NCBI RefSeq assembly: GCF_028737315.1
Contig: NZ_JAQZAO010000008.1
Span: 124,001 to 188,000 of the forward strand
From: Actinomycetospora lemnae
GTDB lineage: Bacteria; Actinomycetota; Actinomycetes; Mycobacteriales; Pseudonocardiaceae
Length of the DNA stretch: 64,000 nt
Reading direction: 5' to 3'
The notes below the pieces were generated by a model, which did no database searches, was not told the origin of the DNA, and saw nothing but the letters and a program-made list of their open reading frames with translations. The translations under genes were made by a program, and so were the position numbers. This document shows positions 1 to 64,000 of this stretch, piece after piece. Each line of letters starts with the position of its first letter. Position 1 is the first letter of the stretch.

Positions 1-2408
1 GCCCCGGCGAGCGTGTAGCGGGCCGGCGCGACCGTGACGTCGGCACGCGCCCCGTCCTCGCCGGCCACGACCCGGACCGCCTGCGGGGCGCGCCCCGGGG
101 CGAGCACGGTGACGGTGTACTCGCCGGGCTCGACCTCACCCGTCTCCCACCTGCCCTCGGCGTCGCTGCGCCGCACGCCCACGACGCCGCCGGCGGTGTC
201 GGTGACGGTCACCGTGGCCCCGCCGACCGGGGTGCCGTCGGCCTCGGCGACCCGCCCGCCGAGCGTCACCACGCGGGACAGCGCGACGTCGCGGCGCACG
301 GGCGTCCCGTCGACCGTCACGAGCTCCGCGAACGGCCGGCGCCGCGGCGAGCTGGCGATGAGCACGTAGGTGCCGGCGGCCGGCGCGACCAGCGAGTAGC
401 CGCCGCGCTCGTCGACGCCCGCCCGCTCCACCGGGGCCCCGTCGAGGCCGTGCAGCGAGACCGTCACCTCGTCACGGGCCCCGACGGGGCTGCCGCCCGT
501 GCCGGAGACGCGGCCGTGGACCGTGGGACCGGTCCGGCGGACGGGGCTCGGGTGTCCGTTCGTGGCCGTGGCCGGCGGTCCCCAGCCGGGGGTCGCCGGC
601 GACGCGTCTGCGTCGCTGGCGGGCGCCGCGGGTGCGGCCTGGACGGCGTGCGCCGTCGCGGGGACCGGCGGGTTCGACGCGGTGCCGATGGCCGCGGCGC
701 CGCCGGCGGTCTCGGTGGCCGGGGTGGTCCCCGGGGCGGCGTCGGCGCCCTCGGCGCTGCGGGCCTGGATGCCCGACTGGGTGCGCAGCGGGACCTCGCG
801 CAGGAACCAGATGAGCACGAAGCCGACGGCGATCACGCAGCCCGCGATGAGGAACACGAGGTCCATCGCGTCGGAGAAGCCGACGAGGAACGGCTCGGCC
901 AGGCGGGGGTCCATCCGCTGCAGCACCGAGGAGTCCTGGGCGACCTGCGCCGCGCCGGTCACCGGGTCCATCGCGACCTGGTTGGCGGGGTTGGCGAGCG
1001 CCGCCGGGTCGGCGAGCGCCGCCCGGAAGCCCGGCGTCGGGGCGATGGCGGCGAAGGCGTCGCGGATGTAGTCGCCGACCGTCGAGAAGAGCACCGAGAG
1101 GAAGACCGCGACGCCGAGCGTGCCGCCCATCTGCCGGAAGAAGGTCGCCGACGCCGTGGCCACGCCCATGTCCTTGGCCGGCACGGCGTTCTGCACCGCG
1201 AGCACGAGCGTCTGCATGCAGTTCCCGAGCCCGAGGCCGAAGACGACCATGAGCAGCGCGACCTGCCAGTACGGGGTGTCGGCGTGCAGCAGGAAGTGGA
1301 ACAGCAGCATGCCGACCGTCATCAGCCCGAGGCCGATCACCGGGAAGACCTTGTAGCGCCCGGTCCGGCTGGTGAGCTGACCGGAGATGATCGAGGCGAC
1401 CATGATGCCGCCGACCAGCGGGATCATCTGCAGGCCGGCCTGCGTCGGGTCGGACCCGGTCACGATCTGCAGGTACTGCGGGACGATCGCGATGCCGCCG
1501 AACATCCCGACGCCGGTGATGATCGCGATGATCGAGGTCAGGCTGAACACGCCGTTGCGGAACAGGCGCAGTGGCAGGAGGGCGTCGTCGCCGTAGGCCC
1601 GCTCGGCGAGGTAGAAGGCGACGAGCCCGACCGCGCCGACGGCGTAGCAGATGATCGCCGAGGTCGAGGCCCAGCCCCACTCGCGGCCCTGCTCGGCGAT
1701 GATGAGCAGCGGCACGAGGCCGACGGCGAGCGCGGCGGCGCCGGGGAAGTCGAGGCGGTGCTCGCGGCGGGTGTGGGGCAGGCGCAGGACGTTCCAGACG
1801 ACGAGGAACGCGATGGCACCGATCGGGACGTTGACGAGGAAGACCCAGCGCCAGCCGGTGATGCCGAGGATCGTGTCCTGGCCGGCGAGGAAGCCGCCGA
1901 CGACCGGGCCGATGACGCTCGACGTGCCGAACACGGCGAGGAAGAAGCCCTGGTACCGGGCGCGCTCCCGCGGCGGGACGATGTCGCCGATGATCGTCAG
2001 GGCCAGCGACATCAGGCCGCCGGCCCCGAGACCCTGGACGGCGCGGAAGGCCGCCAGCTCGTACATCGACGTCGAGATCGTGCACAGCACCGAGCCGACG
2101 ACGAACAGCCCGATCGCGAGCAGGAAGAACGGCCGGCGCCCGTACAGGTCGGAGAGCTTGCCGTAGAGCGGGGTCGTGATCGTCGCCGTGATCAGGTACG
2201 CGGTCGTCGCCCACGCCTGGAGGTTGAGGCCCTGCAGGTCGTCGGCGATCGTGCGGATCGACGTCGAGACGATGTTCTGGTCGAGCGCGGCCAGGAACAT
2301 GCCCAGCATCAGGCCCGAGAGGATCACGAGGATCTGGCGGTGCGTGAAGCCGGTGCTCCCCGTGTCGGTGGCGGCCGCCGGTCGTGTCGGGGCGGCGGGC
2401 GTGCTCAT
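1..2408 (-). CDS. MFS multidrug exporter (DHA2/EmrB-QacA type) with C-terminal carboxypeptidase-regulatory-like domains, 3' end outside window
   Basis: The protein starts with ATG at 2408 and stays open to the window edge, so its C-terminus is missing. About 530 residues form a 14-helix major facilitator of the drug:H+ antiporter-2 type: the first helix has the LDQNIV-like motif, followed by the loop GKLSDLYGRRP. An Ala/Pro/Thr-rich linker then leads to at least two beta-sandwich repeats of the carboxypeptidase regulatory-like type (encoded at about 530-1), with pieces such as VHGRVSG and GTYVLIASSPRRRP. The start overlaps the MarR stop in an ATGA, so the two are translationally coupled. The family exports cationic or hydrophobic drugs; the true substrate is unknown. 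The soluble C-terminal repeats are unusual and recur in other proteins of this window (14974-20030). Confidence 0.9.
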   Translation of the reverse strand, partial: MSTPAAPTRPAAATDTGSTGFTHRQILVILSGLMLGMFLAALDQNIVSTSIRTIADDLQGLNLQAWATTAYLITATITTPLYGKLSDLYGRRPFFLLAIGLFVVGSVLCTISTSMYELAAFRAVQGLGAGGLMSLALTIIGDIVPPRERARYQGFFLAVFGTSSVIGPVVGGFLAGQDTILGITGWRWVFLVNVPIGAIAFLVVWNVLRLPHTRREHRLDFPGAAALAVGLVPLLIIAEQGREWGWASTSAIICYAVGAVGLVAFYLAERAYGDDALLPLRLFRNGVFSLTSIIAIITGVGMFGGIAIVPQYLQIVTGSDPTQAGLQMIPLVGGIMVASIISGQLTSRTGRYKVFPVIGLGLMTVGMLLFHFLLHADTPYWQVALLMVVFGLGLGNCMQTLVLAVQNAVPAKDMGVATASATFFRQMGGTLGVAVFLSVLFSTVGDYIRDAFAAIAPTPGFRAALADPAALANPANQVAMDPVTGAAQVAQDSSVLQRMDPRLAEPFLVGFSDAMDLVFLIAGCVIAVGFVLIWFLREVPLRTQSGIQARSAEGADAAPGTTPATETAGGAAAIGTASNPPVPATAHAVQAAPAAPASDADASPATPGWGPPATATNGHPSPVRRTGPTVHGRVSGTGGSPVGARDEVTVSLHGLDGAPVERAGVDERGGYSLVAPAAGTYVLIASSPRRRPFAELVTVDGTPVRRDVALSRVVTLGGRVAEADGTPVGGATVTVTDTAGGVVGVRRSDAEGRWETGEVEPGEYTVTVLAPGRAPQAVRVVAGEDGARADVTVAPARYTLAG

Positions 2409-2914
2409 GAGGCCTCCGGGGGAGCCAGCGGTGCGGGGTGGTGGCGGTGCTCGAGGTCGACGGCCAGCTGCTCGAGCAGCTCGGCGAGGCGCACGCGGTC
2501 GGCCTCGTCCCAGTGCGCGGTCATGGCGCTGATCTCGCGGTTGCGGCGGTCGCGGTTGGCCTCGAAGACGCGCAGGCCCTCGTCGGTGGGCGCGAGGAGC
2601 GTCGCCCGGCCGTCCTCGGGGTCGGGGCGGCGCTCGACGAGCCCGGCGCGGACCAGCCCGGCGACCTGCCTGCTGACCGTCGACGGGTCCGAGTGCACCG
2701 ACTCGGCGAGGGCGTTCGACCGGCGCGGACCCTCCAGGACGAGCCGGGCGAGCAGCACGTAGGCAGCGCGCTCGACGCCGTCGGGGCCGACGGCCTTGCC
2801 GGCCTTGGCCCGCTCCACCGCCCGCATGACGCGGATGAGCTGGTGGCCGAGACGGTCCGAGACCCGCCAGCGGTCGTCCACCCCCGGCGGGAGCGGGAGC
2901 CGCGAGGATTCCAT
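2405..2914 (-). CDS. MarR family transcriptional regulator
   Basis: A winged helix-turn-helix regulator of about 169 residues. The recognition region reads PRRSNALAESVHSDPSTVSRQVAGL, split here as helix 2 (SNALAESV) and helix 3 (STVSRQVAGL), followed by the wing around RRPDPEDGRATLLAPT. I chose the ATG at 2914 (MESSRL) because a GGAG lies 6 bases upstream; upstream in-frame codons lack a ribosome site. MarR proteins usually repress the neighbouring exporter and are released by ligand; the ATGA overlap with the MFS gene supports that role here. Paired CGTACAA repeats overlap the start (see operator), suggesting autoregulation. Confidence 0.9.
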   Translation of the reverse strand: MESSRLPLPPGVDDRWRVSDRLGHQLIRVMRAVERAKAGKAVGPDGVERAAYVLLARLVLEGPRRSNALAESVHSDPSTVSRQVAGLVRAGLVERRPDPEDGRATLLAPTDEGLRVFEANRDRRNREISAMTAHWDEADRVRLAELLEQLAVDLEHRHHPAPLAPPEAS

Positions 2915-2915
2915 T

Positions 2916-2953
2916 GCATGCTCCGTACAATCGGTTGCTGCGTACAAGCATGC
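2916..2953. promoter_or_regulatory. Candidate MarR operator
   Basis: Two direct CGTACAA repeats (2924-2930 and 2941-2947), 17 bp apart from start to start, are enclosed by two GCATGC palindromes (2916-2921 and 2948-2953). The symmetry and the position at the marR start suggest an operator for autorepression. This is inferred from sequence only. Confidence 0.45.
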
Positions 2954-3019
2954 GCCTGCCGCCGCTGTTCCCGCCACCGGGGTCCACGATCGCGCGCGTC
3001 ACGGCCGCCCCGGGGTCTT

Positions 3020-3069
3020 GAGCGAAGGGCACCTTCGGTCGGGTAGACGGGCGACGGGCGCCCTTCGCC
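3020..3069. repeat. Palindromic repeat, family D, copy 1
   Basis: An imperfect inverted repeat with outer arms GCGAAGGGC and GCCCTTCGC and inner text GCACCTTCGGTCG. It shares AGGGCACCTTCG with the copy at 43636-43670. It lies in the divergent gap between marR and the enoyl-CoA hydratase gene, so it is not simply a terminator. Confidence 0.5.
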
Positions 3070-3099
3070 GGAACGCCGACCGCCCTACGGTGTCGGATC

Positions 3100-3879
3100 G
3101 TGGAGAGCGAGCGCGTCACCTACGAGCGCGACGGGCACGTCGCGACGATCACGTACTCCCGGCCCGAGAAGCTCAACGCGATCGACGGGGCGATGCGCGC
3201 CGGCCTCAATGAGGCGTTCGACCGCTTCCGCGCCGACGACGACGCGTGGGTCGGGATCGTCACCGGCGAGGGGCGCGCGTTCTGCGTGGGCGCCGATCCC
3301 GGCGGCGAGGGCAACCCGGCCGGCGACTTCCCCGGCTCGTTCTGGGAGCGCCCGACCGTCAACTCCTTCGAGAGCGGCTGGGAGATCTACAAGCCGGTGA
3401 TCGCCGCGGTCAACGGCCACTGCCTGGGCTACGGGCTGACGCTGGTGACCTGGTGCGACCTCGTCATCGCCAGCGAGCGCGCGACGTTCGGCTTCCCCGA
3501 GGTCCGCCTGGGCATCCCGACGATCGTCGGCGCGCTCCGGCTGCCCCAGCGGATCGGGTGGCAGCCGGCGATGGAGCTGCTGCTGACCGGCGAGCGCGTG
3601 GACGCGGAGCGGGCGCGCGAGATGGGCCTGGTGTCGCGGGTGGTGCCGCACGACGACCTGCTCACCGAGGCTCGAGCACTCGCCGACCGCCTGCTCGCCG
3701 GCGCGCCCCTGGCCCAGCGCGCGATCAAGGAGATGGCCCGGCGCGCGCCGAACCTGCCCGAGACCGAGGCCATCCGCTTCGGCGAGACCATGCGCCGCGT
3801 CGCCGGAGCGACGCAGGACGCGGCCGAGGGCATGGCCGCCGCCCGCGAGAAGCGCGAGCCCCGCTGGGAGGGCCGGTAG
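3100..3879 (+). CDS. Enoyl-CoA hydratase/isomerase (crotonase family)
   Basis: A 259-residue crotonase-fold protein beginning with GTG (VESERVTYERDG). It has the N-terminal strand region YSRPEKLNAID, the first oxyanion-hole segment GRAFCVGAD, and the second around NGHCLGYGLTLVTWCDLVIAS, then FPEVRLGIP as in the family. Length is typical (about 255-265). Hydratases of this fold add water to trans-2-enoyl-CoA in beta-oxidation; isomerases and CoA hydrolases share the fold, so the exact reaction is open. It stands alone on the plus strand, upstream of a degraded region. Confidence 0.88.
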   Translation: MESERVTYERDGHVATITYSRPEKLNAIDGAMRAGLNEAFDRFRADDDAWVGIVTGEGRAFCVGADPGGEGNPAGDFPGSFWERPTVNSFESGWEIYKPVIAAVNGHCLGYGLTLVTWCDLVIASERATFGFPEVRLGIPTIVGALRLPQRIGWQPAMELLLTGERVDAERAREMGLVSRVVPHDDLLTEARALADRLLAGAPLAQRAIKEMARRAPNLPETEAIRFGETMRRVAGATQDAAEGMAAAREKREPRWEGR

Positions 3880-3890
3880 CGCCGGGGGTC

Positions 3891-3940
3891 AGCGAAGTGC
3901 CGTTGCGGACGTCCAAAGTCCGTATCGGTACTTCGATCAT
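3891..3940. repeat. Palindromic repeat, family A, copy 1
   Basis: Hairpin-forming repeat beginning AGCGAAGTGCCGTTGCGGAC and ending in the imperfect complement GTCCGTATCGGTACTTC. It lies just after the enoyl-CoA hydratase stop. Its inverse complement recurs at 4611-4661 with few mismatches, and a third copy sits inside the coding gene at 51339-51385. Confidence 0.8.
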
Positions 3941-3942
3941 GC

Positions 3943-4158
3943 CGCGAGCAGCGCGTCCGCCAGCGCCCGCCCGGAGCCACGCCTCGTACTCGTCGGGCGA
4001 CCAGCCGCGGGCCGAGGGTCAGCAGGTGGTGCGCCTCGGGCGAGTTGAGCGTTCAGACCGCGTCCGTGGCGACCCGTTCCTCGAGCCGGAGGCCGCCGCG
4101 CTCGACGACGAGCCGGCCGACCCGCGCCGACCCGCGCCGACCCGACGAGGAGAAGGCC
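3943..4158 (-). pseudogene. Possible C-terminal remnant of a regulator gene (minus strand)
   Basis: This stretch has no intact gene. On the minus strand one frame reads SPDEYEAWLRAGA and nearby text suggests a truncated soluble protein end, perhaps of a TetR-like regulator, running into repeat copy A1. There is no start and no long uninterrupted frame. A short tandem GACCCGCGCC repeat lies at about 4121-4145. I treat it as decayed sequence; identification is weak. Confidence 0.25.
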
Positions 4159-4610
4159 ATGGACCACACGTCCGAGGGCGTCCGCGCGCCCCTCGACCTC
4201 GCGCACGAGCGCACGCTCGACAGCGACCCGGGGCCGTGGAAGGAGCTCACGTCGCACCGCGACGACGTCACGCTGCTCGGCGCATACGGCGACGTGGTCG
4301 TCGGATGGCCCGAGGTCTCGGCCTGCTCGCTTCGACCGGGTCGCCCGGGCTACACCGGCGGCGAGGCGACGACGCGCGAGCACGTCGCCACGGGGCTCGA
4401 CGGGGACCTCGCCTGTCTCGTCGACGTCGAGCACCACCGCTCGCGGGTCGAGCGCCACGACGAGCCGGTGACGTTCAGTACCGCACCACGCACGTGCTGC
4501 GACGCGAGGACGGCACATGGCGCGTCGTCCTGCGCGACGCCGTCCCGCTCGCCGGCTTCCGCGGGCCGGAGTTCGCGCACGTCGAGGCGGGGGCGACGTC
4601 CCTGCTCAAG
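4159..4610 (+). pseudogene. Frameshifted NTF2-like (SnoaL/DUF4440-type) protein
   Basis: A start with a ribosome site (GAGGAGAAGGCC before ATG) opens MDHTSEGVRAP, then text typical of small NTF2-fold proteins: PGPWKELTSHRDDVTLLGAYGD. The frame shifts near 4325-4350 and again near 4477, after which THVLRREDGTWRVVLRDAVP continues in another frame. It ends at repeat copy A2. All the family landmarks are present but in different frames, so the gene is broken. Sequence error cannot be excluded, but at least two shifts are needed. Confidence 0.6.
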
Positions 4611-4661
4611 CATGATCGAAGTACCGATACGGACACTCAACGTCCGCGACGGCACTTCGCT
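4611..4661. repeat. Palindromic repeat, family A, copy 2
   Basis: Begins CATGATCGAAGTACCGATAC and ends GCGACGGCACTTCGCT. It is the inverted counterpart of copy 1 (3891-3940), so the two copies bracket about 670 bp of decayed sequence. It ends 7 bp before the thiolase stop codon and could also act as a terminator for that gene. Confidence 0.8.
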
Positions 4662-4667
4662 GGTAGC

Positions 4668-5879
4668 TCAGGCGACCCGCTCGAACACCGCCGCGAGGCC
4701 CTGGCCGCCGCCGATGCACATGGTCTCGAGGCCGTAGCGGGCCTCGCGGCGGGCCATCTCGCGCAGCATCGTCGCGAGGATGCGCACGCCGGTGGCGCCG
4801 ACGGGGTGGCCCAGCGAGATGCCCGAGCCGTTGGGGTTCACGCGCTCGTCGGTGACGAGGTCGATGCCCCACTCGCGCCCGACGCCCAGCGCCTGGGCCG
4901 CGAAGGCCTCGTTGAGCTCGATGACGTCGATGTCCGCCAGCGACAGGCCCGCCCGCGACAGCGCCGCCGCGGTCGCCGGCACCGGCCCGATGCCCATGAC
5001 CTCCGGGCCCACGCCCGCGAGCCCCCACGACACCAGCCGCGCCAGCGGCCGCAGCCCCAGCTCGGAGGCCTTCTCCGGCGTCGTCACGATGCACACCGCC
5101 GCGCCGTCGTTCTGCCCGGAGGCGTTGCCCGCGGTCACGGTCGCCTCGTCGTCCTGCTTGCCCATGATCGGGCGCAGCTTCGCCAGCGACTCCAGCGAGG
5201 CGTCGGGGCGGATGTGCTCGTCCTGGTCCACCACGGTGTCGCCCTTGCGGCCCGGGATGGTCACCGGCACGAGCTCGTCGGCGTAGCGGCCCTCCTTGAC
5301 CGCCGCCGTCGCCTTCTCGTGCGACCGCACCGCCAGGCGGTCCTGCTCCTCGCGCGGGATGTCGTAGCGCTTCCGCACGTTCTCGGCGGTCTCGATCATC
5401 CCGCCCCACACCGGGTGGTTGCGCCCGCCCGCGTGCACGCGGCCCTCGGCCAGCGCGTCCTTCATCTGGAAGCCGCCGGCCTTGGTGCCCCAGCGCGGCG
5501 CCTGGCTGTAGTACGTGGCGCCGGACATCGACTCCGCACCGCCGGCGAGCACCAGCGACGCGCCGCCGGTCTGCACCGCCATCGCCGCGTAGAGCACCGC
5601 CTGCAGCCCCGACCCGCAGCGCCGGTCCACCTGGATGCCCGGCACCGTCACCTCGAGGCCCGCGTCCAGCGCCGCCACCCGGCCGATCGCCGGCGCGTCC
5701 ATCGTCGGGTAGCAGTGCCCGAACGCGACGTCGTCCACGTCCTCGTCCTGCAGACCGGTGCGCGACACCAGCTCCCGGATCACCGTCGCCGCCAGCTCCT
5801 GCGGCGCCACGTCCCGCAACGCGCCCCCGAAACCACCCACCGGGGTCCGCAGGGGCTCACAGATCACCGCATCCGGCAC
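4668..5879 (-). CDS. Acetyl-CoA C-acyltransferase (thiolase)
   Basis: A 403-residue biosynthetic/degradative thiolase. The acylated Cys is C88 in DRRCGSGLQA; the C-terminal His lies in SLGHPVGATG and the second Cys in CIGGGQG. GTG at 5879 (VPDAVICEPLRTPVGGF) was chosen because GGAGG stands 6 bases upstream. It is the last gene of a minus-strand operon after the F420 oxidoreductase and MaoC genes; the MaoC stop lies only about 10 bp upstream. It would cleave 3-ketoacyl-CoA, or condense acetyl-CoA units. The exact chain specificity cannot be read from sequence. Confidence 0.92.
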   Translation of the reverse strand: MPDAVICEPLRTPVGGFGGALRDVAPQELAATVIRELVSRTGLQDEDVDDVAFGHCYPTMDAPAIGRVAALDAGLEVTVPGIQVDRRCGSGLQAVLYAAMAVQTGGASLVLAGGAESMSGATYYSQAPRWGTKAGGFQMKDALAEGRVHAGGRNHPVWGGMIETAENVRKRYDIPREEQDRLAVRSHEKATAAVKEGRYADELVPVTIPGRKGDTVVDQDEHIRPDASLESLAKLRPIMGKQDDEATVTAGNASGQNDGAAVCIVTTPEKASELGLRPLARLVSWGLAGVGPEVMGIGPVPATAAALSRAGLSLADIDVIELNEAFAAQALGVGREWGIDLVTDERVNPNGSGISLGHPVGATGVRILATMLREMARREARYGLETMCIGGGQGLAAVFERVA

Positions 5880-5889
5880 AGCCGACCTC

Positions 5890-6342
5890 CTAGAGCACGT
5901 AGCGCAGGATGACCTCGGCGACGCACGCCGGCTTGGGCCACCCCTCGATCTCGACCGTCCCCCCGATGGTGGCCTGCACACCGTTCGCGACGTCGGTGAC
6001 GTCCACCAGGCGGCAGTGACCTCGCACACGGCTGGGCACGGGGACCGGTGACGGGAACCGGACCTTGTTCAGCCCGTAGTTCACCGTCATCGAGACGCCC
6101 TCCACCTGGAAGGTGTCCCACCCGAACTTCGGCATCAGGGCGACCGTCAGGAAGCCGTGGGCCACCGTCCGTCCGAACGGCCCGTGCTGGGCGCGCTCGG
6201 GATCGACGTGGATCCACTGATGATCGTCGGTGGCGTCGGCGAAGATGTCGACGCGGTGCTGGTCGACGGTCACCCACTCGCTGGTGCCGAGGTCCTCCCC
6301 CACCGCACCGCGCAGCTCCTCGACGTCGGCGAACACTCGCAT
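5890..6342 (-). CDS. MaoC/NodN-like enoyl-CoA hydratase
   Basis: A 150-residue single hot-dog protein. The MaoC catalytic pattern is visible as the Asp/His pair in FADATDDHQWIHVDPERA, followed by GPFGRTVAHGFLTV. Start ATG at 6342 with GAGGAG about 8 bases upstream. Members hydrate trans-2-enoyl-CoA (R-specific). It lies between the LLM oxidoreductase and the thiolase, which together suggests oxidation of a side chain or fatty acyl-CoA. Confidence 0.9.
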   Translation of the reverse strand: MRVFADVEELRGAVGEDLGTSEWVTVDQHRVDIFADATDDHQWIHVDPERAQHGPFGRTVAHGFLTVALMPKFGWDTFQVEGVSMTVNYGLNKVRFPSPVPVPSRVRGHCRLVDVTDVANGVQATIGGTVEIEGWPKPACVAEVILRYVL

Positions 6343-6353
6343 CCGGGGCTCCT

Positions 6354-7409
6354 CTAGAGGTCGGCGGCCAGTTGCTTGACCTGCCCGACCAACGACACCC
6401 GCTCGGCGGCCGTGCCCGCGAGCGGCGTGACGTTGATCGTGGTGACGCCGGCGGCGGCGAAGGCCTGCAGGCGCTCGGCGACGTACGAGCGCGACCCGAT
6501 CAGCGACATCGCCTTGACGAGGTCCTCGGGCACCGCCGCGGCGGCCTGGTCCTTCTTGCCGTCGAGGTAGAGGTCCTGGATCTGCTCCGCCTCCTCCTCG
6601 TAGCCGTAGCGCCGGGCGAGCTCGTTGTAGAAGTTCTTGCCCTTGGCGCCCATGCCGCCGACGTAGAGCGCGACGAACGGACGCATGCCGTCGAGCATCT
6701 GCTGGGCGGTGTCGGCGTCCTCGGTGATGCACAGCGACGCCTGCAGGTAGGTCTGCAGGTCGCCGAGCGCGGGGTCGCGCTTGGCCTTGCCGGCCTCGAG
6801 CGACTCGCCCCAGACCTCGTGCGCGCGCTCGGGCACGAAGAGGATCGGCAGCCAGCCCTCCGCGATCTCGGCGGTCAGCGCGACGTTCTTGGGGCCGATC
6901 GCGGCGAGCACGATGGGGATGCGATCGCGCACCGGGTGGTTGATGATCTTCAGCGGTTTGCCGAGCCCGGTGCCCTCCTCGGCGGGCAGTGGGATCCGGT
7001 AGTAGCGCCCGGAGTGCTGCACCTTCTCGCGGCGCCACACCTGCCGGCAGATGTCGACGATCTCGCGGGTGCGGGCGAGCGGGGCGTCGTAGCGCACCCC
7101 GTGGAACCCCTCGATGACCTGCGGGCCGGACGCGCCGATGCCGAGGGTGAAGCGCCCGCCCGAGACGTAGTCGAGGCCCGCGGCGGTCATGGCGGTCAGC
7201 GACGGGGTGCGCGTGTAGATCTGCAGGATCCCGGACGCGATCTCGACACGGCTGGTGCGCGCGGCGATGAACCCGAGCTGGCTGACCGCGTCGAAGCTGT
7301 AGGCCTCGGGCACGAAGACGATGTCCAGGCCCGCCGCCTCGTGCTCGGCGAGCTCGGCCACCGTCTCCTCGAACCCGCCGCTGTAGTTCAACCCCATCCC
7401 GATGCGCAC
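6354..7409 (-). CDS. LLM-class F420-dependent oxidoreductase
   Basis: A 351-residue luciferase-like monooxygenase-fold protein starting at GTG 7409 (VRIGMGLNYSGGFEETV). It has the usual TIM-barrel segments, including YVSGGRFTLGIGASGPQVIEG split as SGGRFTLGIG and GPQVIEGFHG, and GPKNVALTAEIAEGWLPI. The family in actinomycetes uses reduced coenzyme F420; it resembles the subgroup typified by mycobacterial Rv3520c. It is the first gene of the operon with MaoC and thiolase and is divergent from a thioesterase gene 57 bp away, so they probably share a promoter region. Confidence 0.88.
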   Translation of the reverse strand: MRIGMGLNYSGGFEETVAELAEHEAAGLDIVFVPEAYSFDAVSQLGFIAARTSRVEIASGILQIYTRTPSLTAMTAAGLDYVSGGRFTLGIGASGPQVIEGFHGVRYDAPLARTREIVDICRQVWRREKVQHSGRYYRIPLPAEEGTGLGKPLKIINHPVRDRIPIVLAAIGPKNVALTAEIAEGWLPILFVPERAHEVWGESLEAGKAKRDPALGDLQTYLQASLCITEDADTAQQMLDGMRPFVALYVGGMGAKGKNFYNELARRYGYEEEAEQIQDLYLDGKKDQAAAAVPEDLVKAMSLIGSRSYVAERLQAFAAAGVTTINVTPLAGTAAERVSLVGQVKQLAADL

Positions 7410-7466
7410 GCCGCGCAGCCTGTCACGATCGCGATGATCACGGCAGTACGGCGACGGGAGACGGGC

Positions 7467-7904
7467 GTGTTCACGACGACGGTGACGGTGCGCGGCTACG
7501 AGTGCGACGCCAACGGGCACGTCAACCACGCCGTCTACCACCAGTACGGCGAGCACGGGCGCACCGAGGCGCTGCGGGCGGCGGGCATCGACGTGCCGGA
7601 CCTGACCGCCGTCGGTCTCGGCCCGGTCATCCTCGAGTCGACGGTGCGCTTCCTCGCCGAGCTGCGGGTCGGCGACGAGGTCGAGGTGGCCCTGGACGTG
7701 CGCTTCGGGGAGGGCAAGACCTTCCGCATGGACACCGAGCTGCGCCGCGGCGAGCAGGTCTGCGCCACGCTCACCGGCGTCATGGGGCTGCTCGACCACG
7801 GCACGCGCCGGCTCGTCGCCGACCCCCGCGGCAAGCTCCTCGCGCTCGGCGACCCCCAGCGCGCGCCTCAGGTCCTCGGCGAGGCGTCCCCGTCGGAGAA
7901 GTGA
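7467..7904 (+). CDS. Acyl-CoA thioesterase, 4HBT hot-dog family
   Basis: A 145-residue hot-dog protein with the 4-hydroxybenzoyl-CoA thioesterase signature ECDANGHVNHAVYHQYGEH, where the Asp is the usual catalytic residue. GTG 7467 follows GGGAG; an in-frame ATG at 7434 is an alternative start. It would hydrolyse acyl-CoA to free acid and CoA. Its last 37 bases overlap the convergent flavin reductase gene, with no terminator palindrome between them. Confidence 0.85.
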   Translation: MFTTTVTVRGYECDANGHVNHAVYHQYGEHGRTEALRAAGIDVPDLTAVGLGPVILESTVRFLAELRVGDEVEVALDVRFGEGKTFRMDTELRRGEQVCATLTGVMGLLDHGTRRLVADPRGKLLALGDPQRAPQVLGEASPSEK

Positions 7905-8503
7905 CCCGGCCAGTCGTCGTACCGGATGCGCGGGGTGGCGAGCACCTCGCCGACCGTCGACCACTGGTTGCCGCCGAGACGCGCGAGCGGCGCGAGCCGC
8001 TTGACGTCCGGGCGCCCGTCGACGAGCACGTCGTCGGCCACCGCGGCGTGCACGACCCGCCCCAGCACCAGCACGGAGTTGCCGACCTCGATCGTGCGCT
8101 CCAGGCGGCACTCGAGCGCCACCGGTGACTCCGCGATCCGCGGGGTCGCGATGCGCAGCGAGGGCTCGCGGGTCAGGCCGGTCGCGTCGATCTCGCTCTC
8201 GTGCGGCGGGAAGTCGGTGGCCGTCGCGTTGATGTGCTCGAGAAGCGGCTCCGGCGTCAGGCACACCGTGAACTCGCCGGCCGCGACGGCGTTGCGCAGC
8301 GAGTCCTTCTCCCCGACCGAGGTGAACTGCACGACCGGCGGGTCGGTGCTCGCGACGGTGAAGAACGAGTGCGGGGCGAGGTTGTCGACGCCGTCGGCCG
8401 AGCGCGTCACCACCCAGGCGATCGCGCGCGGCACGATCACCGAGGTCAGGAACTTGTAGAAGCCGCCGGACCCGATCGTGTCGGGGTCGAAGTCGGTGCG
8501 CAC
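7868..8503 (-). CDS. Flavin reductase-like FMN-binding protein (DIM6/NTAB family)
   Basis: A 211-residue split-barrel flavoprotein: PRAIAWVVTRSADGVDNLAPHSFFTVASTDPP carries the FMN-binding region (split as PRAIAWVVTRS and NLAPHSFF), followed by KDSLRNAVAAGEFTVCL. Start GTG 8503. The family covers flavin reductases and small flavin-dependent oxygenases. It directly follows the Pro/Gly-rich membrane protein gene (4 bp gap), so both are probably on one transcript. Confidence 0.85.
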   Translation of the reverse strand: MRTDFDPDTIGSGGFYKFLTSVIVPRAIAWVVTRSADGVDNLAPHSFFTVASTDPPVVQFTSVGEKDSLRNAVAAGEFTVCLTPEPLLEHINATATDFPPHESEIDATGLTREPSLRIATPRIAESPVALECRLERTIEVGNSVLVLGRVVHAAVADDVLVDGRPDVKRLAPLARLGGNQWSTVGEVLATPRIRYDDWPGHFSDGDASPRT

Positions 8504-8507
8504 GGAC

Positions 8508-9986
8508 TCAGTTGTTCCCCGGCAGCAGCTCGCTCGGAACCAGCTGGGGCGCCCGTGTCGTGGTCGTCTCGCTGGGCTCGGGCTCGTCGGCGGTGCTGCT
8601 CGCCGGCGCCTCGGACGTCGAGGTGGGCGCCTCGTCGCCGGCGGGGGCCTCGGAGGTCGTCGCCGGGGCCTCGCTCGACTCCTCGGCGGGCTCGGCGGTC
8701 CCGAGCACCGAGCCGACGCTGGTGCCCGAGTCGCCGCCGGACAGCGGCGACCCCTTGACCCGCTCGATACCGGTGATCGCCAGCATCGCGATGAGGAAGA
8801 TCAGCAGGGCGGTGGCGCCGAGCAGGGCGTAGCGCCGCCACGGGGTGCGGCGCGGGGGCTCGCCGCCGTCCGGGTCGTCCGGGTCGCCGTCCGGCGGGGG
8901 TCCGCCGGGCGCGCCGACCAGGGCCGTCTCGTCGTCGCCCGCGGTCATCACCGTGGTGCCCGGACCGGTCACCCGGGTGCGGTCGGCGTCGCCGGCGCCG
9001 AAGGCCCGGGTCTCCCCGGCCGGCGCGACGCGGGTGGCGTCGCCGGAACCGATCACCATCGTCGGTTCGTCGTCCGGCGCCGATCCGTCCGACCGGCCAC
9101 CCGCGGACGCGACGACGGCCGTGCGCCCGTCGGCGGGGGTACCGACGGTCCTCGCGTCCCGACGGGCGGCCATCCGCGACCGCACGTGGTGGCGGGTGCG
9201 CTCCACCGAGCGCTGGTACGCCGCGTCCCCGACCGTGGTGATGACGGCCGCGATCCCGGCGCCGACCACCGTGCCGGCCGCGCCACCCATGAAGGACCCC
9301 GCCCCGGCGGTGACGATGGCGGCGAACGCCTGCCCGGACACCTTGGTGACCGACAGACCCGACGCGGCGCCGTCCGCGGTCGCGTCCGCACGACCCGTGG
9401 CGGCGGCGGGCGCCGCACCCGCCCGGTGGCTCGTCGGTGCCGCATCGTCCGCGCCGGACGCGTGACGCGTCGGCGTCTCGAACGGACGCTCCTCGGCCGG
9501 CCCCGCTCCGCGGCCGGGCGCCTCACCCGGTGCCGGACCGGTCTCCGGACGCCCCGGGGCACCGGGCGGTCCCGACGGGCCACGCGAGTCGGACGACCCC
9601 GGGGCGGCGTACGGGCCGGGGGCTCCGGCCGGAGGCCGGCCGGGCGGGCCGGGCGGGCCGGAAGGCGGGAGAGGGCCGGCCGGCTGTCCGGGCGCGCCAC
9701 CGGGGCCTGCGCCGGGACGGCCGTGGGGCCCGGGCTGCGGCGGCGGGCCCTGCCCGGCGGGCGGTCCCGGCGCCCCCTGCGCGGGCCCCTGGGTGCCGGG
9801 CGGACGATGGGCGCCGGGTGGAGGTCCGTAGGCGCCGCGCGGACCCTGCACCCCGGGGCCGGGAGCCTGGTCCTCGGGCCCGGCGGCGTGCCGACCGGCG
9901 GGGGCGTCGTCGGGGTCCGGGCCGGGCGCGGCGTGCCGCCCGCGGCCGGGCCCGGGCGGGCCGGGGGGTCCGGACTGCTCGCTCAT
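8508..9986 (-). CDS. Proline/glycine-rich single-pass membrane protein of unknown function
   Basis: 492 residues from ATG 9986 (MSEQSGPPGPPG), preceded by GAGGGCAGGG. The first ~190 residues are collagen-like Gly-Pro-rich low complexity. A small-residue hydrophobic stretch follows (AAIVTAGAGSFMGGAAGTVV, continuing to GDAAY). Then a polar region has repeated ATRV/TTVM/TALV phrases, a transmembrane helix near residue 390 (LLGATALLIFLIAMLAITG), and a Ser/Thr/Glu-rich extracellular tail. The middle resembles FHA/kinase-associated actinobacterial proteins only in style, and no enzymatic domain is seen. Function unknown; surface or division roles would be guesses. Confidence 0.7.
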   Translation of the reverse strand: MSEQSGPPGPPGPGRGRHAAPGPDPDDAPAGRHAAGPEDQAPGPGVQGPRGAYGPPPGAHRPPGTQGPAQGAPGPPAGQGPPPQPGPHGRPGAGPGGAPGQPAGPLPPSGPPGPPGRPPAGAPGPYAAPGSSDSRGPSGPPGAPGRPETGPAPGEAPGRGAGPAEERPFETPTRHASGADDAAPTSHRAGAAPAAATGRADATADGAASGLSVTKVSGQAFAAIVTAGAGSFMGGAAGTVVGAGIAAVITTVGDAAYQRSVERTRHHVRSRMAARRDARTVGTPADGRTAVVASAGGRSDGSAPDDEPTMVIGSGDATRVAPAGETRAFGAGDADRTRVTGPGTTVMTAGDDETALVGAPGGPPPDGDPDDPDGGEPPRRTPWRRYALLGATALLIFLIAMLAITGIERVKGSPLSGGDSGTSVGSVLGTAEPAEESSEAPATTSEAPAGDEAPTSTSEAPASSTADEPEPSETTTTRAPQLVPSELLPGNN

Positions 9987-10144
9987 CCCTGCCCTCGCTG
10001 ACCTCGACAACCGGCCCGCCGGCGCCGGGCGGACCGGGTCCAACCCTGCCCCACGGCCCTCGGGCGCTGCGGTCGGGGGCCCGGGAGGCCACCGGTCCGG
10101 GACCTCCGCAGGGGGTCACGCACGGGGTCGGGGGCCTCGCGGGA

Positions 10145-10315
10145 TCAGTCGCCCGAGCGCCGGTGGCGGCCGCCGTTGCCGCGGAGCATCACGGGCCGGG
10201 CGGGACGCTCGTCGCCCCCGGCGGCCGCGTCCGCGCGGAACGCGCGACGCTCGACGCCTCGGTCGGCACGACCGAACGCCCGGCGGACTTCCTCGTAGAT
10301 CGGCGTCTGCGTCAT
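10145..10315 (-). CDS. Small basic protein, 56 aa
   Basis: An ATG at 10315 opens MTQTPIYEEVRRAFGRAD and runs 56 residues to a TGA at 10145, ending GNGGRHRRSGD. The N-terminal MTQTPIY pattern resembles short conserved actinobacterial proteins of unknown function. It lies in the 560-bp gap between the Pro/Gly-rich protein gene and the sulfite-oxidase-like gene. The ribosome site is weak, so the call rests on the composition and the N-terminal pattern. The rest of the gap (9987-10144 and 10316-10544) holds nothing I can identify. Confidence 0.5.
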   Translation of the reverse strand: MTQTPIYEEVRRAFGRADRGVERRAFRADAAAGGDERPARPVMLRGNGGRHRRSGD

Positions 10316-10544
10316 GTGGGCACCCTACGACTCCGGCCGGGGGCGCCGACGGGCACTCCAACGATCCTTCTGGAGGCTTCCGAACCCGCTCCGAGCAGGG
10401 CACACGACGCCACCGGCCGGGTGGTCCGCGATCTTCGGCACCGAGTCCGAGGGGTCCGGTCACGAACCCGACAGCGAGGTCCACCCGGTCGGATCAACGG
10501 GCCCCGGACGGTCCTCACCCCCCGTCGCCGACCCCCGGAGAACC

Positions 10545-11633
10545 ATGACCACCCAGCCGGTCGAGCTGACCGTCCACTCGTCGCAGCCGTACAACGCAGA
10601 GCCGCCGCGGAGCGCGCTCGCCGACCACGACCTCACCCCCCTCGACGCCTTCTACCACCGCAACCACGCCCCGGAACGACCGCGGATCGACCCCGCGACG
10701 TGGACGCTGCGGGTCGACGGGATGGTCGAGCGGCCGGCGACGTTCTCGCTCGGCGCGCTGCGCGAGCGGTTCCGCGAGCACACCGAGGTCGTGACGCTGC
10801 AGTGCGCGGGCAACCGGCGCGCGGGGCTCATGGCGGTGGCCGACCTGCCCGGCGAGACGCCGTGGGGTCCGGGCGCCACCGGCACCGCACGGTGGGCCGG
10901 CGTGCGCCTGGCCGACGTGCTGCGCGAGGTGGGCGTCGAGCCCGGCGCGAGCGACGTCGTCCTCGCCGGCGCCGACCTCCCGGAGGAGTCCGACGGCGGG
11001 CCCTACGAGGTCTCGGTCCCGCTGGAGAAGGCGCTGGCGCCGGAGGTGCTGCTGGCGTGGTCGATGGACGACGCGCCGCTGCCCGCGGCGCACGGCGCCC
11101 CGGTACGCGTCGTCGTCCCCGGCTGGATCGGGGCGCGCAGCGTCAAGTGGCTCGAGCGCGTCACCGTCACCGACGGGCCCTCGCACGGCCACCACCAGGC
11201 CGTCGCGTACCGACTGCTGCCCGCGGACGCGTCCCCCGCGCCGGGCCGCGGCGTGCCCCTCGGACCGATCGCCGTGAACGCCGACGTCCTCGCCCCCGAC
11301 GACGACGCCGAGGTCGCGGCCGGCCCGGTCCGCGTCTCCGGCTACGCGTTGGCCGGCGGGGAGCGCACCGTCGTGCGCGTCGACGTCTCCGTCGACGGCG
11401 GGGCGACCTGGCGGCAGGCGGACCTCGAGCCGCAGGCCGGCCGCTGGAGCTGGCGGCTCTGGCACACCGAGCTGGACCTGCCCGCCGGCACGACCCGGGT
11501 CACCGCGCGGGCGTGGGACTCCGCCGCCGGCGTGCAGCCCGCGGATCCCGCCGAGCTGTGGAACCCGAAGGGCTACGTGAACAACGCCTGGGCGCACGTG
11601 ACGTTGCACGCGTCCGCCCGCGACGACGGGTGA
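10545..11633 (+). CDS. Sulfite-oxidase-type molybdopterin oxidoreductase
   Basis: 362 residues from ATG 10545 with CCGGAGAACC before it. The molybdenum-ligand Cys is C87 in VVTLQCAGNRR, followed by GTARWAGVRLADVL and the cofactor region VRVVVPGWIGARSVKWLERV. The C-terminal half is the Ig-like dimerisation domain (VRVDVSVDGGATWRQADL). There is no signal peptide, so it is probably cytoplasmic, unlike many secreted SorA proteins. It would oxidise sulfite or a related oxyanion with an unknown electron acceptor; no cytochrome gene is adjacent. Small membrane-protein genes follow. Confidence 0.9.
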   Translation: MTTQPVELTVHSSQPYNAEPPRSALADHDLTPLDAFYHRNHAPERPRIDPATWTLRVDGMVERPATFSLGALRERFREHTEVVTLQCAGNRRAGLMAVADLPGETPWGPGATGTARWAGVRLADVLREVGVEPGASDVVLAGADLPEESDGGPYEVSVPLEKALAPEVLLAWSMDDAPLPAAHGAPVRVVVPGWIGARSVKWLERVTVTDGPSHGHHQAVAYRLLPADASPAPGRGVPLGPIAVNADVLAPDDDAEVAAGPVRVSGYALAGGERTVVRVDVSVDGGATWRQADLEPQAGRWSWRLWHTELDLPAGTTRVTARAWDSAAGVQPADPAELWNPKGYVNNAWAHVTLHASARDDG

Positions 11634-11690
11634 GCGGACGCGCACCGGGCATCCGCCGGGGTCCCGACGAGGTGACCCCGGAGGTACCCC

Positions 11691-11858
11691 TTGAGCTCGA
11701 CGAAACGCCGCCCGTCCATCGGTGTCCTGGTGGGCGTGCTGGTGGCCGCGCTGGTCGTCCTGGCCATCGTGCTGTTCCTGCTGGCGCAGAACCAGGCGGC
11801 GCCCACGAGTCCGCAGACCAACGGCATGATCGCGCTGCTCGCCCCCGCCCTGCTCTGA
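11691..11858 (+). CDS. Small single-pass membrane protein, 55 aa
   Basis: A TTG start at 11691 stands 6 bases after GGAGG and opens MSSTKRRPSIG, then one strongly hydrophobic helix (VLVAALVVLAIVLFLLAQNQ) and a short polar tail ending GMIALLAPALL. Positive residues before the helix predict an inside N-terminus. Short actinobacterial proteins with a KRR-helix-NQ plan are often found near DUF202 genes, which follow here. Function unknown. Confidence 0.6.
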   Translation: MSSTKRRPSIGVLVGVLVAALVVLAIVLFLLAQNQAAPTSPQTNGMIALLAPALL

Positions 11859-11915
11859 CCCCGTCGACCCGGCACCATGCGCGGGTCAGCGTGCGTGTCA
11901 CCGGAGGGAGGGCCC

Positions 11916-12269
11916 GTGCCGGGCGACGACGAGGAGCACGAACCGGACTACCGGTTCACGCTCGCCAACGAGCGGACGTTCCTCGCGTGGCTGCGCACGT
12001 CGCTCTCCCTGCTGGCGGCCGGGGTGGCCGTCGTGCAGCTGCTGCCCGAGTTCGCCGTGCCGGGCACGCGCGGGGTGGTCGGCGGCCTGCTCGCGGCGCT
12101 GGCCGTCGTGACCGCTGCCGGCGGGGTCCTGCGCTGGCGCGGGGTGGAGGCCGCCATCCGCCGGGGGCGCCCGCTGCCCCGCCAGCGCCTGCCCTGGGTG
12201 CTCGCCGCCGGGCTCGTCGTCCTCGCCCTGTTCGGGCTGGTGCTCGTGGCCCTGCGGACAGCGGCGTGA
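11916..12269 (+). CDS. DUF202 (YidH-like) membrane protein
   Basis: 117 residues from GTG 11916, after GGAGGGAG. The DUF202 hallmark ANERTFLAWLRTSLSLLA is at residues ~16-33 at the start of the first helix; two further helices follow. It overlaps the next gene, also DUF202, by a GTGA start/stop. Paired DUF202 genes are common in actinobacteria; their role is unknown. Confidence 0.88.
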   Translation: MPGDDEEHEPDYRFTLANERTFLAWLRTSLSLLAAGVAVVQLLPEFAVPGTRGVVGGLLAALAVVTAAGGVLRWRGVEAAIRRGRPLPRQRLPWVLAAGLVVLALFGLVLVALRTAA

Positions 12270-12586
12270 CCTCCCCGTCCGACGCCGGGCTCCAGGCCGA
12301 GCGCACCGGTCTCGCGTGGAGCCGGACCTCGCTGGGCGTCGCCGCGAACGCGGTGCTGCTCGCGGTCCGTGAGCTCACCCACGACGGTCTCGGTCCCTCG
12401 CTCGTGCTCGCGGTCGCCGCGAGCGTCCTCGCCGTCGTCGTCGCCCTCTACGGGCGCCGCCGCACCCTGCGCCTGCGGCACGCCCCCTTGCCCTCGCCGC
12501 TGGCCGCCGACCGCGCGGTGCCGTTGCTCGGGGGCGCGGTGGCGCTGCTGGCGCTGGTCACCGGGGTGGTACTGGCGCTGCGGTAG
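12266..12586 (+). CDS. DUF202 membrane protein
   Basis: 106 residues from GTG 12266, coupled to the upstream DUF202 gene. It carries the variant motif AERTGLAWSRTSLGVAANA followed by three hydrophobic helices. Two adjacent, diverged DUF202 proteins suggest a heteromeric membrane complex (inference). Its last 29 bases overlap the convergent DMT transporter gene. Confidence 0.88.
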   Translation: MTSPSDAGLQAERTGLAWSRTSLGVAANAVLLAVRELTHDGLGPSLVLAVAASVLAVVVALYGRRRTLRLRHAPLPSPLAADRAVPLLGGAVALLALVTGVVLALR

Positions 12587-13469
12587 CCGCGGCGAGCTCC
12601 CGGCGCTGCTCGGGCGTGGGACCCGCGCGGATGAGCACGACCAGGCCGACGAGCGCGACGACCGCGCACACCGACGCCAGCGCCGCGCCGGCCGCGCCGA
12701 GGGTGTAGCGCTCCCCCAGCACGACGATGCCGATCGCCGCCGCCGCGGCCTGGTCGACGGTGATCTGGGTGGCGAGCCCGGCGTCGAGGCCGCCGTCGCG
12801 GAAGGCGGTCTGGATCAGCAGGATCGACGCCACCGGCAGCACGAGCGCCGCCGCCACCACCACGCCGACGAGCCACCACGAGCGGTCGTCGGCGATCAGC
12901 TGGATGATCAGGCGCACCAGGCCCGACGTCGCCCCCGCGCACAGCCCGGAGGCCGCCGCACGGATCACCGCCCGGACCACCGGGCGGCCCTTCGCCCCCG
13001 CGGCGGCGAGCAGGGCGGACGCGACGAGGACCACCGCCACCGCGCCGAGCACGACCGTGGCCGACGGGGTCCGGGACGGCGGCCCGTGCGCGGCGAGGGA
13101 GAGCAGCCCGACGAGGCCGACGACGAGCACCACCGCGCCGACCCACTCCCCCGGGCGGATCCGCCGCTTCTCCAGCCACGAGTCCAGCGGCAGCGCGAGG
13201 ATCAGGGTGGTCACGCCGATCGGCTGCACCAGCGTGATCGAGCCGAACCCCAGCGCGCCGACGTGGATGATCGCGCCGGCGACCATGCAGGCCACGCCGC
13301 CCCACCACCACCGCCGGCGCAGCAGCGCCCCGAAGAACCGCCAGCCGCCCGACGTCTCGACGGGCTCGGACGCGCGCGCCGTCTCGCGCCGCTGCAGGGC
13401 CGCGGAGAAGGCGTAGGCGACGACCGAGCACAGCGCCAGGGCGACGGCCACCGTGGGGTTGCTGGTCAC
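12558..13469 (-). CDS. DMT (EamA/NIPA-like) family multi-helix transporter
   Basis: 303 residues with nine to ten hydrophobic helices. Two similar halves are visible: FGSITLVQPIGVTTLILALP in the first and AGLATQITVDQAAAAAIGIV in the second, with the cytoplasmic loop WLEKRRIRPGEWVGA. Starts at GTG 13469. The pattern fits actinobacterial DMT proteins distantly related to NIPA magnesium transporters; the substrate is unknown. Convergent overlap with the DUF202 gene. Confidence 0.8.
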   Translation of the reverse strand: MTSNPTVAVALALCSVVAYAFSAALQRRETARASEPVETSGGWRFFGALLRRRWWWGGVACMVAGAIIHVGALGFGSITLVQPIGVTTLILALPLDSWLEKRRIRPGEWVGAVVLVVGLVGLLSLAAHGPPSRTPSATVVLGAVAVVLVASALLAAAGAKGRPVVRAVIRAAASGLCAGATSGLVRLIIQLIADDRSWWLVGVVVAAALVLPVASILLIQTAFRDGGLDAGLATQITVDQAAAAAIGIVVLGERYTLGAAGAALASVCAVVALVGLVVLIRAGPTPEQRRELAAATAAPVPPR

Positions 13470-13522
13470 GCGCGCTCACGCTCGATCGGGGCCGGCATCA
13501 CGGCTCCAGTCCTACCCGGACG

Positions 13523-14767
13523 TCAGCGGACGAACGCGCTGTGACCCGTGATCGCCTTGCCGACGATCAACGTGTTCATCTCGCGGGTGCCCTCGAAGGA
13601 GTAGAGCGCCTCGGCGTCCGCGAAGTAGCGGGCGACGCCGTTGCCGAGGATGACCCCGTTGCCGCCGACGAGCTGGCGGGCCCACGCGACGGTCTCGCGC
13701 ATCCGGCTCGCGCAGAACTCCTTGGCCAGCGCCGAGTGCGCGTCCGAGCCGCGCCCGGCGTCGAGGAGCTGGGCGTTGCGCGACGCCATGCCGAGCGAGG
13801 CGGTGACGTTGCCCAGCATCTGCACGAGCAGCTCCTGCATGAGCTGGAACCCCGCGATCGGGCGCCCGAACTGCTCGCGCTGCCGCGCGTAGGACAGCGC
13901 GAGCTCGTAGGCCGCCATCTGCGTACCGGTCGCGCCCCAGGACGCGTTGCCGCGCGTGACCCGCAGGACCCCGCCCGCGTCGGCGAAGGTGCCGGCGCCC
14001 CCGGCGAGCCGGTCCTCGTCGGGGACCCGCACGCCGCGCAGGGCGATGTCGGCGTTCTGGACGATGCGCAGCGCGGTCTTGCCCTCGATCTTCGCGATCG
14101 TCATGCCCTCGGCGTCACCGGGGACGACGAACCCGCGGACCTCGTTCGTCTCGAGGTCCCGCGCCCAGATGACGATGACGTCGGCGAACGGCGCGTTGCC
14201 GATCCAGCGCTTGTCGCCCTCGAGCACCCAGTGGTCGCCGTCGCGGCGCGCCGTGGTCTCCATGCCGCCCGCGACGTCGGACCCCCCGTGCGGCTCGGTG
14301 AGCCCGAACGCGCCGATCGTCTCCATCCGCGCCATCGCCGGCAGCCAGCGCTGCCGCTGCTCCTCGGTTCCGCCCGCCCAGATCGAGCCCATGGCGAGCC
14401 CCGTGTGGATGCCGAAGAAGCTGTTCACCGACGGGTCGACGCGTGCGATCTCGGCGTGCAGGAAACCGGTGAAGACGCGGCGCGCGGGCTCGTCGCCCAT
14501 CCCGGCGAGGCCGTAGGGCAGGCCGGCGAGGTCGAGCTCGGCGAACCCCTTGACCAGCTGCATCGGGAACTCCGCGCGCTCCCACGCGTCGTCGACCAGC
14601 GGCGCGACGTCGCGCGCCAGGTACGACCGCAGCCGGCGCAGCGTCGCGACCTCGTCGCCGGTGAGCAGGTCGGCGTAGTCGTAGAAGTCGGCGATCGCGT
14701 CCCGGTCCGGGTCGAGGTCGAGCGCGGGCCGCGGCAGGGCGGAGAAGTCGGACGGGAGCTCGGGCAT
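13523..14767 (-). CDS. Acyl-CoA dehydrogenase (glutaryl-CoA dehydrogenase-like)
   Basis: 414 residues from ATG 14767 (MPELPSDFSALPRP); an upstream in-frame start adds 27 residues without a clear ribosome site. FAD/substrate signatures are IGAFGLTEPHGGSDVAGG and the C-terminal QLVGGNGVILGNGVARYFAD with YSFEGTREMN, where the Glu of EGTRE is in the position of the catalytic base of the glutaryl-CoA dehydrogenase class. The family oxidises an acyl-CoA to the 2-enoyl-CoA and passes electrons to ETF. Divergent from the beta-sandwich gene; a palindrome stands in the shared promoter. Confidence 0.9.
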   Translation of the reverse strand: MPELPSDFSALPRPALDLDPDRDAIADFYDYADLLTGDEVATLRRLRSYLARDVAPLVDDAWERAEFPMQLVKGFAELDLAGLPYGLAGMGDEPARRVFTGFLHAEIARVDPSVNSFFGIHTGLAMGSIWAGGTEEQRQRWLPAMARMETIGAFGLTEPHGGSDVAGGMETTARRDGDHWVLEGDKRWIGNAPFADVIVIWARDLETNEVRGFVVPGDAEGMTIAKIEGKTALRIVQNADIALRGVRVPDEDRLAGGAGTFADAGGVLRVTRGNASWGATGTQMAAYELALSYARQREQFGRPIAGFQLMQELLVQMLGNVTASLGMASRNAQLLDAGRGSDAHSALAKEFCASRMRETVAWARQLVGGNGVILGNGVARYFADAEALYSFEGTREMNTLIVGKAITGHSAFVR

Positions 14768-14832
14768 GTCCCCACCCTGGCGCGCGACGGCGGGGTCTGC
14801 CATCCGATCACCGACGCGCTGTCGCCAGATGA

Positions 14833-14851
14833 TGCTTGTACTATCCAAGCA
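14833..14851. promoter_or_regulatory. Candidate operator in divergent promoter
   Basis: TGCTTGTACTATCCAAGCA: perfect 6-bp arms (TGCTTG/CAAGCA) separated by 7 bp, with a TACTAT -10-like element inside on the plus strand. It lies between the divergent acyl-CoA dehydrogenase and beta-sandwich genes. Which regulator binds is unknown. Confidence 0.4.
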
Positions 14852-14973
14852 ATGCGGCGAACGGCCCTCACGGTGGAGGGACCGCCCGGGCGGCCGGGTG
14901 CGCGAGCGGTGGACGATGGACGTGGGGCCGGCCCCGGCGGCGCCCCGCGCTGCGGGCAGAGAGGTGGACGTCG

Positions 14974-15954
14974 GTGGACGGACAGGAACCGATCATGATC
15001 TTCGGTCGGGTGACCCGCAGCGACGGTGCGCCGGTGCCCGGCGCGGCGCTGACGCTGTGCGACCTCTCCGGTGACCAGCTCGACCGCGCCGCCGCCGACG
15101 ACGGCGGGCACTACCAGCTCGTGCCGCCGACCGGCGGGACCTACCTCGTCATCTGCGCCTCGTCGACCCACCAGCCGCAGGCCTCGCTCGTCGCCGTGGC
15201 CGACCGGCCGCTGCGCCACGACGTGGGCCTCGCGGGCGGCGGGGCCTCGCTGGGCGGCACCGTGGGGGTGCGCCACGGCAGTGCTCCCCCCGGCACCAAC
15301 GGCGACGGGTCGGGCGTCAGCGGCTGGGGCGACGTGGTGCTGACCCTCACCGACGTGCGCGGCACCGTCGTCGCCGTGACCCGCTCGGGCCCCGACGGCA
15401 CCTACCGCTTCGCCGACCTCACCGAGGGCACCTACACGCTGACGGCCGCCGCCGCGCGCCTCACGCCCGTCGCCGAGACCGTCCGCGTGCCCGCCGAGGG
15501 CCACGTGACCCACGACGTCGCCCTCGCGACCCGCACCCGGCTGCACGGCACCGTGCGCTCCGCCGGCGCCGGCCGTCCGGTCGCCGAGGCCCTCGCGACG
15601 CTGGTCAGCGAGGACGGGCACGTCGTCGGCTCGCGCGTCACCGGCGAGGACGGGTCGTTCCGCTTCGACGACGTCCCGCACGGCGTCTACACGATCACCG
15701 CGAGCGGCTACGCCCCGGTGGCCTCGGAGATCGAGATCGGCCCCGGGCACCCGTCGGACGTCGTGCTGAACCTCGTGCCGCCGGCCGTGGACGGTGCCGG
15801 CGGGTCGCCCGCCCGTCCCGACGCCCCGCGGGGCGACGACGGGGCGATGGCGGGCAACGGGTTCCCGGACGGCTTCGCGGGCGGGCGCCACGGTCACCAC
15901 CTCGAGTCCGACGACGCGACCGAGCCGCGGACGCAGTCCGGCGAGCGCTGGTGA
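14974..15954 (+). CDS. Tandem carboxypeptidase-regulatory-like (Ig-like) repeat protein
   Basis: 326 residues from GTG 14974, 9 bases after GAGAGG; ATG 14995 is an alternative. It consists of three beta-sandwich repeats of ~75-100 residues: IFGRVTRSDGAPVPG to RPLRHDVGL, then GDVVLTLTDVRGT to GHVTHDVAL, then RLHGTVRSAGAGRPV to HPSDVVLNL. Each has the DG-Y/F-x-F turn and a GxY strand (GTYLVICAS, GTYTLTAAA, GVYTITASG). The tail is disordered and His/Gly-rich. No signal peptide or membrane anchor is seen, odd for a fold common in secreted proteins. It overlaps the YceI gene by GTGA. A scaffold or ligand-binding role is a guess. Confidence 0.82.
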   Translation: MDGQEPIMIFGRVTRSDGAPVPGAALTLCDLSGDQLDRAAADDGGHYQLVPPTGGTYLVICASSTHQPQASLVAVADRPLRHDVGLAGGGASLGGTVGVRHGSAPPGTNGDGSGVSGWGDVVLTLTDVRGTVVAVTRSGPDGTYRFADLTEGTYTLTAAAARLTPVAETVRVPAEGHVTHDVALATRTRLHGTVRSAGAGRPVAEALATLVSEDGHVVGSRVTGEDGSFRFDDVPHGVYTITASGYAPVASEIEIGPGHPSDVVLNLVPPAVDGAGGSPARPDAPRGDDGAMAGNGFPDGFAGGRHGHHLESDDATEPRTQSGERW

Positions 15955-16790
15955 CGGCCGACCCCGCCCGCGGCGCCGGGGTGACGGCGACGCCACGCGG
16001 CGGCTGGGTGCGCGGCGCAGCGGTGACCAGCGACGGCTGGCCGGTGCCGTTCGCGGTGGTCACGGTGATCGACGCGTCCGGCCACCAGGTCGGCGGCACC
16101 GCGGTCGGCGGCGACGGGTCGTTCCTGGTCGAGGGGCTGCCCGAGGGCCCGGCAACGGTGATCACCTCGGCGGTCGGGCACACGCCGGCCGCGCGGCCGC
16201 TGTCGGCTCCGGGCGACCTCGGCCGGGTGGTGCTGACGCGCACGGGCGCGCTCGGCCTTCCGGCACCGGGTCGCTGGGACATCGACCCGGTGCACTCGCG
16301 GATCGCGGCGTCGGCGTTCCACCTCGGCATCACCAAGGTGCACGGGCGGCTGCGCCGCTTCTCCGGGGCGATCGAGATGGGCACCGACCTCGCGAGCACC
16401 CGCGTCCACGCCGCCATCGACCCCGCCAGCGTCGACACCGACGACGAGACCCGCGACCAGCACCTGCGCGCCGGCGACTTCCTCGACGTCGTCGCGTTCC
16501 CGCGGATCGAGTTCACCTCGACCGCGGTCGTCGGCCACACCCCCGACCACTGGACGATGCACGGCGACCTCGTGCTCAAGGGCGTGCGCAACACCGTCGC
16601 CCTCGACGTCGTCTACCACGGCGCGGGCCCCGACCTCTGGGGCTGCGAGCGCGCCGGCTTCTCGGCGACGACCCAGCTCTCCCGCGACGACTTCGACATC
16701 CACTGGAACCAGTCGGTCATCGCCGGGATCTTCGCCGTCGGCCGGACCCTGCGGATCGAGATCGACATCGAGGCCGTGCGGGCGGCCTGA
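15951..16790 (+). CDS. YceI-like lipocalin-fold protein with N-terminal Ig-like domain
   Basis: 279 residues. Residues ~15-95 are a carboxypeptidase-regulatory-like domain (GWPVPFAVVTVIDASGHQVG). From ~105 on it is YceI: GRWDIDPVHSRIAASAFHLG split at the WDIDPVHS landmark, DFLDVVAFPRIEFTS, GDLVLKGVRNTVALDV, and FSATTQLSRDDFDIHWN. YceI proteins bind polyisoprenoid-type lipids and are usually periplasmic; here there is no signal peptide. GTG 15951 overlaps the upstream stop, so both beta-sandwich proteins are co-translated. The substrate is unknown. Confidence 0.9.
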   Translation: MTADPARGAGVTATPRGGWVRGAAVTSDGWPVPFAVVTVIDASGHQVGGTAVGGDGSFLVEGLPEGPATVITSAVGHTPAARPLSAPGDLGRVVLTRTGALGLPAPGRWDIDPVHSRIAASAFHLGITKVHGRLRRFSGAIEMGTDLASTRVHAAIDPASVDTDDETRDQHLRAGDFLDVVAFPRIEFTSTAVVGHTPDHWTMHGDLVLKGVRNTVALDVVYHGAGPDLWGCERAGFSATTQLSRDDFDIHWNQSVIAGIFAVGRTLRIEIDIEAVRAA

Positions 16791-16799
16791 GCCGCGCCC

Positions 16800-17891
16800 T
16801 CACACCGGCGCCGGCTGGTGCCCCGCCTCGCCCGGCGCGGCGCCCAGGACGAGGTCGTGCAGCACCGGACGCCCGTCCACCGCGACGAGCACCGCGTGGG
16901 GACGGGCGGCGCGCCCGCCCATGCGGTGCGGGGTGCAGATGAGCATGAAGTCGCCGGACTCCGGCGGGTCGAGGCGGTAGGTGCCGTCGGTGCCGGTGTG
17001 CACGCGTCCGACCTGCTCGCCCTCCCCCGAGACCAGCGTCAGCACCGCCGGGCGGGCGCCACCGTCCGTGCCGAGCACGCGCCCGTGCACGGGGCCGACC
17101 TGCGGGGACGCCTCGACCGCCTCCTCGTCCGCGCCCGCGTCCGGCACCTCCTCGCGCGGGTCGGCCGTGAACTGGGGGTCGCCGCGCGTGAGGCCCCCGC
17201 TGTTGGCGCGGGTCACGATCGCCATGAGCACGATCGCCACCGCGACCAGCACCACCGGCGCCACGAACGACCAGTCGGGCGCGACGCGCTGGACCACCGC
17301 GTTGCCCGCCGCGGCGACGACGAGCGCGCCGAGGCGCAGCGGCGAGTTCCAGGTCCAGCGGAACGGCTTGTGCAGCTCGACGAGGCTCGAGACCCAGTTC
17401 GTCACCGTGCCGGACAGGAAGCTCGTCGGCGTGCCGGCCGGGCCGACGTAGCGCAGCGCCGCGGCCTGCACGCCCATGGCGAGCCCGGCGCCGAGGACGA
17501 GCACGACCACCTTCCACGGCGCGAGCGGACCGTCGTCGACGCCGTACCAGAACGCGCCGAGCAGGAGCAGCAGCGCGAGCTCGGCCGTCAGCGTCGCCCC
17601 GACCGCGTTGCGCCAGGGCCAGCGGCGCATCGCGAGCCCGCAGGCCACGGTGCCGGCGATCAGCCCGCCGCAGTAGCCGGCGATCGCGCAGACGTTGTCG
17701 ACGACCTGTCCGACGTCGCCCTCCCCCAGCCCGAGGCCGAGCAGGACCAGGTTGCCGGTCATCGTGCTGGCGAAGACCTGGTTGAAGGCGAAGTAGGTCA
17801 CGACGTCGATCGCCCCCGCGGCGGCGGTGAGCACCACGGTCACGGCGCCGAGGGTGCGCGGGCGCCGCTCCGGTTCGTCGAAGCCGGTCAT
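16800..17891 (-). CDS. DUF1275 (YoaK-like) membrane protein with C-terminal Ig-like domain
   Basis: 363 residues from ATG 17891. Residues ~10-230 are the six-helix DUF1275 domain, with the landmark AIDVVTYFAFNQVFASTMTG (residues ~27-46) and GPAGTPTSFLSGTVTNWVSS. After a charged linker, residues ~260-350 form one carboxypeptidase-regulatory-like domain (HGRVLGTDGG, GTYRLDPPESGDFMLICT, GRPVLHDLVLG). DUF1275 function is unknown. The added soluble domain matches those of its neighbours on both sides, which is not expected by chance. Confidence 0.85.
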   Translation of the reverse strand: MTGFDEPERRPRTLGAVTVVLTAAAGAIDVVTYFAFNQVFASTMTGNLVLLGLGLGEGDVGQVVDNVCAIAGYCGGLIAGTVACGLAMRRWPWRNAVGATLTAELALLLLLGAFWYGVDDGPLAPWKVVVLVLGAGLAMGVQAAALRYVGPAGTPTSFLSGTVTNWVSSLVELHKPFRWTWNSPLRLGALVVAAAGNAVVQRVAPDWSFVAPVVLVAVAIVLMAIVTRANSGGLTRGDPQFTADPREEVPDAGADEEAVEASPQVGPVHGRVLGTDGGARPAVLTLVSGEGEQVGRVHTGTDGTYRLDPPESGDFMLICTPHRMGGRAARPHAVLVAVDGRPVLHDLVLGAAPGEAGHQPAPV

Positions 17892-17981
17892 GCGTTCCGA
17901 CGCTCGCAGCGGTCCTTGACGATGGGATTACCTGCGTGCTCCGTCTGTGTGTGCCCACTGCGACGAGCGGCACAGTCGCGG

Positions 17982-20030
17982 TCAGCGCACGGCCGCGCGC
18001 TCCCCCAGCACGACGTCGATGTGCACCGGCGAGCCGTTGACGCTGACGCGGGTGACCGCCGGGGCCGCCGTCCCGCGCCCGCGCGGGCTCGCGATGACGA
18101 GGTAGTCGCCGGGCCGGCCGTCGGCGCTCAGCGCGAAGCGGCCGGCGTCGTCGGTGGTGGCGCGATCGGCCTCGTGCCCGCGGGCGTCGACGAGCGTCAG
18201 GACGGCCGCCACCGATCCCTCGCCCGGCCCGAGGACGCGGCCCGCCACCGCGACGGGACGCTCGGGTGCGGCAGGCGCCGTGCTCGCCGCCGCCGGCCCC
18301 CAGGAGTCCCGCTCCCCCGGCGCCTCGATGTCGGCCACGGACGGCTTGCCCCCGTCGAGCAGCGACGCGACGGCCGCGACGAGGCAGCACACCGCGGCGA
18401 AGCCGAGCGCGAGGAACAGGCCGTCGGCGAACGGCCCGGAGATCAGCTCGGGGAAGAAGCTGCGTCCGGTGAGGAACGCCGCCTGCTGCGGCCCGACCTG
18501 GGCCAGGACGTCGGGGCCGAGCAGCGTCTCGATCGGGTTGTAGCCGAGCAGGGCGGCGAAGAGCGTGCTCACCGGCGGGAGCCCGGCGATGCGCCCCGCG
18601 ACGTCGGCCGGCACGCCCTGCCCGGTCAGCCCGCCGTAGAGCGCCGACGGCAGGGTCGAGGCGAGGCCCAGGATCAGCATCGAGAAGAAGATGCCGATCG
18701 AGAGCACGGTCGCGCCGTTCTGGAAGGTCGCGGTCATGCCCGCGGCGGCGCCGCGCTGGCGGGCGGGGACGCTGTTCATGATCGCCGCGCGGTTGGGCGA
18801 GGAGAACAGGCCCATCGCGAGCCCGTTGACCGCCAGCAGCACCGCGAACAGCGGGTACGGGAAGTCGACCGGCAGGAACCCCATGAGCAGGAAGCTGATC
18901 GCGGCGACGGCCATGCCGCCGCCCGCGTACCAGCGTGCGCCGTGCCGGTCGGAGAGCACGCCCGACAACGGTCCGGCGACGAGGAAGCCGATGGTCAGCG
19001 GCACCATGTAGATGCCGGCCCACAACGGCGTCGACTCGTAGTCGTAGCCGTGCCGGGGCAGCCAGATGCCCTGCAGCCAGATGATGAGGATGAACTGCAG
19101 GCCGCCACGCCCGAGCGCCGAGAGCAGGTTCGCGATGTTGCCGGCGGTGAAGGCGCGGATCGAGAACAGCGACAGGTGGAACATCGGGTGCGGGATGCTG
19201 CGCTCGATCGCCACGAAGACCGCCAGCACGACGACGCCGCCGATGAGGCAGACGAGCACGGTCGGGCTCGTCCAGCCCATGACGTGCCCGCCGTAGGGCT
19301 GGATGCCGTACGTGATGCCCATGAGCACGGCGACGAGGCCGACGGCGAAGGTGACATTGCCCCACCAGTCGATACGGCCCGCGTGGCGCTCGCTGGTCTC
19401 CTGGAGCTTCGCCCAGGCCCAGATCGTGCCGAACACGCCGATCGGCACGGACACGACGAACACCAGGTGCCAGGCCAGCGGTGCGAGCACGCCGCCGATG
19501 ATGAGGCCGAGGAACGAGCCGGCGATCGCGGCGATCGAGTTGATGCCGAGCGCGAGCCCGCGCCGGGAGGACGGGAACGCGTCGGTGAGGATCGCCGTCG
19601 AGTTCGCCAGCAGCAGCGCCCCGCCGATGCCCTGCAGCACCCGCATGACGATCAGCCAGATCGCGCCCGCGTCGCCCTGCAGCCAGGTGACGGCGAGCAG
19701 GATCGAGAACACGGTGAACACCGCGAACCCGAGCGTGTACATCCGCGTCCGCCCGAACATGTCGCCGACGCGCCCGAAGGTGACGACGAGGACCGCCGTC
19801 ACCACCAGGTAGCCCATGATCAGCCAGAGCAGGTAGCTGATGTTCTCCGGGCGCAACGGGTCGAGCGCGATGCCGCGGAAGATGTCGGGCAGCGCGATGA
19901 GCAGGATCGACATGTTGATCGTCACGATCAGCACGCCGAGCGTGGTGTTGGTCAGCGCGATCCACTGGTAGCGGGGTCCGGGGTGCGCCACCGCCGGCGC
20001 CACCCGCCCCTCGGACACCCTGCTGGTCAC
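17982..20030 (-). CDS. MFS multidrug exporter (DHA2 type) with C-terminal Ig-like domain
   Basis: 682 residues from GTG 20030, which has GGCGGAGG 5 bases upstream; a TTG at 20063 would add 11 residues but overlaps an inverted repeat. The transporter part has 14 helices with the motif A loop FGRVGDMFGRTRMY and SRRGLALGINSIAAIAGS in motif-C position. Residues ~590-680 carry the beta-sandwich domain (VAGRVLGPGEG, PGDYLVIASPRGRG, SPVHIDVVLGERAAVR). Together with the gene at the left window edge this is the second exporter with such a tail. Substrate unknown. Confidence 0.9.
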   Translation of the reverse strand: MTSRVSEGRVAPAVAHPGPRYQWIALTNTTLGVLIVTINMSILLIALPDIFRGIALDPLRPENISYLLWLIMGYLVVTAVLVVTFGRVGDMFGRTRMYTLGFAVFTVFSILLAVTWLQGDAGAIWLIVMRVLQGIGGALLLANSTAILTDAFPSSRRGLALGINSIAAIAGSFLGLIIGGVLAPLAWHLVFVVSVPIGVFGTIWAWAKLQETSERHAGRIDWWGNVTFAVGLVAVLMGITYGIQPYGGHVMGWTSPTVLVCLIGGVVVLAVFVAIERSIPHPMFHLSLFSIRAFTAGNIANLLSALGRGGLQFILIIWLQGIWLPRHGYDYESTPLWAGIYMVPLTIGFLVAGPLSGVLSDRHGARWYAGGGMAVAAISFLLMGFLPVDFPYPLFAVLLAVNGLAMGLFSSPNRAAIMNSVPARQRGAAAGMTATFQNGATVLSIGIFFSMLILGLASTLPSALYGGLTGQGVPADVAGRIAGLPPVSTLFAALLGYNPIETLLGPDVLAQVGPQQAAFLTGRSFFPELISGPFADGLFLALGFAAVCCLVAAVASLLDGGKPSVADIEAPGERDSWGPAAASTAPAAPERPVAVAGRVLGPGEGSVAAVLTLVDARGHEADRATTDDAGRFALSADGRPGDYLVIASPRGRGTAAPAVTRVSVNGSPVHIDVVLGERAAVR

Positions 20031-20040
20031 GTCGCCTCCG

Positions 20041-20059
20041 CCGAACTCGTTAGGTTCGG
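20041..20059. promoter_or_regulatory. Inverted repeat upstream of MFS exporter gene
   Basis: CCGAACTCGTTAGGTTCGG has 6-bp arms (CCGAAC/GTTCGG) with a 7-bp spacer, 11 bp upstream of the chosen GTG. This is a plausible operator for a TetR- or MarR-type repressor acting on the exporter; no regulator gene is adjacent. Confidence 0.4.
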
Positions 20060-20172
20060 ACAACTATAAGCACGCACGCCGGACGGCGGCGGTGTGACCT
20101 CGTCGTGCGGGAAACCGCTCGCGGCGACGATTACCGTGCCGGACGGCCGCACTCGTCCCGGGAGGCTGAGGA

Positions 20173-20685
20173 ATGACCACCGTGCTCACGGCCGACGCCG
20201 TGCGCCGCTCGATGATCAACTGTTCGAAGGGCGACGCGAAGCGGATGACCGTCGTCGACGCCGTCGTCGGCACCGACCTCGACGAGGTCGAGTTCGTCGG
20301 CTGGCACGACCCGCGCATGCCGCAGCGCGCGTACCTCGTCACCGTCCACGAGGGCGTGGTGACCGGGGTGCTGCTGCGCCCGGCCGCCGGTGGCGGCGGC
20401 GTGCGGCGCACGGCGATGTGCGCGCTGTGCCGCACCACCCACACCGACGGCGACGTGACCCTCTACACCGCGCCGAAGGCGGGCGCGGCGGGCCGCGACG
20501 GCAACAGCGTCGGCACCTACGTCTGCGACGACCTCGCCTGCCCGACGACGACGCGGCTCGAGAGGAAGCCGAGCCCGAGCGTCATGCCGGACCTGAGCCT
20601 GCCGGTCGCGGAGCGGGTCGCCGGACTGCGTGTGCGCATCGACGGCTTCCTGGCGGCGGTGCGCGGCCGGGAGGACGCGGCGTAG
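20173..20685 (+). CDS. FBP-type treble-clef zinc-finger protein
   Basis: 170 residues from ATG 20173 behind GGGAGGCTGAGGA. Two Cys pairs, C83/C86 (MCALCRTTH) and C118/C123 (YVCDDLACPTTTR), fit the treble-clef domain found at the C-terminus of elongation factor G-binding FBP proteins. By homology it may bind EF-G and affect ribosome release (as in fusidic acid protection), but the N-terminal part of long FBP proteins is absent. Stand-alone FBP domains are common in actinobacteria. Confidence 0.85.
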   Translation: MTTVLTADAVRRSMINCSKGDAKRMTVVDAVVGTDLDEVEFVGWHDPRMPQRAYLVTVHEGVVTGVLLRPAAGGGGVRRTAMCALCRTTHTDGDVTLYTAPKAGAAGRDGNSVGTYVCDDLACPTTTRLERKPSPSVMPDLSLPVAERVAGLRVRIDGFLAAVRGREDAA

Positions 20686-20699
20686 GTCGGCTCCGCCGG

Positions 20700-21386
20700 T
20701 CAGGAGCCGGAGGTCGGGACCAGCACGGGCAGGGCCCGCAGCGCGAGGTCGACGAGGACGGGCTGGGCCTGGTCGAAGGGCACCGGCCGGTCGGGGGTGA
20801 GCGTGAAGCTCGCCGTCACACGGCCGTAGACGACGACCAGCACCGGACCCTCCGGGTCGGGGTAGTAGATCGCCTCGGCGGCGCCGAACGGCACCGGCTG
20901 GGAGGGCACCCCCGAGCTCGCCTGGGCGTCCCGGTTGACCCGCGACTGCGCGGTGGCCGCCCCCGGGTCGGTGTAGCCGCTCATCAGCACCTTGAGCACG
21001 AGGGTGTTCGGCGGTGGTGCGCCGGGACCGCCCTGCGAGGTGTAGTTGCAGGTCACGCGCTCGAGGCGACCGACCTGCGGGGCCGGCACGTCGCGCAGCG
21101 AGGTGACGCGCACCGAGCCGAGCGGCAGGCCGAGGTAGTTGGGCAGCTGGTCGGACGCCAGCACCTGGTCGCACTCCGTGGGCAGGATGCTGTTGCGCGG
21201 CGGCGGGGCGCTCGTCACCGGCGCGGCCCCGGGCCCGGGGAACGTCGGGATCGGCGGGGTGCCCGCGGACGGGCCGGACGAGCAGGCGCCGACGACGAGC
21301 CCCAGCGCCGCCAGGGCGAGGCCGAGACGTCGTGGGCCGCAGCGCGGGGGTGGCCGCACCCCCGGTGGAGTTCCCGCGCGCCCCAT
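20700..21386 (-). CDS. Secreted lipoprotein of unknown function
   Basis: 228 residues from ATG 21386. A positively charged start (RPPPRCGPRRLG), hydrophobic helix and lipobox LVVGAC predict lipidation. A Pro-rich linker follows, then a globular domain with CDQVLASDQLPNYLG and VTCNYTS, so two Cys may form a disulfide. The layout resembles DUF3558-type lipoproteins of actinomycetes, but I am not sure. Start chosen for the signal peptide; a GC-rich ribosome site precedes it. Confidence 0.75.
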   Translation of the reverse strand: MGRAGTPPGVRPPPRCGPRRLGLALAALGLVVGACSSGPSAGTPPIPTFPGPGAAPVTSAPPPRNSILPTECDQVLASDQLPNYLGLPLGSVRVTSLRDVPAPQVGRLERVTCNYTSQGGPGAPPPNTLVLKVLMSGYTDPGAATAQSRVNRDAQASSGVPSQPVPFGAAEAIYYPDPEGPVLVVVYGRVTASFTLTPDRPVPFDQAQPVLVDLALRALPVLVPTSGS

Positions 21387-21469
21387 CGCCCCCGCCCGTC
21401 GTCTCGCCGTGTGCCTGCCGGACCGTACTGCCCGGCCGCCCACGGTAGTCGGCGCCCGCGCCGCGTGAC

Positions 21470-21874
21470 TCAGTCCGTCCCGTCCTCGCCGAGCTCCGCG
21501 AGGACGCGCTGGGCCACCGCGAACGCCCGGTTGGCCGCCGGCACCCCGGCGTACACCCCGACCTGGAGGAGCACCTCCTGGATCTCCTCGCGCGTCAGGC
21601 CGTTGCGACGGGCCGCGCGCACGTGCATGCCGAGCTCGCCCTCGTGGTGCAGCGCCGCGAGCACCGACAGGGTGACGACGCTGCGGTCGCGGCGTGTCAG
21701 GCCCGGGCGTGTCCAGATGCCGCCCCACGCGTAGCGGGTGATGAAGTCCTGGAAGTCGGCGGTGACGTCGTCGGTGGCCGCCGCGGCGCGGTCGACGTGC
21801 TCGTCGCCCAGCACCGCCCGCCGGACCTCCTCGCCGGCGGGGTCCCAGTGCTGCGTGGACGGGTGCTGGGTCAC
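21470..21874 (-). CDS. pcaC: 4-carboxymuconolactone decarboxylase
   Basis: 134 residues from GTG 21874, overlapping the pcaB stop by GTGA. The family signature is visible in RRDRSVVTLSVLAALHHEGELGMHVRAARRNGL, with the Glu/His pair EGELGMH, followed by EIQEVLLQVGVYAGVPAANRAF. It decarboxylates 4-carboxymuconolactone to beta-ketoadipate enol-lactone in protocatechuate breakdown. In many actinomycetes pcaC is fused to pcaD; here it is a free single-domain protein. Confidence 0.92.
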   Translation of the reverse strand: MTQHPSTQHWDPAGEEVRRAVLGDEHVDRAAAATDDVTADFQDFITRYAWGGIWTRPGLTRRDRSVVTLSVLAALHHEGELGMHVRAARRNGLTREEIQEVLLQVGVYAGVPAANRAFAVAQRVLAELGEDGTD

Positions 21875-23286
21875 GGGTGGTCCTCTCGCTTGTCGGGTGG
21901 AGCTCCCCTGTCGGCGTGCTCCCCTGGACGCTGCGTCTCCCGCGAACGGCTCGCCAGCAGGTCGTCGACCAGCGCGGCGGCCTCGCCCACCGCGCGGGAC
22001 GGGTCGAGGAGCGCCCGGACCTCGGCCGCGGGGTCGGCGGGCGGGTCGTCGAGCGCGGCCAGGGCGTCGGCGAGGACGTCGGCGAGGACGTCGGCGAACG
22101 GCCGGCCCTCGTCCTGCGACCGCGACGCGGCGTCGGTGACGAGGTCCTTCGCCGCCGCGTGCCCGAGCCGCGCGCGCAACCCCGTCGTGGCCTGCTCGGC
22201 CAGCAGCAGCCCGCCGGTCACGTCGAGGGACGCCGCGACGCGGTCGGGGTCGACGACGAGGTGGCCCAGCGCGTCGGCCAGCCACGAGGCGCCGGACCCG
22301 ACGGTGCGCAGGAGCTCGGACAGCGGGCGCCACTCGGCGTGCCAGGGACCGGCGGCGCGCTCGTGCTCGTGCAGCGACGCGGCCGTGAGCAGCGAGGCGA
22401 CGAGACCCGGGGCGGCCACCGCGGCGGCGCGCGCGGACACGGCGGCGACGGGGTTGCGCTTGTGCGGCAGCGTCGACGACCCGCCGCGGCCCGGCACGTC
22501 CTCGCGGACCTCCCCGACCTCCGTCTGCGCGAGCAGCACGAGGTCCGTCGCGACGGACCCGACCGACGCGCCCGCCCGGCCCAGCAGTCCGGCGAGCTCG
22601 GCGATCCGCCCGCGCTCGGTGTGCCAGGCGAGCACGGGCTCGACGAGGTCGAGGCGGCGGGCCAGCGCGGCGCGCACCGCCCGTCCGTGGCCGTCGAACG
22701 CCGCGAGCGTGCCGACTGCGCCGCCCAGCTGCACCGCGGGTCGCCACGCCGCGAGGGCGTCGGCGGCGGCGTCGAGGCCGGCGCACCAGCCCGCGCACCG
22801 CAGCCCGGCGGTGATCGGGGCGGCCTGCTGGAGCAGGGTGCGCCCGGCCGCGGGGCGGTCGCGGTGGGCCGCGGCGAGGTCGGCGGCGGCGTCGGCGCCC
22901 GTCCGGAGGTCGGCGCTGATCGCGGCGACGGCGCGGCGCGCGACCAGCATCGCCGCGGTGTCCACGACGTCCTGGCTGGTCGCGCCGCGGTGCACGCCCG
23001 ACGCGGCGGACCCGTCCAGCCCGCGGCGCAGCCGCGCGACCAGGGGGACGACGGGGTTCCCCGACGCGGCGGCCTCCTCGCCGAGCGACGTGGCGTCGAC
23101 GGGTCGGCGGCAGGCATCGGTGATGGCGTCGGCGTCGGCACGGTCGAGCGTGCCGGCGTCGGCGCTCGCCTGGGCGAGGGCCGCCTCCACCTCGAGCAGC
23201 GCGGCGACCCAGGCCTCGTCGGCGACCGCCGCCCGGGCCTCCCCGCGGGCGAGCACGGGGTCGAACAGGCCGGGGCGGTCGGTCAC
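21871..23286 (-). CDS. pcaB: 3-carboxy-cis,cis-muconate cycloisomerase
   Basis: 471 residues of the fumarase/aspartase superfamily. The superfamily signature GSSTLPHKRNP is present, with HRGATSQDVVDTA in the upstream conserved region. It converts 3-carboxymuconate to 4-carboxymuconolactone, the substrate of the coupled PcaC. A short duplication ADVLADVLADAL is seen near the C-terminus. The upstream neighbour is a DJ-1/PfpI protein, not pcaHG, so the ring-cleaving dioxygenase genes must lie elsewhere if the pathway is complete. Confidence 0.93.
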   Translation of the reverse strand: MTDRPGLFDPVLARGEARAAVADEAWVAALLEVEAALAQASADAGTLDRADADAITDACRRPVDATSLGEEAAASGNPVVPLVARLRRGLDGSAASGVHRGATSQDVVDTAAMLVARRAVAAISADLRTGADAAADLAAAHRDRPAAGRTLLQQAAPITAGLRCAGWCAGLDAAADALAAWRPAVQLGGAVGTLAAFDGHGRAVRAALARRLDLVEPVLAWHTERGRIAELAGLLGRAGASVGSVATDLVLLAQTEVGEVREDVPGRGGSSTLPHKRNPVAAVSARAAAVAAPGLVASLLTAASLHEHERAAGPWHAEWRPLSELLRTVGSGASWLADALGHLVVDPDRVAASLDVTGGLLLAEQATTGLRARLGHAAAKDLVTDAASRSQDEGRPFADVLADVLADALAALDDPPADPAAEVRALLDPSRAVGEAAALVDDLLASRSRETQRPGEHADRGAPPDKREDHP

Positions 23287-23308
23287 CGGGGCATCATGCC
23301 CGGTGCGC

Positions 23309-23893
23309 TCAGGCCTGGGCGGTCGCGCCCTCGTCGTGGACGCTGTGGGAGCCCTCGCCGAACTCCTCGACGATCTTGGCGCAGAACGCGTCGAGGTCGC
23401 CGGGGTTGCGGCTGCTCACCAGCCCGTTGTCGACGACGACCTCCTCGTCGACGACGTGGCCGCCGGCGTTGCGGATGTCGGTGCGCAGGCTCGGGTACGA
23501 CGTCAGCGTGCGGCCGCGCACGAGGTCGGCCTCGACGAGCGTCCAGGGCCCGTGGCAGATGACCCCGACCGGCTTCCCGGCCGCGAAGATCGACTGTACG
23601 AACGAGACGACGTCGCCGCTCTGCCGCAGCTGGTCGGCGTTGATCGTGCCGCCGGGCAGCACGAGCGCGTCGAAGTCGTCGGCCGAGACGTCGGAGATGG
23701 CCTTGTCGGGCGTGAACGTGTCGCCCTTGTTGATGTCCGAGTTCATCGCCTGGATCGCGTCGGTCGACAGCGAGATCAGCGTGGACCGCGCGCCGGCCTC
23801 GTCGATCGCCTGGCGGGGCTGCTCGAGCTCCGCCTGCTCGACGCCGTTCGTGGCGATGATCGCGACCCGCAGTCCGTCCAGTTGCCCGGCCAT
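23309..23893 (-). CDS. DJ-1/PfpI family protein (type 1 glutamine amidotransferase fold)
   Basis: 194 residues from ATG 23893, with CGAGGAGGG before it. The nucleophile elbow is VGVICHGPWTLVEADLV with C113 and His next to it; the Glu of the family triad is probably in NGVEQAELEQP. Close relatives (PfpI, YhbO, YraA) act in stress protection as deglycases or chaperones; specificity cannot be set. Only 22 bp separate it from pcaB. Confidence 0.88.
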   Translation of the reverse strand: MAGQLDGLRVAIIATNGVEQAELEQPRQAIDEAGARSTLISLSTDAIQAMNSDINKGDTFTPDKAISDVSADDFDALVLPGGTINADQLRQSGDVVSFVQSIFAAGKPVGVICHGPWTLVEADLVRGRTLTSYPSLRTDIRNAGGHVVDEEVVVDNGLVSSRNPGDLDAFCAKIVEEFGEGSHSVHDEGATAQA

Positions 23894-23979
23894 GTCGGAC
23901 CCTCCTCGATGCGTCGACGGCGGCACGGTGGCCGCCCGGTCGACGACCGGGTCCCCGACGACGGCGTCGCCCGAAACGG

Positions 23980-24447
23980 TCAGCGACGTGCGCGGAGCAC
24001 CAGACCCGGGGCGAGCGGCCCCGACGCCTCGCGGGCGGCGGCCCACCCCGCGAGCGCGCTGAGGTCGACGCCGTGGCGGGACGCCGCCTCGGGCGCCTGG
24101 GCCGCGGTCTCGGCGCCCCGGCGCAGCAGCGCGGACGCGCCACGGGGGTTGCCGCGCTGCTCGTGGGTCAGGCCCACCGCGAGCTGGGCGAGGCCCTTCC
24201 ACAGCAACCGCTCGTCGGACGGCGCGGCCTTCCACGCGCCCTCGAGGACGTCGTGGGCGTCGAAAGGCCGGTCCTGGTCGAGGAGGTCCTGCGCGCGGCG
24301 CAGCACCTCGTCGGGCGGGAGGTCCTCGTCCTCGTCGTCGCTGCGCGGGACGCCCGCCGCCCCGTAGGGCAGCGGGCGTCCACTCGCGTCGCGGGGTCGG
24401 GCGCTGCGGGCACGGCCCTCGGCGTCCCGGTCGCGGTCGGCGGCCAT
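23980..24447 (-). CDS. DUF309 family protein
   Basis: 155 residues. A charged, probably disordered N-terminus (residues 1-45) leads to the DUF309 helical domain with the hallmark FDAHDVLEGAWK (H65, E69) and LLWKGLAQLAVGLTHEQRGN. Function unknown; the conserved His/Glu suggests metal binding. Independent of flanking genes by about 86 bp on one side and 10 bp from the TerC stop on the other. Confidence 0.85.
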   Translation of the reverse strand: MAADRDRDAEGRARSARPRDASGRPLPYGAAGVPRSDDEDEDLPPDEVLRRAQDLLDQDRPFDAHDVLEGAWKAAPSDERLLWKGLAQLAVGLTHEQRGNPRGASALLRRGAETAAQAPEAASRHGVDLSALAGWAAAREASGPLAPGLVLRARR

Positions 24448-24456
24448 GGCCCGACC

Positions 24457-25596
24457 CTAGGACGAGGAGCGCGAGCCCGTCTGCTCGGAACCCGCCGTCG
24501 ACGACCCGGTCGTGCCCGTCGTGCCGGTCGTGCCCGTGCCGTTGCCGCTCGGGCCCGACGACTCGACCTCCGACGGTCCGGTGCCCTGCTCGGCCTCGCC
24601 CTGGTCGTCCGACGACGAGGAGCCGTGGGCCGAGGCCGTCCCGTTCCGCGTGGACATCAGGCTCGTGACCGTCACGATGGCGAGCGTCACCACGATGACC
24701 ACGAGCGAGAGCCAGGTGGGCACCTCGGGGATCGCCGGGTTCACGTCCTCGTGCAGGTAGAGCAGGATCAGCTTGACGCCGATGAAGGCGAGGATGAACG
24801 CCAGGCCGTAGGACAGGTGCACGAGGCGGTCGAGCAGTCCGACGAGCAGGAAGTACAGCGCCCGCAGACCGAGCAGCGCGAAGGCGTTCGCCGTGAACAC
24901 GATGTAGGCGTTCTGCGTGATCCCGAAGATCGCGGGGATCGAGTCGAGGGCGAACACGAGGTCCACCGACAGGATCACGGCCACGACGATGAACAGCGGG
25001 GTCACGCCCCACTTGCCGTTGACCCGCGCGGTGAGCTTGCCGTCGTCCTTGTAGCCCTCGTGGTCGCCCGCGTCCTCGTGCACGGTGACGAACCGGCGGA
25101 CCAGCTTGACCGCCCGGTTGTCGTGCATGTCCTTCGGTTCCTCGCCGTGCTGCTTGATCAGCGTGTACGCCGTGTACAGCAGGAACGCGCCGAAGATGAC
25201 GAAGACGAACGCGAACGCGGAGATCACCGCGGCACCGATGGCGATGAAGATCGCGCGCATGACGAGCGCGCCGATGACGCCCCAGAGCAGCACCTTCTGC
25301 TGGTGACGCTTGGGCACCGCGAACTGGCCCAGGATCACCGCGAAGATGAACAGGTTGTCGACCGAGAGGCTCTTCTCGACGAGGTAGCCGGCGAAGTACT
25401 CGGTGCCCGCCTGCGTCCCCATCGTGAACAGCAGGATCACGCCGAAGACCACGGCGACGGCGATGTAGATGACCGACCAGAGGGTGGCCTCGCGGAAGCT
25501 GACCTCGTGGGGCGACCGGGCGTGCCAGATGTCGATCGCCACGAGCACGGCGATGCCGCCGACCGTGGCCGCCCAGACCCAGAAGGGGACCGTCAC
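24457..25596 (-). CDS. TerC family integral membrane protein
   Basis: 379 residues from GTG 25596 with GGAGGAGCAGGC upstream. Nine or so helices; TerC landmarks EKSLSVDNLFIFAVILGQFA and SVDLVFALDSIPAIFGITQN show the paired acidic membrane residues thought to bind metal. A ~75-residue Ser/Gly/Thr tail with TGTTGTTGTTG repeats follows the last helix. Relatives (Alx, TerC, MeeY) export manganese or load exoenzymes with metal. A strong hairpin stands in the leader. Confidence 0.9.
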   Translation of the reverse strand: MTVPFWVWAATVGGIAVLVAIDIWHARSPHEVSFREATLWSVIYIAVAVVFGVILLFTMGTQAGTEYFAGYLVEKSLSVDNLFIFAVILGQFAVPKRHQQKVLLWGVIGALVMRAIFIAIGAAVISAFAFVFVIFGAFLLYTAYTLIKQHGEEPKDMHDNRAVKLVRRFVTVHEDAGDHEGYKDDGKLTARVNGKWGVTPLFIVVAVILSVDLVFALDSIPAIFGITQNAYIVFTANAFALLGLRALYFLLVGLLDRLVHLSYGLAFILAFIGVKLILLYLHEDVNPAIPEVPTWLSLVVIVVTLAIVTVTSLMSTRNGTASAHGSSSSDDQGEAEQGTGPSEVESSGPSGNGTGTTGTTGTTGSSTAGSEQTGSRSSS

Positions 25597-25675
25597 GCCT
25601 GCTCCTCCACGTCGCCGATCAAGTCGAGAGCGACGGTTGTCGCTGTTCGGGGCGCCAACGGGCCGCCCCCGGGGA

Positions 25676-25693
25676 GGGTTCCCCGGTGTGACG
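25676..25693. promoter_or_regulatory. Hairpin in the TerC leader/divergent promoter
   Basis: CCGGGGAGGGTTCCCCGG: 7-bp perfect arms with a 4-base loop, about 80 bp upstream of the terC start. terC genes are often preceded by the yybP-ykoY manganese riboswitch, but I could not match its conserved internal loops, so only a hairpin is claimed. Confidence 0.3.
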
Positions 25694-25844
25694 ATACCGA
25701 CGCCGGGGCGGTTCGTTCCCCGATGTCGGATTCCTCCGACCCTCACTCGTCCGGGCGGTGCCGCGCGCGGGCCCGTGTGTCGGGCGGTGGTCCGTCGCGG
25801 CCCGACCCCAGGCTCGCCCGTCGGTCGAGGGTCGGGGAGGCGCT

Positions 25845-27071
25845 GTGGGGCGGTCTCCGGCCCGGTGGCGCGCCGCCCTCGTGCTGGCGGTGGGCGCGGC
25901 GCTGACGCTCGGGGCGGGACCGGTCCCGCCACCACCGCCGTCGGACGGCCGGGTGCTCGGCGAGCTGCTCGTCCCCCGCGGCGCCCCGGACCTGCCCGGG
26001 ACGACGCACCGCGAGTTCACGACGACGCTCCCCGACCCGCGCGGCGGGCCCGTGCGCGGCGACGTCGTCGAGGTCGACCTCACCTCGCCCGCCGTGCGCG
26101 TCGACCTGCTGACCCCGCCGGTCGTCGCCGCCGTGGCGACCGTGCCCGAGCTGGCCGCGCGCGCCGGGGCGATCACCGCGGTCAACGGCGGGTTCTTCGA
26201 CCAGGGCGGGACCGGCGCGCCGGTGGGCGTGCAGATCGTCGACGGGGCCGCACGCGCGTCGGGGGTACCGGTGGGCCGCCGCCCGGCCCCGCCGGTGCCG
26301 CCGGGCGAGTCCCCGGACGCGGTCGTGGGCCTCGACGCCGAGGGCCGGGCGCACCTCGCGCGGGCGCACTTCCAGGGGCGGGTCAGCGACGGGGAGCGCA
26401 CGGTCGCGCTCACGGGCCTCGACGGCTACGCGGTGCCCGTCGACGGCGTCGGCGTCTTCGACCCCGCCTGGGGTGACGCGCCCCGCGCGCCCACGACCTG
26501 CGGCACCGACACCGACCCCGGCGCCGGGTGCAGCGCCGAGGTGCTCGAGGTCCGCGTGGCCGACGGGCGGGTCGTCGCCGCCGGCGCGCCCGGTGCGGGA
26601 CGGCTGCCGCGCGGAACCGTCGCGCTCGTCGGGCGCGACCGCGGGGCGGTGGCCCTGCGGGGCCTGCGGGTCGGGGCGGCGGTGACGCTCGAGTACGGGC
26701 TCGACGCCGTCGGCGCCCCGCCGCTGCGCGTGGCCGTCGGCGCCCTGCCACTGGCCCGTGATGGGCGCCCGCTGCCCGGGCTGCAGGACACCGAGCGGGC
26801 CCCGCGGACGGCGGTGGGCCTGTCGGGCGACGGGCGGCGGCTGTGGCTGGTGACGGTCGACGGGCGCCAGGACGCGAGCATCGGGACGACGCTCGCCGAG
26901 CTCGGCCGCCTGCTCACCGACCTCGGCGCGCCGGTCGCGGCGTCCCTCGACGGCGGGGGGTCGACGACGATGGTGCACCGGGGCCGTGACGAGGACCTCA
27001 CGATCGTCAACGCCCCCTCCGCCGACCCCCTCCGCGCCGTCACCGACGCCCTGGCCGTCGTACCCCGCTGA
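25845..27071 (+). CDS. Secreted phosphodiester glycosidase (NAGPA domain) family protein
   Basis: 408 residues from GTG 25845, 4 bases after GGGGAGG. A signal peptide ARWRAALVLAVGAALTLGAG is followed by the catalytic domain with ITAVNGGFFDQGGTGAPVGV near residue 108 and the C-terminal VAASLDGGGSTTMVHRG, the two landmarks of this family. Related proteins remove GlcNAc from phosphodiester-linked glycans or process exopolysaccharide. Two Cys (TTCGTDTDPGAGC) may form a disulfide. The substrate is probably a cell-wall glycan (inference). Confidence 0.87.
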   Translation: MGRSPARWRAALVLAVGAALTLGAGPVPPPPPSDGRVLGELLVPRGAPDLPGTTHREFTTTLPDPRGGPVRGDVVEVDLTSPAVRVDLLTPPVVAAVATVPELAARAGAITAVNGGFFDQGGTGAPVGVQIVDGAARASGVPVGRRPAPPVPPGESPDAVVGLDAEGRAHLARAHFQGRVSDGERTVALTGLDGYAVPVDGVGVFDPAWGDAPRAPTTCGTDTDPGAGCSAEVLEVRVADGRVVAAGAPGAGRLPRGTVALVGRDRGAVALRGLRVGAAVTLEYGLDAVGAPPLRVAVGALPLARDGRPLPGLQDTERAPRTAVGLSGDGRRLWLVTVDGRQDASIGTTLAELGRLLTDLGAPVAASLDGGGSTTMVHRGRDEDLTIVNAPSADPLRAVTDALAVVPR

Positions 27072-27076
27072 CCTGC

Positions 27077-27126
27077 AAGCCTGGCGTCCACGCTGGCACT
27101 CGACGTCAGAAAAGCCCCCAGCTCGG
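27077..27126. repeat. Palindromic repeat, family B, copy 1
   Basis: Contains CTGGCGTCCACGCTGGCA and, after ACGTCAG, CCCCCAGCTCGG. It matches the reverse complement of 28079-28128, so these two copies form an inverted pair around the DUF4190 gene. A third copy is inside a coding gene at 60332-60386. The remaining stretch 27127-27369 holds nothing I can identify. Confidence 0.75.
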
Positions 27127-27369
27127 CCGTCGCGGGCGGCCCTTCGTCCACCGACCTGTCACGCCGCGTCGCGGCCAACCCGGACGATCCGACCCCCGCC
27201 CCCGGGAACAGACCGCACCCGCGTGGGGTTCAATGAGGTGTCCGGGCCGGGCGTCATGTGCCCCCGGGTCTCATATCGAAAGGCCTCCAGGGACGATCGT
27301 TCGGCTGAAGCCCTGTTGTGCCACGCGCCGCGAGGCGGCCATCGCCCGGTCCGGACACCTGACACACGG

Positions 27370-27400
27370 CGGCCCCGCACCCGACCAGGGTGCGGGGCCG
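27370..27400 (-). terminator. Strong hairpin terminator after the DUF4190 gene
   Basis: Thirteen-bp perfect arms (CGGCCCCGCACCC and its complement) around a GACCA loop, 18 bp past the DUF4190 stop. No T-run follows, as usual in high-GC actinobacteria. Confidence 0.75.
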
Positions 27401-27417
27401 TCGCCGTCCGGAGCGGC

Positions 27418-27984
27418 TCAACCGCCCTCGCCCTCACCCACGCCCTCGGGCTGGGTGCCCGGCAGCTGCTGGCCGAACTGCTGGCCGCACTGCTCGTACG
27501 CCTGCTGCACCGCTGCCGGGTTCGGCTGCTGGTTGGCGTTGTTGATGCAGTCCTGCAGCTGCTGCAGCGAGTTGCCGCCGCCGAAGTTGAGGAAGGCGAT
27601 CCCGGCGACGAACACCAGGATGCTCAGGATGATGTTGAGGATCAGACTGATGATCCCCAGCACGAGGCCGGTCGTGGCCACGCCCTTGTTGTTCGCCTCG
27701 AGCCGCTTCGCCCGCCCGCGGCCGACGACGCCGAGGATGATCGCGACGATGCCGAGGATCCCGCCGACGACCGGCAGCCACCAGCAGGTCAGCAGCGCCA
27801 GGATGCCGAAGACCAGCGCCGCGATGCCCATGCCGTTGCGCGGCTTGGGAGGCATCGCCGGCTGCCCCCACGCGGGCGACGTGCCGCCGGGACCGGCGTA
27901 GCCCGGCTCGCCGGGCGGTTGCTGGCCGTAGCCCGGCTGCTGCCCGTATCCCTGCTGGCCGTAGCCCTCGCCCGGAGTGCTCAC
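27418..27984 (-). CDS. DUF4190 membrane protein
   Basis: 188 residues from GTG 27984 (VSTPGEGYGQQGYGQQ). An N-terminal Gly/Gln/Tyr-Pro-rich cytoplasmic segment with YGQQ repeats leads to the DUF4190 two-helix core: GMGIAALVFGILALLTCWWL and GVATTGLVLGIISLILNIIL, with GRGRAKRLEANNKG between. A Gln-rich outer tail contains two Cys (QDCINN, YEQCGQQ). Function unknown. The gene is enclosed by the inverted pair of family B repeats. Confidence 0.85.
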   Translation of the reverse strand: MSTPGEGYGQQGYGQQPGYGQQPPGEPGYAGPGGTSPAWGQPAMPPKPRNGMGIAALVFGILALLTCWWLPVVGGILGIVAIILGVVGRGRAKRLEANNKGVATTGLVLGIISLILNIILSILVFVAGIAFLNFGGGNSLQQLQDCINNANQQPNPAAVQQAYEQCGQQFGQQLPGTQPEGVGEGEGG

Positions 27985-28078
27985 GTCGAACGTCCTCTCG
28001 CCCTCGGTCCGGCCCGCCGCCGGGGCGGCCATCGTGCCACCGGTACCCGTTCCCGACGGAGTCCACCGAACGGCGCGT

Positions 28079-28128
28079 CCGAGCTGGGGGATTCCCTGAC
28101 GTCCGGTGACAGCGTGGACGCCAGGCTG
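28079..28128. repeat. Palindromic repeat, family B, copy 2 (inverted)
   Basis: Reads CCGAGCTGGGGG, then CTGACGTCCGGTGACAGCG and GTGGACGCCAGGCTGG, i.e. the reverse complement of the copy at 27077-27126 with few changes. It lies upstream of the DUF4190 gene. Confidence 0.75.
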
Positions 28129-28168
28129 GAACACCTCGTGTCCCAGCCGGGCTCGGCGCGTCGTGCGG

Positions 28169-28190
28169 GCCAGGATGCGGCAATCCTGGC
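28169..28190 (-). terminator. Hairpin after the fadE5-like gene
   Basis: GCCAGGAT and ATCCTGGC form perfect 8-bp arms around GCGGCA, 34 bp past the stop of the acyl-CoA oxidase-like gene. Probable terminator. Confidence 0.55.
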
Positions 28191-28223
28191 GACCGGCGCC
28201 AGGAGAGCCGCTTCGCTCGTGGG

Positions 28224-30224
28224 TCAGACGAGGGAGGCGGCGTGGGCGCGGGCCTCGTCCTGGCGGCGCTGCTCGGCGCCGGTGGCGATGGGCGCGCCGA
28301 TCCACTCCTCCGGGATGCCGAACGCGTCGACGAGCGCGCGGGCGTGGGGGCGCAGCTCCAGGCACAGGCGGTTGACCTCGGCCGTGATCGCCTTCGACCG
28401 CGCCGCCGAGATGCGCCCGTGCTCGAGGAACCAGCCCTTGTCCTCCTCGATCAGCGACAGCGCGTAGAGGTCGCAGACCTTCTCCAGCAGCGCCCGCGCC
28501 GACGGGTCGACGCACGTGTCGATCCCCCGCACGAAGGCGTCGAGCACCAGCCCGTCGAGGTGGGCCCGCGCCGCGCGCAGGAGGTGGTCCTGGGCGCTGT
28601 TGAAGATCGCGAACTGGCGCTCGGCGGAGATGCCCTTGTCGCGCGCCGGACGCAGCCGGCGCACCAGCCCGTCGAGCGTGTGCTCCTCGCGGTCGTCGAG
28701 GAGCTTGACCTGCCACGACCGCTCGCGCACGTCGTCCTCGCCCCCGGGCCCCACGGCGCGCAGGCGCTCGGCGAGCTGGCGCAGCGAGGTGCGCTCGGCG
28801 ACGGTGTCGAGCACCTGGTCGGCGACGAAGCGCACGGTGCCCAGCGTGTCGAGGTTGCCGAAGTCGTCGGCGTAGCCCGAGATCAGGCCCTTGGCGACGA
28901 GCTGGAGCAGGACGGTGTTGTCGCCCTCGAACGTCGTGAACACGTCGGTGTCGGCGCGCAGCTGGCCCAGCCGGTTCTCCGACAGGTAGCCCTGGCCGCC
29001 GCACGCCTCGCGGCAGGCCTGGATGGTCGCCGTGGCGTGCCAGGTCGTGAGCGCCTTGGTGCCCGCGGCGCGCGACTCGAGCTCGCGCTGGCGCTTCTCG
29101 TCGACGTCGCCGCCGGCCTCCCGCGTCGTCTGGATGTCGTGGAGCATCTCGACGAGCTCGTTCTGCGCGAACCGCAGCGCGTAGGTGCGCGCGAGCCCGG
29201 GCAGCAGCTTGCGCTGGTGGGCGAGGTAGTCGAGGACCGTGATCTCCTCGTCGCCGCCGGGCGCCGCGAACTGGCGGCGCGCCTCGCCGTAACGCACGGC
29301 GATCGTCTGGGCCAGGGACGCCGCCCCCACCGCGCTGCCCGAGACGCTGACGCGCCCGCGCACGAGCGCGCCGAGCATCGTGAAGAAGCGGCGGTTCTCG
29401 CTCTCGATCGAGCTCGAGTACGTCCCGTCCTCGGCGACCGAGCCGTGGCGGTCGAGCAGGTTCTCGCGCGGGACGCGGACGCCGTGGAAGGCCAGGCGCC
29501 CGTTGTCGACGCCGTTGAGCCCCTCCTTGTGCCCGTCGTCGGTGATCTCGACGCCCGGCAGCACGTTCCCGTCGTCGTCGCGCAGCGGCACCAGGACGGC
29601 GTGCACCCCGTGCCGCTCGCCCTTGCTGTAGAGCTGGACGAACACCGCCGCCATCCGACCGTCCCGCGCGGCGTTGCCGATGTAGTCCTTGCGCGCCGAC
29701 TCGGTGGGGGTGTCGACGACGAACTCCCGGGTGTCCGGGTCGTACGTCGCGGTCGTGTGCACCGACTGGACGTCCGAGCCGTGGCCGGTCTCGGTCATCG
29801 CGAAGCAGCCGGGGAGCGTCAGGTCCATGACCGCGGGCAACCAGCGCGCGTGCTGCTCGGGGTTGCCCAGCGCCTGGATCGCCCCGCCGAACAGACCCCA
29901 CTGCACCCCGCTCTTGACCTGCAGCGACAGGTCGGCGAACGCGAGCATCTCGAACGAGACGACCGAGCCGCCGATGTCGCCGCGCCCGCCCACGGCGGTC
30001 GGGAAGCCGTGCACCGCGTGCCCGTCGGCCGCCAGGCGCCCGAGCATGTCCCAGACCGCCGCGCGGTAGGCCTCGACGCCGGTGGCCGGGTCGACGCGCA
30101 GCTCGGCGAAGTCCTCGCGGGACCGGATCTCGTCCCGCAGCGTGTGCCAGCGGCCGTCGAGGGTGCGCCGGACGGCGGCCACGGTGGCCGGGGTGACGTC
30201 GTCGATGGACGGGCGGGAACTCAC
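28224..30224 (-). CDS. fadE5: FadE5-like long acyl-CoA dehydrogenase/oxidase
   Basis: 666 residues from GTG 30224, with CCCGGAGGCATCC upstream. It is longer than the usual ~390-residue dehydrogenase and has an acyl-CoA-oxidase-like C-terminal extension. Flavin motif: GCFAMTETGHGSDVQSV; C-terminal core: CREACGGQGYLSENRLGQLR and DVFTTFEGDNTVLLQLVAKG, where the EGDN Glu is the likely base. The symbol rests on the plan (divergent from fadA2-fabG4-htdX) seen in Mycobacterium around Rv0244c-Rv0241c, where FadE5 oxidises a wide range of acyl-CoAs. Confidence 0.88.
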   Translation of the reverse strand: MSSRPSIDDVTPATVAAVRRTLDGRWHTLRDEIRSREDFAELRVDPATGVEAYRAAVWDMLGRLAADGHAVHGFPTAVGGRGDIGGSVVSFEMLAFADLSLQVKSGVQWGLFGGAIQALGNPEQHARWLPAVMDLTLPGCFAMTETGHGSDVQSVHTTATYDPDTREFVVDTPTESARKDYIGNAARDGRMAAVFVQLYSKGERHGVHAVLVPLRDDDGNVLPGVEITDDGHKEGLNGVDNGRLAFHGVRVPRENLLDRHGSVAEDGTYSSSIESENRRFFTMLGALVRGRVSVSGSAVGAASLAQTIAVRYGEARRQFAAPGGDEEITVLDYLAHQRKLLPGLARTYALRFAQNELVEMLHDIQTTREAGGDVDEKRQRELESRAAGTKALTTWHATATIQACREACGGQGYLSENRLGQLRADTDVFTTFEGDNTVLLQLVAKGLISGYADDFGNLDTLGTVRFVADQVLDTVAERTSLRQLAERLRAVGPGGEDDVRERSWQVKLLDDREEHTLDGLVRRLRPARDKGISAERQFAIFNSAQDHLLRAARAHLDGLVLDAFVRGIDTCVDPSARALLEKVCDLYALSLIEEDKGWFLEHGRISAARSKAITAEVNRLCLELRPHARALVDAFGIPEEWIGAPIATGAEQRRQDEARAHAASLV

Positions 30225-30304
30225 GGATGCCTCCGGGAGACGGATCGGCGCTCGACCCCGGTCAGCCGACCGGTGGAGCGGTGTGGTGAACGGGTCATGC
30301 CCCG

Positions 30305-31033
30305 TCAGGACGCGGACGACGCCGCGGCGGGCGTCACCGTGCGGGAGAGACCCGACCAGGCGAGGTCCGCGAGCTGGCCGGCGAGCGTCTCGCGCTCCAG
30401 CTCCGGGCGGGCGGCGAGCCACTGGTCGCCGGCCGCGCGGACCATGCCGACCAGCGCGTGACCCCACGTCTGCGCCGGCGCGGTGTCGCGGTCCTGCCGG
30501 CGCAGCTCGGTGGAGATGATCTCGGCGATGTGGTCGCCGATGACCGTGCAGAGGTCGCTGACCGGATCCTCGCCCTCGGGACGGTCGAGCTTGGGCGGGC
30601 GCATCACGTAGCGGTAGACCTCGGGATCGGCCTCGATCAGCCCGAGGTAGGCGTCGATGCCGGACACCAGCGTCCGGCGGGGGTCCTCGCTGGCGTCGCG
30701 CATCGCGCTCTGCAGCTGCCCGACGAGGACGGCCGCCACCCAGTCGCACACGGCCAGGTAGAGGTCGTTCTTGTCGGTGAAGTGGCGGTACACCACGGTC
30801 TTGCTGGTGCGCGCCTGGGCCGCGACCTGGCTCATGCCGACGTCGGCGCCGTGGGCGCGGATGGCCACGATCGTGGCCGCGGTGAGCTCCTGCCGCCGGG
30901 CGCGACGATGCTCGTCCCAGCGACTGGACCGCCGGTCACGGCGGGGACGCGAGGCGTCGCGCTCGCCGTCGCGACCGGCGCCGGGCCCGGAGGCCCGGCC
31001 GGCATCGACGTGATGCGTGGAACGACGGCTCAC
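30305..31033 (-). CDS. TetR family transcriptional regulator
   Basis: 242 residues from GTG 31033. The first ~45 residues are basic and disordered; the helix-turn-helix follows: TAATIVAIRAHGADVGMSQV and ARTSKTVVYRHFTDKNDLYLAV split at the typical VVYRHF-DKNDLY recognition region. The C-terminal ligand domain is of TetR type. It lies between fadE5 and fadA2 and its start overlaps the candidate operator, so it probably controls both sides in response to an acyl-CoA or fatty acid. Confidence 0.88.
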   Translation of the reverse strand: MSRRSTHHVDAGRASGPGAGRDGERDASRPRRDRRSSRWDEHRRARRQELTAATIVAIRAHGADVGMSQVAAQARTSKTVVYRHFTDKNDLYLAVCDWVAAVLVGQLQSAMRDASEDPRRTLVSGIDAYLGLIEADPEVYRYVMRPPKLDRPEGEDPVSDLCTVIGDHIAEIISTELRRQDRDTAPAQTWGHALVGMVRAAGDQWLAARPELERETLAGQLADLAWSGLSRTVTPAAASSAS

Positions 31034-31065
31034 GTTACCGACGGTACCTGATACTTTCGGGTAAC
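31034..31065. promoter_or_regulatory. Candidate TetR operator
   Basis: GTTACC at 31034-31039 and GGTAAC at 31060-31065 form an outer inverted repeat; GGTACC at 31043-31048 is palindromic inside. It touches the tetR start and stands ~90 bp upstream of fadA2. Confidence 0.45.
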
Positions 31066-31153
31066 TCCGGTGGGAACGGCGCACGTCACGCAGCCGTGAC
31101 CGCCTCGCGGACCCGCCACCCACGACAGACCACGCCCGACTCCGGGAGGAATC

Positions 31154-32485
31154 GTGCCCTCGGCTCCATCGTCCCGCCCGACACCGCCCCGCCGCGCCGC
31201 CATCGTCGGCGCCAACCGCATCCCGTTCGCACGGTCGAACGGCGCGTACGCGCGGGCCTCCAACCAGGACATGCTCACCGCCGCCCTCGACGGTCTCGTG
31301 GCCCGCTTCGGCATGGCCGGCGAGCAGGTCGGGGAGGTCGTGTCGGGTGCGGTGCTCAAGAAGAGCAGCGACTTCAACCTCACCCGCGAGGCCGTGCTCG
31401 GCAGCCGGCTCGCCGCGTCGACCCCGACCTACGACGTCCAGCAGGCCTGCGGCACGAGCCTGCAGACCACGCTGCTGATCGCCAACAAGATCGCGCTCGG
31501 CCAGATCGAGAGCGGCATCGCCGCGGGCGTCGACACCACCAGCGACGCGCCGATCGAGGTCAACGAGGGCCTGCGCAGCGTCCTGCTGGCCGCCAACCGG
31601 GCGAAGTCCACGGCGGGCGTCCTCAAGGCGCTCGCGGGCCTGCGCCCGGGGCAGATCGTCCCCGAGATCCCGGCCAACCGGGAGCCGCGCACCGGCATGT
31701 CGATGGGCGAGCACGCGGCCCAGACCGCCGCGGCGTGGGGCATCACCCGCCAGGCCCAGGACGAGATCGCCGCGGCCAGCCACCAGAACCTGGCCAAGGC
31801 CTACGACCGGGGCTTCTTCGACGACCTCATGACGCCCTACCTCGGGCTCACCAAGGACAACAACCTGCGGCCCGACTCCACGGTCGAGGGGCTGGCCAAG
31901 CTCAAGCCGGTGTTCAAGCCGGCCGGCTACCCCGACACCGAGGCCACGATGACCGCGGCCAACTCCACACCGCTCACCGACGGCGCCGCGACCGTCCTGC
32001 TGGCCAGCGACGAGTGGGCCGCCGAGCGGCAGCTCCCGGTGCTGGCGCACTTCGTCGACGCCGAGACCTCCGCGGTCGACTACGTCCACGGCGACGAGGG
32101 CCTGCTCATGGCGCCGGCCTACGCCGTGCCGCGCCTGCTCGAGCGCAACGGGCTGACGCTGCAGGACTTCGACTTCTACGAGTTCCACGAGGCGTTCGCG
32201 TCCACCATCCTCGCCACCTTCGCCGCGTGGGAGGACCCGATCTTCTGCAAGGAGAAGCTCGGGTACGACGAGCCGCTGGGCTCGTTCGACAGGTCCAAGC
32301 TCAACGTCGTGGGGTCGTCGCTGGCCACGGGCCACCCGTTCGCCGCCACCGGCGCCCGCATCGTCCCGACCCTGGCGAAGCTGCTGCACGAGAAGACGGA
32401 CCAGGAGGGGTCGGGCACAGCCCGCGGCCTGATCTCGATCTGCGCGGCCGGGGGCCAGGGCGTCGTCGCGATCCTCGAGGCCTAG
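31154..32485 (+). CDS. fadA2: Acetyl-CoA acetyltransferase (FadA2-like thiolase)
   Basis: 443 residues from GTG 31154 behind GGGAGGAATC. Catalytic Cys C99 in DVQQACGTSLQTT, the late His in SSLATGHPFAATGARI and the second Cys in SICAAGGQG. Length and order match FadA2 of mycobacteria (about 440 residues). It cleaves 3-ketoacyl-CoA. First gene of a three-gene operon with fabG4 and htdX. Confidence 0.92.
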   Translation: MPSAPSSRPTPPRRAAIVGANRIPFARSNGAYARASNQDMLTAALDGLVARFGMAGEQVGEVVSGAVLKKSSDFNLTREAVLGSRLAASTPTYDVQQACGTSLQTTLLIANKIALGQIESGIAAGVDTTSDAPIEVNEGLRSVLLAANRAKSTAGVLKALAGLRPGQIVPEIPANREPRTGMSMGEHAAQTAAAWGITRQAQDEIAAASHQNLAKAYDRGFFDDLMTPYLGLTKDNNLRPDSTVEGLAKLKPVFKPAGYPDTEATMTAANSTPLTDGAATVLLASDEWAAERQLPVLAHFVDAETSAVDYVHGDEGLLMAPAYAVPRLLERNGLTLQDFDFYEFHEAFASTILATFAAWEDPIFCKEKLGYDEPLGSFDRSKLNVVGSSLATGHPFAATGARIVPTLAKLLHEKTDQEGSGTARGLISICAAGGQGVVAILEA

Positions 32486-32505
32486 GGAACAGGAGACACA
32501 GCGCG

Positions 32506-33879
32506 ATGAGCAACGACTGGTACTCCGACTTCGTCAACTCCTCGTTCGGCCGCACCATCGCCGGCCAGGTCGGGCTGCCCCCGGTGCCGCGGCTGCGTCG
32601 CTGGGAGCCCGGGCAGCCGCTGCTGTCCGGCCCGGCCCTGCTCGGCACCGCCACCCCGGACGGCCGCGTCGCCAAGGTCGTGCGCTCGCTGCTGACCGAC
32701 CTGGGCATCGAGGTCCACGACGACCCGCACGCGCCCGTCGGCGGCGGCAGCTCGACCTCGAAGGTCGCCGCCGGGATCGTCGACGCGACCGGCCTGTCGT
32801 CGCCGGCCGACCTCGCCGAGATCCAGGGCTTCCTCACGCCGGTCATGCGCCGCATCGGGCCGTCGGGGCGCATCCTCGTCATCGGCGACGTGCCGGCCGA
32901 GGCCACCTCGCCGGCCGTGCGGGCCGCGCGCCGGGCGCTCGAGGGCCTCGTGCGCTCCGCGGGCAAGGAGGCGCGCTACGGCGCGACGGTCAACCTCGTG
33001 CACGTCGCCGCCGGCGCCGAGAACGACATCGAGTCGACGCTGCGCTTCTTCCTGTCGTCGCGCTCGGCGTTCGTCCACGGCCAGCGCCTCGACGTCGGGA
33101 CGGTGCCCGGGTTCGCGGGCTCGAGCCAGGGTGTCGACTGGGACAGGCCGCTCGCCGGGCGCACGGCGGTCGTCACGGGCGCCGCGCGCGGCATCGGCGC
33201 GACCGTCGCCAAGACCCTGCGCCGCGACGGCGCGACCGTGATCTGCGTCGACGTCCCGTCCGCCGGCGACGCGCTCGCGCGCACGGCCAACGACGTCGGC
33301 GGCAGCGCGCTGCAGCTCGACATCACCGCCGACCACGCGCCGGCCACGCTGCTCGACCACGCCGCGCGCCACGGCGGGCTCGACGTCGTCGTGCACAACG
33401 CCGGCATCACGCGCGACAAGCTGCTGGCCAACCAGGACCGGGACCGCTGGAACTCGGTCATCGACGTCAACCTCAACGCGCAGCTGACGATCAACGACGC
33501 GCTGCTGGGGTCCGACGTCTTCCACCGCGGCGGGCGCATCGTCACCGTCTCGTCGATGGCGGGCATCGCGGGCAACCGCGGCCAGACCGCCTACGGCGCG
33601 TCGAAGGCGGGCGTCATCGGGATGGTGGAGGCGACCGCCCCGCTGCTGGTCGAGAAGGACGCGACGATCAACGCCGTCGCGCCCGGGTTCATCGAGACCG
33701 CGATGACCGCGGCCATGCCCGTCGGCACCCGCGAGGCCGGGCGGCGGCTGTCGTCGATGGCCCAGGGCGGGCTGCCCGTCGACGTCGCCGAGACGATCGC
33801 GTGGTTCGCCCAGGCCGCGTCCTACGCCGTCAACGGGCAGGTGCTGCGCGTCGACGGTCAGAACTACCTGGGGGCGTGA
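32506..33879 (+). CDS. fabG4: FabG4-like 3-oxoacyl-CoA/ACP reductase
   Basis: 457 residues, much longer than ordinary FabG (~245), because of an N-terminal flavodoxin-like domain (residues 1-~205) as in mycobacterial FabG4. The C-terminal short-chain dehydrogenase has the NAD-binding GAARGIG motif, NAG in VVHNAGITRDKL, and the catalytic Ser-Tyr-Lys in VSSMAGIAGN and TAYGASKAG. High-molecular-weight FabG proteins use NADH and act on CoA esters. The stop overlaps the htdX start (TGATG). Confidence 0.93.
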   Translation: MSNDWYSDFVNSSFGRTIAGQVGLPPVPRLRRWEPGQPLLSGPALLGTATPDGRVAKVVRSLLTDLGIEVHDDPHAPVGGGSSTSKVAAGIVDATGLSSPADLAEIQGFLTPVMRRIGPSGRILVIGDVPAEATSPAVRAARRALEGLVRSAGKEARYGATVNLVHVAAGAENDIESTLRFFLSSRSAFVHGQRLDVGTVPGFAGSSQGVDWDRPLAGRTAVVTGAARGIGATVAKTLRRDGATVICVDVPSAGDALARTANDVGGSALQLDITADHAPATLLDHAARHGGLDVVVHNAGITRDKLLANQDRDRWNSVIDVNLNAQLTINDALLGSDVFHRGGRIVTVSSMAGIAGNRGQTAYGASKAGVIGMVEATAPLLVEKDATINAVAPGFIETAMTAAMPVGTREAGRRLSSMAQGGLPVDVAETIAWFAQAASYAVNGQVLRVDGQNYLGA

Positions 33880-34781
33880 TGACGGCGACCGACACGGAGC
33901 GCAGCGGAGCCGGCGGCACCAGGACCGAGACCCTGGACAGCGCGCCGACCCTCGGCGTGCTCTACGGGCGGGCGCTGCTCACGGCGCGGTCGGGCGGCTC
34001 GACACTGCCCGACCGCCGCCTGGAGCTCGTCAACGTGCGGATCGACCCCGACGCGGTCGCGGACTACAACCACGTGTGCGGGTTCTCCGTCGGCGGCGAC
34101 GTGCCGCCGACCTACCCGCACATGCTGGCGTTCCCGCTGCAGATGCGGCTGATGACCGACCGCGAGTTCCCCCTGCCCGCGCCGGGCATGGTGCACCTGC
34201 GCAACGTCATCTCCCAGGTGCGCCCGCCGGGGGTCGGCGAGCCGCTGCGCGTGGCCGTGCACGCCGACCGGCTGGCCGCGCACCCCAAGGGCGCGCAGGT
34301 CGACCTCGTCACCACCGTGACCGACGAGGACGGCAGCACGATCTGGGACTCGCGCAGCACCTACTTCGTGCGCGGTGCCCCGGCGCCCGCGGGTGCCGAC
34401 GACGCGCCCGCCGCCCCGCCCGAGCCCGACCCGCACGTCGGGCGGCTGCCGCACGCGATCTGGACGGTCCCGGGCGACATCGGGCGCCGCTACGCCGCGG
34501 TGTCGGGCGACGTGAACCCGATCCACGTCAACGGCCTCGCGGCCAAGGCGTTCGGCATGCCGGGCACGATCGCGCATGGGATGTGGACGAAGGCCCGTGC
34601 CCTCGCGGCGCTCGCCGGGCGCCACGGGCCGGCGTTCACCGTCGACGTCGTGTTCAAGGCGCCGGTGCGCGCGCCGTCGAAGGCGTACTTCCACACCGCG
34701 GCCGTCGACGGCGGCTGGGACGCGAAGCTCGTGAGCACCAAGGGCCGCGACCACCTGCTGCTGACCCTGCGCGAGGGCTGA
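33879..34781 (+). CDS. htdX: HtdX-like double hot-dog (R)-hydratase
   Basis: 300 residues with two hot-dog halves. The C-terminal half carries the MaoC signature: YAAVSGDVNPIHVNGLAAKA with Asp and His, then FGMPGTIAHGMWTKARALA. ATG 33879 overlaps the fabG4 stop. It hydrates trans-2-enoyl thioesters. With FadE5, FadA2 and FabG4 it gives the complete four-step set for beta-oxidation or, in reverse, chain elongation. Confidence 0.9.
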   Translation: MTATDTERSGAGGTRTETLDSAPTLGVLYGRALLTARSGGSTLPDRRLELVNVRIDPDAVADYNHVCGFSVGGDVPPTYPHMLAFPLQMRLMTDREFPLPAPGMVHLRNVISQVRPPGVGEPLRVAVHADRLAAHPKGAQVDLVTTVTDEDGSTIWDSRSTYFVRGAPAPAGADDAPAAPPEPDPHVGRLPHAIWTVPGDIGRRYAAVSGDVNPIHVNGLAAKAFGMPGTIAHGMWTKARALAALAGRHGPAFTVDVVFKAPVRAPSKAYFHTAAVDGGWDAKLVSTKGRDHLLLTLREG

Positions 34782-34820
34782 GGGCGCCGCGTGGACGCTT
34801 TCGCCGCGTGGACTCGCGCC

Positions 34821-34860
34821 GCGTGGACGCAGCGAACGTGCTGTTCGCTGCGTCTACGCG
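34821..34860. repeat. Palindromic repeat, family C, copy 1
   Basis: GCGTGGACGCAGCGAACGTG followed by its imperfect complement CTGTTCGCTGCGTCTACGCG. Three GCCGCGTGGAC units stand in tandem just before it (about 34787-34830). It follows htdX and may terminate the operon. Confidence 0.7.
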
Positions 34861-34898
34861 CGCGAAGTCCCCGTTCGCGCGGCGTCGACCGCGCAGAA

Positions 34899-34915
34899 AC
34901 TTGCGTCATGCAAGT
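34899..34915. promoter_or_regulatory. Candidate HxlR operator
   Basis: ACTTGCGTCATGCAAGT: 6-bp arms around GTCAT, 12 bp upstream of the chosen start of the HxlR gene. The position suggests autoregulation. Confidence 0.5.
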
Positions 34916-34927
34916 ATGCTCGGGGTC

Positions 34928-35383
34928 GTGCTGGGGAAGACCTACGACCGCGAGGTGTGCTCGGCCGCGCGGGCGCTCGAGCTCGTCGGCGAGCGGTGGA
35001 GCCTGCTGATCGTGCGCAACGCCCTGTTCGCGGGCGCGACGCGCTTCGGCGACTTCCGCTCGCTCGGCATCGCCACCAATGTGCTGACCACACGCCTCGA
35101 GGGCTTCGTCGCGGCCGGGATCATGGCGCGCGACGGCGACGAGTACCTGCTCACGCCGCAGGGGCGCGAGCTCGTGGCGGTGGTCGTGGCGCTGACCGCG
35201 TGGGGCGATCGCTACCTCGCGCCCGACGGGCCGCCGATCCTCTACACCCACGCGACCTGTGGGGGCGCGGTCGCCCAGCACCTCGTCTGCGCCACCTGCG
35301 GCGAGGTGGACGACGCGCGCGAGGTCGTCGCCCGCCCGGGGCCGGGCATGCCGGCCGAGATCGCCGCGCGCATGACGTCCTGA
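34928..35383 (+). CDS. HxlR family transcriptional regulator
   Basis: 151 residues from GTG 34928 (VLGKTYDREVCSAARALEL); ATG 34916 is an in-frame alternative. HxlR signatures: LELVGERWSLLIVRNALFAG, FGDFRSLGIATNVLTTRLEG and the wing DEYLLTPQGREL. The C-terminal extension has Cys pairs (HATCGG, LVCATCGEV) that may bind a metal or sense redox state. The N-terminal C15 is in the position of the redox-active Cys of many HxlR proteins. Its target may be itself or the convergent hydrolase. Confidence 0.88.
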   Translation: MLGKTYDREVCSAARALELVGERWSLLIVRNALFAGATRFGDFRSLGIATNVLTTRLEGFVAAGIMARDGDEYLLTPQGRELVAVVVALTAWGDRYLAPDGPPILYTHATCGGAVAQHLVCATCGEVDDAREVVARPGPGMPAEIAARMTS

Positions 35384-35417
35384 GGTCGCCGCGAACGGGG
35401 CTTTCGCGCGCGTAGAA

Positions 35418-35441
35418 GCCGCGAACAGCGCGTTCGCTGCG
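35418..35441. repeat. Palindromic repeat, family C, copy 2
   Basis: CGCGAACAGCGCGTTCGCTGCG with a related CGCGAACGGGGCTTTCGCGCG just upstream (35391-35411). It lies between the convergent hxlR and metallo-hydrolase genes and can serve as a bidirectional terminator. Confidence 0.65.
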
Positions 35442-35454
35442 ACACCCGAGCCGC

Positions 35455-36291
35455 CTAGAGCGGGATCGTCCCGCCCCGGTCGACGACGTCGACGCGGTCG
35501 TCCCAGCCGCGGCGCTCGACCTCGGCGAGGAAGTCCGACAGCGGCGAGCGGAAGACGCCGTAGTCGTCGAAGTGCACCGGCGTCGCGCGCCGCGGTGCGA
35601 TCGTCTCGAGCACGTCGGCGCCCATCCGGCCGTCCATCGTGACGACGAGCCCGCCCGGCAGGGTCGTGCCGCCGAGGTGCAGGACGGCGCGGTCGACCTC
35701 GCCGATGTGCTCGCGGATGAGCGGGATGCCCTCGAACGGCAGGGTGTCGCCGGACAGATAGATGCGCCGCAGGACCTCGCCGGACGGGTCGGCGAACTCC
35801 AGCAGGCTGCCCATCACCGGCGGCAGCAGGCGGGTCAGCGGCCGGGGGCTGTGCCGGCCCGGCAGCGCCGTCACGCGCAACGTCGCCCCGTCCCACTCGG
35901 AGGGTCCGGCTCCGCCGCGCTCCGCGTCCCGACGGACGATCGTGTGCGACTCCCACACCGCGAGCCCCAGCGCCCGCCGGAAGCGTTGGCGCGACTGCAG
36001 CGTCCGCGCCGCCTCCGGCGTCGTGATCACCGGGACCGACTTGTCGAGCCCCCGCCGGGCCACCCGGTCCCAGTGGTCGCCGTGCAGGTGCGAGAGCACC
36101 ACGGCGTCCAGGGCGGGCAGCTCGGCCGGGCTCAGCGCCGGCTCGGTGAGGCGCGTCGACCACAGGCCCTTGCCGAGGTAGGCCCGCTGGCCGCGGTGCA
36201 GGAAGTTCGGGTCGGTGAGGACCGTGAACCCCCCGCACCGCAGCAGCGTCGTCGCCGTGCCGACGAAGAAGAGCGAGGAGTCCGCGCTCAT
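35455..36291 (-). CDS. MBL-fold metallo-hydrolase (UlaG-like)
   Basis: 278 residues from ATG 36291. The metal motif SHLHGDHWDRV is at residues 67-77, later ligands lie in LPGRHSPRP, IYLSGDT and TPVHFDDYG. The short form with no transmembrane part resembles the UlaG/NAPE-phospholipase D-like group, which hydrolyse esters, lactones or phosphodiesters. It stops 28 bp before the dehydrogenase stop-side neighbour, on the same strand, so both may be co-transcribed. Confidence 0.85.
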   Translation of the reverse strand: MSADSSLFFVGTATTLLRCGGFTVLTDPNFLHRGQRAYLGKGLWSTRLTEPALSPAELPALDAVVLSHLHGDHWDRVARRGLDKSVPVITTPEAARTLQSRQRFRRALGLAVWESHTIVRRDAERGGAGPSEWDGATLRVTALPGRHSPRPLTRLLPPVMGSLLEFADPSGEVLRRIYLSGDTLPFEGIPLIREHIGEVDRAVLHLGGTTLPGGLVVTMDGRMGADVLETIAPRRATPVHFDDYGVFRSPLSDFLAEVERRGWDDRVDVVDRGGTIPL

Positions 36292-36319
36292 GGTCCGGCT
36301 CCGCTTCGCGTCGCGTCCG

Positions 36320-37501
36320 TCACGGCGCCAGGACGACCTTGATGCACTCGTCCTGCTTCTTCTGGAAGATCTCGTACCCGTGGGCCGCCGACTCGAGCGG
36401 CAGGCGGTGGGTCTCGAGGTCGTGGACACCGAGCGGGTCGTCGTCGGTGAGCAGCGGCATGATGTCCGGGATCCACCGCTTCACGTGCGCCTGGCCCATC
36501 TGCAGCGTGACGCCCTTGTCGAAGAGCTTCAGCATGTTGATCGGGTCGGCGGTGCCGCCGTAGACGCCCGAGAGCGAGACGACGCCCGCGCGGCGCACCG
36601 CGTCGACGCAGCCGACCAGCGCCGCGGTGCGGTCCACACCCGCGACCTGCATCAGCGGCGCGGAGATCGCGTCGGGCAGCTTGCTGGCCATCTTCTGCGC
36701 GAGCTGCGGGATCACCGAGCTGCCGTGCGCCTCCATCCCGACCGCGTCGATCGCCGAGTCGGTGCCGCGGCCGTCGGTGAGGTCGCGGATCGCGGCGCCC
36801 ACGTCGTCGACGGTCCGGGAGTCGACGACCTCGACGCCGTGGCGACGGGCCATGGCCAGCCGCTCGGGGACGCTGTCGACGGCGATCACCCGGAAGCCCT
36901 GGTGGCGGGCGATGCGCGACGCCATCTGACCGATCGGGCCGAGCCCGAACACCACGACGCTGCCGCCCTCGGGCACGCGGGCGTAGGCGACGGCCTGCCA
37001 CGCGGTGGGCAGCACGTCGGACAGGTAGAGGAAGCGCTCGTCGACCGGGCCCTCGGGGACCTTGATCGGGCCGAACTGGGCCTGCGGCACGCGCAGGTAC
37101 TCGGCCTGCCCGCCCGGGACCTGCCCGTAGAGCTTCGTGTAGCCGAAGAGCGAGGCCCCCATCCCCTGGTCCCGGTTCTGGGTGGTCTCGCACTGCGCGA
37201 ACCACTGGTGCTCGCACATCCAGCAGTGCCCGCACGAGATGTTGAAGGGGACGACGACGCGGTCGCCGACCTTCAGGTCGCCGGTCTCGGACCCGACCTC
37301 CTCGACGACGCCCATCGGCTCGTGGCCGAGGATGTCGCCCTGGTCCAGGAACGGGCCGAGCACCTCGTAGAGGTGCAGGTCGGACCCGCAGATCGCCGTG
37401 CTCGTGACCTTGATGATCGCGTCCGTCGGCTGCTGGATCGTCGGGTCCGGGACGGTCTCGACGCGGACGTCCTGCTGCCCCTGCCACGTCAGTGCCCTCA
37501 T
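36320..37501 (-). CDS. Zinc-dependent alcohol/formaldehyde dehydrogenase
   Basis: 393 residues from ATG 37501 with AGGAGCAGC upstream. Catalytic zinc ligands C38 (AICGSD) and H60/E61 (GHEPMG); structural zinc Cys C90, C93, C96, C104 (SCGHCWMCEHQWFAQC). The NAD region is VVVFGLGPIGQMASRIA. The insertion-rich C-terminal part fits the glutathione-independent formaldehyde dehydrogenase group. Upstream of the metallo-hydrolase gene and divergent from the DUF839 gene. Confidence 0.9.
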   Translation of the reverse strand: MRALTWQGQQDVRVETVPDPTIQQPTDAIIKVTSTAICGSDLHLYEVLGPFLDQGDILGHEPMGVVEEVGSETGDLKVGDRVVVPFNISCGHCWMCEHQWFAQCETTQNRDQGMGASLFGYTKLYGQVPGGQAEYLRVPQAQFGPIKVPEGPVDERFLYLSDVLPTAWQAVAYARVPEGGSVVVFGLGPIGQMASRIARHQGFRVIAVDSVPERLAMARRHGVEVVDSRTVDDVGAAIRDLTDGRGTDSAIDAVGMEAHGSSVIPQLAQKMASKLPDAISAPLMQVAGVDRTAALVGCVDAVRRAGVVSLSGVYGGTADPINMLKLFDKGVTLQMGQAHVKRWIPDIMPLLTDDDPLGVHDLETHRLPLESAAHGYEIFQKKQDECIKVVLAP

Positions 37502-37689
37502 GCTGCTCCTCACATCGTCGAAGGCCCGGGGCTGCCCGTCGGCGTTCCGACCCGAAACGGGGGCGACGACGATCACGGTCGGGAGCTGCGGCTGTTCGGC
37601 CCCCGTTCATCCTGGAGGTGCCGCCACGACGCCCGACCGCCCTAGCGTCGCCGCCCGACCACCACGATCGGACACCACCGGGAGACTCC

Positions 37690-39741
37690 GTGCGCCTGCT
37701 CCCCCTCGCCGTGCACCGGCCCCACGGTCGCCCGGCGATCTCCTGCCGCTACCGCTGCAACGACGCCTGCTCCCGCCCCGCGCCCAACCCCACCGACACG
37801 ACACCGTTCCGCGAGGTCGCGGCCGCGGCGCTGAGCCGGCGGCGCGTCCTGCAGGCCGGGCTCGTCGCGGGCATCTCCGGGACGCTGGCGGCCGCGTGCG
37901 GGACCGGTGGCGGGGCGGGTGCCGGTGCGGCCCCTGCGGCCGGTGCGGCCGGGTCGGCGGGGCCGATGCCCTCGCCGTTCGGCTTCGCCGCGGTGGCGCC
38001 CAACACCGAGGACGCCGTGCGCGTCCCCGGGGGGTTCGAGCAGCAGGTCGTCATCCGGTGGGGCGACCCGGTGCTGCCCGGCGCGCCCGCGTTCGACGCG
38101 AACGCCCAGACCGCGGCGGCGCAGGCCCAGCAGTTCGGGTTCAACAACGACTTCCTCGCGCTGCTGGACGACCCGGCGAGCCCCGGACGGGCGCTGCTCG
38201 TCGCGAACCACGAGTACACGACCGAGCCGTTCATGATCCCGGGCTACGACCCCGACGCGCCGACGCCCGAGCAGGTCGCCATCGGGATGGCCGCGCACGG
38301 CATGTCGGTCGTCGCCGTGCAGCGCGACGGCGCGTCGGGACGGCTGACCCCGACGATGGACGCGGTCAACCGGCGGATCACCGCGAGCACGCCGATGACG
38401 CTCACCGGCCCGGCCGCCGGCGACGCGCTGGTGCGCACGAGCGCCGACCCCGAGGGCCGCACGGTGCTCGGCACCCTCAACAACTGCGCGGGCGGGGTCA
38501 CCCCGTGGCGCACCGTGCTCACCGGCGAGGAGAACGTCGACCAGTACTTCGCGAACGGCGAGGCGGTCGCCGACCCGGCGGCCAGGGCGGCGCTCGCCCG
38601 CTACGGCATGGACGGCGGCGCCACCGACCGCAGGTGGGAGGCCGTCGACCCGCGCTTCGACCTGACCCGCGAGCCCACCGAGCCCAACCGCTTCGGCTGG
38701 ATCGTCGAGGTCGACCCGTTCGACCCCGCCTCGACCCCGCGCAAGCACACGGCGCTGGGCCGCTTCAAGCACGAGGGCGCGAACGTGCGCGTGGGTCCCA
38801 CCGGCACCGTCGCGGTCTACATGGGCGACGACGAGCGGTTCGAGTACCTCTACAAGTTCGTCTCGTCGCGCACCCACCGCGCGGGCGACGCCCCCGCCGA
38901 CCGCGCATCGAACGCCCGCCTGCTCGACGAGGGGACGCTGTTCGTCGCGCGCTTCTCGGGCGACGCGCCGACCCCGGGCCCCGACGGCGGCGGCGAGTGG
39001 CTGCCGCTCGTGGAGTCGCTCGCCGGCGGCACCGGGCGCTCGTTCGTGCCGGGCATGACCGCCGCCGAGGTGCTCGTGCACACGCGGATGGCCGCCGACA
39101 CCGTCGGCGCGACGCCCATGGACCGTCCCGAGGACGTCCAGCCGCACCCGACGACGGGACGCGTCTACGCCGCGCTGACCAACAACGACGAGCGCGGCAC
39201 GCCCGGCAAGCCCGGCGTCGACGCCGTCAACCCGCGTCCGGAGAACACCAACGGCCAGGTCCTCGAGCTCACCGAGACCGGCGACGACCCCGCCGCGCGG
39301 ACCTTCGGCTGGTCGCTGCTGCTCGTCTGCGGCGACCCGGCGGCCGCCGACACCTACTTCGGTGGCTTCCCCAAGGACCAGGTCTCGCCGATCTCGTGCC
39401 CCGACAACGTCGCCTTCGACGCCGTCGGGAACCTCTGGATCGCCACCGACGGCAACGCGCTGGGCAGCAACGACGGCCTGTTCGCGGTGCCGCTGGAGGG
39501 CCCGCAGCGCGGCCGCGTCCAGCAGTTCCTCACCGTGCCGCGCGGCGCGGAGACCTGCGGCCCGGTGGTCGAGGAGCGGCTCGCGCTCGTGTCGGTGCAG
39601 CACCCGGGGGAGGCGGACGACGCCAGCCTCGCGAACCCGATCTCGCACTGGCCCGACGGCGGGACGAGCATCGCCCGCCCCGCCGTCGTCTCGGTCTGGC
39701 GCGCCGGCGGCGGGCCGCTGGTGGCACCCGGGTCGGCGTGA
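37690..39741 (+). CDS. DUF839 (PhoX-like) Tat-exported phosphatase
   Basis: 683 residues from GTG 37690 behind GGGAGACTCC. A twin-arginine region (SRRRVLQAG, residues 49-57) ends in a lipobox-like LAAAC (C70), so it may be a Tat lipoprotein; the motif sits unusually far from the N-terminus. The DUF839 body has LLVANHEYTTEPFM, LTGEENVDQYF, GWIVEVDPFDP, and DNVAFDAVGNLWIATDGN as in PhoX calcium-dependent alkaline phosphatases. Likely phosphate scavenging outside the membrane; PhoD at 49.4 kb may do the same. Confidence 0.9.
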   Translation: MRLLPLAVHRPHGRPAISCRYRCNDACSRPAPNPTDTTPFREVAAAALSRRRVLQAGLVAGISGTLAAACGTGGGAGAGAAPAAGAAGSAGPMPSPFGFAAVAPNTEDAVRVPGGFEQQVVIRWGDPVLPGAPAFDANAQTAAAQAQQFGFNNDFLALLDDPASPGRALLVANHEYTTEPFMIPGYDPDAPTPEQVAIGMAAHGMSVVAVQRDGASGRLTPTMDAVNRRITASTPMTLTGPAAGDALVRTSADPEGRTVLGTLNNCAGGVTPWRTVLTGEENVDQYFANGEAVADPAARAALARYGMDGGATDRRWEAVDPRFDLTREPTEPNRFGWIVEVDPFDPASTPRKHTALGRFKHEGANVRVGPTGTVAVYMGDDERFEYLYKFVSSRTHRAGDAPADRASNARLLDEGTLFVARFSGDAPTPGPDGGGEWLPLVESLAGGTGRSFVPGMTAAEVLVHTRMAADTVGATPMDRPEDVQPHPTTGRVYAALTNNDERGTPGKPGVDAVNPRPENTNGQVLELTETGDDPAARTFGWSLLLVCGDPAAADTYFGGFPKDQVSPISCPDNVAFDAVGNLWIATDGNALGSNDGLFAVPLEGPQRGRVQQFLTVPRGAETCGPVVEERLALVSVQHPGEADDASLANPISHWPDGGTSIARPAVVSVWRAGGGPLVAPGSA

Positions 39742-39770
39742 TCAACGGGGACGTCGAGCGCACAGGAGTC

Positions 39771-39813
39771 GAGCGTGGGAGCAGCGAACAGCACGTTCGC
39801 TGCTCCCACGCTC
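39771..39813. repeat. Palindromic repeat, family C, copy 3
   Basis: Near-perfect: GAGCGTGGGAGCAGCGAACA followed by GCACGTTCGCTGCTCCCACG-CTC. It lies between two convergent genes and its last bases join the TGA stop (39814-39812) of the minus-strand gene. It can act as terminator for both. Confidence 0.8.
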
Positions 39814-40846
39814 AGACCTTGACGATCATCTTCCCGGTGTTCTCGCCGCGGAGCATGCCGCGGAAGGCCTCGACGGCGTTGTCGATGCCCTCCACGGTGG
39901 TCTCGGCGAACTTGAGGCGGCCCTCGACGACCCACGGCGTGACCTCGTCGAGGAACGCGCGCATGCGGCCGATCGAGTCGGTGACGATGAAGCCCTGGAT
40001 CGAGAGCCGCTTCTTGACGATCTGGAAGAGGTTGTTCGGGCCCGGGGTCGGGTCCTCCGCCGTGTCGTTGTAGTGCGCGATCGCCCCGCAGGCGGCGACG
40101 CGGGCGAAGTCGTTGGCACAGGCGATGGCGGCCTCGAGGTGGTCGGCGCCCACGTTGTCGAAGTAGACGTCCACGCCGTCGGGCATGGCCTCGCGGAGCT
40201 GGTCCACGACACGGCCAGAACCGGATGAGGACGAGTCCTTGTAGTTGAACGCGGCGTCGAAGCCGAGCTCCTCGGTGAGCCAGCGGACCTTGTCCGCGCT
40301 GCCGGCGCTGCCCACGACGCGCGACGCGCCCTTGATCTTCGCGAGCTGCCCGACGACGCTGCCGACCGCGCCCGCGGCGCCGGAGACGAAGACGCTGTCG
40401 CCCTCGCGGAACGCGGCCTTGTCGAGCAGGCCCACCCACGCGGTGAGGCCGGGCGCGCCGAGCACGCCGAGGTAGGCCGACGGGTTGACGCCCTCGGGCG
40501 CGGCGACCTTCTGGACCTGCTTCGCCGGCACGATGCCGTGGGTGCGCCACGCGAGGTTGGTCGTCACCACGTCGCCGACGGCCACGTCGTCGCTGTTGCT
40601 GGCGACGACCTCGCCGACGGCACGCCCGTCCATCGCCTCGTTCAGCCGGAACGGCGGCACGTAGGACGGCACGTCGTTCATCCGGCCCCGCATGTACGGG
40701 TCGACCGAGAAGTCGTGGTTGGCGACGAGCACCTCACCGTCGCCGGGCTCACCGAGGTCGTGGTCGACGAGGGCGAAGTCGTCGGGATCGGGCATCCCCT
40801 GCGGGCGGCGGACGAGGTGGACCTCGCGGGCGGTCACGGTGCTCAT
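39812..40846 (-). CDS. NADP-dependent oxidoreductase (MDR superfamily, leukotriene B4 dehydrogenase-like)
   Basis: 344 residues from ATG 40846. No zinc ligands. The family marks are MRGRMNDVPSYVPPFRLNEA, the NADP Rossmann text VFVSGAAGAVGSVVGQLAKI and DVYFDNVGADHLEAAIA. Relatives (CurA, PTGR) reduce the double bond of alpha,beta-unsaturated ketones with NADPH. A Ser/Gly run (DSSSSGSG) near residue 210 is unusual for the family and lies on the surface loop after FNYK. Confidence 0.9.
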   Translation of the reverse strand: MSTVTAREVHLVRRPQGMPDPDDFALVDHDLGEPGDGEVLVANHDFSVDPYMRGRMNDVPSYVPPFRLNEAMDGRAVGEVVASNSDDVAVGDVVTTNLAWRTHGIVPAKQVQKVAAPEGVNPSAYLGVLGAPGLTAWVGLLDKAAFREGDSVFVSGAAGAVGSVVGQLAKIKGASRVVGSAGSADKVRWLTEELGFDAAFNYKDSSSSGSGRVVDQLREAMPDGVDVYFDNVGADHLEAAIACANDFARVAACGAIAHYNDTAEDPTPGPNNLFQIVKKRLSIQGFIVTDSIGRMRAFLDEVTPWVVEGRLKFAETTVEGIDNAVEAFRGMLRGENTGKMIVKV

Positions 40847-40936
40847 AGATGCCGCGTGCCCGCGCGGGCGCGTGGCCATGCCGTGACGCGGGTAGTCCGC
40901 CGCCTGAGCGGGGTCGACTCATGGCCCGCGTCACGA

Positions 40937-40957
40937 CTTGAGTCACAGTTGCTCAGG
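40937..40957 (+). promoter_or_regulatory. HAIR element (HspR binding site) before the Clp gene
   Basis: CTTGAGT, 7 bases, then GCTCAGG, matching the HspR-associated inverted repeat CTTGAGT-N7-ACTCAAG at 12 of 14 arm positions, ~90 bp upstream of the Clp start. HspR represses dnaK and clpB regulons in actinobacteria, so heat induction of this gene is likely. Confidence 0.7.
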
Positions 40958-41044
40958 AATGAATGAGACCCGCCCGTTGCTGATCCGGTCAGTGCCGGCG
41001 TCCCCCGCCGGCTCGAACTCTTGCTAGACCCACTGAGGAGCTTC

Positions 41045-43606
<2,562 letters not shown>

Positions 43607-43635
43607 CGCGAGCTGTCCCGGGCTTCACCGGGCGG

Positions 43636-43670
43636 AGGGCACCTTCGATCGAGCAGATCGAAGGTGCCCT
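43636..43670. repeat. Palindromic repeat, family D, copy 2 / terminator
   Basis: Perfect hairpin: AGGGCACCTTCGATC and GATCGAAGGTGCCCT around GAGCA, 30 bp past the Clp stop. It shares AGGGCACCTTCG with 3020-3069. Probably a terminator for the Clp gene. Confidence 0.75.
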
Positions 43671-43721
43671 TCGTGCGTTCCGGGTACCTGTGCGCCGATC
43701 CCGTCGAAGGAGGAGGACCCC

Positions 43722-44057
43722 GTGAGCGCGTCCGTGGGCGACCGCATCCGCATGCACTCCAACCACACCGACGTCCCCGACCGGGTGGGCACCGTCGTGG
43801 CCGTGCTCGGCGAGGACGGCCCGCCCTACCGCATCCGGTTCGACACCGGCGAGGAGACGATCGTGACGCCCGGCCCGGACGCGACGTTCGAGTCGGGCTC
43901 GGTCACGGACAAGGTCGGCCTCGCCGCCGAGCAGGCGGGCGCGAAGGCCGCCGAGGTCGCCGGCGCGGCGAAGGAGCAGGCCGAGGGCGCGGCGGGCACC
44001 GCCGCGCGCGTCGTCTCCGACCTCGCCGACGACGTCGCCCAGCGCTTCGAGCGCTGA
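43722..44057 (+). CDS. DUF1918 domain protein with helical tail
   Basis: 111 residues from GTG 43722 after AAGGAGGAGG. The N-terminal ~60 residues are the SH3-like DUF1918 domain (VGDRIRMHSNHTDVPDRVGT, GPPYRIRFDTGEETIVTPGP). The remaining ~50 residues form an Ala/Glu/Lys amphipathic helix of the kind seen in stress proteins such as CsbD or LEA-like proteins. Unknown function; located after the heat-shock-type Clp gene. Confidence 0.85.
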   Translation: MSASVGDRIRMHSNHTDVPDRVGTVVAVLGEDGPPYRIRFDTGEETIVTPGPDATFESGSVTDKVGLAAEQAGAKAAEVAGAAKEQAEGAAGTAARVVSDLADDVAQRFER

Positions 44058-44128
44058 CCCGCTCCGACACCAGCGCCACGACCGGCGACCGCCCCTCGCG
44101 GCTGGTCGCCGGTCGTGTCGCGCCGCGG

Positions 44129-45565
44129 TCAGCGACCGCTCTGGTCCTGCCCGCCCGAGGAGGTCCCGGAGCTGCTCGAGCTGCCCGAGGTCGAGCCCGA
44201 GCCCGAGGTCGAGCCCGAGCCCGAGGTCGAGCCCGATCCGCTCGAGGTGCCGGTGCCCGACGTCGTGTCGGGGTCGGTCCCGGTGCCGGTGCCGGTGCCG
44301 GTGCCGGTGTCCGTGTCGGTGCCGGTCCCGCTGCCGGCGGTGGTGCCGGTGCCGGTGCCGGTGCCGGTGCCGGTGTCCGTCACGGTGCCGGTGCCGGTTC
44401 CCGTGCCAACGGTCGTGCCGGTCCCCTCGGTGGGCGTCGACGCGTCGGCGCCGGCCGCGGTGGCGCTCTCCGGCTGCGTGTCCGGCGCCGGGTGGGCGGG
44501 GTCGCCGGGCTGGGGGTCGTCCGTGGCCGGGTGGCGCGGGTCGACGGTCGTGCCGTCGGGCAGGCGCACCGGCTCGCGGGTGGTGGAGCCGTCGGGGTTG
44601 GCGACGGTGCCGTCGGCGCGGGTCACCGACCCGTCGTGGTTCACCGTCTCGCCCGGCTTCGCGTCGTACCGGGATGCGAAGGTCCCGTCCTTCCGCCACA
44701 CGTCGACGTGCCCGCCGGTGACGACCGTGGCCGTGCCGTCGTAGTTCCACACGACGCGCGCGTCGGCGTTCGCCGGGGTCAGCGTGCCGTCGGCGTTGAT
44801 GGTGAAGCCGGGCACCTCGATCGTACCGCCCTCCGGCGTGGTGATCGTGCCCGGCGGGACGACGATCGCCGTGCGCGGGCTCCCGTCCGCGTTGAGGACC
44901 GTGCCGTCGGCCAGGACGATCGACCCGTCGGGCGCGCGCCGCGCGCCGTGCGGGAGCGGCACCGCAGGCACGCGGACGGTGCCGTCGGGCCCGACGACCC
45001 GCCCGTCGGAGAGCAGGATCGTGCCGTCGTGGTTGTAGCGGCCGGTGAGGGCGTGGACGGGCGTGCCGCCGTGGTGCCCGCCGCCCGACGGGCCACCACC
45101 CCAGCCACCGCTCCCGCCACCGCTCCCGCCACCGCTCCCGCCACCGCTCCCGCCACCGGTCGGGGTCGCACCGGGCGCGCCGGGACCGTCGGCGCCGCCC
45201 GCACCGCCCGCACCGCCCGCACCGCCCCCGTCGCCCGAGGTCCCGGCGACGCCGGGCTCGTCACCCAGCGCCTCGGACGAGCCCTCGCCGGGTTCCGCGG
45301 GCGCGCCGCTGGACGACGGCGCGGGGGTGAACGCGCCGGCGATGGTGCCGTCGGGGCTGGTCGCCAGGGCCACGAGCGCCCCGAGGCCGAGCCCGGTGGT
45401 CACCGCGGCGACCGAGGCCACGACCATCGTCGCCACCCGGCGCCCGCGACCGCCCGGACGTCTCTGGGGTGGGCGTCTCGGCGGCGGGCCCTCGGTCATC
45501 GCCACCGTCGCACCGTCCGCCTCGCCGACGGGCGCGGAGCCGGTGGGCTGCGGGGTCGTGACCAT
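44129..45565 (-). CDS. Membrane-anchored low-complexity protein with DG-repeat domain
   Basis: 478 residues from ATG 45565 with GAGGAGCCCGCC upstream. A cytoplasmic Arg/Pro region, one membrane helix (VATMVVASVAAVTTGLGLGA), then Gly/Ala and GGGS-type repeats, a ~170-residue domain made of short strands each ending in a DG turn (NHDGTILLSDGRVVGPDGTV and so on), and a long tail of TG, DT and SGS repeats. The tail is encoded by GGTGCC hexanucleotide arrays near 44278-44400. I do not recognise the DG-repeat domain. A surface role is likely; repeat number may vary between strains. Confidence 0.75.
   Translation of the reverse strand: MVTTPQPTGSAPVGEADGATVAMTEGPPPRRPPQRRPGGRGRRVATMVVASVAAVTTGLGLGALVALATSPDGTIAGAFTPAPSSSGAPAEPGEGSSEALGDEPGVAGTSGDGGGAGGAGGAGGADGPGAPGATPTGGGSGGGSGGGSGGGSGGWGGGPSGGGHHGGTPVHALTGRYNHDGTILLSDGRVVGPDGTVRVPAVPLPHGARRAPDGSIVLADGTVLNADGSPRTAIVVPPGTITTPEGGTIEVPGFTINADGTLTPANADARVVWNYDGTATVVTGGHVDVWRKDGTFASRYDAKPGETVNHDGSVTRADGTVANPDGSTTREPVRLPDGTTVDPRHPATDDPQPGDPAHPAPDTQPESATAAGADASTPTEGTGTTVGTGTGTGTVTDTGTGTGTGTGTTAGSGTGTDTDTGTGTGTGTGTDPDTTSGTGTSSGSGSTSGSGSTSGSGSTSGSSSSSGTSSGGQDQSGR
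44278..44400. repeat. GGTGCC-type hexanucleotide tandem array
   Basis: Several runs of GGTGCCGGTGCCGGTGCC separated by GTGTCC variants, inside the C-terminal tail codons of the low-complexity protein (Thr-Gly/Asp-Thr repeats). Such arrays change length by slippage while keeping frame (multiples of 6). Confidence 0.75.
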
Positions 45566-45808
45566 GGCGGGCTCCTCGGGGGACGGGGGGGCGTCGGCCG
45601 TCCCACGAGCCTCCGGTGGCGCCCAGGCCGCGGCGATCACGCACGCCCTACCTCGGCGGGGGAGAACCCCACCGCTCCCGATGTGGATCACCCGGCCGGA
45701 CCCGCGCGCCCGCCTCGTGAACACCGACGCCGACGGCGTCGCGCAGCGCTCTTGAACGCCGACGCCGACTCGGTCGTCGTCCGTCGGTGATCGCCTACGG
45801 TGACGCCC

Positions 45809-46099
45809 ATGGGCGACGACATGCGCGAGTGGGTCCGCAACAAGTACGGCGTCAACATGACCGTCGGCGACCTGCTGTCGTGGCTGGACTACCGCGTCAA
45901 CGAGCTGCACGCGGCGGTGCTCGAGCCCGAGCGCCACGCGTCGCGTGTGCCGGGGTCGCCGGTGCGGATGTCGGGTCTCGACGCGCTGCTCAACACCGAC
46001 GCGACGACGTTCCGCACGCTCACCGAGCTCGGGGCACGGATGGACCGTCTCGAGGAGAAGCTCGACCGGGTCCTCGCCCGGCTCGACGAGCGACGCTGA
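45809..46099 (+). CDS. Small coiled-coil protein
   Basis: 96 residues from ATG 45809 (MGDDMREWVRNKYGVNMTVG); GTG 45800 is possible. Two amphipathic regions: NMTVGDLLSWLDYRVNELHA and the C-terminal coiled coil LTELGARMDRLEEKLDRVLA. Function unknown. The gap upstream (45566-45808) is non-coding and contains a direct repeat TGAACxCCGACGCCGAC (45719-45735 and 45753-45769). Confidence 0.65.
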   Translation: MGDDMREWVRNKYGVNMTVGDLLSWLDYRVNELHAAVLEPERHASRVPGSPVRMSGLDALLNTDATTFRTLTELGARMDRLEEKLDRVLARLDERR

Positions 46100-46102
46100 T
46101 CC

Positions 46103-46867
46103 TCAGCCCTCGATCGCCGACGGCCCGCCGTCGCCCTCGATCGCGAGCGGCTTGCGGGCGACCGACACCCCGCCCATCAGCGCCAGCCCGGTGACGCGCA
46201 CGCGGGCGCCGTCGGTGCGCTGCGGGCCGCCCGAGCCGTCCTCGAACGCGCCCATGAACCCGAAGCCGTCCTCGACGACCGTGGTGTCCGGGTCGACGGT
46301 GACGTCGATGCCGCCCATGATCGCCACGGCCTGGATGGTGACCTCGACGCCGGCGGGGATGCCGCGCAGGTCGATCGAGACGCCGCCCATGATCGCGATC
46401 GCGCCGATGGTCAGGCCCGCCTCGTCGAGGCGCGCGTCCCGGAAGGACAGCTCGGCGCCGCCCCAGAACGCGACGACGCGGTGGGTGTGGCCGGGCGTCC
46501 ACTCCCCGCGCTTCTGCACCCCGGACAGCACGGCCACCGACAGCGTCGACGACGGCCGGTCGACGTGCCCGAGCGGGCGGCGGGACGGCGTCGCGGCCGT
46601 GGTGGAGCGGGCCTCGACCGGCTGCAGGTCCGCGGTGATCGGCACGAGGTCACGGCGGAAGACCGCGGCGTAGACGTCACGCAGGCGCTCGTCGCCCTCG
46701 ACGATCGTGAGCCGCCCGTCCGACACGGCCTGTCGCACGACCTCGGCGACCTCCTCGCGCTCGGCGTCCGAGGCCCGGATGGCCGGCGGCTCGGGCTTCG
46801 CGGGGAGCCGCTCCGCCCCGGCCCCCTGGTCGTCGTCCCCCTGCTCGTGCGGCGGCGGCTGGCTCAT
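46103..46867 (-). CDS. DUF1707 and LiaF-like C-terminal domain protein
   Basis: 254 residues from ATG 46867. DUF1707 at residues ~30-80 (RASDAEREEVAEVVRQAVSD, GRLTIVEGDERL), then a soluble domain with repeated beta strands IAIMGGVSIDLRG, VAIMGGIDVTVDP, LALMGGVSVARK, as in the cell-wall-active antibiotic response (LiaF C-terminal) family. No membrane helix. Its ATG overlaps the histidine kinase stop, linking it to the two-component system and pointing to an envelope-stress role. Confidence 0.85.
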   Translation of the reverse strand: MSQPPPHEQGDDDQGAGAERLPAKPEPPAIRASDAEREEVAEVVRQAVSDGRLTIVEGDERLRDVYAAVFRRDLVPITADLQPVEARSTTAATPSRRPLGHVDRPSSTLSVAVLSGVQKRGEWTPGHTHRVVAFWGGAELSFRDARLDEAGLTIGAIAIMGGVSIDLRGIPAGVEVTIQAVAIMGGIDVTVDPDTTVVEDGFGFMGAFEDGSGGPQRTDGARVRVTGLALMGGVSVARKPLAIEGDGGPSAIEG

Positions 46868-48447
46868 GGTCGGGAGGATAGGCCGACGCCCGGGTTCGCC
46901 GGGGCCGCGACGGTGGTCTCCCCGCTGGTCCCGGTCGTCGTGTCCGCGGTGGTGTCGGCGGTGGTGTCCGCGGCCGGCAGCTCGACGGCGAACCGGGTCT
47001 CCCCCGGCCGGCTCGCGATGTCCAGCCGCCCGCCGTGCTCGGCGACGACCGCCGCCACGATCGACAGCCCGAGCCCGGTGCTGCCCGTGGTGCGGGCTCG
47101 GCCGGTGTCGCCGCGGGCGAAGCGCTCGGCGACGTGGGGCAGCAGGTCGAGCGGGATGCCGGGGCCGTCGTCGACGACCTCGAGGCGCACCACCGCCCGG
47201 CCCTCGGCGGTCGCGGCGCGCAGCGTCACGGTGACGAGGGTGCCGGCGGGCGTGTGGGTGCGGGCGTTGGCGAGGAGGTTCGCGACGACCTGGTGCAGGC
47301 GCTCGGGGTCGCCGACGACCCCGAGCAGGGTGCCGTCGTCCTCGTCCCCCGCCGGCAGGTCCAGCGACCACCGGTGGCCCGGGGCGGCGACGTGGGCGTC
47401 GGCGACGGCGTCGGCGACGAGGCGGGCGAGGTCGACGGGCTCGCGGGCCAGCGGCCGGCCGGCGTCGAGGCGGGCGAGCAGGAGGAGGTCCTCGACGAGC
47501 GCGGTCATGCGCTGGGTCTGGGAGCCCATGCGGTCGAGCAGCCCGGCGACCTCGGGCGGCAGGTCCTCGGCGCGCCGGGCGGCGAGCTCGTTGTAGCCGC
47601 GGATCGCCGCGAGCGGGGTGCGCAGCTCGTGGCTGGCGTCGGCGACGAAGCGCCGCAAACGCGTCTCGCTGTCCTGGCGGGCGGCGAGCGCCGCACCGAC
47701 GTGGCCGAGCATCCGGTTCAGCGCGGCCCCGACCTGCCCGACCTCGGAGCGCGGGTCGGCGTCGGCGGCGGGCACCCGCTCCGCGAGCTCGACCTCGCCC
47801 GAGGCCAGCGGCAGCTCCGAGACGCGCCGCGCGGTCGCCGAGACCCGGTGCAGCGGGCGCAGCGTCCGCCGCGTGGTGAACGCGGCCGCGACCCCGGCGA
47901 GTCCCACCCCGATCCCGAAGATCACGGCCTCGCGCACGACGAGCTCGGCGACCGTGTTCTCCAGCGCGCCGGTCGACAGGCCCACCACGGTGACCGTGCC
48001 GTCCTCGCCGGTCGCGGCGGCGAAGCGGAAGCTGCCGAGCCCCTCGATGTCGAGCGTGTGCGGCGGCCGGCCGGGCGTCGTCGCGATCGCCGGCGCCACC
48101 TGCGCGGGGTCGACCGGCCGGCTCGTGCCGGGCCGTCCGAGCAGCACCGCGCGCACGATCCGCCCGTCGTCGACCGTCACCTCCAGCGTGTTCGCCGGGC
48201 GGTCCGGCCCGCCGCCGACGAACCCGCCGCCCGCGTCGGGCGGGGGCGGGCGACGGTCGGGGTCGCCCGGCGGCGGGTCGCTGCGGAAGCGGGCGATCTC
48301 GGTGACCTGGTCGTCGAGCTGGCGGTAGAGGTAGCCCCGCAGCGACAGCGCCGCGCCCACCCCGACCACCAGGGAGACGACCGTGAGCAGCAGGACCGTC
48401 GACACGACGAGACGGCTCTGCAGCGAGGGCACCCAGGAACGGGTCAT
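46864..48447 (-). CDS. Sensor histidine kinase
   Basis: 527 residues from ATG 48447. Two membrane helices (residues ~12-36 and ~172-192) enclose a Pro-rich sensor domain; HAMP follows, then the phospho-acceptor H273 in DASHELRTPLAAIRGYN and the ATPase boxes LANARTHTP, DDGPGI and GSTGLGLSIV. The C-terminal tail is Thr-rich. It resembles mycobacterial TcrY/TrcS. Its start overlaps the response regulator stop by ATGA. Confidence 0.93.
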   Translation of the reverse strand: MTRSWVPSLQSRLVVSTVLLLTVVSLVVGVGAALSLRGYLYRQLDDQVTEIARFRSDPPPGDPDRRPPPPDAGGGFVGGGPDRPANTLEVTVDDGRIVRAVLLGRPGTSRPVDPAQVAPAIATTPGRPPHTLDIEGLGSFRFAAATGEDGTVTVVGLSTGALENTVAELVVREAVIFGIGVGLAGVAAAFTTRRTLRPLHRVSATARRVSELPLASGEVELAERVPAADADPRSEVGQVGAALNRMLGHVGAALAARQDSETRLRRFVADASHELRTPLAAIRGYNELAARRAEDLPPEVAGLLDRMGSQTQRMTALVEDLLLLARLDAGRPLAREPVDLARLVADAVADAHVAAPGHRWSLDLPAGDEDDGTLLGVVGDPERLHQVVANLLANARTHTPAGTLVTVTLRAATAEGRAVVRLEVVDDGPGIPLDLLPHVAERFARGDTGRARTTGSTGLGLSIVAAVVAEHGGRLDIASRPGETRFAVELPAADTTADTTADTTTGTSGETTVAAPANPGVGLSSRP

Positions 48448-49178
48448 CCGGCGGCCGGCTTGAGCACGTAACCCGCCCCGCGGACGGTGTGGATCATGGG
48501 CGTGCGGCCGGCGTCGATCTTCTTGCGCAGGTAGGAGATGTAGAGCTCGACGATGTTCGACTGCCCGCCGAAGTCGTAGTTCCAGACGCGGTCGAGGATC
48601 TGGGCCTTCGACAGCACCCGGCGCGGGTTGCGCATGAGGAAGCGCAGCAGCTCGTACTCGGTGGCCGTCAGCTCGACCTGCTCGCCGCCGCGCGTCACCT
48701 CGTGGCTGTCCTCGTCGAGGGCGAGGTCCCCGACGGTCAGGGTCGCGTCCTCGCGCGCCGCCGTCGTCACCGCCGCGCGCCGCAACAGCCCCCGTAGCCG
48801 GGCGACGACCTCCTCGAGGCTGAACGGCTTGGTGACGTAGTCGTCGCCGCCCGCGGTGATGCCCGCGACCCGGTCCTCGACGGCGTCCCGCGCGGTGAGG
48901 AAGAGGACCGGCACGTCCGGGCTCTCGGCGCGCAGGCGGCGCAGCACCTCGAACCCGTCGATGTCGGGGAGCATGACGTCGAGCACCACGACGTCCGGGC
49001 GGAACTCGCGGCCCTGCCGCACCGCGCCCAGCCCGTCCGCCGCACTGCGCACGTCCCAGCCCTCGTAGCGCAGCGCCATCGACAGCAGCTCGGCGAGCGT
49101 CGGCTCGTCGTCGACGACCAGCGCGCGCACCGGGGTGCCGTCGGGTCGGCGCAGGTCGGCGCGGGTGGCGGCGTTCAC
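48444..49178 (-). CDS. OmpR-family response regulator
   Basis: 244 residues from GTG 49178. Receiver domain with D67 in DVVVLDVMLPD and the acidic pair VVDDEP (22-27), K in YVTKPFS; C-terminal winged helix with TATEYELLRFLMRNPRRVLS and VELYISYLRKKID. Forms a three-gene unit with the kinase and the DUF1707 protein; the most likely targets are these genes and envelope genes. Confidence 0.94.
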   Translation of the reverse strand: MNAATRADLRRPDGTPVRALVVDDEPTLAELLSMALRYEGWDVRSAADGLGAVRQGREFRPDVVVLDVMLPDIDGFEVLRRLRAESPDVPVLFLTARDAVEDRVAGITAGGDDYVTKPFSLEEVVARLRGLLRRAAVTTAAREDATLTVGDLALDEDSHEVTRGGEQVELTATEYELLRFLMRNPRRVLSKAQILDRVWNYDFGGQSNIVELYISYLRKKIDAGRTPMIHTVRGAGYVLKPAAG

Positions 49179-49367
49179 GCTCCTCAGCGTGGCACCCCGT
49201 CGTCGGTCCGCGCTGGGTGCTCCCTGTGTGCCGGCTGTGCGCGGCGCGGTGACACCAAGGAACGATCCGATCACGGAAGGTTCCGAACCGGTCGTGACGG
49301 GTCATCCGATGGTGGAGCAGGCGTCGCCCGTCGGCGCTCCCCCGGTCCGGACGGCCAGAGGAGACCC

Positions 49368-50909
49368 GTGAGCGGAGCCCCGGTGTCCCGCCGCACGTTG
49401 CTCGGGGGCGCCGTGGCGCTCACCGGCGCGGCCGTGGCGCTCGGGGCGCCGTGGGTGTCGGCCGCGGACGCGGCCCCGCCGCGCTCGGACCCGTTCACGC
49501 TCGGCGTCGCGTCCGGCGACCCGGCGCCCGACGGCGTCGTGCTCTGGACCCGCCTCGCGCCCGACCCCGTCGCGGCGGACGGCCGCGGCGGGATGGGCGA
49601 CCGGCCCGTGCTCGTGGACTGGGAGGTGGCCGAGGACGCGGCGTTCGCGCGGGTCGTCGCGCGGGGCGGCGTCGTGGCGCGGCCCGAGGACGCGCACGCC
49701 GTGCACGTCGAGGTCGGCGGCCTGCGTCCGCGCGCCGACCTCTTCTACCGCTTCCGGGCCGGGTCGGCGATCAGCCCGGTGGGGCGGACCCGGACCGCGC
49801 CGGCTCCCGGAGCCCGCGTCGAGCGGTTCGCGCTCGCCGCCGCGAGCTGCCAGTGCCGCCAGGACGGCTTCTACACCGCGTACGCGGCGATGGTGCGCGA
49901 CGACCTCGACCTCGTCGTCTTCCTCGGCGACTACGTCTACGAGAGCCCTGCGACCAGCTTCTTCGACCGCGACCACCTGCCCGCGGGGGAGGTGTCGACG
50001 CTCGCCGGCTACCGCCTGCGCCACGGCCAGTACCGGACCGACCCCGACCTGCAGGCCGCGCACGCCGCGTTCCCGTGGGCGGTCACGCTCGACGACCACG
50101 ACGTCGAGAACAACTGGGCCGGCGACGTCTCCCAGCGCGACGGGGAGCCCGACGCCGACCCGGCGATGTTCCGGCGCCGGCGCGCGGACGCGTTCCGCGC
50201 GTTCTGGGAGCACATGCCGCTGCGCCGCGCCCAGCGCCCGTCCGGGCCGGCGATGGTCGCGCACCGCCGGCTGACGTTCGGCGACCTCGTCGACGTGCAC
50301 CTGCTCGACACCCGCCAGCACCGCAGCGACCAGGACCCCGCCCACGCGCACGACCCGACGCGCACGATGCTCGGCGCCGCGCAGCGCGCCTGGCTCTGGG
50401 GCGGACTCGCCGGCCCGACGGCGCGCTGGAACGTGCTGGCCCAGCAGGTGTTCTTCGCCCCCCGAGACCTCGCGGGCGGCCCGGCGGTCGCCCTCGACGA
50501 GGAGTCCTGGGACGGCTACGCCGCCGAGCGCGACGCCCTGCGCGGCCACCTCCTCGCCGCCCGCACGCCGAACCCCGTGATCCTCACCGGCGACGTGCAC
50601 GCCCACCACGCCGCCGACGTGCTCGCCGACCCCGCCGACCCGGCGTCGCCGCGCGTGGCGACCGAGCTGGTCACGACCTCGATCACCTCCGGCGGCGACG
50701 GTGCCGCGCGGGGCCCCGGCGACGCCGCGCTGCTCGCCGCCAACCCGCACCTGCGCGTGCTCGACCGACGTCGCGGCTACCTCCGCAGCACGGTGACCCC
50801 GCGGGAGTGGCGGGCAGACTTCCAGGTCGTCGACCGCGTGACGGTGCGCGGCGCGCCCGTGCGCACGGCCGCGACGGTGGTGCTCCCCGACGCCCCGCCC
50901 CGTACGTGA
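49368..50909 (+). CDS. phoD: Alkaline phosphatase D
   Basis: 513 residues from GTG 49368 with AGAGGAGACCC upstream. A Tat signal (SRRTLLGGAVALTGAAVALG) is followed by the N-terminal Ig-like domain (FTLGVASGDPAPDGVVLWTR) and the metallophosphatase body: FLGDYVYE, TLDDHDVENNW, and LTGDVHAHH. A secreted phosphodiesterase/monoesterase that uses Ca/Fe. The stop TGA lies in palindrome E. Confidence 0.92.
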   Translation: MSGAPVSRRTLLGGAVALTGAAVALGAPWVSAADAAPPRSDPFTLGVASGDPAPDGVVLWTRLAPDPVAADGRGGMGDRPVLVDWEVAEDAAFARVVARGGVVARPEDAHAVHVEVGGLRPRADLFYRFRAGSAISPVGRTRTAPAPGARVERFALAAASCQCRQDGFYTAYAAMVRDDLDLVVFLGDYVYESPATSFFDRDHLPAGEVSTLAGYRLRHGQYRTDPDLQAAHAAFPWAVTLDDHDVENNWAGDVSQRDGEPDADPAMFRRRRADAFRAFWEHMPLRRAQRPSGPAMVAHRRLTFGDLVDVHLLDTRQHRSDQDPAHAHDPTRTMLGAAQRAWLWGGLAGPTARWNVLAQQVFFAPRDLAGGPAVALDEESWDGYAAERDALRGHLLAARTPNPVILTGDVHAHHAADVLADPADPASPRVATELVTTSITSGGDGAARGPGDAALLAANPHLRVLDRRRGYLRSTVTPREWRADFQVVDRVTVRGAPVRTAATVVLPDAPPRT

Positions 50910-50947
50910 GCGAACTCTCGAGCTATAGCTCGAAAGTCCGCTCACGT
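50904..50947. repeat. Palindromic element E, shared by two convergent stops
   Basis: ACGTGAGCGAACTCTCGAGC and its near complement around TATA. The TGA stop of phoD (50907-50909) and that of the minus-strand gene (50944-50942) are both part of the palindrome arms. Probably a bidirectional terminator. Confidence 0.75.
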
Positions 50948-51949
50948 GGGGACGGTGACCGCGCGGCTGCCGCCCGTCCAGCCAGGCAGGTGGAGCATCT
51001 TGATCCCCGGTCCGCCGGCGACGATCGCGAGGACCTCGGCGGCGCTCGCGTGGTCGGCGCCGGTGCGGGCGCGCAGGGCGGCGTCGGCGCGCTCGCGCAG
51101 GGCGGTCCTGGGGTCCCCGAACGGGGCGAGGCGGGCCGCGACCTCGGGCGGGAGCACGACGGCCTGGGTCATCCCGCGCCCGCGGGCGGGATCGCCGGCG
51201 GCGAGGACCGCGCCGGCGAGGGCGTCGGCGAGAGGGTCGAGCACCGCGTCCGGGTCGGGCCGGTCGTCGCGCGGCAGCACCTCCGCCGTCCCGCCGATCG
51301 GCAGCACCGTCACGGCGTTCGGGGCAGCGGGGTGTGGCAGCGAAGTGCCGTTACGGACGTTGAGTGTCCGTGACGGCACTTCGCTGACACGACGGGCCAG
51401 CGTGCCCCAGGGGCCGTCGGGGTCCTCGGCGAGGCAGCAGGTGTAGCGGGCGGGCTGGGCGGTGGTGGCCATCGCGGTGACGCCGGGGGCCGCGCCGCCC
51501 GCGGTGGCCAGCGTGAGGGCGAGCGCGCGACCGACCGCGCCGTTGCTGTGCGTGCCGGGCCCGAGCATGCCGGTGCCGTGGGTGAGGCCCAGCCGGTGCG
51601 CGACCGGGCCGGTGACGATCAACGCGATCGCGGCCGTGCCGGTCGTCGTCGCCACCCCGAGCATGTTGACCTCCGGCGCCAGGCACGCCGACGCCGCGGC
51701 GAGCACGACGGGCAGGGCCGCCGGCGGGGCGCCCGCGAGCACGCAGCAGGTGGCCGCCAGCCGTGGGGTCAGCTCGCCGAACAGCGGCGGCACCGCGCCG
51801 AGGACCGCGTCCGGGTCGGCGGTGCCGCCCAGCACGGCGTCCACCCGCGACGGCGTCGGCGGCACCACGGGCAGCCCGTCGCCGATCCCCGCGGCGAGCA
51901 GCGTCGCCGTCGCGTCGACGACGTCGGTGCCCTCGGGGACCGTCCTCAC
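50942..51949 (-). CDS. DGLPxVPPT-domain protein with in-frame palindromic repeat
   Basis: 335 residues from GTG 51949, overlapping the upstream stop by GTGA. It is the shortest of three homologous domains in this operon: IGDGLPVVPPTPSRVDAVL (residues ~21-40), LAGAPPAALPVVLAAASA, GTGMLGPGTHSNGAVGRALA and ARYTCCLAEDPDGPWGTLA match the same blocks of its two paralogs. Residues ~188-204 (VSEVPSRTLNVRNGTSL) have no counterpart in the paralogs and are exactly encoded by family A repeat copy 3. The enzymatic role is unknown; operon context ties it to the UGSC selenoproteins. Confidence 0.8.
   Translation of the reverse strand: MRTVPEGTDVVDATATLLAAGIGDGLPVVPPTPSRVDAVLGGTADPDAVLGAVPPLFGELTPRLAATCCVLAGAPPAALPVVLAAASACLAPEVNMLGVATTTGTAAIALIVTGPVAHRLGLTHGTGMLGPGTHSNGAVGRALALTLATAGGAAPGVTAMATTAQPARYTCCLAEDPDGPWGTLARRVSEVPSRTLNVRNGTSLPHPAAPNAVTVLPIGGTAEVLPRDDRPDPDAVLDPLADALAGAVLAAGDPARGRGMTQAVVLPPEVAARLAPFGDPRTALRERADAALRARTGADHASAAEVLAIVAGGPGIKMLHLPGWTGGSRAVTVPT
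51339..51385. repeat. Palindromic repeat, family A, copy 3, inside a coding gene
   Basis: AGCGAAGTGCCGTTACGGAC, GTTGAGT, and the complement GTCCGTGACGGCACTTCGCT. It is the most perfect copy of the family. It keeps the reading frame of the surrounding gene and adds about 16 residues. Confidence 0.85.
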
Positions 51950-52971
51950 GGCACCCGGCGCGACACCAGCGCGGTGCCGCCGAACGACGGGATCCACGCC
52001 GAGTGCTTGCCGGCCCCGCCCGCGACGGCGATGTGCAGGTTCGCGGGGTCGTCGCTGACCGTGTACGCCCTGTCGTGCGGCGGGCCGTCGGGCTCGACGC
52101 CCCACTCGACGAACTGCCGCCGGTTGCCCGGCGAGACGTGCTCGACCGGGATGCGGGCGTGCTCCCACAGGTGCGCGCGGATGGTCTCGGGCGTCCAGCC
52201 GTCGCGGTGCAGCGTGGCGGCGTGCTCCGGGCCGAGCAGCAGCAGGTGCGGGCCGCGCACGTAGACGTTGTTCGAGCCGGGCTGGGCCATGGTCCCGGCG
52301 ACGGTCAGCAGGATCTCGGCGCCGGTGGTGCTGCCGTGGTCGTTGACGTTGTGCGGCGGCTCGGCGGCCATGACGGACACGACGCCCTCGTCCGCGCCGA
52401 ACCCCCGGCGGACCGCGAGCGACGGCCACGGCGAGTCGTCGGACTCCCCGCAGCAGTACGTGTACTTCGCCGGCGACCCCTGCGTACTGCGGTCCAGCAC
52501 CCCGGGCCGCGCGCCGCCGACGTGGAGCAGCACGAGCGAGAGCGCCCGCCCGATCACCGCGTTCGCGCGGGTGCCCTGCCCGAGGCAGTTGCCGCCCGCG
52601 TTGATCCCCAGCGCGTCGCGCACCGGGCCCGAGACCAACACCATCGGCGCGCACGGGTGCGTCGTGGCGAGCGTGCCGTGCAGGTTGTACGCCTCGTCCT
52701 GCACGGCGGCGAGCGCCGCGAGCAGCACCGGCAGGTCCGCGGGCCGGCACCCGGCCATCACCGCGTTCGCCGCGACCGAGCGCAGCGTCGGCGTCACCCC
52801 GCGCGGCGGCAGGGGTCCGAGGTCGACGCGCGGAGCGCCGGCCAGCATCGCCGCCACCCGCTCCTCGGTCGGCGGCACCATCGGGAGCCCGTCGCCCCAG
52901 CCGCGCTCCTCGCAGGCGGCCATCCAGTCCCAGGCGTCGTCGACGTCGGGCAGGTCCAGGACGTCGCTCAT
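51946..52971 (-). CDS. DGLPxVPPT-domain protein of the UGSC operon
   Basis: 341 residues from ATG 52971, which overlaps the stop of UGSC1 (ATGA). Blocks: RGWGDGLPMVPPTEERVAAM (~18-37), NAVMAGCRPADLPVLLAALA, GGNCLGQGTRANAVIGRALS, AKYTYCCGESDDSPWPSLAV, and later GPHLLLLGPEHAATLHRDGW. Several Cys (MAGCRP, GNCLGQ, YCCGE) sit in conserved places and could be redox-active or bind metal. No family function known to me. It is a free-standing version of the C-terminal domain fused to UGSC2. Confidence 0.8.
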   Translation of the reverse strand: MSDVLDLPDVDDAWDWMAACEERGWGDGLPMVPPTEERVAAMLAGAPRVDLGPLPPRGVTPTLRSVAANAVMAGCRPADLPVLLAALAAVQDEAYNLHGTLATTHPCAPMVLVSGPVRDALGINAGGNCLGQGTRANAVIGRALSLVLLHVGGARPGVLDRSTQGSPAKYTYCCGESDDSPWPSLAVRRGFGADEGVVSVMAAEPPHNVNDHGSTTGAEILLTVAGTMAQPGSNNVYVRGPHLLLLGPEHAATLHRDGWTPETIRAHLWEHARIPVEHVSPGNRRQFVEWGVEPDGPPHDRAYTVSDDPANLHIAVAGGAGKHSAWIPSFGGTALVSRRVP

Positions 52972-53534
52972 GACAGCTCCCCCATCGACCGCAGCTCCGC
53001 GACGACCCCCGCGTAGGCCGTGTCCGTCCGCCCCGCGAGCTCGTCGGGCGAGAGACCGCCGACGGGGTGGTCGACGACGACGAGCCGCGGCTCGGCGCGC
53101 CGGGCCGTGGCCTGCGCCTGCACCAGCGGCAGGAACGACGACGTGACGACGAGGATCGAGCGCACGCCGCGGCGCTCGAGCTCCAGCGAGTCGTGGAGAC
53201 TCCACGACGAGCACGAGCCTCAATCGCCGATGGCGACGACGGCGAGCCGGTACTGCGCGGCGAGGTGGTCGAGCAGCTCCGGGTCGGCGCCGACCGCCGC
53301 GCTCGGCTTGGCCTCCAGCCCGTTGGGCCCGAGCCCGTGGTCGTCGGCGAGGCGGCGCCCGATGGCGTCGAGGATGTCGTGGGCGCCGGGCTTGGAGTTG
53401 GAGAGCCCGCACACGGCACGCGACGCAGCGGAGCTGCCGTCACCGCGCCGGGTCCCGGCCGGGGCGTCCGCGGCAGTCGTGACCGCGGCGGTGTCCTCCG
53501 GCGCGGTCCCGGACGTCGGGTCGACGATGCGCAT
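52968..53534 (-). CDS. UGSC-motif selenoprotein 1 (in-frame TGA = Sec105)
   Basis: 188 residues if TGA 53222-53220 is read as selenocysteine. ATG 53534 (MRIVDPTSG) overlaps the upstream stop (TGATG). Upstream of the TGA the frame has ASRAVCGLSNSKPGAHDILD and LAVVAIGD; then U105-GSC-SSWSLHDSLELERRG continues in the same frame as a well-formed alpha/beta domain to a TGA at 52968. A thioredoxin-like U-x-x-C pair is formed (U105, C108). A 7-8-bp hairpin with GU in its loop lies 15-33 nt after the U (see SECIS). Curated databases use the name UGSC family (seleno)protein; function is unknown. Alternatives: a pseudogene or two genes, but the homolog at 55.7 kb has TGA at the same place. Confidence 0.82.
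53190..53208 (-). promoter_or_regulatory. Candidate bSECIS hairpin, UGSC1
   Basis: In RNA: GUCGUGG, loop AGUCU, CCACGAC (7 bp; 8 with a 3-base loop). Counting the U of UGA as 1, the stem spans 15-33 and the loop G and U are at 23 and 24, the same numbers as the essential G23/U24 of the E. coli fdhF element. The bulged U17 of fdhF is not matched (C17). Confidence 0.6.
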
Positions 53535-54358
53535 CAGGCCTCCTCGAGGTGGGCGACGACGGCGCGCCCGGCGCGCAGGCCGTCCGCGGCGGCGGTGAGC
53601 AGGTAGCGCTCGGCGCCGGTGACGTCGCCCGCGGCCCACACCGGGGCCTCGGCGGGCAGCCCGTCGAGCAGCTCCCGGCGCGGGTCGGCGTGGGTGTAGA
53701 CGAAGACCCCCGACGCCTCGAGGACCTCGCCGTCGTCGAGGCGCACGCCGCCGAGCGTCCCGTCACCCTCGAGCGCGGTGATCGCGGCCGACCGCACCTC
53801 CACGGCGTCGGCCAGGCGGCGGGTCAGCGCCGCCGACCACGCCGGCGCGGTGCTCACCAGCGTCACCCGCTTCGCGATCCCGGCGAGCTCGAGCGCCTCG
53901 TGCGCGGTCCACTCGTCGTCGCCGACGACCACCACCTCGCGCCCGGCGTGCAGCGGCCCGTCGCAGGTGGCGCAGTGCGACAGGCCGCGACCCTCCCACC
54001 CGTCGGCGCCGGGGACGTCGAGACGACCGGGCGTCCGACCGGTGGCGACGACGACCGCCCGCGCCGTCACCGGGCCCTCGGCGCCGTCCACGGTGAGCGG
54101 GTCGGTGCGCAGGCCCGTGACCTCGCCGTAGGCGATCTCGACCCCGCGCTCCACCACGTCGGTGAGCAGCGCGCCCATGAGGTCGGGGCCGCTGGTGGGC
54201 GGGCCCGGCCAGTCGGCGAGCGTGCCGAGGTTGATGAGCTGCCCGCCCGGCGCGAGCGCGTCGTGGGCGACGACGGCGAGCCCCCGCTCGGCGCAGGCCC
54301 GGGCCGCCGTCAGACCGGCGATGCCGGCCCCCACCACGACGACGTCGACATCGGTCAC
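53534..54358 (-). CDS. Thioredoxin reductase-like NAD(P)/FAD flavoprotein
   Basis: 274 residues from GTG 54358, overlapping the UGSC2 stop (GTGA). FAD motif VVVGAGIAGLTAARA (residues ~7-21), APGGQLINLGTLADWPG, redox-active CATC at C129-C132 (LSHCATCDGPLHAGREV), C-terminal VWAAGDVTGAERYLLTAAADG. The second nucleotide motif reads VVVGDDEWTAHEALELAG, so the usual GGGDSA is altered, which may change the electron donor. No thioredoxin is adjacent; its partners may be the flanking UGSC proteins. Confidence 0.9.
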   Translation of the reverse strand: MTDVDVVVVGAGIAGLTAARACAERGLAVVAHDALAPGGQLINLGTLADWPGPPTSGPDLMGALLTDVVERGVEIAYGEVTGLRTDPLTVDGAEGPVTARAVVVATGRTPGRLDVPGADGWEGRGLSHCATCDGPLHAGREVVVVGDDEWTAHEALELAGIAKRVTLVSTAPAWSAALTRRLADAVEVRSAAITALEGDGTLGGVRLDDGEVLEASGVFVYTHADPRRELLDGLPAEAPVWAAGDVTGAERYLLTAAADGLRAGRAVVAHLEEA

Positions 54359-56064
54359 GGCGACCCCTCCTCGATCCGCCGGCTCACCGGCACGCCCTGC
54401 ACGTGGTTCTGCACGAAGCCGCGGGACTGGTTCCGGCTCGCGTTGCCCGCCAGCACGATCCCGATGTCGGCCGCGCGCGGCACCATCGGCACGAGCCGGT
54501 CGGGGTCGTCGCCGGCGTAGCGCTCGTCGAGCTCCCCGGCGGCGACGACCGCGTCGAGGTCGAAGCTCGTCGAGCCGACGTTCCACGCACACGCCTGGAG
54601 CTGGCGCACCGGCACCCGCATGTGCTCGGCGAGGTGGCGGCGCAGCGCGTCCTTGTCGACGCCGAAGCCCGCGAGCGCCCGCGCCACCGCCGGCCCGAGC
54701 ACGAGCAGCGGGTGGAAGGCGCCGAACTCGATCCCGGTGTACGCCCAGGGCCCGATCGCGTTGCCGAAGATCGTGGTCAGCGCGTCGAGGTGATCGGCCG
54801 CGCTCTCGCCGCCCGAGTAGATCGGGGCGCTGACGGCGACGACGCTCTGCACCGTCACGACGCTGTCGCCCTCGGCGAAGCCCCGGTCGACGCGGAACGG
54901 CGGCCAGCCGAGGTCGCGCACCGCGGCGTCGTCCTCGGCCAGCGCGACGTGCCAGGTCGAGGCGATCGCGCCCTGGTCGGTCTGCCCGGGCGGGATGCGC
55001 AGGCCCGCGACGTTGCGCAGGTAGAGCCGCAGGAACCGCCCGACCGCGGTGTTCGCGCGCCGCCCGACCCGTAGCGCGCCCGTGCCGCTGTGGAACCCGA
55101 GGCGCTCGACGACCGGCCCCGAGAGCACCACGAGGGGCTCCCACCCCGGCGTCGAGCCCGCGTCCTGCACCCGGAACACCGGGTCCGCGACGCACGCGAC
55201 GATCGCGAGCAGCACCGGCAGGTCCTGCGGGCGGCAGCCGGCCATGACGCCGTTGACCGCGACGCTGCGCACCGTCGCCCGCCGCAGCTCGGGGGCGAGG
55301 ACGCCGAGCACCTCGTCGGGGTCCCGGCGCGTGTGGTCGAGGAACGCGGCGACGCGCTCCGGGGTCGGCGGGACGATCGGCAGGCCGTCGGTCCAGCCGC
55401 GCGCCTCGAAGGCGTCGGTGATCGCGTCGAGGTCGCCGCGCGCGACGACCTCGGTGGGGCCGTGGTCGGTCGCGTCCGGCTCCTCCTGGACGGCCGTGGC
55501 CGAGCCCGCCACCAGCGCGTCCACCACCGCCGGCGCGACCTGCTCGCGCATCTTCGTCCGGAACACCTCGCCGGTGTCGGTGAGGATCACGCCCGGGTAG
55601 CTGACGATCGGGACGTGCCCGACGCCGAGCGACCTGCCGACCGCCCGGCCCATCCCCTCGAACCCCGCGCCGCCGATCGCGACCGCCGGCACCCCGGCGC
55701 GCTCGGCGGTGGCCGCTGCCCGCATCACGGCAGGCATGCAGGAGCCTCAAGCACCGACGGCGGCGACGACGAGGTCGACGCGGTGGGCGCGCAGCAGCTC
55801 GGGCAGCGCGTCGAGCACCCGGCGCTCCTCGGCGGCCGAGGCGTGGAAGTTGCCGAACTCCTCCCACCCGACGAACTCGACCTCGCCGTGCCGCTCGCGC
55901 GCCACCTGCGAGATCACGTCGAACATCTCCGGGCCGCGGAAGAGCTCGTCCCAGAGGTAGGCGACCCGCCGGCCGCGCAGCGTCTCGGGACGCTCGTGCT
56001 CGGCGACGTCGCCGACCTCCCGCGGACCGAGCGGACCCAGGACCTCGTAGCGAGGCTCGCTCAC
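54355..56064 (-). CDS. UGSC-motif selenoprotein 2 fused to a DGLPxVPPT domain (in-frame TGA = Sec106)
   Basis: 569 residues if TGA 55749-55747 is selenocysteine. GTG 56064 has GGGGGAG 4 bases upstream and follows the MFS stop by 10 bp. N-terminal part: YLWDELFRGPEMFDVISQVA, LLRAHRVDLVVAAVGA, then U106-GSC-MPAVMRAAATAERAGVPAV and HVPIVSYPGVILTDTGEVFR, homologous to UGSC1 on both sides of the TGA. From ~205 on it carries the DGLP domain (RGWTDGLPIVPPTPERVAAF, NGVMAGCRPQDLPVLLA, GRRANTAVGRFLRL) to the end. A separate gene starting at ATG 55737 is possible, but it would cut a conserved domain and has no ribosome site. Confidence 0.82.
55716..55733 (-). promoter_or_regulatory. Candidate bSECIS hairpin, UGSC2
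   Basis: In RNA: CUGCC, loop GUGAUGCG, GGCAG. Counting the U of UGA as 1, the stem spans 17-34 and G22-U23 open the loop. It is weaker than the UGSC1 hairpin but in the same window after the UGA. Confidence 0.45.
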
Positions 56065-56074
56065 GGTGCTCCCC

Positions 56075-57394
56075 CTACTCGTCCGCGGTGATGACGCGAC
56101 CGGCGCGGTCGCGCAGGAACAGGGCGGCGACGGTGACGATCGCGGCGCCGACGACGGCGATGCCGACCGCGATGCCGTAGCCGGCGCTCGTCGCGACGAC
56201 GCCGCCGATGATCGTCCCGATGCCGGACAGCCCGCGGCCGACGTTGTAGGCCGCCGCCGACCCGAGCGAGCGGATGCGGGTCGGGAACAGCTCGCCGAAC
56301 CACACGCCGAAGATGCCGAAGTAGCCGAGGAACAGGCTGGACGCGAGGTAGAGCCACACGAAGTTGCCCAGCCCCTCGCCGCCCAGGGCGAGCACGAGCA
56401 TCACGGCGAACGTGACGGTCTGCAGCGCGGCGAACGCGACGAACACCGGGCGTCGGCCCCAGCGGTCCGAGAGCCAACCCGCGAGGATGAACCCGACGAA
56501 CGAGATCGCGGCGGCGACGTAGAGCACGGTGCTGGCGGTGCCCGCGTCGAAGCCGAGGTCGGACTTGAGCATCGAGGGCATCCAGGCCGTCGCGGTGTAG
56601 GGCACCCACTGCGCGCCGAACGCGACGACCAGCCCCACCAGCACGATCGGCAGCGAGTCGCGCGCCACGAGCTGGCGCCACGTCGAGCGGGCCGCCTTCG
56701 CCGCGGTCGCGTCGGTGAGCAGGCCCTCCGCCTTGCGGCGCTGCAGCTCCTCCCACTGCCGCGACTCGCGGCAGGCGAAGCGGATCCAGACGCACGCGAG
56801 CGCCGGCAGGACGCCGATGAGGAAGGCCACGCGCCAGTCGACGACGAGCTGGGCGACGAGCACCGCCAGCGCGTACGCCGGCCACAGCGAGGCCTGCACC
56901 AGGCCGCCGCCGAGGCCCCGGCGCTTCGGTGCCCACGCCTCGTTGAGCCACGCGAACCCGACCGCCCACTCGCCGCCGGTGCCGACGCCGGTGAGCACCC
57001 GGAGCACGACGAACACCGCGAAGTTCGGGGCGAAGAACACGAGGCCCGTGGCGACCGAGTAGATCAGGATCGACCAGATCAGGGTCCGGCGGCGGCCGTA
57101 GCGGTCGCCGAGCCAGCCGAAGAGCACTCCCCCGATCGCCGAACCGACGAGCTGGCCCGCGATGGCCACCCCGAACACGCCGGCGGAGACGCCGTAGTGC
57201 GCCATGATCGCGCCGGCGAGCAGCGTCGGGAGCATGAAGTCGAAGTACTCCATGCCCCAGCCGAGGCAGGCCGCGCCGAGGATGCGGCGGCGCTCGCCGG
57301 GGGTGTACTCCGGCGACTCGGCGACGGAGGCCGTCGCCCCGGTGGTCGTGGTGGTGCCGCCCCGTGCCGGCGGACGGTCCTGCTCGGCGGTCAT
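56075..57394 (-). CDS. MFS transporter (organic acid:H+ symporter type)
   Basis: 439 residues from ATG 57394 behind GGAGGAG. Twelve helices; metabolite:H+ symporter marks: GWGMEYFDFMLPTLLAGAIM in helix 1 and LFGWLGDRYGRRRTLIWSIL in loop 2-3, then VGTGGEWAVGFAWLNEAW. Relatives import aromatic acids, lactate, sialic acid or other carboxylates. First gene of the operon with UGSC2; GATTGGATACGA lies ~90 bp upstream. Suggests uptake of the compound processed by the operon. Confidence 0.88.
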   Translation of the reverse strand: MTAEQDRPPARGGTTTTTGATASVAESPEYTPGERRRILGAACLGWGMEYFDFMLPTLLAGAIMAHYGVSAGVFGVAIAGQLVGSAIGGVLFGWLGDRYGRRRTLIWSILIYSVATGLVFFAPNFAVFVVLRVLTGVGTGGEWAVGFAWLNEAWAPKRRGLGGGLVQASLWPAYALAVLVAQLVVDWRVAFLIGVLPALACVWIRFACRESRQWEELQRRKAEGLLTDATAAKAARSTWRQLVARDSLPIVLVGLVVAFGAQWVPYTATAWMPSMLKSDLGFDAGTASTVLYVAAAISFVGFILAGWLSDRWGRRPVFVAFAALQTVTFAVMLVLALGGEGLGNFVWLYLASSLFLGYFGIFGVWFGELFPTRIRSLGSAAAYNVGRGLSGIGTIIGGVVATSAGYGIAVGIAVVGAAIVTVAALFLRDRAGRVITADE

Positions 57395-57480
57395 CGGCTC
57401 CTCCGCTCCCGACCGCGCGTCGGTGCGCGCCGGTCTCCGCGGCGGAGGTTAGGTGGATCACACCGCGGAAGTCCAGAGCG

Positions 57481-57492
57481 GATTGGATACGA
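57481..57492. promoter_or_regulatory. Candidate GntR operator 1
   Basis: GATTGGATACGA, identical to 58231-58242. It lies between the gntR stop and the MFS start, upstream of the selenoprotein operon. Confidence 0.6.
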
Positions 57493-57498
57493 TCTCGG

Positions 57499-58173
57499 CT
57501 ACGACCGGGGCGGTAGCCCCAGCGCGGCGTGGAGGTCGGCGACGGTGTGGTCGCGGTGCGCGTCCATGAGCGCGACCACCGCCTCGAGGTCCCCGCGACG
57601 CAGCGCGGTGATCATCTTGCGGTGCTCGCGGACGACCCGGGATCGGCCGGCGGAGTCGTAGAGGTGCACGGTCCGGTAGGGCTCGCTGCGCCGCCAGAGC
57701 CGGGCGATCTCGTCGACGACGAGGTCGAGGCCCGACAGCCGGAACATCGCGAAGTGGAAGGCCTGGTTGGCCGCGACGATGCCGGCGACGTCGACCCGCT
57801 CGACCTGCTCGCCGATCGCCTCGTTGAGGCCGGTGAGCTCCCGGAGCTGGTCCGCGGACAGCTTGGGCAGCGCACGCAGCACCTCGGTCTCCAGGGCCCG
57901 GCGCATGAGGTAGACCTGCGCGAGCTCGTCGGCGTTGAGCCGCGCCACGGCGTAGCCGACGTGCGGCTCGTGGCGCAGGACACCCTCGGCCTCGAGCGTC
58001 TTGAGCGCCTCGCGCACCGGGATGCGGCTCACGCCGAGGCGCGCGGCGAGCGTCTCCTGGCGGACCTGCTGGCCGGGCACGAGCTCGCGCGAGCGCAGCA
58101 TCCGGCGGATCTCCTCGACCGCGCGCTGCACGCTCGTCGCCCGCCGCGCGGGCTCCGTCTCGGTTGTGACCAC
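57499..58173 (-). CDS. GntR family regulator (FCD/FadR type)
   Basis: 224 residues from GTG 58173 after GGAGGTGGGGGC. N-terminal winged helix: VEEIRRMLRSRELVPGQQVR, LGVSRIPVREALKTLEAEG. The C-terminal FCD domain has the metal/ligand pattern MRRALETEVLRALP, NQAFHFAMFRLSG and VREHRKMITALRRGD with the conserved His residues. FCD regulators sense carboxylic acids. It lies between two operons that each have GATTGGATACGA upstream, so it probably controls both. Confidence 0.92.
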   Translation of the reverse strand: MVTTETEPARRATSVQRAVEEIRRMLRSRELVPGQQVRQETLAARLGVSRIPVREALKTLEAEGVLRHEPHVGYAVARLNADELAQVYLMRRALETEVLRALPKLSADQLRELTGLNEAIGEQVERVDVAGIVAANQAFHFAMFRLSGLDLVVDEIARLWRRSEPYRTVHLYDSAGRSRVVREHRKMITALRRGDLEAVVALMDAHRDHTVADLHAALGLPPRS

Positions 58174-58230
58174 GCCCCCACCTCCCGGGACGCAGCGTAA
58201 CGAGCGCCGCGTCCGGCCCCGGTGTGCCGC

Positions 58231-58242
58231 GATTGGATACGA
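58231..58242. promoter_or_regulatory. Candidate GntR operator 2
   Basis: GATTGGATACGA in the divergent gap between gntR and the acyl-CoA synthetase gene, 53 bp before the latter's start. Identical to 57481-57492. Confidence 0.6.
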
Positions 58243-58294
58243 AGTGGTGTTCGATCGGTTGTGCCGCCCCGGCCGGTCGACCTAGGTTCGGCGC

Positions 58295-60442
58295 GTGAGG
58301 TCCGAGAGCCCCGTGAGCCGTGCGGGCCGTGTGGGCGCCGCTGCCACCGACTGGCACCGGGTGCTCGCGCCGCGCTCGGTCGCCCTCGTGGGCGCGACCG
58401 GGCGCGCGGACAACCCCATGGCGCGGCCGCTGCGCTGGCTCACCGAGCGGGGCTTCGCGGGCCGGGTGCACCCGGTCAACCCCAAGTACGACGAGCTGGG
58501 CGGCGTGCCCTGCGCGCCCTCGCTCGCCGACGTGCCGGGCGGCGTCGACCTCGTCCTCGCCCTCGTGCCCGCCGAGCGCGCCGCGTCGACCGTGACCGAG
58601 GCCGGGGCGGCCGGCGCGGCCGCGGTGGTCGTGTTCGCCTCCGGTTTCGCCGAGGTCGGCGAGGCGGGCCGCGCGCGCCAGGAGGAGCTGGTCGCGGCGG
58701 CGTGGGCGGCCGGCACGCGCGTGCTCGGGCCCAACTGCCAGGGGCTCTACGACGCCCGCAGCCGCCTGTTCGCGACGTTCACCGGGGCCGGCGAGCGCCC
58801 GCTGACCGGGTCCAGCGGCATCGCCTACGTCGGGCAGAGCGGGGCGATCGGGGGCGCGGTGCTCGACGTCGCCGCCGAGCGGGGGCTGGACCTGTCGGCC
58901 TGGGTGAGCACCGGCAACGAGGCCGACGTGACGCTCACCGAGGTCGGCCGCCACCTCGTCGCCGACCCCGACATCTCCGTGCTCACCGTCTACGCCGAGT
59001 CGCTCCCGGACCCGGACGACTACGCCGCCCTCGCCGCCGAGGCCGCGGCCGCCGGCACCGCACTGGTGGTGCTGCGGTCGGGACGCTCGGCGCCCGGACG
59101 CCGGGCCGCCGTCTCGCACACCGGCGCGATGCTCGGCGACGACACCGCGTTCACCCTCGTCTCACGGCGGTACGGCGTCGTGCTGGTCGACGACGTCGAG
59201 GAGCTGCTGGCCGCGGCGACGATGCTGCGGGGGCGCCGGGGTCCCGCCGGACGCGCGCTCGGGCTCGTCACCAGCTCCGGCGGCGCCGGCATCCTCGCCG
59301 CCGACCGGGCCAGCGAGGCCGGGCTCGCGGTCCCCGAGCTCGACGAGCGCACCCGGGAGAAGCTCGCGCGCCTCGTCCCCGACTTCGGTGCGGTGGCGAA
59401 CCCGGTCGACGTCACCGCGCAGCTGTTCAACGACGGCGGCTCGTTCGGCGAGGTGTGCGGGATCGTGCGCGCCGACCCGGGCGTCGACGCGGTGCTCGTG
59501 CTGCTGACGATGCTGGTCGGCGAGACCGCCGACGCCCTGGCCCGCGACCTCGCCGCCACCGTCGCCGAGCAGGGTCCCGACGCCCCGCCCGTCGCCGTCG
59601 TGTGGATGGCGGGCGAGGACGGCACCGCCCCCGCCCGGGCGGTGCTGCGCGAGGCCGGGGTGCCGGTGTTCTCGTCGATCGCGCTCGCGGTGCGGGTGCT
59701 CGACGCCGTCGCCGCCGGGCCCGGAGCCGCGCCGGCGCCACGGGAGCCCCTCGACCCCGTGCCCGGCGACGGCTGGGAGCTCCTCGACGCCCTCGGCGTG
59801 CGCCGGCCCTGGGCCGCGATCAGCACCGACCCCGCGCACACCACCGCGGCCGTCGCCGAGCTCGGGGGCCGGGCGGTGCTCAAGGTCGAGGGGCTCGAGC
59901 ACAAGACCGAGGCGGGCGCGGTGCGCCTCGACGTGCCGACCGACACCGCCGCGGCCGTCCACGCCGAGCTCGCGGCCCTGCCCGGCGCCACCGGCGTGCT
60001 CGTGCAGGAGCGGGTCCCGGGCGGGGTGGAGCTGCTGGTGTCGGTCGACGGCGGGCGCGACGGCTGGCCGCCGGTGCTGACCGTCGGCCACGGGGGCACG
60101 GCGACCGAGGTCCACCGCGACGTCGTCCACGCCCTCGCCCCGGTGACGCCGGAGACGGCCCGGTCGATGCTGGGCTCGCTGCGCTGCTGGCCGCTGCTCG
60201 CCGGGCACCGCGGCGTCCCGGGCGTGGACCTCGACGCGGCCGTCGACGCGATCGTCCGGATCTCCCGCGCCGCGGCCCTCCCCGGCCTCGGCGAGCTCGA
60301 GGTCAACCCGCTGGTCCTCCCGCCACCGAGGAGTGCCAGCGTGGCGTCCACGCTGGCACCGGACGACAGGATCGCCACCCGCTCGGATCCGCGACACGCC
60401 GAGGGAGCGATCGCCGTGGACGTGCTCAGGACGGAGACGTAG
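58295..60442 (+). CDS. NDP-forming acyl-CoA synthetase (acetate-CoA ligase family)
   Basis: 715 residues from GTG 58295; GTG 58313 (VSRAGRVG) is an alternative. Domains: CoA-binding (~25-130; RSVALVGATGRADNPMARPL), ligase-CoA flavodoxin-like (~155-470; GIAYVGQSGAIGG, SHTGAMLGDD), ATP-grasp (~500-715; AVLKVEGLEHKTEAGAVRLD, VQERVPGG). It makes acyl-CoA from acid, CoA and ATP. Residues ~679-702 stand between ELEVNPLVL and GAIAVDVL, which adjoin in the family; they are coded by repeat B3. First gene of the divergent catabolic operon. Confidence 0.9.
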   Translation: MRSESPVSRAGRVGAAATDWHRVLAPRSVALVGATGRADNPMARPLRWLTERGFAGRVHPVNPKYDELGGVPCAPSLADVPGGVDLVLALVPAERAASTVTEAGAAGAAAVVVFASGFAEVGEAGRARQEELVAAAWAAGTRVLGPNCQGLYDARSRLFATFTGAGERPLTGSSGIAYVGQSGAIGGAVLDVAAERGLDLSAWVSTGNEADVTLTEVGRHLVADPDISVLTVYAESLPDPDDYAALAAEAAAAGTALVVLRSGRSAPGRRAAVSHTGAMLGDDTAFTLVSRRYGVVLVDDVEELLAAATMLRGRRGPAGRALGLVTSSGGAGILAADRASEAGLAVPELDERTREKLARLVPDFGAVANPVDVTAQLFNDGGSFGEVCGIVRADPGVDAVLVLLTMLVGETADALARDLAATVAEQGPDAPPVAVVWMAGEDGTAPARAVLREAGVPVFSSIALAVRVLDAVAAGPGAAPAPREPLDPVPGDGWELLDALGVRRPWAAISTDPAHTTAAVAELGGRAVLKVEGLEHKTEAGAVRLDVPTDTAAAVHAELAALPGATGVLVQERVPGGVELLVSVDGGRDGWPPVLTVGHGGTATEVHRDVVHALAPVTPETARSMLGSLRCWPLLAGHRGVPGVDLDAAVDAIVRISRAAALPGLGELEVNPLVLPPPRSASVASTLAPDDRIATRSDPRHAEGAIAVDVLRTET
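60332..60386. repeat. Palindromic repeat, family B, copy 3, inside a coding gene
   Basis: TGCCAGCGTGG, CGT, CCACGCTGGCA is a perfect hairpin, followed by CCGGACGACAGGATCG as in copies 1 and 2. It keeps the frame of the acyl-CoA synthetase and adds about 24 residues just before the last strand. Confidence 0.75.
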
Positions 60443-61191
60443 TGGGCGGCATCGGGCTGGAGATCACCGACGGCGTGGCGCTGCTGACCGTCGACGCGCC
60501 CGAGGTCCGCAACGCCCTGACGCCAGCGATGGGGCGCGAGCTCGCCGAGGCGTGCGACGCCGTCGACGCCGACCGCTCGGTGGGCGCCGCCGTCGTCCGC
60601 GGCGCGAACGGCACGTTCTGCTCGGGCGCCGACCGCCGCACCTGGAACCCCGGCGCCGACCAGGCCGAGGACACCGCCTTCCGTGACACCGGCGCGGTCT
60701 ACGGCGCGTTCCGGCGCGTCGGCACCCTGGCCGTCCCGACGATCGCCGCCGTCCGTGGCGCGGCGGTGGGCGCCGGGCTCAACCTCGTGCTCGCCACCGA
60801 CCTGCGCGTCGTCGCCCGCGACGCGCGCCTGCTCGCGGGCTTCCTGCGCATCGGCCTGCACCCCGGCGGCGGCTTCTTCACGATCGCCTCGCGCACCGCC
60901 GGACGGGAGGCGACCGCGGCGATGGGCCTGTTCGGCGAGGAGATCGACGGCACCCGGGCGGCGGAGCTCGGCCTGGCCTGGCGAGCGGTCGACGACGCCG
61001 ACGTCGAGGACACCGCGCTCGCGCTGGCCGCCGTCCCCGCCCGCGACCCCGACCTCGCCCGCGAGGCCGCCCGCTCGTTCCGCACCGAGACCGGCCCGCC
61101 CGGCCTGCCGTGGGACGCGGCCGTGGAGTTCGAGCGCGCCACGCAGATGTGGAGCCAGCGCCGGCGGGCGTCCCGGGAGGACAGCCGATGA
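60442..61191 (+). CDS. Enoyl-CoA hydratase/isomerase
   Basis: 249 residues from GTG 60442, overlapping the stop of the synthetase gene (TAGTG). Crotonase landmarks: DAPEVRNALTPAMGRELAEA, ANGTFCSGADRRTW and RGAAVGAGLNLVLATDLRVV. The segment where the first catalytic Glu is expected reads GFLRIGLHPGGGFF, as in atypical members, so hydratase activity is not certain. Stop overlaps the next gene by ATGA. Confidence 0.88.
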   Translation: MGGIGLEITDGVALLTVDAPEVRNALTPAMGRELAEACDAVDADRSVGAAVVRGANGTFCSGADRRTWNPGADQAEDTAFRDTGAVYGAFRRVGTLAVPTIAAVRGAAVGAGLNLVLATDLRVVARDARLLAGFLRIGLHPGGGFFTIASRTAGREATAAMGLFGEEIDGTRAAELGLAWRAVDDADVEDTALALAAVPARDPDLAREAARSFRTETGPPGLPWDAAVEFERATQMWSQRRRASREDSR

Positions 61192-62333
61192 TCTTCGACC
61201 CGACCCCGCTCTCCCCCGCCGAGGAGGAGCTGCGCGCCGAGGTGCGCGCCTGGCTCGCCGACGTCCTGCCCGCCGACTTCCGCCCCGGCCTGGGCCTCGG
61301 CGGGCGCCACGACCCGGAGTTCACCCGCGCGCTCGCGCGGCGCGGCTGGATCGGCATGTCGATCCCGACCGGGTACGGCGGCGCCGGCGCCAGCACGGTG
61401 CGGCGGTTCGTCGTCGTCGAGGAGCTCCTCGCCGCGGGCGCCCCGATCGCCGCGCACTGGATCGCCGAGCGCCAGACCGCCCCCGCCCTGCTGCGGTTCG
61501 GCACCGAGGAGCAGCGGCGCTGGTTCCTCCCCCGCATCGCGGCCGGCGAGTGCTGGTTCTCCCTCGGCATGAGCGAGCCCGACGCCGGCTCCGACCTCGC
61601 GTCCGTCCGCACCGCCGCCAGCCGCGTCGAGGGCGGCTGGCGCGTCACCGGCACCAAGGTCTGGACCACCAATGCCCACCTCAACCACTTCGCCGTCGTC
61701 CTGTGCCGCACGAGCCCGCAGGGCGACGGCGACCGCCACGCCGGGCTGTCCCAGCTGATCGTCGACCTCGGCGCCGACGGCGTGCAGGTCTCGCCGATCC
61801 CGCTGATCGACGGCGAGGAGCACGTCAACGAGGTGGTGCTCGACGGCGTGTTCGTGCCCGACGAGCGCGTCCTCGGCGAGGTCGGGCAGGGCTGGCGGCA
61901 GGTGACCGCCGAGCTCGCCCACGAGCGCTCCGGTCCCGACCGCTACCTCTCGGTGCTCGGGCTCTACCGCGCGTTCCTCGCGGTCCACGGCAGGGAGCCC
62001 GACGACGTCCGCGCCGCCGCGATCGGCCGCATCGGCGCGCAGCTCTGGGCGATCCGCCAGCTCTCGCTCGCCGTCGCGCGCTCGCTGGAGCAGGGCGAGG
62101 CGCCCGCCGTGGAGGCGTCGCTGGTCAAGGACGTCGGGACGACGTTCGAGCAGCAGGTCGTCGAGACCCTGCGCGACGTCGCCGGCGGCGAGATCGACCC
62201 GGGAGGCCCGACGATGTTCGACCGGCTGCTCGCCGAGTGCGTGCTCAACGCCCCGACGTGGACGCTGCGCGGCGGCACCACCGAGGTCCTGCGCGGCATC
62301 GCGGCCAAGGCCCTGACCAGGAGCGCGCGGTGA
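61188..62333 (+). CDS. Acyl-CoA dehydrogenase
   Basis: 381 residues from ATG 61188. Family marks: SIPTGYGGAGASTVRRFVVV, CWFSLGMSEPDAGSDLASVR (FAD and substrate site), GTKVWTTNAHLNHF, and the C-terminal TWTLRGGTTEVLRGIAAKAL. The Gly-Gly-Thr-Thr-Glu replaces the usual EGTxE, so the base may lie elsewhere as in the FadE26/28-like class. It pairs with the next, more degenerate gene, a pattern known for heteromeric actinobacterial dehydrogenases of sterol and side-chain breakdown. Confidence 0.9.
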   Translation: MIFDPTPLSPAEEELRAEVRAWLADVLPADFRPGLGLGGRHDPEFTRALARRGWIGMSIPTGYGGAGASTVRRFVVVEELLAAGAPIAAHWIAERQTAPALLRFGTEEQRRWFLPRIAAGECWFSLGMSEPDAGSDLASVRTAASRVEGGWRVTGTKVWTTNAHLNHFAVVLCRTSPQGDGDRHAGLSQLIVDLGADGVQVSPIPLIDGEEHVNEVVLDGVFVPDERVLGEVGQGWRQVTAELAHERSGPDRYLSVLGLYRAFLAVHGREPDDVRAAAIGRIGAQLWAIRQLSLAVARSLEQGEAPAVEASLVKDVGTTFEQQVVETLRDVAGGEIDPGGPTMFDRLLAECVLNAPTWTLRGGTTEVLRGIAAKALTRSAR

Positions 62334-63400
62334 CGGCGATCCTGGACGTGACCGAGGTCCGCGACGCCGTCGCCGACCTGCTCGCCGACCGCGTGGACCC
62401 CGCCGTCCTCGAGGCCGCCGAGCGCGACGGGTGGGCCGCCGGGGTGTGGGAGCCGCTGCACGCGGGCGGGTTCACGACGGTCGGCGTCCCCGAGAGCGCC
62501 GGCGGCGCGGGCGGGTCGGTGGCCGAGGCGTGCGCGGTGCTCGAGGCCGCCGGGGCGGCGTCCGCGCCCGTGCCGGTGGCCGAGACCGGGCTGCTCGCCG
62601 GGCGCCTGCTCGCCTCGGCGGGGCTCGCGCTGCCCGACGGGCCGCTGACTACCGGCACGGGCGAGGTCTCCCTCCGCGACGGCACGCTCGCCGGACGCCT
62701 CGCCCGCGTGGCGTGGGCCCGGCAGGCGGCGCGGATCGTGCTGGTCGCCGACGACGCCGACGGCGCGCCCGTCGTCGCCGTCGTCGACCCGGCCTCGGCC
62801 CGGATCGCGCCCGGCAGGAACCTCGCCGGCGAGCCCCGCGACGCCGTCGACCTCGACGGCGTGGTCCCCGAGACGACGGCCCCGGCGCCCGCCGACGCCC
62901 GCGACGCCCTCGCGCGCCGCGGAGCGCTCGCGCGCGCGGCGATGATCGCGGGCGCCGCTCGGCGGGTCGGCGAGCTGACCGTCGCCTACACCGGCGAGCG
63001 CGTGCAGTTCGGACGCCCGGTGTCGCGGTTCCCCGCCGTCGCCGACCACCTCGTGCGCATCGCCGAGCAGGCCGAGATGGCCGCGATCGCCGCCCGGTCG
63101 GCGGCGGCGTCGGCCGGCGACGGCGAGCCCGCGGCCCTGGAGGTGGCCGCGGCGGCGGCCGTCGCGTCCGAGGCGGCGGGGCTCGTCGCCGCCGCCGCGC
63201 ACCAGGCGACCGGCGCGATGGGCGTGACCCGGGAGTTCGCGCTCGGCGTCCTCACCCGCCGGCTGTGGTCGTGGCGCGACGAGTGGGGTGGCGAGCGGGC
63301 GTGGGCGACGCGCCTGGGCCACACTCTCGCGGCGGGCGGCCCGGAGGCGCTGTGGCCGACGCTCTCGCGAGGGCTGCGACACGCGGCGGAGCGGAGCTGA
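62330..63400 (+). CDS. Acyl-CoA dehydrogenase-like second subunit
   Basis: 356 residues from GTG 62330, overlapping the upstream stop (GTGA). Short and poor in FAD motifs: GGFTTVGVPESAGGAGGSVA, then TVAYTGERVQFGRPVSRFPA and AAHQATGAMGVTREFALGVL. It lacks the TEPxAGSD-type segment, so it probably forms a heterodimer or heterotetramer with the preceding dehydrogenase, which supplies the missing site. Confidence 0.87.
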   Translation: MTAILDVTEVRDAVADLLADRVDPAVLEAAERDGWAAGVWEPLHAGGFTTVGVPESAGGAGGSVAEACAVLEAAGAASAPVPVAETGLLAGRLLASAGLALPDGPLTTGTGEVSLRDGTLAGRLARVAWARQAARIVLVADDADGAPVVAVVDPASARIAPGRNLAGEPRDAVDLDGVVPETTAPAPADARDALARRGALARAAMIAGAARRVGELTVAYTGERVQFGRPVSRFPAVADHLVRIAEQAEMAAIAARSAAASAGDGEPAALEVAAAAAVASEAAGLVAAAAHQATGAMGVTREFALGVLTRRLWSWRDEWGGERAWATRLGHTLAAGGPEALWPTLSRGLRHAAERS

Positions 63401-63416
63401 CGCGATGGAGGAGCCG

Positions 63417-64000
63417 GTGAGGACGGAGAACGGACTGGTCGTCGAGGTCGCCGACCGGGTGGCGAGGGTGACCCTCGACCGCCCCGAGCGCCTCAACGCG
63501 CTGTCGACCGGGCTCCAGCGCGACCTCGTCACCGCGTTCGACGGCTTCGTCGACGACCCCGACGTGTGGGTCGTCGTGCTCACCGGCGCGGGCGAGAAGG
63601 CGTTCTGCGCGGGCGTCGACCTGCGCGAGATCCGCGAGAACGACGCGGACAGCGACCGCGGCTTGCGCCCCATGGGCGGGGCCTCCCGCAACGTCTTCGA
63701 GACCGTGCTCGAGTGCACCAAGCCGACGATCGCCGCGATCAACGGCTGGGCCCTCGGCGGCGGCTTCGAGCTCGCGCTCGCCTGCGACATCCGGCTCGCC
63801 GCCGACCACGCGCGCGTGGGGCTCCCGGAGGCGAAGCGGGGCATGGGCGCGAACTTCGGCGCCCACCTCGTCGGCCGGATGCTGCCGCCGGGCATCGCCT
63901 ACGAGCTGCTCTACACCGGCGACGACCTCGCCGCGGCCGACGCCGCACGCTGGGGCCTGGTCAACCGCGTGGTGCCCGCCGCCGACCTCGCAGGCGATGC
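63417..64000 (+). CDS. Enoyl-CoA hydratase/isomerase, 3' end outside window
   Basis: At least 194 residues, open at the window edge. I chose GTG 63417 after GGAGGAGCC; ATG 63405 is in frame 12 bp upstream. Typical crotonase text: VTLDRPERLNALSTGLQRDL, GEKAFCAGVDLREI, and NGWALGGGFELALACDIRLA, GLPEAKRGMG. This one keeps the canonical Glu region, unlike the gene at 60442. Last visible gene of the operon. Confidence 0.88.
   Translation, partial: MRTENGLVVEVADRVARVTLDRPERLNALSTGLQRDLVTAFDGFVDDPDVWVVVLTGAGEKAFCAGVDLREIRENDADSDRGLRPMGGASRNVFETVLECTKPTIAAINGWALGGGFELALACDIRLAADHARVGLPEAKRGMGANFGAHLVGRMLPPGIAYELLYTGDDLAAADAARWGLVNRVVPAADLAGD

Follow-up and report, generated by a model that had tools for sequence, protein, structure and literature searches.

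A UGSC selenoprotein fused to a DGLP domain in Actinomycetospora lemnae and its probable distant relationship to the Sec subunits of glycine and proline reductase

The gene run and its regulator

The window, a 64,000-nucleotide stretch of an Actinomycetospora lemnae contig, contains a run of genes on the reverse strand. The first gene of the run encodes an MFS transporter (56075-57394; Pfam MFS_1, 147 bits, cut-off 33.4). It is followed by the gene of a UGSC-DGLP fusion selenoprotein (54355-56064), by that of a thioredoxin-reductase-like flavoprotein with a CATC motif (53534-54358; Pyr_redox_2, 68.2 bits, cut-off 26.1; probable start GTG at 54358), and by that of UGSC1, a stand-alone selenocysteine (Sec) protein (52968-53534) whose TGA at 53222-53220 lies in the context IGD-U-GSC. 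Two DGLP genes complete this series. The start of DGLP protein a (51946-52971; model pLDDT 90.7) overlaps the stop of UGSC1 (ATGA), and DGLP protein b (50942-51940) is without the near-invariant cysteine (LAGAPP).

A transcription regulator of the GntR/FCD type is encoded on the same strand at 57499-58173 (Pfam FCD, 75.8 bits; GntR, 56.2 bits; both above their cut-offs). A word search of the window found the operator-like word CGTATCCAATC on the reverse strand between the regulator and transporter genes (57481-57491) and a second copy, also on the reverse strand, in the divergent promoter region (58231-58241). These are two exact matches, compared with an expectation of 0.17 when up to one mismatch is allowed. 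GTATCCAA words occupy comparable places in loci L165, L166, and L168, occur at a single place only in L167 and L169, and are found in none of six other named loci. The GntR regulator together with the MFS transporter suggests a catabolic role for the operon. The pathway context in the window (CoA ligase, MFS, and GntR) was matched in close kin only; thus, no substrate is claimed. Neighbors across loci include transport receptors, MFS transporters, CoA-transferases, and amidohydrolases.

A UGSC domain and a DGLP domain in one gene product

With TGA read as U, the frame from 56064 to 54355 on the reverse strand translates into 569 residues, from a GTG start to a TGA stop at 54357-54355, and contains only one internal TGA. 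This TGA is codon 106 (55749-55747) and lies in the context GA-U-GSC-MP, in which the Sec forms a U-x-x-C motif with Cys109. Residues 8-185 (55510-56043) match the Pfam UGSC family (PF24696) at 86.9 bits, above the gathering cut-off of 25. The translation and the Pfam match confirm the single in-frame TGA with these flanks that a preliminary description of the DNA had pointed out. Its claim that the flanks are homologous to UGSC1 is borne out by an alignment of UGSC1 with the UGSC domain of the fusion (UGSC2), which spans 50 residues at 36% identity (E = 1e-4) in one single comparison. The fusion has the same domain and the same Sec/Cys site as the UGSC family defined by PF24696 and NCBIfam NF041046, but it belongs to a subfamily that is fused to DGLP and that scores above the Pfam cut-off and below the curated NF041046 cut-off of 125 (45.3 bits). 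UGSC1 is below the latter as well (111.4 bits).

From about residue 194 to the C-terminus, the protein is a full DGLP domain (54358-55485, reverse strand) homologous to DGLP proteins a and b of the same operon (52971-51946 and 51940-50942). Its near-invariant cysteine, Cys277, is encoded at 55236-55234. A fusion of UGSC with DGLP in one gene product is near certain. A query with the fusion against 390 genomes of the organism's family gave full-length matches in 15 other genomes at 38-95% identity, and a scan of public genomes with the fusion alignment found 76 loci, of which 72 are fused past the Sec site. Elsewhere, DGLP is a separate neighboring gene. In other words, the joining of the two domains originally reported for this locus stands, but the fusion is not peculiar to it. 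Contamination or an assembly error was rejected as the source of the fused gene because the same gene is present in those 15 genomes.

Decoding of the internal UGA

The internal TGA of the fusion almost certainly encodes selenocysteine because the genome has its own SelA (399.4 bits, cut-off 267.9), SelB (265 bits, cut-off 242.25), and tRNA-Sec with a UCA anticodon (73.5 bits, cut-off 47). Further evidence comes from a comparison of relatives. The site codon is TGA in all 76 scan loci, and a mutation was rejected as its origin on this ground. In one relative (G390), both UGSC matches carry TAG instead, and the tRNA-Sec of that genome has a CUA anticodon. UAG-coded UGSC copies in Geodermatophilaceae are described in passages of PMC5330540. 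Six fused relatives have Cys at the site, and fused Cys forms occur even in two genomes with no SelA match (G663 and G716), where all UGSC copies are stop-free. In G677 and G427, both fragmented assemblies, a TGA copy is present despite a SelA match that is weak (1.4e-6) or absent. Among 137 distinct UGSC domains, tallied after the removal of short, low-scoring, or gappy matches, the site residue is U in 102 and C in 31, with four left unassigned by the motif used. MGTS replaces U-G-S-C in the fusions from Sporomusa and Vibrio plasmids, so the scaffold can occur with neither Sec nor Cys. As a separate observation, the gene table of an Acidovorax plasmid, which is stated to be incomplete, lists only a 96-residue stub that ends at the TGA.

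Could the TGA be a true stop, with a restart at an ATG 9 bases downstream that yields two proteins? The window does contain this ATG (55737), and GAGG lies a few bases upstream of it. However, the codon after UGSC is ATG at only 11 of 75 fusion-type sites, the others having Thr codons (63) or GCG (1), so a start downstream of the TGA is not conserved. The TAG codons of G390 with their matching tRNA, the existence of the fused Cys relatives, and a hairpin conserved across the family also argue against a restart, which would split the UGSC fold in two. This alternative is very improbable, and a separate start for the downstream part, the case that the preliminary description had set against selenocysteine, was not borne out.

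The hairpin in question is SECIS-like (TGCCTGC-CGTGAT-GCGGGCA; 55717-55736, reverse strand), and its loop lies 17 nt past the Sec codon. In 27 distinct sequences, the mean z at the Sec site was -2.24 vs. -0.08 in control windows. The window's own hairpin is weak by itself (z = -1.08), with 23 of 200 shuffles equally stable. Judged from these comparisons, a SECIS-like hairpin is retained beyond protein constraint, a statement that applies at the level of the family and not from the window alone. An Rfam search of 14 kb around the locus returned no SECIS and one sub-threshold snoRNA match attributed to chance.

Likely partnership of UGSC and DGLP

UGSC and DGLP very likely work together because they lie close together in most of the loci sampled and have been fused more than once, in separate events. 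In a class-wide sample of 33 loci, which counts the window locus and the genome's third copy, DGLP lies at most 340 bases from UGSC in 30. These findings strengthen the earlier hint drawn from the fusion at this locus. The cysteine at the Cys277 position is missing in 13 of 149 DGLP copies.

What kind of domain is DGLP? It matched no Pfam family in searches with 43 members, where the best E value was 0.0014, in two members, and the families hit were scattered. Searches of the PDB with the fusion and DGLP gave nothing meaningful by sequence and no match at E <1e-3 by fold. The DGLP profile reached <1% against PrdB+GrdB and against UGSC. One possibility is that DGLP is a hydro-lyase-like enzyme and UGSC its binding or redox-switch domain, with Sec not acting as the catalytic nucleophile. 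Class I fumarases take up 14 of the best 16 PDB rows for the DGLP model (best E = 4.7e-3), and there are two fused relatives with MGTS in place of UGSC and an aconitase X gene in the same stretch. However, the query TM-scores in the 14 fumarase rows are just 0.21-0.30, with none of the E values <1e-3, and the DGLP profile gave 0.1-0.5% against the class I fumarase family Fumerase (PF05681). Retention of Sec or Cys in 133 of the 137 UGSC domains, the other four being those unassigned by the motif, also argues against this possibility, which we regard as improbable.

Probable remote kinship of the UGSC domain to GrdB and PrdB

The UGSC domain is probably remotely related to GrdB and PrdB, the Sec subunits of glycine reductase and D-proline reductase. 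Profile-profile comparison of four UGSC subsets with PrdB+GrdB gave 96.4%, 92.8%, 84.1%, and 80.4%. The Sec positions of the two families coincided in 16 of the 18 subset-by-target alignments, and the two exceptions were both against GrdB alone. When the PrdB+GrdB columns were shuffled, the best score of 100 shuffles was 31.0 vs. a real score of 67.4 for the fused form and 17.1 vs. 50.6 for the stand-alone form; one shuffle in 100 reached 30.6%. Stand-alone UGSC rows gave only 5-19% against PrdB alone. With HMMER, the GrdB family (PF07355) had no match in the fusion, even at an E value of 1, and none in the organism's own genome. UGSC resembles GrdB/PrdB in the placement of Sec before a helix, in the UxxC of PrdB-like rows, and, in many rows, in a register U ... 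E-[KR]-x-G-[IV]-P at +15 to +20. No published link between UGSC and GrdB/PrdB was found in the literature searched.

The two systems differ in their partners. The partner of UGSC is DGLP, whereas a GrdE-like partner was not found. The pyruvoyl partner GrdE/PrdA (PF09338) had no match among the window genes submitted to Pfam, and no DGLP gene was detected beside GrdB/PrdB genes at E <0.1 in 16 stretches. The DGLP profile gave 0.1% against a GrdE-containing alignment in which one of four rows is a solute-binding protein and not GrdE. DGLP is thus unrelated by profile to GrdE, and therefore the analogy with glycine reductase is partial.

Probable electron supply

Passages of PMC10298544 report that thioredoxin supplies the electrons to glycine reductase. 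A thioredoxin-reductase-like gene is present at 26 of the 76 loci, compared with 0.63 expected at the density of the organism's own genome, and it is the neighbor most common across phyla. No such gene lies within the available stretch at the other 50, where many contigs are short. An Arthrobacter plasmid carries an annotated trxB-trxA-DGLP-UGSC run in which UGSC is the Cys form. As in trxB-trxA reductant operons, a CxxC flavoprotein in the window shares a stretch with a Sec or Cys protein. It differs in that it is short (~274 residues) and scores 142.1 bits against an NCBIfam thioredoxin reductase cut-off of 343.45. No thioredoxin gene was identified beside it; a scan for the WCxxC motif gave two matches, both distant.

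The same neighbors, thioredoxin-reductase-like or thioredoxin genes, and the U-x-x-C motif would also suit a protein that maintains thiol homeostasis or defends against peroxides, i.e., a thioredoxin-fed peroxidase or disulfide reductase with no part in the catabolism of carbon compounds. UGSC was judged likely thioredoxin-like in passages of PMC2398784. A thioredoxin-like fold was considered here and set aside as less likely on the basis of predicted structure: the AlphaFold model of the UGSC domain has a different, alternating beta/alpha topology. This topology argues against a role in thiol or peroxide defence, as does the finding that the 50 PDB matches listed, receiver- and flavodoxin-like ones included, contain no thioredoxin, although none of these matches has E <1e-3. 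Control by a GntR regulator and the transporters, transport receptors, CoA-transferases, and amidohydrolases that surround these genes also count against such a role, which is unlikely.

Proposed working and significance

The fusion product is probably a reductase with distant kinship to the glycine and proline reductases. Comparison with relatives supports the decoding of UGA 106 as selenocysteine by the cell's own SelA, SelB, and tRNA-Sec, aided by the hairpin just 3' of it. The DGLP domain may hold a small organic substrate, which the selenolate of U106 would attack or help to cleave reductively. A selenenylsulfide between U106 and C109 would form, and NAD(P)H could restore the pair via the adjoining thioredoxin-reductase-like protein, either directly or through thioredoxin. 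UGSC1 with DGLP proteins a and b would form a duplicate of this machinery within the operon. The reading as a whole, a Sec-decoded, GrdB/PrdB-like UGSC-DGLP protein that works as a thioredoxin-system-fed reductase in small-molecule catabolism, has in our judgment about an even chance of being correct.

UGSC was published as a major selenoprotein family in 2008 (PMC2398784), and in the literature searched the family appears by name in one table entry, the word UGSC elsewhere being partly unrelated. The Global Ocean Sampling selenoproteome includes a UGSC/Unknown_1 fusion (PMC2398784, Fig. S1A), and passages of that paper note that the domains fused to UGSC hold a conserved Cys as a rule. By description, UGSC/Unknown_1 resembles the fusion described here in joining UGSC to a conserved domain of no assigned function. 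No partner or reductant of UGSC is named in those passages. UGSC selenoproteins and the UGSC/Unknown_1 fusion are thus already published.

The Acidovorax stub is a warning that genes of this kind can be truncated at the UGA by automatic annotation. Naming DGLP as the usual partner of UGSC, together with a likely source of electrons and a distant tie to glycine and proline reductase, makes a hitherto orphan family open to testing as an enzyme system. A broader and more tentative idea is that UGSC-DGLP is a widespread counterpart of the clostridial glycine and proline reductases in largely aerobic lineages. In bacteria of soil, freshwater, and the sea, it would carry out thioredoxin-fed, selenium-dependent reductive cleavage, with DGLP substituting for the pyruvoyl subunit and the fusion being a one-chain version; haloarchaea have Cys relatives. 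If this is true, the chemistry of anaerobic amino-acid fermenters would have a large counterpart in other bacteria.

Evidence for a single selenoprotein

The UGSC-DGLP fusion (56064-54355, minus strand) joins a UGSC domain (Pfam PF24696) to the partner domain DGLP, and its codon 106 (55749-55747) is a TGA in the context GA-U-GSC. Comparison with relatives supports the reading that the fusion is one protein with selenocysteine (Sec). The domain around the TGA matches Pfam UGSC at 86.9 bits (cut-off 25). The 6.06-Mb genome, 99.7% complete, encodes SelA (399.4 bits against a cut-off of 267.9) and SelB (265 bits against 242.25), and a tRNA-Sec (73.5 bits, above cut-off) with the anticodon UCA according to ARAGORN. 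SelA alone is weak evidence, as 282 of 390 family genomes have it. UGSC occurs in three copies in this genome, each with a TGA. The third copy (L013, 8510-7997, on another contig) belongs to a different subgroup with the motif LAD-U-GSC, and a DGLP gene lies directly upstream of it on the same strand.

Further evidence comes from the conservation of the TGA and of the frame beyond it. Full-length matches to the fusion were found in 15 other genomes of the 390 in the family (38-95% identity), and TGA is the codon there in all 16 family fusions read, this one included. Public genomes were also scanned with peptide patterns that avoid the Sec site, which yielded 76 loci, many of them metagenome bins, from Actinomycetota, Pseudomonadota, and Chloroflexi by record titles. 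TGA was present at the UGSC site in 76 of 76, and the frame was continuous into DGLP in 72, a count that includes L236 although its UGSC part spans two frames. In the four loci not counted as fused, DGLP lies in the next frame (L232), the stretch stops short of any DGLP match (L235 and L238), or the genes are separate and of another subgroup (L234). Downstream of the TGA, the sequence is conserved as protein across phyla. A stop at the TGA followed by a restart at the ATG at 55737 is very unlikely: the codon right after UGSC is ATG in only 11 of 75 fusion-type sites; it is a Thr codon in 63 and GCG in one. A variant motif order was seen in L152 (~3721-2092, genome G657), where UGSC and DGLP share one frame and the TGA is followed by SGC (U-S-G-C).

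The RNA downstream of the Sec codon also appears to be structured. Of the 24-base sequences that follow the codon, 27 are distinct, and 26 of these form a hairpin with one shared six-base loop beginning 17 bases past the TGA. Compared with synonymous codon shuffles, the mean z of the folding energy was -2.24 (19 of 27 below -2) for these sequences, which are related by descent and hence not independent, and -0.08 for control windows in the same genes. The hairpin of the window's own fusion reached a z of only -1.08.

Gene tables may conceal such proteins. For the Acidovorax plasmid NZ_CP021650.1, the table gives a hypothetical protein of 96 residues that stops at 6273, while the frame there (L290, 5983-7524) has a single TGA (6271-6273) and continues through DGLP; this predicted selenoprotein seems to have been cut at the TGA by annotation.

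Exchange of the Sec codon

The 137 distinct UGSC domains tabulated have Sec (102), Cys (31), or an unassigned residue (4) at the site, and Cys replaces Sec in six fused relatives. Seventy-five family genomes carry UGSC above the Pfam cut-off, three of them without a SelA match. In two of these, G663 (four copies) and G716 (two copies), UGSC is always stop-free; the third, G427, has one TGA copy in an assembly that is 83% complete. G568 has a weak SelA match (2.7e-10) and its listed UGSC copies are stop-free, and G677, a draft of ~500 contigs, has a weak match (1.4e-6) and a TGA copy. A genome of the same order, G390, has two unfused UGSC matches, each with TAG at the site, and its tRNA-Sec has the anticodon CUA (labeled Pyl by ARAGORN). 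UGSC proteins coded with UAG have already been published for Geodermatophilaceae (PMC5330540). Two plasmid proteins, from Sporomusa (L287, 5334-6954) and Vibrio (L291, 5397-6975), have neither Sec nor Cys but MGTS at the UGSC site; both are fused in a single open frame, with aconitase X genes in the same stretches.

UGSC and DGLP as probable partners

A UGSC-DGLP partnership is likewise supported by comparison of gene order. In a class-wide sample, UGSC was found in 23 of 394 genomes. Thirty-three UGSC stretches were compared: 31 fetched around the class-wide matches, the third copy of this genome, and the window. DGLP shares the strand of UGSC in 31 of them and is within 340 bases of it in 30; in L050 it lies 5.9 kb away on the same strand, and it was not found in the stretches around UGSC in L058 and L064. 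The window copy is the sole fusion among the 33.

A tree was built from 100 UGSC domains out of the 137, among them 37 Sec fusions. Of these fusions, 36 fall into one 40-row group (support 100/100) spanning Actinomycetota to Pseudomonadota; the four rows left in that group are copies that are separate or broken. L151, the last Sec fusion, is placed within the UGSC1 type, apart from the main group, which calls for no fewer than two fusion events. A further group consists of Cys fusions (L145, L146, L147, L149, and L150) and could have a common origin with the main Sec-fusion group; another Cys fusion, L148, sits elsewhere on a long, unsure branch. That the same two domains fused more than once strongly suggests that UGSC and DGLP function jointly.

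Predicted operon and proposed electron supply

The minus-strand run 58173-50942 starts with a GntR/FCD regulator (from 58173) and an MFS transporter, followed by the fusion, a thioredoxin-reductase-like flavoprotein with a CATC motif (53534-54358), the stand-alone Sec protein UGSC1 (53534-52968, TGA 53222-53220), and the separate DGLP proteins a (52971-51946) and b (51940-50942). Starting with the fusion, neighboring genes overlap or almost touch: the probable GTG of the flavoprotein overlaps the stop of the fusion, the ATG of UGSC1 that of the flavoprotein, and the ATG of DGLP a that of UGSC1. This anatomy predicts a single transcription unit.

Two exact copies of CGTATCCAATC (57481-57491 and 58231-58241; 0.17 expected in the window) lie on either side of the GntR gene, and GTATCCAA words occur at comparable positions in L165, L166, and L168. 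The copies are probably a predicted GntR operator serving two divergent operons. The divergent genes (58295-63400) encode a CoA ligase, an enoyl-CoA hydratase, and acyl-CoA dehydrogenases, which suggests an organic acid as a possible substrate. Among the relatives' loci compared, however, CoA ligase, MFS, and GntR relatives are confined to close kin, and those of the hydratase and dehydrogenases reach a few loci beyond.

Comparison also supports an association of UGSC-DGLP with disulfide-reductase flavoproteins. Of the 76 loci, 26 (in Actinomycetota and Pseudomonadota) have a CxxC flavoprotein like that of the window, against 0.63 expected in the 0.96 Mb searched, an enrichment that is only indicative as the density comes from this one genome (4 matches in 6.06 Mb) and the loci are related. 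A neighbor survey called 169 genes around 21 loci (none from a 22nd, L232); in a Pfam search of 94 of these and the window's flavoprotein, Pyr_redox_2 and TctC transport receptors came top with 8 each. On annotated plasmids, Arthrobacter has a trxB-trxA-DGLP-UGSC run and Variovorax has trxB near DGLP; UGSC is of the Cys form in each.

Nature of the two domains

UGSC was supposed to be thioredoxin-like in 2008 (PMC2398784) and was placed among Trx-fold proteins by a 2026 review (PMC13188914). The predicted model of the fusion (mean pLDDT 88.4, pTM 0.88, 47 sequences) argues against a thioredoxin topology, showing instead alternating beta/alpha elements with Sec between a strand and a helix. Foldseek rows for this model include receiver- and flavodoxin-like domains, none at E < 1e-3.

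UGSC shares with PF07355 (GrdB/PrdB, the Sec subunits of glycine and D-proline reductase) the register U-G-x-x ... E-R-A-G-[IV]-P at +15 to +20, and at the matching positions the short PrdB-like proteins found in Actinomycetota carry U-P-x-C, in many cases with E-x-x-G-[IL]. In hhalign comparisons with PrdB+GrdB, fused Sec UGSC scored 96.4% and stand-alone UGSC 92.8%; stand-alone Sec and Cys sets scored 84.1% and 80.4%, and all 137 rows 94.9%. Sec aligned on Sec in 16 of 18 alignments (six query sets, three targets); the two misses were both against GrdB alone, one by a single residue. Column shuffles stayed below the real scores against PrdB (best of 200, 22.6; real, 42.6) and against PrdB+GrdB for fused (best of 100, 31.0; real, 67.4) and stand-alone UGSC (17.1; 50.6). 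The negative controls, UGSC with fumarase and DGLP with PrdB+GrdB, gave 0.1% and 0.5%. However, HMMER found no PF07355 match in the fusion at E up to 1, and stand-alone UGSC reached only 5.1-18.8% against PrdB alone. UGSC is therefore probably a remote relative of GrdB/PrdB rather than a member. Among Actinomycetota GrdB and PrdB-like genes (L241-L249 and L253-L269), the open frame stops precisely where Sec is expected, at a TGA; those like PrdB have the motif UPxC and were common among 198 sampled genomes from the phylum.

DGLP (~340 residues) has no Pfam entry and is annotated "hypothetical protein" where the examined plasmid records have a gene there. The best fold matches of the stand-alone model (pLDDT 90.7, pTM 0.91) are weak, and class I fumarases fill 14 of the top 16 rows (best E 4.7e-3); profile comparison with this class of fumarase gave them no support. 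A near-invariant Cys (136 of 149 copies) is absent from DGLP b of the window (LAGAPP), from three close relatives (L166, L167, and L168), and from several fusions with Cys UGSC (L145, L146, L147, and L150). A role as the universal catalytic residue is therefore unlikely. The operon may pair a Cys DGLP with a Cys-less one.

Proposed function

UGSC selenoproteins, and a fusion of UGSC to a domain named Unknown_1, have been in print since 2008 (PMC2398784). Within literature covering few subscription journals and no bioRxiv preprints, no publication was found naming the DGLP partner, the reductase neighbor, or the GrdB/PrdB kinship. An analogy with glycine and proline reductases is based on the profile match and the reductant; unlike in those enzymes, no carbonyl (pyruvoyl) partner such as GrdE was seen with UGSC-DGLP. 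How might the fusion work? In the proposed mechanism, DGLP would hold the substrate and U106 would perform selenolate chemistry. A selenenylsulfide between U106 and C109 would then form, and it would be re-reduced by the thioredoxin-reductase-like protein or by thioredoxin.
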